A DNA stretch of 26,224 nt from a virus, in IMG/VR virus record IMGVR_UViG_3300029286_003708, positions 1 to 26,224 of that record; one strand, written 5' to 3'. Below are positions 1 through 26,224 of this stretch, piece by piece. Numbering within the stretch: position 1 is the first letter of the stretch; every line of letters begins with the position of its first letter. A program made the translations under genes and the position numbers. Below the pieces are notes generated by a model that worked only from the letters and a program-made list of their open reading frames with translations, was not told the origin of the DNA and made no database searches.

Positions 1-822
1 AGCAAAATCGTATACATAGGCGCTGTTTCCATCGGATGAGTCTTGCTGGTGCAATTGATTCGCCCAAACATTATCCCATTTCTTTCCGGAAGAACCGAGA
101 CTTTGACCCTCATCGGTATCCGGAAGCCAATCTCCATCACATTCAAACCCTGAACCAATATCTTTAATATCCCTACCGCTTGGCCAAGTAATGGCCGCGC
201 CTGAATTAGAAAAGTTCAAATCCCCGTTACTATTGAATCTCCACATATTCACCCCATTTTTCGTCAAATAAATATCATCAACTGTATTTAGGATTAAACT
301 TCCCCCGGCATCAGCATATATGGTAGCCACTACCGTATCTCCATTTAACAATTCAATCTTATTGGTATTCCCGTTTACCCTTATTCTATATCCGGAAAGA
401 GCTGTCTGAAGTATTCCACCTGTAACCGTACCTATCGTCCCTGAAGCGGCCGATAGTGTCCCAGAAAATGTAGCGTCTCCATCTGTTTCTAAAGCGAAAG
501 TATTTACTCCGGCTTTCTTTGCCAAAATTCCAGTTGGAGAAATCCATATCCCATTATCGTTGTCAGTCTTAATGGCGATTGCCCCACTTGCTCCAAAAGT
601 AAATTCGGCTAGGATTTCTTTGGCGACTGTATTTAGTTTGGAATTTATCAACTCGATAATATCGGTAACGGATTTAGTATTGATAATGGCGTTCCCATTG
701 GCATCTTTAATGACAACATTAGCCCCGGCTGAAGCCTCAATTTCCTTGACGTTTTTTAAGTATCCTTCAGACGTCAAATCGTCCATCTTCGGTTCAGTTT
801 GTTTTAGATAAAATTCAGACAT
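1..822 (-). CDS. Phage tail fibre / structural protein, 3' end beyond the window
   Basis: This is an open frame of 274 codons from an ATG at 822..820 to the left edge, with no stop, so the C-terminus is missing. I translated it directly: it starts MSEFYLKQTEPKMDDL and is rich in Gly, Ser, Asn and Asp. Around residues 115 to 130 it carries a 'DGDATFSGTLSAASGTIG' segment, a style common in tail-fibre shafts, and near residue 250 an 'LGSSGKKWDNVWA' motif, typical of the beta-structured repeats near tail-fibre tips and often found before a chaperone (S74-type) domain. It is the last gene of the late block visible here and follows the 55-aa gene, with the plus-strand HNH gene wedged between them. 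There is no Shine-Dalgarno sequence; the leader is A/T-rich. The structural role is fairly sure; the exact position in the virion is inferred. Confidence 0.75.
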   Translation of the reverse strand, partial: MSEFYLKQTEPKMDDLTSEGYLKNVKEIEASAGANVVIKDANGNAIINTKSVTDIIELINSKLNTVAKEILAEFTFGASGAIAIKTDNDNGIWISPTGILAKKAGVNTFALETDGDATFSGTLSAASGTIGTVTGGILQTALSGYRIRVNGNTNKIELLNGDTVVATIYADAGGSLILNTVDDIYLTKNGVNMWRFNSNGDLNFSNSGAAITWPSGRDIKDIGSGFECDGDWLPDTDEGQSLGSSGKKWDNVWANQLHQQDSSDGNSAYVYDFA

Positions 823-861
823 TTACTTTATGTGATTATTTTGGTATTATTTATATGCGAA

Positions 862-890
862 TTGGATTCAGCTTTTCGCTAAAATATGCT
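862..890 (+). promoter_or_regulatory. Weak sigma70-like promoter for the HNH gene
   Basis: TTGGAT (862..867) and TATGCT (885..890) are separated by exactly 17 nt, each matching 4 of 6 consensus positions. This would start RNA about 50 nt before the HNH ATG. It lies across the inverted repeat. The gene is on the opposite strand from everything else and so needs its own promoter, which is the main reason for listing this weak match. Confidence 0.25.
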
Positions 891-908
891 GGATATGTAG
901 CTGAATCC
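864..908. repeat. 10-bp perfect inverted repeat in the tail-fibre leader
   Basis: The arms GGATTCAGCT (864..873) and AGCTGAATCC (899..908) are perfectly complementary and separated by 25 nt. They lie in the 123-nt gap between the divergent starts of the tail-fibre gene (minus, 822) and the HNH gene (plus, 946). Neither side has an adjacent T-run, so this is not an ordinary terminator. It could be a leader hairpin for the fibre gene, an operator, or part of the target or edge of the HNH insertion. The rest of the gap is A/T-rich and shows nothing else I can identify. Confidence 0.6.
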
Positions 909-945
909 TACGTGTCCGGCATTTTTTAATTTGTAATAAAAACCT

Positions 946-1587
946 ATGGAATTTAAAAAATGTATCAAATGTGGAAAAATATTTTTTAAACCTGATTATG
1001 AGTGGATTGGAACATTTAATAATAGAAAATATTGTAGTCTTGCTTGTTGTCATAAAGATAAAAAAAGTGAGGACATTTCAGGAAAAAAATTTGGTAAATT
1101 AACTGCAATGAAATTTGTCAAAAGCGATAAAAATAATACTATTTATTGGCTTTTTAGATGTGATTGTGGGAATGAGAAAATCTGTAAAAAAGGTTCAGTA
1201 AAGGCGGGATATATAACCAGTTGTGGCTGTTTTCATTCTGAAAGAGTGATAGAAAGATTAACCACTCACGGGCAAACAAATACGGGGTTTTATCAACGTT
1301 TTATGGGAATTTTGCGTAGGTGCAATAATCAGAAGACTTGGAACTATAATCGTTATGGTGGTAGGGGTATAAAATGTCTATGGAGTGATTTCATAGAATT
1401 TAAGAGGGATATGTATGATAGTTTTCTAGAAGCTTGCCGGCTCTATGGAGAACGGTATATCAGTATAGACAGGATTGATAACGACGGAAATTATTGTAAA
1501 GCGAATTGCAGGTGGGTAACCGCCAAAATGCAGGCGGGTAATAGGAGAAAACGGCTAACATTCATCAAACGCAAACACAAACATTAA
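946..1587 (+). CDS. HNH-type homing endonuclease with N-terminal zinc-binding modules
   Basis: This 213-aa protein is the only convincing gene on the plus strand. It has a Cys pair (C6, C9) plus C30/C34. A second module, 'GKKFGKLT' followed by RCDCGN (about 72..76) and SCGC (92..95), is of a kind often seen before AP2 or HNH domains in phage homing nucleases. The C-terminal nuclease signature runs from YGGRGI (137..142) through 'SIDRIDNDGNYCKANCRW' (173..190) to NRR (199..201), a common phage HNH/homing pattern with D, N and C ligands in place. Such enzymes nick or cut DNA to spread their own gene. The orientation opposite to its neighbours fits a late insertion. There is no Shine-Dalgarno sequence. 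Family assignment is strong; target and activity are unknown. Confidence 0.85.
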   Translation: MEFKKCIKCGKIFFKPDYEWIGTFNNRKYCSLACCHKDKKSEDISGKKFGKLTAMKFVKSDKNNTIYWLFRCDCGNEKICKKGSVKAGYITSCGCFHSERVIERLTTHGQTNTGFYQRFMGILRRCNNQKTWNYNRYGGRGIKCLWSDFIEFKRDMYDSFLEACRLYGERYISIDRIDNDGNYCKANCRWVTAKMQAGNRRKRLTFIKRKHKH

Positions 1588-1600
1588 AATTATCAAAGAA

Positions 1601-1768
1601 CTAATTATCTTCCAACAGAATAACTAATCTATCGTTTTCTTCTTTAACTTCTATAACTTTCTCGTTTTCTTTTTTTAACTTTTTGACATACTCCAAGCCC
1701 AGGGATTTTTTTTGCTCCCTTGTTTCTTGACCAGGACTTGTTTTCAGATTCCAATAAACTGTTTTCAT
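1601..1768 (-). CDS. Small coiled-coil protein (55 aa)
   Basis: An ATG at 1768..1766 overlaps the stop of the upstream 431-aa gene as ATGA, so it is probably translationally coupled. I translated 55 codons to a TAG at 1603..1601. After a short N-terminus (MKTVYWNLKTSPGQ) the protein is a Lys/Glu-rich helix with spaced Leu/Val (residues 23 to 52), suggesting a short coiled coil. Length and position between a large tail protein and a fibre gene would suit a small tail-assembly or oligomerisation factor, but I recognise no family. Its 3' end converges with the plus-strand HNH gene, 13 nt away, with no terminator visible between them. Confidence 0.6.
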   Translation of the reverse strand: MKTVYWNLKTSPGQETREQKKSLGLEYVKKLKKENEKVIEVKEENDRLVILLEDN

Positions 1769-3060
1769 AGTAGTGAAATTAACCTAATTTTTGGTACTTT
1801 TTCGACTGCTGGCGAACCTTCGCTATATGGGGTTAAAGTAATTTTAGCCTGGCCATATACGCATTCTTTCTCTCCCCCATCAAAACTGACTGTTCTGTGT
1901 ATCGTGTCAAGTATAGGCGTTTTTGTAGCGTATACACCATTGTTTATTTTGGTTGATATGGTAATTCCACTTGGATTGTCTTCATAAAGCACGATTGAAT
2001 TATTGAATTGCCTTGGCATTTCTGGTGTTTCTATGGTAGCTATAGCACGGCTAGTTCCAACTTTGTCCACTCCCGTTCCTCGATGAACTAGCAATTGGTC
2101 TGCTTGTACCAGTAACGAAGCAATTGTCCCTGTAGTAACTGTGTATTCTTTGCAGAAAGCCCATTCTAAATCCTTATCCTCTCGATGAATGGAATAACAC
2201 TTATTGGCATTAGCAAACAAGGCTCGTCCTTTATAAACGCAACTCATTTGTTCTCCTAGGGCGGTGGTTATCCCTCTAATCTTTCCAAATTTCTTCATTC
2301 GCAGTCCTGACCAGTAATAAAATCTGCCTTCTGTGCCACATTGAGCAAGAAGTAATCCATCTAGTTGGATAAAGCAATTTACCCCTATCTCAAAAATTTC
2401 CGATTCTAGTGTCCACGAAGTGTTTACGGAATCCCACAAGAAAACTTTGCAATAGCTGACGTTAGTTCCTATGTACGTGCCTATTAGTAAATCGTCTCCT
2501 AGACTCTTGATTGCAGTTCCGATGAATTGAGCTGGTAGCGATAATTCATTAGCAGAAAAGGCATTAGCCGCATCTATTCTAGCGGCGTATCTTCCATCCA
2601 GTATATACAGACAATTTGCGTGTTCCTCCGCTCCCCTGGCGTTGCTATTGGTAAATGTTGCAAAACTATCACTCCAGGTTGAGCTTAAATCGTAGTAGCC
2701 CAATTTATTACTTACCCAATAAAATAGATATCCATTAAAATATCTGCACCCCCTATGAGCCGTATTAGTGTTTGTATGCACCAGTGAATATGTCCCATCG
2801 GATACTGCTCTTTTCCATATTTTCCCTGTTGTTTTAGAACATAAATACACATCTCCGGTTGGCACTATTGCTGAAAAACAAGCCTCTGATGGAGTATTTG
2901 AATCGGATATTAGGGCTAGCTGTGGCTGAACCAATCCAACTTCCGAATGAATATCACAATTATCCAAATCGTAAAATTTGTTCTGGTCGAGTTTTCCCAA
3001 ACCCGACTGACCCCGCCACCATTCTCCATAAACTAAATTTTTATTATCACTTCTTGCCAT
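1765..3060 (-). CDS. Probable tail/virion structural protein, propeller-like (431 aa)
   Basis: This 431-aa protein begins MARSDNKNLVYGEWWRGQSG and is rich in short beta-like strands with repeated aromatic and Gly/Asp turns, for example 'GCRYFNGYLFYW', 'CLYILDGRYAARID', 'LGDDLLIGTYIG' and 'IQLDGLLLAQCGTEGRFYYW'. This alternating pattern looks like a beta-propeller, as in tail-hub or receptor-facing tail proteins of phages. It has no signal peptide or membrane segment. It follows the 77-aa conserved gene directly (TAA then ATG) and precedes the coiled-coil gene by an ATGA overlap. The leader is A/T-rich without Shine-Dalgarno. Virion role by context and composition; exact function not recognised. 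Confidence 0.65.
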   Translation of the reverse strand: MARSDNKNLVYGEWWRGQSGLGKLDQNKFYDLDNCDIHSEVGLVQPQLALISDSNTPSEACFSAIVPTGDVYLCSKTTGKIWKRAVSDGTYSLVHTNTNTAHRGCRYFNGYLFYWVSNKLGYYDLSSTWSDSFATFTNSNARGAEEHANCLYILDGRYAARIDAANAFSANELSLPAQFIGTAIKSLGDDLLIGTYIGTNVSYCKVFLWDSVNTSWTLESEIFEIGVNCFIQLDGLLLAQCGTEGRFYYWSGLRMKKFGKIRGITTALGEQMSCVYKGRALFANANKCYSIHREDKDLEWAFCKEYTVTTGTIASLLVQADQLLVHRGTGVDKVGTSRAIATIETPEMPRQFNNSIVLYEDNPSGITISTKINNGVYATKTPILDTIHRTVSFDGGEKECVYGQAKITLTPYSEGSPAVEKVPKIRLISLL

Positions 3061-3294
3061 TTATTTAAGTTTAGTTATTGCATCCGACCCCTCATCCTTT
3101 TCTTCTGAATTTTCACAATGGCCATCCGGTTTATGTTGCCATTGGAACATCCAATCAACGATTCTTTCCATCCAACTTTCTCTATAATGCTTTCCTAATC
3201 TTGATGATATTGTTTCGTCCGGATCACCGAGAAATATCGTATTTACGAACTGGTCAATGGATATTAAAATATTTCGGATGTATTTTTTTATCAT
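3061..3294 (-). CDS. Conserved small phage protein with GDPDETISSR motif (77 aa)
   Basis: The 77-aa protein carries 'FLGDPDETISSRLGKH' at about residues 21 to 36 and ends with an HC...DEG arrangement (about residues 59 to 69). From memory, a family of small phage and prophage proteins shares exactly this layout: a short amphipathic start, DPDET-SSR, a Trp-rich helix, then HC and DEG. It is usually found among tail and lysis-side genes, and its function is unknown to me. The N-terminus (ILISIDQFVNTIF) is moderately hydrophobic but too short to call a membrane segment. The ATG overlaps the stop of the 195-aa gene as ATGA. Confidence 0.7.
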   Translation of the reverse strand: MIKKYIRNILISIDQFVNTIFLGDPDETISSRLGKHYRESWMERIVDWMFQWQHKPDGHCENSEEKDEGSDAITKLK

Positions 3295-3878
3295 TGCAAT
3301 CCATTTATACTTTTTATACTTCCTATCGCCAATCCATTGACAGATTTTATACTAGCTAGTGCTAAACCATTGACAGATTTTATTTCAGAAGCGTAAGTCT
3401 TGAAATAATGGTCGTAAGTTTGTGCTGTCCAAGAGGTGCCGTTATTTAATGAGTAAGCATTATTTCCTCCTGTATATGTTTCTCCTGTTAATGTTCCGTC
3501 AATTATATAGTAGTTAGGTTGCGAACTTTCTACTGCATCGTCCCTTGATACTAACCAATATTTCGTTGATACGGCGAGCGGACAACGCAATATGACTTCT
3601 ATCTCTCCGTTAGAAAAAGCATTCCATTGTGCTGGCGTGAATGACTTTGTAGCCAAGACTGTCGATGATGGGAGATTGGAACTATCCGTTCTTATTTCAA
3701 AAACTAAATTTCCAGTAGGAGTTCCGATTGTAGTTACCTTTTTGACAATAACTGAATATAAATTAGCCTTTGCAGTAGTAAACGATTGCGCACGAGCAAG
3801 TTGAGGAGCGCCACCATCACGTCCTCCAATTTCCATTGTTACCCCTGTTAATGTTGCTGATTGGTCTAATACTGCCAT
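3291..3878 (-). CDS. Virion protein with C-terminal IKSVNGLA repeats (195 aa)
   Basis: I chose the ATG at 3878..3876 (MAVLDQSATLTG) instead of the longer open frame to 3950, because the longer form overlaps the previous gene by 68 nt and gives an unlikely N-terminus; the chosen start lies 4 nt after the preceding stop. The body resembles a beta-sandwich of the kind found in adhesin or carbohydrate-binding regions ('SFTTAKANLYSVIVKK', 'STKYWLVSRDD', 'YDHYFKTYAS'). The C-terminus has three 11-residue units beginning IKSVNGLA, IKSVNGLA and IKSINGL. Such repeats recur in metagenomic phage and bacterial surface proteins. Likely tail or head fibre decoration; ligand unknown. Confidence 0.65.
   Translation of the reverse strand: MAVLDQSATLTGVTMEIGGRDGGAPQLARAQSFTTAKANLYSVIVKKVTTIGTPTGNLVFEIRTDSSNLPSSTVLATKSFTPAQWNAFSNGEIEVILRCPLAVSTKYWLVSRDDAVESSQPNYYIIDGTLTGETYTGGNNAYSLNNGTSWTAQTYDHYFKTYASEIKSVNGLALASIKSVNGLAIGSIKSINGLQ
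3334..3383 (-). repeat. 17-bp direct repeat coding for IKSVNG units
   Basis: CCATTGACAGATTTTAT occurs at 3334..3350 and again at 3367..3383, a period of 33 bp that equals 11 codons. The third protein unit (IKSINGLQ) is diverged at the DNA level. Exact identity of the two copies suggests recent duplication or conversion. Confidence 0.85.
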
Positions 3879-3882
3879 AAAT

Positions 3883-5052
3883 TTAGACGTGAACCATATA
3901 ATCATCACTTGGATTAAAAAATAACTCATCAGCGGTATTCGCAAATCCAATCACTCTTATGCAAGCGTCAGCCGTAGTTGGTTGAGCAACCACAATCGCC
4001 CCAGCCGTTTCGGACATATAAACAGGAGAACCGATAGTCATTGTTGGAAATTGAGCGTCTGCCCTTATCTTTCCGAAAACTAACATCTTCGTTGCGTCCC
4101 CATCGGCGTTAGCCGCTAAAACGCATATGCCTAATTTCTTATCATATCCGGCGGATAAATTAGCGTCTACCAGTTCCCATCTTGAATCGGAAGCCTGAAA
4201 ATAACACAATTGTCCAAAAGCTATTGCAGAACCAGCTATGCCAGCATCTAGTGTTCCACAATACTTTCCATCAGCCGAAAGTGCGTCATCAAATCTGATA
4301 GCTGAATTTTCTCCGTGCAGTAATTCACCAGTTAATGTTCCTCCACTTAAAGCAAGATATAACGTATCAAAATAAGTTTTGAGAATAGACTTCACATAAG
4401 CCCAAGTCAAAGTCTTTAGCACATTAGACGCTTCTGTATCAATAATCGCCAGTTTATCAGCATCGACCATTGTGGTTTTCGCAGATGAACCGTGAATAGA
4501 AGACCCAACATTTCCAGCATCAGTAACATCAGCAGAAGTTTCTATGCCTGCCAATTTAGTTTTTTCAGTAGAAGAATATTGTTTATAAGTAGCACCATCT
4601 CCTATATCATCTTGCGTTGCATCTGCTCCTGAAGTAACCAAACCTTTTGCATCGTAAGTTATTTTAGTTTTAGTAGCACCCGATATTCCAGCATTGGCGG
4701 TTACTTTAGTCCCAATCGCAGTTTCATATTCATCAAATACTGCAACCGAAGCAATGAGCATAAAACTATCTCCTATTTCCCACTGTTTGGCAGAAGTATT
4801 TTCTTGGGCGCGGGTAATTGTAAATTTGTCTTCGTTTCCAGCTCCTGTTTGCCTATAAGCCACGATTATTTCCCTACTTGGGTCGCTACCTGGGGCGGCA
4901 AAAGCTGAACCCCAAATAACACCAACGAAAGTATTTCCTGAACCAACCGCAGGGAATAATGAACCATCGCTAGTAGTAACTGTAAATTCAGTTCCAGCTA
5001 TTAGTAGTTGTGTCGCCAATTCACTTTTAGAAAAATTTTTCTTTTTGTACAT
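3883..5052 (-). CDS. Tail fibre-like structural protein (389 aa)
   Basis: The protein starts MYKKKNFSKSELATQLLIAG. Its N-terminal region (to about residue 110) includes 'DKFTITRAQENT', a motif I associate with phage baseplate or fibre proteins. The middle part has the phrases 'GATKTKITYDAKGLVT' and 'LSGGTLTGELLHG', widely found in tail-fibre shafts. The last 100 residues ('KLGICVLAANADGDA', 'IGSPVYMSETAGAI', 'ACIRVIGFANTADELFF') resemble a small beta domain shared by fibre and decoration proteins. No membrane segment or signal. It is followed 4 nt later by the 195-aa gene. Fibre-type virion protein is well supported; whether side fibre, tail fibre or head fibre is not. Confidence 0.75.
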   Translation of the reverse strand: MYKKKNFSKSELATQLLIAGTEFTVTTSDGSLFPAVGSGNTFVGVIWGSAFAAPGSDPSREIIVAYRQTGAGNEDKFTITRAQENTSAKQWEIGDSFMLIASVAVFDEYETAIGTKVTANAGISGATKTKITYDAKGLVTSGADATQDDIGDGATYKQYSSTEKTKLAGIETSADVTDAGNVGSSIHGSSAKTTMVDADKLAIIDTEASNVLKTLTWAYVKSILKTYFDTLYLALSGGTLTGELLHGENSAIRFDDALSADGKYCGTLDAGIAGSAIAFGQLCYFQASDSRWELVDANLSAGYDKKLGICVLAANADGDATKMLVFGKIRADAQFPTMTIGSPVYMSETAGAIVVAQPTTADACIRVIGFANTADELFFNPSDDYMVHV

Positions 5053-5058
5053 ATTTTT

Positions 5059-5490
5059 TTATGCTTCAGGTTTATCAATATTTGACCAAATAGTATTTGG
5101 CTTATTTACATTCGTGTAAGTTGGTGCTGATGGCTTATCTGAATCTATCCATAATCTTATTCTCCTGATTAGCGTTATCGTTGATGAAATTGAACTAGAT
5201 ATAACCCTTTTTAGTGTTAATGTTGCTGATACAAAACTTCTAATGGTTCTTTTTAATGTGGAAGTTGCTGAAACATAATTCCTTATCGTCCTCTTGAATG
5301 TTTCTGTATCGGTTACATATCCCCAAATAACTCTTTTTAACGTTTCTGTTGTGCTTACAAAATTTCTGACTGTCCGTTCAAGTGTTTCAGTGGTGGATAA
5401 GAAATTTCTGATAGTTCTTTTAAGGGCTGACGTGGTAGATACATAACTTTCAATCGCTCTTTTCAATATTACTGAAACAACAACACTCAA
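5059..5490 (-). CDS. 14-residue tandem-repeat protein (143 aa)
   Basis: Residues 9 to 106 are seven consecutive 14-residue units of the form LKRTIRNFVSTTET, plus a partial eighth (LIRRIRLWIDS), followed by a Pro/Asn/Lys tail ending NIDKPEA. Each unit has a basic half (KR-I-R), an aromatic position and a Ser/Thr-rich half, so the fold could be a beta-solenoid or stacked helices. The start is taken as a TTG at 5490..5488 with GGAG 8 nt upstream; there is no in-frame ATG or GTG between it and a TGA at 5586..5584. It lies between the 168-aa virion protein and a fibre protein, so it may be a linker or trimerisation element of the tail. No family recognised. Confidence 0.6.
   Translation of the reverse strand: MSVVVSVILKRAIESYVSTTSALKRTIRNFLSTTETLERTVRNFVSTTETLKRVIWGYVTDTETFKRTIRNYVSATSTLKRTIRSFVSATLTLKRVISSSISSTITLIRRIRLWIDSDKPSAPTYTNVNKPNTIWSNIDKPEA
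5140..5466 (-). repeat. Seven and a half 42-bp coding repeats
   Basis: The repeat units listed for the 143-aa protein correspond to a 42-nt period on the minus strand. Units are conserved more at the protein level (LKR-I-R-aromatic-S-T) than at the DNA level, suggesting selection on the protein and not very recent duplication. Confidence 0.8.
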
Positions 5491-5640
5491 AAATGACGCT
5501 CCACTGTCTCCTATTTGTGCATTTCCTATTGAGTGATTTCCTATTATATATTTATTTGAAGCTTGCTTCCCTTTGATAAATTTTCAAACATCCATAAAGG
5601 TTGCAAATTCCTATAATTACAAGTTAATTTTTTACATATC

Positions 5641-6147
5641 CTATGCCTCCGTTTCTCCTTTTATAGCAACAGTAACCGCATCATTGACGGCGGCCGCACC
5701 TGCAGTTATATCCCATTTTACCCAAATTCCTTTTGAAGCACCTGGTGCTATGTCGCCTATTGATAACGCATTTCCTATTCCATCGGCGGTACTGAAAGTA
5801 ACTGCTGGGTCTGGTGCAGTATCTTCATTGGCGATTGTATCCATTGGGCTTCCATCTTCCAGTGCCAAACCGATTTTTACTTCTGTGCTTCCACTCGGCG
5901 TATTGGAACTGATATAAATTACAACGCTTTTATAGGTTAAGGTAGCGTGGGTGTTTTTAATAAAAAACCCACGATACTTTATTGAGCCAGCATCAGCTTC
6001 AGAAGCGGGTGCTAATGCGAATAGGTTGTTCAGCGTATTATCGACTACTTCTGTTGAACTTATTACGCCTCCTAAAGAAGCCGCTGGATTGCTATTTCCA
6101 GCACCACCAGAAAGGTATTTTTTTACATCACTTGCTACGATTGCCAT
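5641..6147 (-). CDS. Probable head decoration or minor virion protein (168 aa)
   Basis: This 168-aa protein is rich in Ala, Gly, Ser and Thr, with alternating hydrophobic strands ('LTYKSVVIYISSNTP', 'STEVKIGLALEDGSP', 'GIWVKWDITAGAA'). It looks like a single beta-sandwich domain of the type found in decoration and minor capsid proteins. It begins MAIVASDVKKYLSGGAGNSNP. It follows the connector-like gene after 14 nt and precedes the repeat protein by 150 nt of A/T-rich sequence in which I see only an in-frame ATG quickly closed by TGA. No Shine-Dalgarno; A-rich leader. Virion role is by position and composition; the specific role is not recognised. Confidence 0.6.
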   Translation of the reverse strand: MAIVASDVKKYLSGGAGNSNPAASLGGVISSTEVVDNTLNNLFALAPASEADAGSIKYRGFFIKNTHATLTYKSVVIYISSNTPSGSTEVKIGLALEDGSPMDTIANEDTAPDPAVTFSTADGIGNALSIGDIAPGASKGIWVKWDITAGAAAVNDAVTVAIKGETEA

Positions 6148-6161
6148 ATTTTTTGTTTAAA

Positions 6162-6884
6162 TTATTTATAACTCGGATAACTAACTGTAACCCTCTTATT
6201 TCCTTTGAACTGATTTTTGTAAAAATCATCAAACTTATTTTGCATACCCCCTTTTCCTACTAGGAATCTTTCATACTGAACTTTCTGATGCTTGTCGGCG
6301 TGCATAATATATTCCAACTCTGCCAAATCATAGGCCAGAATACCTTGTAGGTTTTCTTCTATCTCCGATGGTGCGGTGTCAGCTGTAAAATCGGCTTGTC
6401 TCTTTTCGTATTCGATATATATTCCATTTGTTATATTTCCTGATGTGTTTTTTACTGGCCTGATTCGGAAGGAATTACGAAAGAAATCAACCCTTGGGTT
6501 TTCGGTCGAAAAAATATCATCAATATCTTCATCTTTATATTCAGTCAGCACATTTTCAGCCTGGTCATAAACCCTAGCCTTTTTCCAAGTGATTCCATCA
6601 AAAGAAACTTCCAATCTTACTGGTCGGAGCAAATTGCTAGGGAAAGCGTATTCGCCATTGTATCCATTATTCCCCGAAGACAATCCGACTGTAGAAATAA
6701 GGTCGGTAGTCGCCTTTTGCATTGTGGCGTTTTTGTCCACTGCCAGTTTTATAATATCCAACACTCGAAGTCCATAAAGAGTATTCAGACGTTCCAAAAT
6801 TTTAGTAGCGTTGGCATCCAAAAAATTTCCAGAATTGGTGTTGGAAAGGATATATGCGTTTTCAATTATTTTTGAGCCTATCAT
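6162..6884 (-). CDS. Head-tail connector / adaptor-like protein (240 aa)
   Basis: The 240-aa protein has helices at its start ('ANATKILERLNTLYGLRVLDIIK'-like region, about residues 24 to 47), a middle domain with 'VRLEVSFDGITWKKARVYD', and a C-terminal helical part ('ILAYDLAELEYIMHADKHQ'). This architecture and length match phage proteins annotated as head-to-tail adaptors (gp4/gp6 type), which dock on the portal and close the packaged head. Its start overlaps the stop of the last glycosyltransferase as ATGA, so its translation is coupled to the glycan cassette. Assignment rests on gene order and a family-like look, without a diagnostic catalytic motif. Confidence 0.55.
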   Translation of the reverse strand: MIGSKIIENAYILSNTNSGNFLDANATKILERLNTLYGLRVLDIIKLAVDKNATMQKATTDLISTVGLSSGNNGYNGEYAFPSNLLRPVRLEVSFDGITWKKARVYDQAENVLTEYKDEDIDDIFSTENPRVDFFRNSFRIRPVKNTSGNITNGIYIEYEKRQADFTADTAPSEIEENLQGILAYDLAELEYIMHADKHQKVQYERFLVGKGGMQNKFDDFYKNQFKGNKRVTVSYPSYK

Positions 6885-7696
6885 AAGTAAGTCTTTATAA
6901 ATTTATTAACCGCCTTTTCCCAAGTGTAATCTTTAGGGTCAGCGTCTTCAGGAAAATTATTGCCCATATCGTGAGTATGGATTATGCACCCACTAGCCTT
7001 GGCTTCCAGTATTGGCAGACAAAATCCTTCTGATAGTGAATGTTTATAAAAATGCTTTGCTCGCTGATATATCTTTGGTATTTCTTCTATCGGTGGGTTG
7101 GTTATTGTTTCTATCCCAGGAATATTTTTTGTTTCCCTTCCCAACCAGACTATTCTTTTATGGCCATCTTTTTTTGCTTCATTTATGGAGTGCTGGACAT
7201 TCTTGTTAAATTCTGGTGTGCCTTCTACCAATGCGTCAATGTCCCTTTCCAGCCCGTGATTAACAAAAAATCTTTCGTGTATCCCATTAGGTATTATCGT
7301 TCCTTGTCGCTCTGTCCATCCCAAGGCATAGGAAGAAACAGCCATCATTTCCCAATTCTTCCTATGCCTGATTTCGATGCATTTTTGTTTTAAACTTCCA
7401 TCATAAAAATGTATATCTTTTCCTTGAATAAACTGCACTTTCCTTCCTTTGTAATTTTCCAGTTTAGGAACTTGCATCCACCAGTTTGCGACAATCAAAT
7501 CTTCATCTGTAAAATTAGCTAGTTCTTCAATCGGTTTGGGCGTAATATCGTAAAAATCCCTTAATCTGTTGTCTTTTGAATAATTGGCGTAAATATCGGC
7601 TTCATATCCCAACTTGCGTAGCCTTGAAACATATTCATAGTTGGTAATCAGGCCACCACATACTATTATTCCATCATTTACGAATGCGATTCGCAT
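6881..7696 (-). CDS. GT-B glycosyltransferase, family 4-like (271 aa)
   Basis: The N-terminal Rossmann-like half starts MRIAFVNDGIIVCGGLITNYEYV, with a Gly-rich acceptor-side loop. The C-terminal half holds 'SEGFCLPILEAKASG' with the E-x7-E pair E223 and E231, the nucleotide-sugar-binding motif of retaining GT4 enzymes. At 271 aa it is shorter than most GT4 enzymes (about 350 to 400 aa). The usual nucleotide-binding strand is present as 'HKRIVWLGRETKNIPG' at about residues 179 to 194. It would transfer a sugar from an activated nucleotide donor in the cytoplasm. It is the last member of the glycan cassette, overlapping the previous gene by 19 nt and the connector gene by ATGA. Donor and acceptor are unknown. 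Confidence 0.8.
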   Translation of the reverse strand: MRIAFVNDGIIVCGGLITNYEYVSRLRKLGYEADIYANYSKDNRLRDFYDITPKPIEELANFTDEDLIVANWWMQVPKLENYKGRKVQFIQGKDIHFYDGSLKQKCIEIRHRKNWEMMAVSSYALGWTERQGTIIPNGIHERFFVNHGLERDIDALVEGTPEFNKNVQHSINEAKKDGHKRIVWLGRETKNIPGIETITNPPIEEIPKIYQRAKHFYKHSLSEGFCLPILEAKASGCIIHTHDMGNNFPEDADPKDYTWEKAVNKFIKTYL

Positions 7697-9126
7697 ATTC
7701 TTTTTGCTTCCATTTCTCTTGTTAAATTAGGTTGTCTTGTAACCCTATATCTTTTGCGTAACTGCTCATATCCAGCCGTCATTTGGCTATCCAATAAATC
7801 AATCCTTGATTTACCGTGCTTTCTATATTTAAATAACGGTTCTCTTATATGTTTAAATTTAAATCCCTTATCATAAACTCTGTTCCAAAATCCCCAATCT
7901 TCAAAAATCTCACTGTTATCAAATCCACCAACTTGTTCAAAAACTCGTCTATCTATCAAGGCACAAGTGGAAGGTATGGGCTGGCATTCTTTCATTTTTT
8001 CAGTTTCTGGTTGCCCAACAACACCAACAGCATTTCCAATAAATTGCATATCTGTATAAACCACTTGAACATCTCCTTTCATTTCCTCCAGTGTTTTTTC
8101 AATGTAAGTTGGCTCTATTTCATCGTCAGCGTCTAGAAATAAAAGATAATCTCCCGTTGCATTGACTGACCCGGCATTTCTTACGTGGGCTACCCCACTG
8201 TTTTGTATATAAATTTTTTTAACATCATATTTTTCGATGACTTCTCTCGAATTGTCGTGGCTTCCATCATCAACAACGATAATTTCGTGGACAGGTGCGT
8301 ATTGGTTAAGAACCGATTGAATAGCTAGCCCGACAAATTGTGCGTATTGGAAATTGGGAATTATCACTGACACTTTTGGGAATAGAATTTGTGGAATTTC
8401 AAATGGTACTTCCACTGGTTGCAAATCATATAACCCACTAACCCACTGATTTTGCCTTGTCAAGGTGCCTATTTTCTGTTCGTTCCAATCTTTGTGATGG
8501 ATAGCGTTATATCTATGCCACTTCTGGTATTCATAGTTATATCCCCTAGTTCTAGCCAAATGATAAAATTTCACTGGTAGAATTGGCTGTAGTGGATTTT
8601 CAAAACTCTTATCTTGAGCATTATCGTATTCAAGAAATGGACGATAAGTATAAAAATCTTTCTTCACTTTGGTCATATCATTTGGCAACATTCCATCATA
8701 TCTATCGACCGCATCACGTCTATAAAGTCTATCTGGATAATGTTCAAAGTTAGCTTGTTCGTATCCATATCGCCAGCTTAACTGATGGTAACCAACCCTG
8801 AAACTCAATGTTTTTTTAGCTTTTCTTACTTCCTCAACAATCCTTTCGCAGGCTTCTTGGGGATACCATTCATCAGCGTCAATTTGCCAAATCCAATCTT
8901 GGGTCGCTTGGTCTAAACTAAACTGTCTTAATTCGCCTTGATTATCAGTTTCAGGATAACCAAATATTTTTATCTTGGGGTTGTTAAGGTTCTCTACTAT
9001 TTCCTTTGTCTTATCTTGTGAGGCATTATCTACAAAGATAATTTCTTCAACATAAGGCAATACTCTCGCTATGCACCCCTCGATAAATTGGGCTTCATTT
9101 TTGGCGACTATCAACGCACTAATCAT
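7678..9126 (-). CDS. Two-domain GT2 (GT-A) glycosyltransferase (482 aa)
   Basis: Two GT-A units are fused. Domain 1 (about 1 to 230) begins 'ISALIVAKNEAQFIEGCI', has 'IIFVDNASQDKT' for nucleotide binding and DADEW (83..87) as the metal-binding DxD. Domain 2 (about 251 to 482) begins 'VSVIIPNFQYAQFVGLAI', with 'IIVVDDGSHDNS', DADD at 332..335 and an EDWGFW catalytic-base motif near 409. Both sites look intact, so the protein could add two sugars in turn. Fused GT2 enzymes of this kind occur in glycan assembly clusters of bacteria and large phages. It sits 18 nt after the methyltransferase gene and overlaps the next GT by 19 nt. Function as a glycosyltransferase is very likely; sugars unknown. 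Confidence 0.9.
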   Translation of the reverse strand: MISALIVAKNEAQFIEGCIARVLPYVEEIIFVDNASQDKTKEIVENLNNPKIKIFGYPETDNQGELRQFSLDQATQDWIWQIDADEWYPQEACERIVEEVRKAKKTLSFRVGYHQLSWRYGYEQANFEHYPDRLYRRDAVDRYDGMLPNDMTKVKKDFYTYRPFLEYDNAQDKSFENPLQPILPVKFYHLARTRGYNYEYQKWHRYNAIHHKDWNEQKIGTLTRQNQWVSGLYDLQPVEVPFEIPQILFPKVSVIIPNFQYAQFVGLAIQSVLNQYAPVHEIIVVDDGSHDNSREVIEKYDVKKIYIQNSGVAHVRNAGSVNATGDYLLFLDADDEIEPTYIEKTLEEMKGDVQVVYTDMQFIGNAVGVVGQPETEKMKECQPIPSTCALIDRRVFEQVGGFDNSEIFEDWGFWNRVYDKGFKFKHIREPLFKYRKHGKSRIDLLDSQMTAGYEQLRKRYRVTRQPNLTREMEAKRICESHS

Positions 9127-9144
9127 TGTCTTAAAAATAAATTG

Positions 9145-9585
9145 TTACTTTGCCAGCCATACACACACTGTCTTGTGTCCACCTCGATTTCCTATTTCTT
9201 TCTTGACTAATTTAAATTCTGGATAGTTCATTTCTTTAGCTAATCTATTATCATAAAAATTCATAAAGGTGTTTTCAGTGAAATATCTTGTGTGTTCGAT
9301 ACATTCATAGGCCGCATCAGAATCTTTGTGGGGAACTTCGATATAAGCAACTCCACTAGGTTTTAGAACTCTCAATATTTCTTTCATCACGAAGATAAAA
9401 TCCTCATTCAGTTGGATATGTTCCATAACGTGTTCGCAGTTTATCTCATCGAATTGGTTGTCTTCGCAAGGTATTCCTTTTCTAATGTCGCAAACAATGT
9501 CTGGATTGAATGCAGGTAAAATATCTATCCCAATAACTCCATCCTGATGCTTGAATCCTTCGCCCACTCCGATTATTAGTTTCAT
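9145..9585 (-). CDS. Class I SAM-dependent methyltransferase (146 aa)
   Basis: The start is taken at 9585 (MKLIIGVGEG), because it forms an ATGA overlap with the upstream gene; a longer open frame from 9609 would only add eight residues inside that gene. Motif I is LIIGVGEG, an acidic residue follows in GIDI (about 18 to 21), then 'FDEINCEHVMEHI' and 'EILRVLKPSGVAYIEVP', the post-motif strand pattern of methyltransferase-11-type enzymes. It is short for the family (146 versus about 200 or more aa) but has the SAM-binding core. Placed inside the glycan cassette, it probably methylates a sugar or glycan end, an inference from context only. Confidence 0.8.
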   Translation of the reverse strand: MKLIIGVGEGFKHQDGVIGIDILPAFNPDIVCDIRKGIPCEDNQFDEINCEHVMEHIQLNEDFIFVMKEILRVLKPSGVAYIEVPHKDSDAAYECIEHTRYFTENTFMNFYDNRLAKEMNYPEFKLVKKEIGNRGGHKTVCVWLAK

Positions 9586-10439
9586 AATGTTTTCAAATAT
9601 TCTTCCCACTTATGAGTGTATAAATGCTCCCTCAATATTCTCGCTTTTGATTTTTCCATATAGGGTATTCGTTCATCAGGATTGGCAGAAAAATAATCAA
9701 TCATCCATTTGAAATGCTCCTTGTCTTTAGCATAAGGCACTTCATCTTCAGAAAAAAATTCTTTGACTATTGGCGTATTGTCCGAAATGGCGAATCCTCC
9801 AGCCAGTATGGTGTTGAAAATCCTGTCATTTATCATCTCTCCTGGAATGCCCTGAAACTCCGTTACTATGTTTTTTTGAAAATCTCCGTGAAGATTAGGA
9901 CAAGCTATGGCTGAACGATAATAGTTTTTGGCCTGTTCGTGTGGGCAAGCAATCCTTGTTACTTCGGAATAATCTAGCCAATCTTTTTTTCGTTCTGAAT
10001 GGTCAGTGCCTATAAACAAAACTCTTGGTGCTTCAATATTTTCTCCATTAAGATTGCATAGGCATCCATTATGGGGTAGATAGTGTATCTTCTTTCCAAG
10101 TTGCTGTTCCGCCCACTGGACACATTCGCCTTTCCATTGCGTTATATAATAATCCGCATTGATTGTCTGAATATCAGGCATAAGAAACTTACTATCTGGC
10201 TTAAAATGACCCAACCAACATATCTTCTTTGCTTTTGTATTTTTTAAATGTGCTATAGCTCTTGTCCACTCGCTTTGGAATATCACGAAATCTGCATCTT
10301 CTGGTATAACTTGGTATAGGCTCAAAAGTCCAGTCTGATGTCCTAATTCCTCCAATGCGTGCAAATGATGGTCTATAACCAATGAACCGCCATTATTATC
10401 TTTTAAATCTCTATTGATTACTATTCCGTAAAACTTCAT
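9582..10439 (-). CDS. CgeB-like GT-B glycosyltransferase (285 aa)
   Basis: The N-terminus (MKFYGIVINRDLKDNNGG) and the middle strand 'APRVLFIGTDHSERKKDW' fit a GT-B fold. The C-terminal region 'YYRSAIACPNLHGDF', 'EMINDRIFNTILAGGFAISD' and 'EHFKWMIDYFSANPDER' matches the glycosyltransferase 1_2 / CgeB pattern, in which R-F-E/N-lAGG is a hallmark. Such enzymes decorate spores and cell surfaces in bacteria and occur in many phages. It is joined by ATGA overlaps to both neighbours (the dehydratase upstream and the methyltransferase downstream). Donor and acceptor are unknown. Confidence 0.8.
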   Translation of the reverse strand: MKFYGIVINRDLKDNNGGSLVIDHHLHALEELGHQTGLLSLYQVIPEDADFVIFQSEWTRAIAHLKNTKAKKICWLGHFKPDSKFLMPDIQTINADYYITQWKGECVQWAEQQLGKKIHYLPHNGCLCNLNGENIEAPRVLFIGTDHSERKKDWLDYSEVTRIACPHEQAKNYYRSAIACPNLHGDFQKNIVTEFQGIPGEMINDRIFNTILAGGFAISDNTPIVKEFFSEDEVPYAKDKEHFKWMIDYFSANPDERIPYMEKSKARILREHLYTHKWEEYLKTL

Positions 10440-11248
10440 ATCAGCTCTTTTATTTCTTCTATTGAAAATTGTTCTACTTGATTGGAAAATACTTTACCAT
10501 CCATTGTTTCGTGCATATTCTCCCCTCCTCTATTGCCAATAACTTCCATTTCCACCCTGCCATATTTTTGCATCATCGCTTCCATCAAATCGCCCATCCG
10601 CATCGCTTTCATTTCCGGAACATAAGGCTTGGCATCCTTGGCGTTTTCAATGCAATCAAATATCAAATCCACTGCTTGTTCACGTGTCCAGAAGAACCTA
10701 GTCATATTCGGTTCGGTTATCATAACCTTTTCGCCCTTCAACATCTTTTCTTTCCACTTGCATAAAACCGAGCCGGTTGAGTAAAGAACGTTTCCATATC
10801 TGACCACTCGATATTTAGTCTTTGGGTTGCAATAGGCCATCTGCTCCATCAACTTTTCGCCTAGAAACTTTGTCGCTCCATACACTCCTGAAACTTGTGC
10901 CGCCTTGTCGGTAGAAATCATCACAAACGATTTCGGGATATTTATAAAACTTTCTGCAAGCAAATTTATAGTCCCATTGATATTTGTCTGAATTGCCTCA
11001 TAAGGCTGTCTTTCGGCTATATCAACGTGCTTGATTGCCGCTAGATGATAAACTTCCATAATCCCAATCATCGCCTGTTTCGCCACCCATTTATCAGCAA
11101 TATCGCCAGTCAAAATTTCAATATGAGGGAACTTCTGCTTCAATGACACTAGCTTTCCTTCATTCCTTGCGACAACTCTTATTTCTCCTTTTAACCTTGG
11201 GATAAGGGCTTCCGCTAGAAAACCCGTTCCACCTGTAATCAGTTTCAT
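10436..11248 (-). CDS. PseB/CapD-type NDP-sugar 4,6-dehydratase (SDR, 270 aa)
   Basis: This is an extended short-chain dehydrogenase: NAD(P)-binding TGGTGFLAEAL (residues 5 to 15, with the third Gly of the classic motif replaced by Ala), catalytic STDKA at 112..116, and Y123-x3-K127 (YGATK). The C-terminal blocks 'MTRFFWTREQAVDLI', 'YVPEMKAMRMGDLMEAM' and 'IGNRGGENMHETM' closely follow UDP-GlcNAc 4,6-dehydratase (5-inverting) PseB and its relatives FnlA and CapE. Length is about 50 aa below the usual 330. Expected product: a 4-keto-6-deoxy UDP-sugar, precursor of fucosamine- or pseudaminic-type sugars. No aminotransferase or epimerase partner is encoded nearby, so the host or an off-window gene must complete the sugar. 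ATGA overlaps both sides. Confidence 0.85.
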   Translation of the reverse strand: MKLITGGTGFLAEALIPRLKGEIRVVARNEGKLVSLKQKFPHIEILTGDIADKWVAKQAMIGIMEVYHLAAIKHVDIAERQPYEAIQTNINGTINLLAESFINIPKSFVMISTDKAAQVSGVYGATKFLGEKLMEQMAYCNPKTKYRVVRYGNVLYSTGSVLCKWKEKMLKGEKVMITEPNMTRFFWTREQAVDLIFDCIENAKDAKPYVPEMKAMRMGDLMEAMMQKYGRVEMEVIGNRGGENMHETMDGKVFSNQVEQFSIEEIKELI

Positions 11249-12237
11249 AGGGTTTTATAGAATAATTGCCACTTCATATCTCTATTCACATCGTATTTTT
11301 CCAACACCTCTTTCAATGCATTCTTGTGCAGTTCTTTCCTTAATGCTGGATTTTCAATCAGGTTAGATAGGTGCTTTATCCATAAGCCAGGAGTATCAGC
11401 CAATAATCCAGTCTTTCCGTGAATTATGGAATGCTCATATGGATAAACTTTAGAAGCCACCACACACGCACCAGCCAACGTTGATTCAAACCACTTGATG
11501 TTCGACTTGCATTTGTTGAAATCGTTATCAGCCAGTGGGCAAATGGAAATGTCTATACCGGCTTCAGTGAACACCCTTGGATATTCGTAAAATGGAACTC
11601 CCTTGATATTAATTGTCGGAAACTTGAACATATCGTGTTCTTTCCCAAAAATGACAATTTCAATATCATCCTTGTATTCTTCGTAAATCTTTTCCAAGGC
11701 AGTAGAAACTACAGGAATATCGGGAAAATGAGTTGGCGACCATACCCAGCCAATCCTTAATTTTTTGTGCTTCTTGCGTTTATGATTCCATTCATTAGGG
11801 TCAATGAGATTCGGGAGAACAACAATGTTCTGATTCAGTGGAAGTAATGCCTGTTTCAATGGTTCAGTCGCAACAGTTACCCAATCAGCACATTCTACCA
11901 ATCCAGTATTAACAGCCACGAATGTATCCCAACCTTCAGCTTGCCTGACAATATTTCCAACAGGAACTTGCCAGATATTATCGTCAATATCCATCACTAA
12001 CTTTGCATCAATGGCCTTTCGCATAGACACAAGCACATTAGCAGTGTGAGGGTCTTTCAGATACTTGATATTCCAAATCGGGGCTATCTTTTTGAACCTT
12101 TTGGCCAATTCTCCAATTTGGATTTTTTCGTTCTTTCTCAATAGAGTTTTCCTAAACACTGCAAAGTTTTTCAATGGACGGGTCATTCGATAATTCCAAA
12201 CTGCTGATTCTTTCGGTCTGATACAAAGGATTTTCAT
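11245..12237 (-). CDS. GT-B glycosyltransferase, GT1/GT4-like (330 aa)
   Basis: The protein starts MKILCIRPKESAVWNYRMTRP. Residues 80 to 90 (LVMDIDDNIW) are typical of phage-type glycosyltransferases that recognise an ordered acceptor. 'NIVVLPNLIDPNEW' and 'LRIGWVWSPTHFPDI' mark the inter-domain hinge and the start of the donor-binding half; 'NIKWFESTLAGACVVAS' is the donor-sugar site. This fits a retaining GT-B enzyme of about the usual length. It is the first enzyme of the cassette, overlapping the 107-aa unknown gene (ATGA) and the dehydratase (ATGA). Sugar specificity cannot be read from the sequence. Confidence 0.8.
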   Translation of the reverse strand: MKILCIRPKESAVWNYRMTRPLKNFAVFRKTLLRKNEKIQIGELAKRFKKIAPIWNIKYLKDPHTANVLVSMRKAIDAKLVMDIDDNIWQVPVGNIVRQAEGWDTFVAVNTGLVECADWVTVATEPLKQALLPLNQNIVVLPNLIDPNEWNHKRKKHKKLRIGWVWSPTHFPDIPVVSTALEKIYEEYKDDIEIVIFGKEHDMFKFPTINIKGVPFYEYPRVFTEAGIDISICPLADNDFNKCKSNIKWFESTLAGACVVASKVYPYEHSIIHGKTGLLADTPGLWIKHLSNLIENPALRKELHKNALKEVLEKYDVNRDMKWQLFYKTL

Positions 12238-12557
12238 TTGGTTTCTTTCACAATAAATCTATTAAACGCTTTGATATTCACTAGTGTTATTTTGCCCTTC
12301 TTCTCAATCATTTTATTTTTGTTATTGAAAACTAGAATAAAATGTTTCGGTATTTGATAACCACTAGCCAATCCCTTGTATAGCTTCGTTATTTCTTTTT
12401 CAAATTCAATCCCCTTGTTCTTTCCAGCAATGTAGAAAAGAATGAATGAACCAAATAGGCTTACCTTTTCTGTTCTTTTTGCATCTTGTAAAAGAGCTTT
12501 CAAATTATCAATTCTTTTAACCTTCTTTTCGTTTCGTATATTCATAATTGCTTTCAC
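12234..12557 (-). CDS. Unknown 107-aa basic protein, start inside a structured leader
   Basis: The open frame starts at a GTG (12557..12555), with an ATG four codons later (12545..12543, MNIRNEKKV). The GTG is buried in a pseudoknot-like stem, so the ATG is a real alternative. The protein is Lys-rich with a hydrophobic middle ('KVSLFGSFILFYIAGKNKG', about residues 31 to 49) and 'IPKHFILVFNNKNKMIEKKG'. There is no clear zinc or catalytic motif. It follows the major capsid gene by 86 nt and overlaps the first glycosyltransferase by ATGA, so it may belong to the capsid module, the glycan cassette, or bridge the two. I do not recognise the family. Confidence 0.55.
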   Translation of the reverse strand: MKAIMNIRNEKKVKRIDNLKALLQDAKRTEKVSLFGSFILFYIAGKNKGIEFEKEITKLYKGLASGYQIPKHFILVFNNKNKMIEKKGKITLVNIKAFNRFIVKETK

Positions 12558-12592
12558 GCCTTGGGGCTATCCGGCGTGAACTGGAAGCCCCA
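12553..12592 (-). promoter_or_regulatory. Pseudoknot-like RNA element over a start codon
   Basis: Two perfect stems interlock. TTCACGCC (12553..12560) pairs with GGCGTGAA (12573..12580), 8 bp, and TGGGGCT (12562..12568) pairs with AGCCCCA (12586..12592), 7 bp. Their order crosses (A, B, A', B'), which is the topology of an H-type pseudoknot, or of two mutually exclusive hairpins. On the minus-strand mRNA the last arm contains the GTG start of the 107-aa gene. No T-run follows, so this is not a terminator. The likely role is to restrain translation of the gene set behind the highly expressed capsid gene. On the minus strand one connecting loop is only 1 nt, so full simultaneous pairing may be strained. 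Confidence 0.6.
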
Positions 12593-12643
12593 GGAACAAT
12601 TAAAACTTAATTTAATGTTTAAAGTTATTCAGTTTTAAGATAG

Positions 12644-13528
12644 CTAGGCTACTGTTACCTGTAGGTCAAGGAATCTTTCGCCCCTTCGAGTGAAGGTTTT
12701 AAGACCAAACACTTCCAATCCTTTGACAATCTTTCCGAATTTATACGGGTCGTTGTCAATCTGAATGGTAGGTTCAATCTGCATAGCCAACGCAATTTGC
12801 TTGGCAAGACCGAAGTAACAATGCTTTCTACTACTGGTTGTGGTGTCTATGTTTTCAGAGACATAAATCTTCACACCCATATAATCCCCAGCATAACCAT
12901 TTTTGAACGCGGCATCCGCAACATTGAATCCGGAAGTAGTGGCTTTTTCTTCAATAACAGCGGCCACATCGGAATCAACAACAGCTACCAAGTTGCCCAG
13001 CAGTTTCTTTCCACCGAGTTTCTTTCGCAACTTTCCTTTCGCTCTAGCAAACATTGTCGCCACATTGGAAGTAGTAAGAGCGATAGCACTTCCACTTGAC
13101 CCAGCCATTCCGCTGTCGCCAGCGTCAAATGTGTCATAGGCGTTCAGAACTTCGGCATAAGCCAATGTTTCAACCTTTTGAGCCAAAGCATCGGTCAGTT
13201 CCCTAATTCCGGCTTCCATCGCAGAATACAGATTCTGCTTCTTATCGACCATATCGAGATAGAAGGACGATTCCCATTGCTGGTCAACATCCAAATATTC
13301 ATCGGTCGAATCAAGAGCCTGAACTGTTACATCAGTACCCTTGACATATGCTGTCGTTGTCAGCGAACCGAACATTGGGAAATGAACTCTAGAACCTGCA
13401 GACAGATTTTTCTTGAAACGCAGGTCGCAAACTTCCTTGGCAGAAAGTTCCTTCATTATGTTTTCCTGAATTGCATCAGCCCAATTTTGCGGATTTAACG
13501 CGGCAACATCATTCGTGTATGTTCCCAT
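12644..13528 (-). CDS. Major capsid protein, HK97-fold type (294 aa)
   Basis: The 294-aa protein sits directly after a scaffold-like gene in the order terminase, portal, scaffold, capsid. The N-terminus (MGTYTNDVAALNPQNWADAI) looks like the flexible N-arm. 'SRVHFPMFGSLTTTAYVKG' is followed by an E-loop-like stretch, 'ALAQKVETLAYAEVLNAY' fits the long spine helix, and 'LGNLVAVVDSDVAAVIEE' plus 'GYAGDYMGVKIYVSENI' fit the A-domain strands seen in P22-like and related coats. It ends 'FTRRGERFLDLQVTVA'. It has no signal or membrane segment. The capsid shell role is very likely from order, size and these patterns. Despite expected high expression there is no Shine-Dalgarno before the ATG. Confidence 0.85.
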   Translation of the reverse strand: MGTYTNDVAALNPQNWADAIQENIMKELSAKEVCDLRFKKNLSAGSRVHFPMFGSLTTTAYVKGTDVTVQALDSTDEYLDVDQQWESSFYLDMVDKKQNLYSAMEAGIRELTDALAQKVETLAYAEVLNAYDTFDAGDSGMAGSSGSAIALTTSNVATMFARAKGKLRKKLGGKKLLGNLVAVVDSDVAAVIEEKATTSGFNVADAAFKNGYAGDYMGVKIYVSENIDTTTSSRKHCYFGLAKQIALAMQIEPTIQIDNDPYKFGKIVKGLEVFGLKTFTRRGERFLDLQVTVA

Positions 13529-13537
13529 TTAAATGTG

Positions 13538-14161
13538 CTAGTCAACATCGGCTCTTTCCTTTTCGGCTTGTTTTCTAATCCATTCCGACTTTTGGGAAGG
13601 GGTTAGTTTCTCTACGTCTTCAGCTTTCACTTTAGACAAATCAACTTTTGAGGAAGAACCAGTGTCGCTAGACGGTTTAGCGATTTTATTTTTGGTTTCT
13701 TCTTCAATTCTTTTAGCCTCTGCTTTTGCTTTGGCTTCGCCCTTGAAGTAATTGGATGATTCGTAAAGGTCAAATGGGTCTTTATTCAAGGCTTTCGCCT
13801 CTTTCTCGACCTCATCCCACACTTCCTTGGCTTCAGGAAATCTATCGAAGTAAAGACGTTTCATAACCGGACTTGTTCCTGTTGAGGGAACGGTAGTTGG
13901 TTCTTCAGTCTTTTTTTCCTCTTGTTTATCCGAAGGTTCAGGCTTCTTCTTCCCTTTTTCAGAAAAGAATTTAGCCACGCCCTTTTTAACTCTGGCGTTT
14001 TCCCTTTCAAGTCTTTCGACTTTTTGTTCCAATGATTCATCATCGGAAGGTTCTTCGGTCTTCAAGAGTTCTTCAAGCTCCTGGTCGTCTTTAGTTCCTT
14101 CTTCCGAGCCAGGGGTAGATTTTACATCTTCCTCGTTCGGGGTAGGTGTTGTTTCAGACAT
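13538..14161 (-). CDS. Scaffolding protein (207 aa)
   Basis: A highly charged, Ser/Thr/Glu/Lys-rich protein starting MSETTPTPNEEDVKSTPGS. It has an acidic disordered N-terminus, a heptad helix at about residues 43 to 60 ('SLEQKVERLERENARVKKG'), and a basic, helical C-terminal third ('SEWIRKQAEKERADVD' at the end). This composition (acidic N-end, coiled coil, short basic tail) and its place 9 nt before the capsid gene are standard for capsid scaffolds, which line the procapsid and leave during packaging. No protease motif is visible. A 54-nt leader with a stem-loop separates it from the 98-aa gene. Confidence 0.8.
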   Translation of the reverse strand: MSETTPTPNEEDVKSTPGSEEGTKDDQELEELLKTEEPSDDESLEQKVERLERENARVKKGVAKFFSEKGKKKPEPSDKQEEKKTEEPTTVPSTGTSPVMKRLYFDRFPEAKEVWDEVEKEAKALNKDPFDLYESSNYFKGEAKAKAEAKRIEEETKNKIAKPSSDTGSSSKVDLSKVKAEDVEKLTPSQKSEWIRKQAEKERADVD

Positions 14162-14177
14162 ATTTGTGAATTAAAGA

Positions 14178-14205
14178 ATTATATTTGCCTTCGACTAAAG
14201 GCAAA
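14178..14205 (-). promoter_or_regulatory. Stem-loop plus TATAAT before the scaffold gene
   Basis: TTTGCCTT (14184..14191) and AAGGCAAA (14198..14205) form an 8-bp stem with a 6-nt loop. Immediately after it on the minus strand is a perfect TATAAT (14183..14178), 17 nt before the scaffold ATG, but no good -35 sits at 16 to 18 nt. It could be an RNase processing or mRNA-stability hairpin, or a weak internal promoter boosting scaffold and capsid. Confidence 0.35.
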
Positions 14206-14215
14206 ACTTAATCCT

Positions 14216-14512
14216 CTAAAGTAAATCGTTCAGCATCTTTTGAAGTTGCTTCTTGGCCATAATCGCTTGAACAACCAAATCAGCCACTTCTTCTTTCTTG
14301 CCCAAATCTATTCCCAACTTTTCTATGCGGCTCAAACTATCGAGTTCCATCAGGTATTTTTGGATTATTTCTTCAACAACATACTTTTGGAATGCCTGAT
14401 TGTCTTTCAATGATTCCAAAAACATTAACCTAACCTTATTTATCTTCTCTTTGGCTTTGGTCTCCTTTTTCTCTTGAGCGTGTTTTTTCTTGTCGTATTT
14501 TACTTGTTTCAT
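14216..14512 (-). CDS. Small helical protein between portal and scaffold (98 aa)
   Basis: This 98-aa protein is almost entirely predicted helix by composition. The N-terminus is very basic (MKQVKYDKKKHAQEKKETKA) and the rest amphipathic ('LFLESL'-like and 'EEIIQKYLMELDSLSRIEKL' segments). Its ATG overlaps the portal stop (ATGA), so it is made with portal. Genes in this slot in other phages include portal-associated or head-completion helpers, but no specific family is recognised here. The basic start could bind DNA or the acidic scaffold; this is inference. Confidence 0.6.
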   Translation of the reverse strand: MKQVKYDKKKHAQEKKETKAKEKINKVRLMFLESLKDNQAFQKYVVEEIIQKYLMELDSLSRIEKLGIDLGKKEEVADLVVQAIMAKKQLQKMLNDLL

Positions 14513-16335
14513 ATCGCTGGGATTGGAGCATTCATTGCTTGAGCATCGTTTTGCGTCTTCAACATCTGTTGCATCATATTTTGTCTCATTGCCTCTGCTT
14601 CCATCGCTTTCTGTTCAGGCGTTTTATCGTATTGCCTTGGGTTTTCATTCAACAGGTCAAGGATAGTATCTTCAACAGCTTCCTTGTTTTTTGTAGAGTT
14701 CGGGTCATTCTTGATTCCGACTAGGGTTTCAACCTTGGACTTCTTATCAAACGATTCATTGGTTACATAGAACTCGATGAATGAATCAACACCCTTTAGC
14801 ATTTCTTTCTTCAGGTCAGGGAATCGCATATCATCCATCTTGGCCAGTTGAGCCATCACTTGTTCACGCACTTGTCCATATTTTTCTTCAGTTGGGTACA
14901 TTCCAGTTGCTTCTTTCATATCGGAAGCCCACTTGTTCATCGCATTATCAACAAGGAAATTGTCCACCTCGACTAATTGTCGTGGGTCTCCGATGATAGC
15001 GTTAAATTCTTGCTCATCCAGTTCATTCAAAATATCCTCGAAGTATCCATTCTGAAACAGCCCCACAATAAAGTGGTGCATTCGTTCACGAACAAAGTCA
15101 TAGGTAGTCTGTTGCGTTTGAGCATTGATAGACGCTTGGGTAGCAGAAGTAGAAGCTGGCATTTCTTCGCCAGTTCCTTGGGCGGTAACTCCTAATGTCA
15201 ATCGCATCAATTCGTATAGCTTGTCAACGTTGGCGATATATTCGGCCGTCTTGGTATCAACAACAAGTCTTTGGAAATCCTCATCTTGTGCCAAACTGAT
15301 AACGGCGTGGGTATCCAAATTGCTGATGTATTCTTGGGTCAATGAATTGGATTTTTCCCCAGCCTTATGAACGAATATTCCTTTCAAATCAAGAATATCC
15401 TTTTTGCGTTTGTTGTTGGTGTATTCGTTATAGTGTTCTGAAAGTCCGGACAATAGTTCAGCACATCCGAAAGCCAACCATCGGCCAGGTGCATCAAAGA
15501 AGTCGGCTTGTTCATATGGGTACATTTCTTCAACATCGCCTAACTTTATGGACATTCTCTTTGACTGCCTCTTGCGTTTGTATGGAGTTTTGAACCTATC
15601 CAACTCAACTTTAGGTTGCCAATCATTAGGCTTCTCGTTCTTTTTCCAATCAACTATTTCGTTATCCAAATACTTTATGCACACTTTGTGGACATCGGTT
15701 AATTTCTCCTCCAAAGTATCTTGTGTCCACCATTCAAATATTCTGAATTTTGTTTCTCCTTCTTCTTGCATCTTCTTCCAAAGGGCTTCAATATCTTCCC
15801 AAGCACCTTTCCAATCATCTTTATAAGACTGCATCTTTTCCCAAGAGTAATAACAGGCTTCGGCGTGGTCTCTCTCTTGTGGGTCTTTGATTGTGGCGTT
15901 AGTGGTGTAGTTTCTTAAATCAACTGTTTCGACCTTGCCATCAACACGCTTGGTCATAGAACTTCCAAACCAACACACATCGCCCAATACTTTATCAACG
16001 TATTTACCAAAAAAAGTCCTACCCAAGTGGGTATGGACTGCCATTTTAAATAAAGATAATACTCTTATTCCTCGTCCGTTCAAACTTCGGATGTTTAAAT
16101 CTTTCAGGTCAATATCAGAAGCCATTATGATAGTCCGATAAATAACCCATATCATCCGATAAAATATTCTTGTGAATCCACTGTCTTCTGTTTCTCCATT
16201 CTCAAACTTGGCGTTGTAAAGTCTATATGATTCCTCGATTACATCACGAAGATTATATGAAACGCCACCTCCAACCTCGATGGTCATATCTTCGTTGTTC
16301 TCTAGGAAAGTTTGAAAGTCTTTTGGTGTTTTCAT
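14509..16335 (-). CDS. Portal protein (608 aa)
   Basis: At 608 aa directly behind the large terminase gene (ATGA overlap), size and order identify the portal, the dodecameric ring through which DNA enters and leaves the head. Helix-rich and Trp/Tyr-containing wing and stem segments are seen, including 'GRWLAFGCAELLSGLSEHYN' (about 285 to 304), a phrase typical of portal stem helices, and a long polar C-terminus ('KAMEAEAMRQNMMQQM') like a barrel extension. No enzymatic motif. Its length is nearer that of short-tailed phage portals than the roughly 400 to 500 aa of lambda/HK97 types. Position makes the call firm even though the family is divergent. Confidence 0.85.
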   Translation of the reverse strand: MKTPKDFQTFLENNEDMTIEVGGGVSYNLRDVIEESYRLYNAKFENGETEDSGFTRIFYRMIWVIYRTIIMASDIDLKDLNIRSLNGRGIRVLSLFKMAVHTHLGRTFFGKYVDKVLGDVCWFGSSMTKRVDGKVETVDLRNYTTNATIKDPQERDHAEACYYSWEKMQSYKDDWKGAWEDIEALWKKMQEEGETKFRIFEWWTQDTLEEKLTDVHKVCIKYLDNEIVDWKKNEKPNDWQPKVELDRFKTPYKRKRQSKRMSIKLGDVEEMYPYEQADFFDAPGRWLAFGCAELLSGLSEHYNEYTNNKRKKDILDLKGIFVHKAGEKSNSLTQEYISNLDTHAVISLAQDEDFQRLVVDTKTAEYIANVDKLYELMRLTLGVTAQGTGEEMPASTSATQASINAQTQQTTYDFVRERMHHFIVGLFQNGYFEDILNELDEQEFNAIIGDPRQLVEVDNFLVDNAMNKWASDMKEATGMYPTEEKYGQVREQVMAQLAKMDDMRFPDLKKEMLKGVDSFIEFYVTNESFDKKSKVETLVGIKNDPNSTKNKEAVEDTILDLLNENPRQYDKTPEQKAMEAEAMRQNMMQQMLKTQNDAQAMNAPIPAI

Positions 16336-17666
16336 CTAAATGATGTTAATTTTGCTTGTTGTATTGGTTTCGCTACTGGTATTGGCGTTTCTTCAGGAGT
16401 AGTTGCCCAACCTCGAAGCATATCAGCACAATGGCTTGACCAATCGTGCTTCGGACTTTTTCGGAAGACTTTATTTTCTTCGTCATAGTCCTTATGGTAA
16501 TTTTTTAATGCTTTCAATGCTCTGTCGCATCTTGTTTTATCTATATAAAGCGTTTGTAGTCTGCCTCTTACCGCTTGGATTCCATCTTCAATCGGTAGCA
16601 TCGGAACGGCTGATTTGAGTGTTCCATCTTTTTTCTTGATGGTTTCAAATGTTATTCCTAAATCCTTGGCGGTTTCCAACCTCGACCTACCAGTTCCTAA
16701 TTCTCGAACAACTATATCGTGAGGTGCGTAATGTTTACCAAAAATATAATTCTTCTTTCCGAGTTCTTGAATATAATATGTTAATCCTTCTCCACTTTCT
16801 TCCAGGTAATCAAAGAATCTCCATTGCAATCCGTGCTTCTGAAAAAATCCTACTGATGTTGAATCATCTATTCCCAAGTCCCACCAGGTATGAACCAATA
16901 AATTTGGGTCATATGGAACATCGGTAATCTTTCCATCCTTTTCCATCTGCTCAACAATCTTTCCATAGAAACTTCCAACCAACGCCGCTGAAAAACTGTT
17001 GTAGTATTCCTGCTGGAATATTCCATCATCTCCGTTCTTGGCTATAATCTCTTTTCTTTCCTGCTCCAACACTTCCGTCTTAATCGCTCCTGTATCATCG
17101 ACAGTCAGGTTTGAAACAAACCAATGTTCAGGGTCAGTCAGTGCGTAATCCAGTAATTCCTTGGCGTGATTTTCGCCTCTTGGCGTGAAATTGAATATCG
17201 CCCATCCTTCGTTCTCCGCTAGAATTGGTCTAATATAGTCCCAAGCTCTAGGGTCTTGCAATGAATATTCTGAAAATATAACCCCTCTTGGATTTGTTCC
17301 AACTATCGTATCAATGTTGTCCGAACCGACTACTTGAAACGTGCTACCGTTTTTAAATTCAATGAACATTTCATTCCCAACTGTTCTCAATCTTGTTTCC
17401 TTTGGCAGATGGTCAAGAAATCTCATTCCTTGCTTATCTGCTCCATTCCACAAAATCTTTTTTCCTTGGTTGTATGTTGGGAATATATAAAAATATGCTC
17501 CTACTGTCTCATAAACTTCTCTAGCGATTATGTTAATGTCTGTCTTTTCCTTTCCTGCTCGTCTATGCCAAACTTGAATTATCCTTTTATACCCTTCATC
17601 AATCTTGTCGAAAATTACCTGTTGGTAAGTTCTGGCTTCGTATTTATGGGGTATCGTTATTTCCAT
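16332..17666 (-). CDS. terL: Terminase large subunit (444 aa)
   Basis: The packaging ATPase/nuclease. The Walker A variant is WHRRAGKEKT (33..42), the 'RRAGK' type. Walker B with its catalytic acid is GVIFSEY (128..134, E133), and a coupling motif follows at 'WAIFNFTPRG' (155..164). The C-terminal RNase H-like nuclease has the first Asp in HTWWDLGIDDS (D263), acidic residues near 286 to 290, and a final DWSSHCADMLRG (D408, D415). All key residues are present, so it should be active. It overlaps the small subunit by 23 nt and portal by ATGA. It would cut concatemers and pump DNA into the procapsid. Length is usual for the family. Confidence 0.93.
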   Translation of the reverse strand: MEITIPHKYEARTYQQVIFDKIDEGYKRIIQVWHRRAGKEKTDINIIAREVYETVGAYFYIFPTYNQGKKILWNGADKQGMRFLDHLPKETRLRTVGNEMFIEFKNGSTFQVVGSDNIDTIVGTNPRGVIFSEYSLQDPRAWDYIRPILAENEGWAIFNFTPRGENHAKELLDYALTDPEHWFVSNLTVDDTGAIKTEVLEQERKEIIAKNGDDGIFQQEYYNSFSAALVGSFYGKIVEQMEKDGKITDVPYDPNLLVHTWWDLGIDDSTSVGFFQKHGLQWRFFDYLEESGEGLTYYIQELGKKNYIFGKHYAPHDIVVRELGTGRSRLETAKDLGITFETIKKKDGTLKSAVPMLPIEDGIQAVRGRLQTLYIDKTRCDRALKALKNYHKDYDEENKVFRKSPKHDWSSHCADMLRGWATTPEETPIPVAKPIQQAKLTSFR

Positions 17667-18204
17667 TTTTGCGAATTACATTAACTATCAATGGATTTTC
17701 TTTATCTCCTGTGAGTTGAGTTTGGTTCTGGTCTTTCCAGTTGTAATTATTCTTTAGGTTAAAAATCACTCCTGCTACATTATTTCCAAACAAGCATTCT
17801 TCGGCGTGATTCTCGCATTTTTGCTTGGCCTTTTTTAGGGTGTTACTAAATTCGTCTTTTTCTTCATACTCGCACAATACTTTTCTACTTGTGTCAAGAG
17901 CTAAAGCTAGTCCTGTAACAGTAAATGGTTTTATCTGAACCTTCTTCTTTACTGGCTTTTTTTTAAATTTACCTGTTGTATCGAATGTCCTATTTCCATC
18001 CTCATCCCTATCATCTTCATCAAACCATTTATCTTCAAAGCAACTATCAAAGTACTCGTCTATCTTTTTTTGTAATTCTTCGACTGTTTTGAATTTGAGT
18101 GGCCTTCCGACATTACTTTCATTTTCTTCAGGCAATTTTGAATCTTCAGTTGGTGTAACTGGCTCTTGGTTAGTATTTGTTTCTTGGGAAGTTTCATTTT
18201 CCAC
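17644..18204 (-). CDS. terS: Terminase small subunit (186 aa)
   Basis: The start is a GTG (18204..18202) overlapping the stop of the 87-aa gene (TAGTG). An acidic, disordered N-terminus (to about residue 30) is followed by 'NVGRPLKFKTVEELQKKI', then 'PFTVTGLALALDTSRKVLCE' as the helix-turn-helix-like DNA-recognition region (about 112 to 131), and 'NNVAGVIFNLKNNYNWKD' as the conserved C-terminal block seen in phage small terminases. It would bind the packaging start site and recruit the large subunit. The HNH gene upstream fits the common HNH-terminase neighbourhood. Family call is strong, recognition site unknown. Confidence 0.88.
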   Translation of the reverse strand: MENETSQETNTNQEPVTPTEDSKLPEENESNVGRPLKFKTVEELQKKIDEYFDSCFEDKWFDEDDRDEDGNRTFDTTGKFKKKPVKKKVQIKPFTVTGLALALDTSRKVLCEYEEKDEFSNTLKKAKQKCENHAEECLFGNNVAGVIFNLKNNYNWKDQNQTQLTGDKENPLIVNVIRKNGNNDTP

Positions 18205-18467
18205 TATTTTTTGAAATGCTTTAACTGTATCTTTTTAATAGGGAATGGTTCTTTGGCCTTCTTGCACTTCTTGATGAAATCCCTTTCCTTATAATTTGGT
18301 CTGCCTATTTTTAAAACTATTTCGATACTATTGTTCCTTTTATCAATTTTGCCTTTATAAACCCTTCTTGTGGCGGTTATGACTGATTTTTCGCTTAAAT
18401 ACTTGGTGGCCTGTCTAGCCTCCGTGTTTATGAGTAGTTCGACTGTTTTTCCAATGTCGTTTTTCAT
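18204..18467 (-). CDS. Small basic protein upstream of terminase (87 aa)
   Basis: The 87-aa protein is basic, with 'SVITATRRVYKGKIDKRNNS' in the middle and a Lys-rich end (PIKKIQLKHFKK). It has no Cys motif. It begins MKNDIGKTVELLINTE at an ATG that overlaps the stop of the 66-aa gene (ATGA) and has the best Shine-Dalgarno sequence in the window. Its basic charge and place next to the small terminase suggest a nucleic-acid-binding helper for packaging, but I recognise no family. Confidence 0.6.
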   Translation of the reverse strand: MKNDIGKTVELLINTEARQATKYLSEKSVITATRRVYKGKIDKRNNSIEIVLKIGRPNYKERDFIKKCKKAKEPFPIKKIQLKHFKK

Positions 18468-18664
18468 AATTCCACCTCCTTTTCCAAAAATACCCTTCTT
18501 TTAACTTCTCCTTTTTCTATGCGTCTGATTGCTTTTGCTATTTCCTCGACCTCAAACTTCATTTCGTGCCATAAATATCTTTCTTCCTCTGAATTGAATG
18601 GAAGAAGTAGCCGCATTGCCTTTTCTTTTTCCCTCATTCTGGATTCTAATTGCGTTTTGTTCAT
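18464..18664 (-). CDS. First late-operon gene, small helical protein (66 aa)
   Basis: A 66-aa Glu/Lys/Arg-rich, probably all-helical protein (MNKTQLESRMREKEKAMRLL, then 'EEERYLWHEMKFEVEEIAKA'). It is the first open frame after the promoter/terminator region, and its ATG (18664..18662) lies at the 3' edge of a highly self-complementary leader. There is no Shine-Dalgarno before it, unlike the next gene, so it may be expressed weakly or serve mainly to couple translation into the 87-aa gene. A different frame over the same bases (from a TTG at 18743) is open but has no support. No family recognised. Confidence 0.55.
   Translation of the reverse strand: MNKTQLESRMREKEKAMRLLLPFNSEEERYLWHEMKFEVEEIAKAIRRIEKGEVKRRVFLEKEVEL
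18473..18481 (-). promoter_or_regulatory. Strong Shine-Dalgarno AAGGAGGTG
   Basis: AAGGAGGTG on the minus strand, with GGAGG 7 nt before the ATG of the 87-aa gene. It is also codons of the 66-aa gene. It stands out because nearly all other starts in this window lack a recognisable Shine-Dalgarno sequence, so it sets this gene apart in translation strength. Confidence 0.7.
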
Positions 18665-18753
18665 CAGGCGGATTTGAATAGATACGAGTGGAAAAAATAT
18701 CGCATATAGCGTATCCGCCTTTCGCTAGTTGGGTTGCATTCAACTACGCCTGA
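18662..18753 (-). promoter_or_regulatory. Structured leader with mutually exclusive stems before the late genes
   Basis: Four complementary pairs lie in 92 nt: TCAGGCG (18664..18670) with CGCCTGA (18747..18753); AGGCGGAT (18666..18673) with ATCCGCCT (18713..18720); GATACG (18681..18686) with CGTATC (18710..18715); and TAGTTG (18726..18731) with CAACTA (18741..18746). The first two compete for the same CGCCT next to the ATG of the 66-aa gene, and the third shares bases with the second, so the RNA can take alternative folds. It lies directly behind the terminator. It may control translation or terminator readthrough; a ligand is not indicated. Confidence 0.55.
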
Positions 18754-18790
18754 AAAACAAAAAAGACACCAAACATTTAAGTTGGCGTCT
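18753..18790 (-). terminator. Intrinsic terminator between early and late genes, with a competing hairpin
   Basis: On the minus strand the arms AGACGCCAA (18790..18782) and TTGGTGTCT (18772..18764) form a 9-bp stem with one G-U pair and a 9-nt loop, followed at once by TTTTTGTTTTT. Upstream, GTCTC (18805..18801) can pair with GAGAC (18791..18787), which uses the first bases of the terminator arm and so would act as an antiterminator. It lies downstream of the 52-aa gene and before the packaging genes, where it would end early transcripts and short RNAs from the local promoter. Confidence 0.8.
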
Positions 18791-18820
18791 CGTACGGTTT
18801 GAGACTATTTGATTACTTTA

Positions 18821-18849
18821 AGTCTAGCATACTTTTAGTTTTCTGTCAA
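18821..18849 (-). promoter_or_regulatory. Late promoter, sigma70 type with extended -10
   Basis: Minus-strand TTGACA (18849..18844) and TAGACT (18826..18821) are separated by exactly 17 nt, with TG one base before the -10. The -35 is a perfect consensus; the -10 matches 4 of 6, compensated by the TGn extension. The expected RNA start is near 18814. It overlaps the last codons of the 52-aa gene. It is the best promoter match I found in the window and lies at the early/late junction, about 25 nt upstream of the terminator hairpin. Confidence 0.75.
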
Positions 18850-18993
18850 ATTTACCTCCGTAACCACATCGCAATTTTTACAAATCAACCCATCCTTAAC
18901 ATAAACAACTAATTTGCCTTTAAACCCTGACTCTTTTAATTGCATAATCGTCTCAAGTATTTTATCTAATTCTTTATCTTGTGGGTCTATCAT
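18835..18993 (-). CDS. 52-aa protein, last early gene, overlaps the late promoter
   Basis: I translated ATG (18993..18991) to TAA (18837..18835): 52 aa starting MIDPQDKELDKILETIMQLK, with a helical first half and a strand-rich second half ending 'LVVYVKDGLICKNCDVVTEV'. A CKNC pair at residues 38 to 41 could bind metal if it dimerises or pairs with another protein. Its ATG overlaps the stop of the 59-aa gene (ATGA). The position, immediately upstream of a promoter-plus-terminator leading to the late genes, is that of the Q antiterminator gene in lambdoid phages, but no sequence similarity to Q is visible. Confidence 0.6.
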   Translation of the reverse strand: MIDPQDKELDKILETIMQLKESGFKGKLVVYVKDGLICKNCDVVTEVNLTEN

Positions 18994-19169
18994 ATTTGTA
19001 TTTTTATATCACTCTTTTTCATTATTACCGCCATTTTTAATTTCCTTATGCAAGCCGTATGATATGGCTTTGGCTTCTCCAAATCATCAGCAATAATGTA
19101 AAATTTGATTACGCCATTGGATTTGCCACACCATCGACACTTCTCTTTTTTTGGTCTTTGCATACACAT
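18990..19169 (-). CDS. 59-aa zinc-finger-like protein upstream of the late switch
   Basis: ATG (19169..19167) to TGA (18992..18990) gives 59 aa starting MCMQRPKKEKCRWCGKSNG. Cys11-x2-Cys14 and His37-x2-Cys40 (HTAC) make a plausible single zinc site, and the ends are basic (IRKLKMAVIMKKSDIKIQI). This looks like a small nucleic-acid- or polymerase-binding protein. The ATG at codon 3 is an alternative start. It is coupled to the 52-aa gene by ATGA and follows the HNH gene by 127 nt. No family is recognised. Confidence 0.6.
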   Translation of the reverse strand: MCMQRPKKEKCRWCGKSNGVIKFYIIADDLEKPKPYHTACIRKLKMAVIMKKSDIKIQI

Positions 19170-19296
19170 ATTATTTCTTTAAAGGGAAATTGAAAGGATA
19201 AACACGCTTCGTTTGAGAACCTTCAGCAATGGTGCAGTTCTCCTTCAAATAAACTAGGCCTCTCCATAGCCCGCCCCACTTTAAGAGCGTTTCCTT

Positions 19297-19680
19297 TCAA
19301 CAACCCTCTAAAGAAACAAGTTCGTGGTACTCCTTTTCGTAATCAATTCTCTTTCTAGTGATAGCTATTTCTCTCAAATAATCCATCTTGCCAGGATATA
19401 AATTATTTAATTTTTCTTTCATCAAATCCGTTCCTGAACCGTGAAAACTTATCTTTCCAAATCTATGACAGTGGACGCATAAACTTATTATGTTGCAGTC
19501 CTGATTGGCCATTTGAGGATAAGCACCGACTGTCAGTAAATGATGTGCGTCAATTTTACAATAAGATTTTCCACAAATTTCGCAATAAGGAAAGTTTAAT
19601 CGGTGTTGTCTTTTGGCTTCTTCACTTCCTTTATCCCGCCAATATGTTTTTCCTTTTACTTTTGGTGTTTTCTTTTTCAT
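19297..19680 (-). CDS. HNH endonuclease (127 aa)
   Basis: A compact HNH protein: CEIC (33..36), 'KIDAHHLLTVGAYP' (42..55, with HH at 46 and 47), N63, and 'LCVHCHRFGK' (67..76) giving the second Cys pair and last His. The zinc-stabilised beta-beta-alpha-metal core is complete. HNH genes just before terminase genes are common in phages, where some assist terminase cleavage; recombination nucleases of the NinG type are another possibility. Its ATG overlaps the end of the methyltransferase gene (ATGA), so the two are made together. A 41-codon open stretch continues in the same frame after its TGA. Confidence 0.85.
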   Translation of the reverse strand: MKKKTPKVKGKTYWRDKGSEEAKRQHRLNFPYCEICGKSYCKIDAHHLLTVGAYPQMANQDCNIISLCVHCHRFGKISFHGSGTDLMKEKLNNLYPGKMDYLREIAITRKRIDYEKEYHELVSLEGC

Positions 19681-20306
19681 AATAGTTTCTTTTGTTTTTC
19701 TATTGGATTGATTGCGTATTCCAGTATTTGTTTTCCAATTTCGGGTTCTACGCAGTTTCTTAATGCTAGTCTTTTGTCGATGCCATTGTAATCTTTTAAA
19801 CTCAAACCTTTTCGCTTTTCCAAAACATCAATCGTTCCATTATGTTCCCTACAACCATTGCTTATGTCTGGTACATAAAAGTTCATCCAAAATAAATGAC
19901 TGCCTATTTGTTGTGCTGGAATCAATGGTTTATACCAAGGCAATACATTTTCCACCACATACTTTCCTTTGAAATATCCTTGTAAGAATATAATTTCCTC
20001 ATATAGCTTCATATTCGGGAAAATCGGTTTGTGAACGCCTTTTTCTTTCCCATATTCTGAACAGGCTATAGCATATCTAGCCCTTGAATGAGTCGGACAA
20101 GGTGGAGAACTCCAAATGAAATCAAATTCTTCATAATGTTCTAAAAGGTACTTGTGAGCATCGGCGACAATCACTTTGTCGTTTGGGAAGAAATCAGCAT
20201 ATATCTTTGCAATTTCAGCCTTGTTTTCAATGGCTGTAATTTGATGCTCATTTCCCCACATTTTACGATTCCCACCGATTCCACAATACAAATTCAAAAT
20301 TTTCAT
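19677..20306 (-). CDS. Compact DNA cytosine-C5 methyltransferase (209 aa)
   Basis: Motif I is LNLYCGIGG (4..12), motif IV SSPPCPTHSRAR (66..77) with catalytic Cys70, and motif VI YVVENV (116..121) with E119. The 'GSHLFWMNFYVPD' block (about 135 to 147) and C-terminal 'LRNCVEPEIGKQILEYA' (motifs IX to X) follow phage Dcm-like enzymes. The target-recognition part between them is only about 40 residues, so the recognition site is probably short. At 209 aa it is far below the usual 330 to 400 for bacterial enzymes, but all catalytic motifs are there. It would methylate phage DNA against host restriction or regulate it. ATGA overlaps both neighbours. Confidence 0.88.
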   Translation of the reverse strand: MKILNLYCGIGGNRKMWGNEHQITAIENKAEIAKIYADFFPNDKVIVADAHKYLLEHYEEFDFIWSSPPCPTHSRARYAIACSEYGKEKGVHKPIFPNMKLYEEIIFLQGYFKGKYVVENVLPWYKPLIPAQQIGSHLFWMNFYVPDISNGCREHNGTIDVLEKRKGLSLKDYNGIDKRLALRNCVEPEIGKQILEYAINPIEKQKKLL

Positions 20307-20554
20307 TTTTTTCTTAATATTTCTTCGTTTTCTTTTGCCATTTGGTCTCTATTTTCTTTTTTTTCACAAAACTTACAATAAACCTTACATTTCCCACTAG
20401 CATCCCCGCCAAACTTTTCCCCACAAAACAAACATAGACAGACGGTTTTCAGTGGCTTATCGTCTTTATTTATCCTAAAAACAGTATTGTTTTTGATGGC
20501 GTAATTTGACGTTCCTTCGACACGCCTAACGTTGTTGGCAGATTTCTCTTGCAT
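20303..20554 (-). CDS. Zinc-ribbon protein (83 aa)
   Basis: An 83-aa protein with two Cys pairs, CLFC at 41..44 and CKFC near 60..63, plus additional Cys residues at 39 and 56, enough for one or two zinc sites. The C-terminus is a charged helix ('KENRDQMAKENEEILRKK'). It overlaps the previous zinc-ribbon gene by 29 nt and the methyltransferase by ATGA. The first part (MQEKSANNVRRVEGTSNYAI) is less conserved-looking. Small zinc-ribbon proteins of early phage operons often bind host polymerase or nucleic acid; the role here is unknown. Confidence 0.6.
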   Translation of the reverse strand: MQEKSANNVRRVEGTSNYAIKNNTVFRINKDDKPLKTVCLCLFCGEKFGGDASGKCKVYCKFCEKKENRDQMAKENEEILRKK

Positions 20555-20711
20555 AAAAATTGACTAAATTTATTGCTCTTGTTAGGTCTATCCTCTTTTT
20601 TTCGATTGAATCGAAGTGTCTTTTTTCCAGTTTTTCGTCCAGGCATTTTATGCAGATATGCCCGACATTATCCATAACATCCGCTTCTTTTTTGCATTTG
20701 TAGCAAATCAT
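20526..20711 (-). CDS. Zinc-ribbon protein (61 aa)
   Basis: MICYKCKKEADVMDNVGHIC begins a 61-aa protein with CYKC (3..6) and CIKC (20..23), a textbook spacing for a four-Cys zinc ribbon, followed by an amphipathic helix. The A/T-rich leader has no Shine-Dalgarno. It overlaps the next gene by 29 nt. No enzymatic motif. Likely a small nucleic-acid- or protein-binding factor; the family is not recognised. Confidence 0.65.
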   Translation of the reverse strand: MICYKCKKEADVMDNVGHICIKCLDEKLEKRHFDSIEKKRIDLTRAINLVNFYAREICQQR

Positions 20712-20720
20712 ATATTTTAT

Positions 20721-21110
20721 TTAATTATTATTTACTTGCATCAATCTTTTTTCGGCGGTAGATAGTAATTCCCTACTGGCCTTGCATTCATCTTCGCCTT
20801 TGCCTGAAAGAAAATTTTTCAGTCCACCGATTATTCCTTTTAACGCTGTTTCTCGGCTAGTATTGAGTAGCCCTCCAAATCCCATTCCTGGCACTTCCTT
20901 AAATCTATTGGTTACTGGCGGTCTTTTATCAGGATAGGCTTCATAGTATTTGGAGATGGTCAAAATATCGCAGATATTATTTACTTTCACTGGACTTCCA
21001 TCAATCATAATGATTTCATCAGCTCTTTTATCCAGCAATTCATTCTGTTTTTCAGCAGTTAATAAATAATGGATTTTTGAATATGTGATTATTGCGTGGG
21101 TATAGTTCAT
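20721..21110 (-). CDS. Unknown early protein (129 aa)
   Basis: The 129-aa protein starts MNYTHAIITYSKIHYLLTAE and contains 'EIIMIDGSPVKVNNICDILT' (about 32 to 51), which resembles a small beta-hairpin followed by a helix, and a Gly-rich 'VPGMGFGGLLNTS' segment that may be a loop. The last third is helical and charged. No Cys-metal motif and no known catalytic signature. It overlaps the zincin gene by ATGA and precedes the zinc-ribbon pair by 9 nt, so it belongs to the early operon. Confidence 0.5.
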   Translation of the reverse strand: MNYTHAIITYSKIHYLLTAEKQNELLDKRADEIIMIDGSPVKVNNICDILTISKYYEAYPDKRPPVTNRFKEVPGMGFGGLLNTSRETALKGIIGGLKNFLSGKGEDECKASRELLSTAEKRLMQVNNN

Positions 21111-21610
21111 AAATTTATAATCATCTTTTTAGCGTCTTCAAATGAAATTATTTCCCCATAAAGTTTTCCACTTAATTCTTCAGCATTTCTGGTCAAAGTG
21201 AATGCGGCCTTAACCAAATCATTTCTTCTGACCGCCTCATATTGGTTGTGGTAGGCTTCAGCTTCTTGCTTCAGTCTGAAATTTTTGCTTTTGAAATATT
21301 TATCCCACCAATTTTCTACTCCTTCTTTTTCCTGTTGAAATACGTGCGTTATTTCGTGGGCAACCAAATCATAGGGCAGTTCTCTATCGAAATAGATTGT
21401 GTCGCCATACGTGAATATCGTGGTTTCGCTGATTGGGAATTTCTTTTTGGCCTTTTTAAATAATGGAAAGTTTTTTTGCTCATCCATATAAATTTTCATT
21501 CTTTCCGGCTCATCTTTGCACTGTCCGCAATAAGCTGAACCATCACGTCTCAACCTAAAACAGTTTTTGCACATCCCCACCGCATTTTGAATTTTTAGTT
21601 CCGTTTTCAT
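21107..21610 (-). CDS. Small zincin (HExxH) with N-terminal zinc ribbon (167 aa)
   Basis: Cys14-x2-Cys17 and Cys28-x2-Cys31 form a zinc ribbon. The metallopeptidase motif HEITH (85..89) gives two zinc His ligands and the catalytic Glu, and 'KQEAEAYHNQY' (114..124) supplies a likely third ligand (Glu) 27 to 29 residues later. This resembles gluzincin-like, DUF4157-type peptidase cores. There is no signal peptide, so it acts inside the cell. It is coupled by ATGA to the replication gene upstream and to the 129-aa gene downstream. It may cleave a host or phage protein during takeover; some HExxH folds of this sort are not active, so catalysis is inferred. Confidence 0.75.
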   Translation of the reverse strand: MKTELKIQNAVGMCKNCFRLRRDGSAYCGQCKDEPERMKIYMDEQKNFPLFKKAKKKFPISETTIFTYGDTIYFDRELPYDLVAHEITHVFQQEKEGVENWWDKYFKSKNFRLKQEAEAYHNQYEAVRRNDLVKAAFTLTRNAEELSGKLYGEIISFEDAKKMIINL

Positions 21611-22443
21611 TTATTTTGTGTTAATTCTCTTAATGTTTTCCCTTTTTTAGTTTCCCTATTTCTATAATCCACCACTGTTTCTTTTCTGAAGCATACGCTA
21701 GGTTTCCAGTTGCAGAATTTTCCATAATCTCCAGCGAACCAAATTATTACTTCAGTGGCTAAATCCATATCCTTTTTGCATTTATTCCAAAAAAGTTTTA
21801 TTTGGGCGTTCAGTCTTGAATTTTCCTTGGTGTAGTCGGTTACATCATCATCTTCAGCGAAATATGTTTTGTCGTGTACCTCATTGACTGCCTTTTTGAA
21901 TATTGGAATCAGATTGTCCCTAATAATAAAATCCAACTGATTTTCAGTTAATGTGGTTTCAATTGGTTCTTTTCCTAATCTTTCCCTATATTGATTAACA
22001 AAATATTTTTTATTTTTCATAGTTTCTTTATTGTCTAATATAACCTTACCTAAACTAACCTTACCTAACCTACGGGGCGGTTTCGTTGCATTTTCGTTAA
22101 CGAGTTCTGTATAAGCCCCATTTTCCTTGATTTTAAGCCTTTTTTTTTCCTCTATATAAGCAGTCTCCTTATACCAGTCTTTTCTGATAAGATTATTGAT
22201 TCTCCAGTGCTTTATGACGATTACGCCATTTTCAAAAATCAATATAAATCTTTTGGCGATAAGAAGTTTTAAATCATCTTCATTTCCACCAGCCATTCGC
22301 ATTATCTTTTTGGGGTTTCCTACAAATCCATCATCGTCAGCCCTCATTCCTAGGTGGAAATAAAGAGATTGTGCTGAAACTGGCATATCAAGAAAAGCAT
22401 CGCTATCTATTATCTGTGGACTAAACATTCTTCTTTGAGCCAT
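21607..22443 (-). CDS. Phage replisome organiser / replication initiator (278 aa)
   Basis: The N-terminal 100 residues are a typical phage replication-initiator winged helix: MAQRRMFSPQIIDSDAFLDM, 'ADDDGFVGNPKKIMRMAGG', 'LIAKRFILIFENGVIVIKHW', then 'NNLIRKDWYKETAY'. A Lys-rich linker follows, with the repeated 'LGKVSLGKV' encoded by iteron-like DNA. The C-terminal part may bind the helicase loader. Such proteins melt the origin and recruit host or phage helicase. The linker-borne repeats put the origin inside the gene, as in lambda O. It follows the 130-aa gene after 11 nt and overlaps the zincin gene by ATGA. Confidence 0.82.
   Translation of the reverse strand: MAQRRMFSPQIIDSDAFLDMPVSAQSLYFHLGMRADDDGFVGNPKKIMRMAGGNEDDLKLLIAKRFILIFENGVIVIKHWRINNLIRKDWYKETAYIEEKKRLKIKENGAYTELVNENATKPPRRLGKVSLGKVILDNKETMKNKKYFVNQYRERLGKEPIETTLTENQLDFIIRDNLIPIFKKAVNEVHDKTYFAEDDDVTDYTKENSRLNAQIKLFWNKCKKDMDLATEVIIWFAGDYGKFCNWKPSVCFRKETVVDYRNRETKKGKTLRELTQNK
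22041..22068 (-). repeat. Iteron-like 13-bp direct repeats, probable replication origin
   Basis: TAACCTTACCTAA occurs at 22041..22053 and again at 22056..22068 (plus-strand reading), a 15-bp period, and a degenerate third copy, TAACCTACG, begins at 22066. A notably A+T-rich stretch (about 21980 to 22040) lies on one side, suitable as a DNA-unwinding element. They fall in the linker of the replication gene, the usual place for iterons of phage initiators. Confidence 0.55.
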
Positions 22444-22454
22444 AAAATTTTAAT

Positions 22455-22847
22455 CTAAATATTTTGCTTCGCTTCAAGGGCATTTACAACACTTGATGTC
22501 TTGATTGCTCCAATCAACTTATCCAAGCCTTTCAAAATATACATAATCTTTAATTCCTTTTTCCCGTCTTCCTCTTTCAACCAACGCATTTCAACCGCTT
22601 TATCTGAAAGCGGTTTATCTCCTAAATATTTGCAATTCCAAAATTCAGCTTTTTTGAGCTTTAAATCTTTGTAATCATCCGTCAATGACGAATAGACAGT
22701 GGCTAATTCAATATGAAGTTCAGCAAGCCGATGAGGATTGTTTTTAGCAATAAATACTTCTTGAGCGTAAGTTGATAGATTTTTTTGTGTTGTTCCCTCC
22801 ATTTGATTAGTTTTATTTTTTACTCCTTGATTATTCTTTTTCCCCAA
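22455..22847 (-). CDS. Unknown early helical protein (130 aa)
   Basis: The 130-aa protein begins MGKKNNQGVKNKTNQMEGTT, with a polar, Asn/Gln-rich disordered start, then helices ('HRLAELHIELATVYSSLTDD', about 39 to 58) and a Lys-rich end. 'FWNCKYLGDKPLSDKAVEMR' is the most distinctive segment. It lies between the recombination genes and the replication gene and overlaps the 85-aa zinc gene by 17 nt. A single-strand-binding or recombination helper role is possible, but no OB-fold or Walker motif is visible. No family recognised. Confidence 0.5.
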   Translation of the reverse strand: MGKKNNQGVKNKTNQMEGTTQKNLSTYAQEVFIAKNNPHRLAELHIELATVYSSLTDDYKDLKLKKAEFWNCKYLGDKPLSDKAVEMRWLKEEDGKKELKIMYILKGLDKLIGAIKTSSVVNALEAKQNI

Positions 22848-23088
22848 CGTGCAGGTTTTGGTCTTCTAGGACACTGGCTTGGGCTTGTTCCAAACTTTCA
22901 GCCTCTACCTCCCAAGTCTCTACTTCGCCATTGTCGTGAAACTTGGTGGCTATATATTTCTTTTCCGGCATTTCCCCTTCGTCTTCCTTGGTTCTGCATT
23001 CCTGGCACATCATATAGCCATTTTCATTAGGTATGCAGTCGGTTTCTTCCTGGCAATATTTGCAAGTTGTCAAAGTTGTGTCGCTCAT
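22831..23088 (-). CDS. Zinc-ribbon protein (85 aa)
   Basis: Cys9-x2-Cys12 (CKYC) and Cys28-x2-Cys31 (CQEC) form a zinc ribbon in the first third. The remainder has 'KYIATKFHDNGEVETWEVEA', resembling a small beta sheet, and an acidic end. It starts MSDTTLTTCKYCQEETDCIP after an A/T-rich leader without Shine-Dalgarno. It lies between the Lys/Glu-rich helix gene and the 130-aa gene. Probably a nucleic-acid-binding helper of the recombination module; this is inference. Confidence 0.6.
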   Translation of the reverse strand: MSDTTLTTCKYCQEETDCIPNENGYMMCQECRTKEDEGEMPEKKYIATKFHDNGEVETWEVEAESLEQAQASVLEDQNLHVGEKE

Positions 23089-23097
23089 ATTTTTATT

Positions 23098-24060
23098 TTA
23101 TAAAGTTAAGGTATCAATAATTTTCCACAAAGCTAGCGTCTTGCCATCAATTTTCTCCACTCGATAATTCCCTGATTTTATTGACGTTTCATCAATGCCA
23201 TTCTCTTTAAGCCAGTCTTGATATTTTTTATTTTTCTCGGTCTTTATCTGCTCCTCTTTTTTCAGACGCTCTTTTTCTTTCGCCTCTAATTCCAACCTGT
23301 CCTTTTCTTCTTTGGCAACCCGTTCCTTTTCTTCCTGTTCTCTTTTGATTCGGTTTATTTCTTCCTGTTTTTCTCTTTCAGCTTTTTTGATGGCTTCAAT
23401 CTTTTCTTCTTCCTTTTTCTTTAGTTCTTCCTCTTTTTTCCTTTCAGCTTCTTTTTTTTCCTTTTCAACCCTTTCCGCTTCCTCTTTCTTTTCTCTTTCG
23501 GCCTTTGCTTCGGCTTCCTTCTTGGCTTTTTCGGCCGCTTCAGTTTTGGCCTTTTCCAATTCTTCGGCTCGTCTTTTAGCATCTTCTTCCTCTTTTCGCT
23601 TCCTTTCTTGTTCTTCCAAGAACGTCATTTTTCGTTCATTGTAGGTTTCTGAAAATTCCTTCTCATCCATTGAAAGCAAAATGTCATCATCAACTTTAAG
23701 GCCAATTTCTTCAAGCATTTTTACGCGGCTTGGCAATAATACACGTCTTTCCTCTTTCTTTTTTTCCTCATCTATTTTGTCTCTCTCAAATTTCAAAGCG
23801 TCCTCAACCGGAACTATTACCGCCAACAATTCTTTCTCTTGTCTGATTACTTCTTTCTGATAAGCCAATGCTTCTTCACGCTCTTTTTTTCCAAACTTGG
23901 TAATATCGACACGAAGTTTTTTTAATTCCTGTTGCCCGTCATAGACGGCCTTATATCCTTCCTTGTCGCCTAGTCCTTTTATGGTTAATCCTTTGTATTT
24001 TTCAGCTATTTTTGTAGCCTCAACAACACTTGGATTAAACACCACTATTTTTTTGTCCAT
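23098..24060 (-). CDS. DUF1351-like N-domain with long charged helix (320 aa)
   Basis: The first ~95 residues ('EATKIAEKYKGLTIKGLGDK', 'YKAVYDGQQELKKLRVDITK') resemble the N-domain of a family often encoded next to ERF or RecT annealing proteins (DUF1351-like). Residues about 149 to 279 are an almost unbroken Glu/Lys/Arg/Ala helix with E-K spacing expected of a stable single alpha-helix or coiled coil, ending in a small domain (281..320). It has no catalytic motif. Overlaps of 26 nt with the exonuclease gene tie it to recombination; it may position the annealing protein and exonuclease. The antisense of the helix gives a Ser/Phe-rich shadow ORF that is not real. Confidence 0.65.
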   Translation of the reverse strand: MDKKIVVFNPSVVEATKIAEKYKGLTIKGLGDKEGYKAVYDGQQELKKLRVDITKFGKKEREEALAYQKEVIRQEKELLAVIVPVEDALKFERDKIDEEKKKEERRVLLPSRVKMLEEIGLKVDDDILLSMDEKEFSETYNERKMTFLEEQERKRKEEEDAKRRAEELEKAKTEAAEKAKKEAEAKAEREKKEEAERVEKEKKEAERKKEEELKKKEEEKIEAIKKAEREKQEEINRIKREQEEKERVAKEEKDRLELEAKEKERLKKEEQIKTEKNKKYQDWLKENGIDETSIKSGNYRVEKIDGKTLALWKIIDTLTL

Positions 24061-24640
24061 ATTTTTGTTCTAATTCTTTAATTAGCTTTTTCCCTTTTTC
24101 TATGCCCAAAATTAGACTTTCCTGTTTTTTCAATTCCGGCTCGATGCGGAAAATGAGCATATTTTTATCAAAGTTTATATTGTAAAAACATAAATCCCAC
24201 CACTTCCGGCCAGTAATTAGAAGACACATTTGAACTTGCCAGATGAATTTCGTTTCAATCTCATTTTCTCCATTAACCAATAGTTTGAAGAAATTTACAT
24301 CATTCACACATTTAATTTCCAATCCACCATCTTCGCCCACCAATCCATCAGGACTACAACCGACATATTCGTCTTGCTCGATGAATCCAACCTGTTCCAC
24401 TATTTCGTGTTCTATCTCATATGTTTGCCTGGCTTGCTCCTCGAGTTCAACACCTCTGTCCATATCAGAATTGGTATATCGGTCTTTGTTGTTAGAATAT
24501 TTTTCAGCTAGTAACGAATAGACGTAACTTTCCAACCCTTTTCCATTTGCACCGATAGCTTGAGCGTTGGAAGCCGTTAGCTTTCCCTTGCGAATATCAA
24601 ACCATTCTTCACTACACTGTTGGATTTTGTGAATCTTCAT
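24035..24640 (-). CDS. YqaJ-type (lambda Exo-like) recombination exonuclease (201 aa)
   Basis: A YqaJ-like viral recombinase nuclease: 'QCSEEWFDIRKGKLTASN' (8..25) at the DNA-binding start, ELEEQAR near 65 to 71, catalytic core 'GCSPDGL' (D98) and 'GGLEIKC' (E108, K110), and Gln-containing 'IWQVQMCL' (133..140). All residues of the PD-(D/E)xK site are present. Length matches lambda Exo (226 aa) approximately. It would chew 5' ends so that the annealing protein can join strands. It overlaps the ERF gene by 29 nt and the helix-rich gene by 26 nt, typical of a synaptase-nuclease pair. Confidence 0.9.
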   Translation of the reverse strand: MKIHKIQQCSEEWFDIRKGKLTASNAQAIGANGKGLESYVYSLLAEKYSNNKDRYTNSDMDRGVELEEQARQTYEIEHEIVEQVGFIEQDEYVGCSPDGLVGEDGGLEIKCVNDVNFFKLLVNGENEIETKFIWQVQMCLLITGRKWWDLCFYNINFDKNMLIFRIEPELKKQESLILGIEKGKKLIKELEQKYGQKNSGV

Positions 24641-25367
24641 CTTTTTTGGATTGAATGATTAGTTTTTTGATTTCTGACGCATAAGCGATAACCTCTTTGT
24701 TTCCCTTTAGTTCCTTGGATAATGATTTGAATATTTTGAATAGTTCAGATTCCGTCATTGCTGTTTGAAGAAGGCTTTTCGCAGTTTCAATATTGCCTTC
24801 TGTTATTTGCAATGCTTCTTCCCTATCTTCATCGCCAGTCATTATTCCTAGAGCATTCATAAAGGCATATCTTTTGGAGAATGTAGAAGCCGCAGCCGCA
24901 ACTTGTGAATTAGACATAATGCCAGTTTTAGTTCCAAGTGGCACTTCCATTTCCGAATATTCGCTATGTCCAGCAATATGCTTAATGACGCATATTGACT
25001 TAACTTTGTTTTCTCCCATTTCCGTCTTGATTGAATAGCTCAATCCATTTTTGGACAAAATACCTCTGACCTGACTTACGATTGATTCAATTGGAGCATA
25101 GGCGTACAGGAATTTGTTTCCATCCATAGCCTTTTTAGTTTTTTTAATTTCAGGAAATTCCGCTTGTGCGTTGGCCATTGCCAAATCGAATTGCTTTTTA
25201 GCTTCTGAAGCATCGACCCTTTCCTTCAGTGCCAAAATTTTCTCGAAAGTTTCCACGGGTATGCCTTTTTCGACGGCCTGCAGGATAATTTCTTCCATAG
25301 AAATAGGCTGTTTGACTTCAGCTATTTCAGTGTCTTTTTTGGGAACAATTCCCTTTTTTTTAGACAT
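24612..25367 (-). CDS. erf: ERF-family single-strand annealing protein (251 aa)
   Basis: The N-terminus is Lys-rich (MSKKKGIVPKKDTEIAEVKQ). The core 'YAYAPIESIVSQVRGILSKN' (about 89 to 108) and 'GIMSNSQVAAAASTFSKRYA' (about 149 to 168), with 'LGIMTGDED' after it, is the signature of ERF synaptases such as P22 Erf. It anneals single strands made by the adjacent exonuclease during replication, circularisation and recombination. A C-terminal helical tail follows the core. It is the first gene of the recombination trio and follows the transglycosylase by 10 nt. No Shine-Dalgarno; A-rich leader. Confidence 0.9.
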   Translation of the reverse strand: MSKKKGIVPKKDTEIAEVKQPISMEEIILQAVEKGIPVETFEKILALKERVDASEAKKQFDLAMANAQAEFPEIKKTKKAMDGNKFLYAYAPIESIVSQVRGILSKNGLSYSIKTEMGENKVKSICVIKHIAGHSEYSEMEVPLGTKTGIMSNSQVAAAASTFSKRYAFMNALGIMTGDEDREEALQITEGNIETAKSLLQTAMTESELFKIFKSLSKELKGNKEVIAYASEIKKLIIQSKKDEDSQNPTV

Positions 25368-25377
25368 AATTTTTTAG

Positions 25378-26007
25378 TTAATTATTTAAATATTTCTTAT
25401 AACTTCCATTGGTGTAAGCTACCCAAGGATTCCAACCCCTTTTCTGATATTTTTCCGATGCTACCGCCAAATTCTTATCAACTTCAAATAATTCTGATGG
25501 GCAACCTTTTCCTGGCACGTTGATTTGTGTAAGTCCACAATCAGTTGACCAGGCGTTGTCTTCATCTCCCTTGTTGCACGACTTGCTGATATTTCCATAT
25601 CGGCAGTTATAATTGACCGCATACGGATTTAATTTTGATTCTGCTTTTACCACCGCCACTGCCGTTTCTTCATCATCTCGAAAGGTTTTCCTGATAGCTG
25701 TTTCGATGTGAGAAGGTGGAAGACTACTTTCGGTCTTGCCGATTTCATCTTCCGAATTGTCGTTAGTAACGACAGATAACTTCTCGATAGGGACGAGCGT
25801 AACAGTAGATTCCTCTACCACATCGCCGATTTTACCCTTATTTAAAATCTCAACAGTTTTTGGAACAAACCAATCGCGAGTGCCAAGCCAATCAATACAC
25901 CAGTTGCAAGTGGCAAGAATACCAACAATAAAGAAAACCATAAATAATCCTTTCTCAATTGTTTGTTTAAATTTATTTTTTCGTGTTCGTTTTCCATAGA
26001 TACGCAT
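25378..26007 (-). CDS. Membrane-anchored lytic transglycosylase (209 aa)
   Basis: A basic N-terminus is followed by one membrane segment (about residues 20 to 40, 'GLFMVFFIVGILATCNWCI'), then a linker (about 45 to 95) and a lysozyme-like SLT domain (about 100 to 209). Catalytic Glu is E123 in 'VKAESKLNPYAVN'; GLTQIN (158..163) and 'KRGWNPWVAYTNGSY' (189..203) complete the family pattern. Cys pairs near 135/144 and 157/169 could form disulfides outside the membrane. It would cut peptidoglycan for entry, egress or DNA passage. Its place at the start of the recombination operon, and not in a lysis cassette, is unusual. The same bases also encode a hydrophobic segment in another frame. Confidence 0.82.
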   Translation of the reverse strand: MRIYGKRTRKNKFKQTIEKGLFMVFFIVGILATCNWCIDWLGTRDWFVPKTVEILNKGKIGDVVEESTVTLVPIEKLSVVTNDNSEDEIGKTESSLPPSHIETAIRKTFRDDEETAVAVVKAESKLNPYAVNYNCRYGNISKSCNKGDEDNAWSTDCGLTQINVPGKGCPSELFEVDKNLAVASEKYQKRGWNPWVAYTNGSYKKYLNN

Positions 26008-26038
26008 TTTGTTTTTGTATTTCCACCCAAAAACTTTC

Positions 26039-26224
26039 TTATTTTATTAGTTCTCTTTTTTTGACCAGATAGTCCTCAATCTTCAAAATTTCTTCTCGCA
26101 ATGCTTCCACATCTTCTTTCTCCGCCACTTCCAGGAAGTTCTGGAAAGCCCGATAAGTGTTTTGGACTTTTTCTCGAAGTTCTAGAGCAGAGATATATTC
26201 AGTATTGATTTCGTGTTTAGGCAT
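26039..26224 (-). CDS. Small helical protein at the right edge (61 aa)
   Basis: The ATG is the last three bases of the window (26224..26222), so the real start could lie further right. As seen, 61 aa: MPKHEINTEYISALELREKV, then a Glu/Lys/Leu-rich amphipathic helix ('QNFLEVAEKEDVEALREEIL') consistent with a short coiled coil. It precedes the transglycosylase by 31 nt. No family recognised. Confidence 0.5.
   Translation of the reverse strand: MPKHEINTEYISALELREKVQNTYRAFQNFLEVAEKEDVEALREEILKIEDYLVKKRELIK

What the first reader, a model, noticed from the sequence alone, without database searches (positions are those of the whole stretch)
18753..18849. Compact promoter-terminator unit at the early/late boundary, like lambda pR'/tR'
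A near-consensus promoter (TTGACA, 17 nt, TGC-TAGACT) is followed by an intrinsic terminator (9-bp stem, TTTTTGTTTTT) about 30 to 60 nt downstream, in front of terminase, portal, capsid and tail genes. In lambda and P22 the late promoter makes a short terminated RNA until an antiterminator allows readthrough. Here the whole unit is under 100 bp, much shorter than lambda's 194-nt RNA, and a GTCTC/GAGAC hairpin competes with the terminator, so it could also be an attenuator. It would also stop early transcripts entering from upstream.
Basis: partly seen in the sequence, partly recalled or inferred. Interest (0 to 1): 0.75.

Follow-up and report, generated by a model that had tools for sequence, protein, structure and literature searches.

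The report
Phage late promoter with early terminator
A strong bacterial-type start signal in front of this phage's packaging and shell genes is followed at once by a stop signal, so the late genes probably stay off until something lets the polymerase read through, a switch laid out almost exactly like that of the classical phage P22.

Summary
On the minus strand, TTGACA (18849-18844), 17 nt and TG-C-TAGACT (18826-18821) form by far the best sigma70-type site in the 26-kb window. An intrinsic terminator follows: a bulged 9-bp stem at 18789-18765, then T6GT5. The unit sits between the replication genes and the packaging/capsid genes, and no comparable promoter lies between it and the terminase. 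A weaker hairpin (GTCTC/GAGAC) really competes with the terminator stem, with p about 0.013 after shuffling. In related phages the best promoter of the locus also tends to lie just upstream of the terminase (12 of 31 loci, 4.4 expected), but none of the 11 related leaders tested has a terminator there. The late promoter is therefore shared and the terminator gate is private to this phage. The small size is not unusual: annotated P22 pR'-tR' spans 94 bp and makes an RNA of about 59 nt, against 97 bp and about 57 nt here. No Q-type antiterminator was found, but the contig is a fragment. Best reading: a late promoter gated by promoter-proximal termination, working like lambda/P22 pR'-tR'; membership in the Q-dependent family is not shown. 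A plausible new example of a known kind.

The parts
18844..18849 (-). -35 hexamer TTGACA, inside the last codons of ORF 18835-18993
18821..18829 (-). extended -10: TG-C-TAGACT, 17-nt spacer
18813..18816 (-). predicted transcription start (A18814 most likely)
   Evidence: inferred from distance to the -10; not measured
18787..18805 (-). competing (antiterminator-like) hairpin GTCTC-9 nt-GAGAC, -5.6 kcal/mol; shares GAGAC with the terminator stem
   Evidence: preferred until base 18765/18764 is exposed; 1.3% of shuffles as good
18765..18789 (-). intrinsic terminator stem-loop, 9 bp with one bulged U, extended to 11 bp with the U-tract
18753..18764 (-). T-tract TTTTTTGTTTTT; predicted 3' ends about 18760-18755
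   Evidence: position inferred
18665..18752 (-). read-through leader: CAGGCG/CGCCTG or AGGCGGAT/ATCCGCCT pairings enclosing the leader ORF
   Evidence: z -4.5 for 18650-18815; z -2.3 for 18660-18760
18664..18705 (-). possible 13-codon leader ORF MRYFFHSYLFKSA with Shine-Dalgarno-like AAGGCGG (18721-18715); its stop overlaps the ATG of the next gene (TGATG)
   Evidence: translation not shown
18464..18664 (-). first gene behind the unit, 66 aa, predicted long helical hairpin, family unknown
   Evidence: pLDDT 92
18204..18467 (-). 87-aa gene; distant relatives lie next to virion or packaging genes in other phages
17644..18204 (-). terminase small subunit (GP3_package, phrog_606)
16332..17666 (-). 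terminase large subunit
18835..18993 (-). last small gene of the upstream (early-type) gene array, 52 aa, no family
18990..19169 (-). 59-aa gene with Cys/His pairs (CRWC, HTAC), no family; only a speculative regulator candidate

Best explanation
This is the phage's late promoter carrying a promoter-proximal intrinsic terminator. Host RNA polymerase with its main sigma factor starts near 18814 and mostly stops near 18757, giving an RNA of about 57 nt. Early transcripts arriving from the replication genes stop at the same place. Later, polymerase that has been made termination-resistant reads on through the leader into the two small genes, terS, terL, portal and capsid. Shown from sequence: the promoter match, the terminator, the competing hairpin, the gene order, the lack of another good promoter behind it, and the shared position of the best promoter in related phages. 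Inferred: that both elements work, that read-through is regulated, and that the regulator is an unidentified phage or host antitermination factor, possibly helped by the GTCTC/GAGAC hairpin.
For: Promoter 13.25 against 8.86 for the next minus-strand site, none in 40 shuffles, and at most 7.5 between the terminator and terL. Terminator score 23.7. Early-type genes upstream (Erf/ERF, YqaJ/RecE exonuclease, DnaD-like loader, methyltransferase) and packaging/capsid genes downstream. In 12 of 31 terminase loci, this window included, the best promoter lies 300-1600 nt upstream of terL (4.4 expected, P = 0.0006); the three related groups with terL 73-79% identical that show it (L004, L006, L009) all have 17-nt spacing and TG. 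The geometry matches annotated P22 pR'/tR' (94 bp, RNA about 59 nt). A terminator beginning 54 nt behind an antiterminator-loaded promoter is documented for AlpA (PMC7969949).
Against: No terminator follows the promoter in the 11 related leaders tested. No Q, RinA or other known antiterminator in the window, although the contig is incomplete and the PF06323 and RinA searches had no positive control. No loading site for such a factor could be recognised. There are no transcript data, the host is unknown, and the promoter matrix is an approximate E. coli one.
Confidence: 0.5

Rival explanations
1. Passive boundary: the terminator ends early transcripts and only reduces output of the late promoter; late genes are made by ordinary incomplete termination, rising with gene copy number, with no dedicated antiterminator.
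For: Terminator placed about 70 nt behind the last early-type gene; bulged stem of moderate strength (-12.8) against -18.6 for P22 tR'; no antiterminator found; relatives manage without the terminator.
Against: A terminator needed only to end early transcripts would be better placed upstream of the late promoter, as in L010 where terminator-like DNA precedes a promoter-like site just before terS.
Confidence: 0.22
2. RNA-switch attenuator: GTCTC/GAGAC is an antiterminator hairpin that forms first; a protein bound to it, or slow transcription, keeps it and lets polymerase pass. No polymerase-bound antiterminator is needed.
For: Competing hairpin better than 98.7% of shuffles; with the upper terminator stem it stays the preferred fold (-9.8) until base 18765/18764 is exposed, when the full stem wins (-11.9, then -13.4). 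In P22 the 5' hairpin does not overlap the terminator.
Against: The full terminator is more stable at the end; only about 25 nt precede it, too short for an aptamer; no translated leader in that stretch; p = 0.013 is a single post-hoc test and no relative has the sequence.
Confidence: 0.13
3. Small RNA gene: the 57-nt terminated RNA is the product, acting on phage or host mRNAs; late genes are transcribed otherwise.
For: Strong promoter plus strong terminator is the form of a small RNA gene; Gifsy-1 IsrK is a phage small RNA whose promoter also reads through its terminator (PMC4825925).
Against: No pairing to translation starts of window genes or to the read-through leader beyond chance; no other good promoter for the late genes; relatives keep the promoter without the terminator.
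Confidence: 0.1
4. The inverted repeats mark a packaging (cos/pac) site upstream of terS, and the promoter/terminator resemblance is secondary.
For: Packaging sites often lie near terS (background knowledge); several inverted repeats occur between 18805 and 18665.
Against: The promoter is far beyond chance and the T-tract is placed as in a terminator; no contig end or known cos/pac motif was seen here.
Confidence: 0.04

Closest known systems
P22 pR'/tR' (late promoter, NC_002371 37852-37945)
   Same: Single late promoter with 17-nt spacer at the early/late boundary; terminator starts about 24-30 nt after the start site; unit 94 bp against 97 bp; RNA about 59 nt against about 57 nt.
   Different: P22 has its antiterminator gene (23, Q-like) directly upstream, none is recognised here; P22's 5' hairpin does not compete with tR'; P22 late genes begin with lysis genes, here with two small genes and the terminase.
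lambda pR'/tR' and Q antitermination
   Same: Late promoter followed by an intrinsic terminator in front of all late genes.
AlpA-alpB promoter of Pseudomonas aeruginosa
   Same: Intrinsic terminator tB beginning 54 nt behind the start site, bypassed by a promoter-loaded antiterminator (PMC7969949).
   Different: A bacterial lysis programme; no AlpA-like protein found here.
Gifsy-1 isrK locus
   Same: Promoter, short terminated RNA, read-through into a small ORF and further genes (PMC4825925).
   Different: AntQ lies upstream there; the short RNA acts in trans on its own read-through mRNA, for which no pairing evidence exists here.
Xp10 P7 antitermination
   Same: A small phage protein lets host polymerase bypass intrinsic terminators that precede late genes (PMC6624301).
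   Different: No P7 relative was looked for beyond the family libraries; none found.

Membership tests
Lambdoid Q-dependent pR'/tR' late switch | Sigma70-type promoter at the early/late boundary | tested here: met
   gene content
Lambdoid Q-dependent pR'/tR' late switch | Intrinsic terminator between the promoter and the first late gene | tested here: met
   function in cells not tested
Lambdoid Q-dependent pR'/tR' late switch | Q-type antiterminator gene, usually directly upstream | tested here: inconclusive
   No PF06530, PF06323 or PF03589 match in the window (the PF06323 search had no positive control); the contig is a fragment and unknown families exist
Lambdoid Q-dependent pR'/tR' late switch | Q binding element between -35 and -10 and a -10-like pause element behind the start | tested here: inconclusive
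   Read by eye: AAAACT/AAAAGT near-repeat in the spacer and TAGTCT at +8; both expected by chance in AT-rich DNA
Lambdoid Q-dependent pR'/tR' late switch | Factor-dependent read-through late in infection | not testable with these tools
   Needs transcript mapping or reporter assays
RinA/ArpU-type activated late promoter upstream of terS | RinA-family activator gene | tested here: inconclusive
   TIGR01636 no match, but the control search rang nowhere; PHROGs/Pfam/NCBIfam scans of the upstream genes show none
RNA-switch attenuator | Mutually exclusive terminator and antiterminator hairpins | tested here: met
   fold prediction only
RNA-switch attenuator | Ligand-, protein- or ribosome-dependent choice between the two | not testable with these tools
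   No Rfam match; upstream leader only about 25 nt

The most novel reading that the evidence does not exclude
In this group of phages the late promoter is constant but the control element behind it is swapped: a minimal terminator with an overlapping antiterminator hairpin here, large structured RNAs directly behind the promoter in relatives (for example L004, fold z -5.6). The antitermination would then be done by RNA elements or by an unknown small phage protein, not by a Q protein.
Probability: 0.12. Interest if true: 0.6.

Novelty: new member of a known kind. Interest (0 to 1): 0.35.

Why it matters
It would show that the lambda/P22 way of holding back late genes, a terminator placed directly behind the late promoter, also occurs in uncultivated phages far from the lambdoid group, without a recognisable Q gene. 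It gives an exact, small (97 bp) and testable unit, and a set of relatives that keep the promoter but lack the terminator, which makes the gain or loss of such gates open to comparison.

Tried and rejected
DNA similarity search of 1.1 kb around the unit in phage records: nothing. Rfam on the window and on eight related loci: nothing. Exact terminator-stem pattern in viral contigs: seven hits, not followed up. Relatives by portal or small terminase: none found. Host by prophage search: only one 41% terL match, in a Chromatiales MAG, so the host stays unknown. Search for a shared promoter-spacer motif: only the two near-identical contigs it was derived from. Small-RNA target pairing: no better than shuffles. 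Folding the 59-aa Cys/His protein: low confidence (pLDDT 57); the 66-aa protein folds as a helical hairpin; neither was pursued. NinG-like similarity of the HNH gene (E 0.009) would fit a lambda-like gene order but is below cut-off and was not used. The strict terminator scan misses P22 tR', so relatives were re-scanned with a looser one that finds P22 tR' (false-positive rate 0.04 per 300 nt) but still not lambda tR'.

Full report
What is there. The minus strand reads TTGACA (18849-18844), 17 nt, TG-C-TAGACT (18826-18821), a predicted start near A18814, GTCTC AAACCGTAC GAGAC (18805-18787), then GACGCCAAC TTAAAT G(U)TTGGTGTC (18789-18765) and TTTTTTGTTTTT (18764-18753). With an approximate sigma70 weight matrix the promoter scores 13.25; the next best minus-strand site of the window scores 8.86, the best plus-strand site 9.92, and none in 40 dinucleotide shuffles reaches it. 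It is the only minus-strand site with 10 of 12 consensus bases, whereas shuffles give about six, so the coding strand seems depleted of chance promoters. The terminator folds at -12.8 kcal/mol with a d'Aubenton-type score of 23.7. The generic scan missed it, presumably because of the bulged U.

Is it more than chance? Under a strict definition no promoter-terminator unit occurs in 823 kb (both strands) of DNA around related terminase genes, and none in 113 shuffles of the window strand. That definition is strict enough to miss P22 tR' and, in one version, to score the window's own terminator poorly, so the promoter rank is the firmer number.

Where it lies. Upstream are ERF recombinase, YqaJ/RecE exonuclease, a DnaD-like helicase loader, a methyltransferase, an HNH gene and small genes; downstream come two small genes, terS, terL, the gene at 14509-16335 (probably portal) and the major capsid protein. 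All but one of the main genes are on the minus strand. Behind the terminator no site scores above 7.5 before terL. Late genes must therefore be reached by reading through 18757, or from a promoter type not modelled here.

Relatives. Terminase loci were collected from viral contigs. In 12 of 31 non-redundant loci, this window included, the best promoter of the held DNA lies 300-1600 nt upstream of terL, against 4.4 expected (P = 0.0006). The three related groups with terL 73-79% identical that show it (L004, L006, L009) all have a 17-nt spacer and an extended -10, and L009 has a perfect 12/12 match. The fourth group with enough upstream DNA (L010) does not; there a terminator-like hairpin precedes a promoter-like site just before terS. 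A looser terminator scan that recovers P22 tR' and the window's terminator finds none within 300 nt of the promoter in 11 relatives, with 0.04 false hits per shuffled 300 nt; it does not recover lambda tR', so its sensitivity is limited. So the late promoter is a trait of the group and the terminator is not. L004 has a large stable fold directly behind its promoter (-41 kcal/mol, z -5.6); L009 a weaker one (z -2.3). Neither matches Rfam.

The competing hairpin. Step-wise folding of the growing RNA shows GTCTC/GAGAC forming first (-5.6), coexisting with the upper terminator stem (-9.8), and being displaced only when base 18764 is exposed (-11.9, then -13.4). Only 1.3% of shuffles of the 5' part compete as well. 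Without help the terminator wins. Something holding the first hairpin would give read-through. This is a prediction from energies, tested once and after the fact.

Behind the terminator. The first gene, 18464-18664, has no Shine-Dalgarno sequence of its own. A 13-codon ORF (18705-18664, MRYFFHSYLFKSA) with AAGGCGG in front of it ends in TGATG, overlapping that gene's ATG, which suggests translational coupling. AAGGCGG is largely buried in a hairpin with ATCCGCCT in the leader. Expression of these is not shown.

Comparison. P22 as annotated has pR' at 37852-37880, its start at 37887 and tR' at 37917-37945: 94 bp and an RNA of about 59 nt, nearly the same as here. AlpA works with a terminator 54 nt behind the start (PMC7969949). 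Q proteins need a binding element in the promoter spacer and a pause element (PMC6606751); neither can be recognised here beyond chance, and no Q family protein is in the window. Because the contig is a linear fragment whose first gene runs off the end (record described), the antiterminator may simply be missing from it.

Verdict. Promoter real: about 0.85. Terminator real: about 0.85. Regulated gate on late genes: about 0.5. These three are judgements, not computed values. It works like pR'/tR' on paper; it cannot be filed as a Q-dependent late switch.

Noticed in passing
L004 2402-2520 (+): A relative's late promoter is followed directly by a large three-way-junction-like RNA (-41 kcal/mol, z -5.6), no Rfam match; L009 has a long structured non-coding leader too.
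   Followed up: partly
L006 and L009 leaders upstream of terS: Both late leaders carry AACTTTGAAAA, which resembles a boxA of ribosomal RNA leaders, and a shared TTTTACTAACGG.
   Followed up: no
window 18664-18705 (-): Thirteen-codon ORF with AAGGCGG in front, its stop overlapping the next gene's ATG, inside a hairpin: possible leader peptide with translational coupling.
   Followed up: partly
window 19170-19296 (-): Non-coding gap behind the HNH gene whose ends TTGAAAGG/CCTTTCAA close a multibranched fold (-34 kcal/mol, but z only -1.7); no Rfam match.
   Followed up: partly
window 16008-16040 (-): Strong terminator-like hairpin plus T7 inside the coding sequence of the 14509-16335 (portal-like) gene, on the transcribed strand (score 25); antiterminated polymerase would ignore it.
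   Followed up: no
window 886-1587 (+): The only sizeable plus-strand gene (213 aa, no Pfam match) lies next to a strong plus-strand terminator-like hairpin (886-937); looks like an inserted element.
   Followed up: no
window 6881-12237 (-): Block of glycosyltransferases, a polysaccharide-synthesis epimerase and a methyltransferase between the capsid and tail genes.
   Followed up: no
window 18204-18467 (-): Small gene whose relatives (48-57%) lie next to virion or packaging genes in otherwise different phages.
   Followed up: partly
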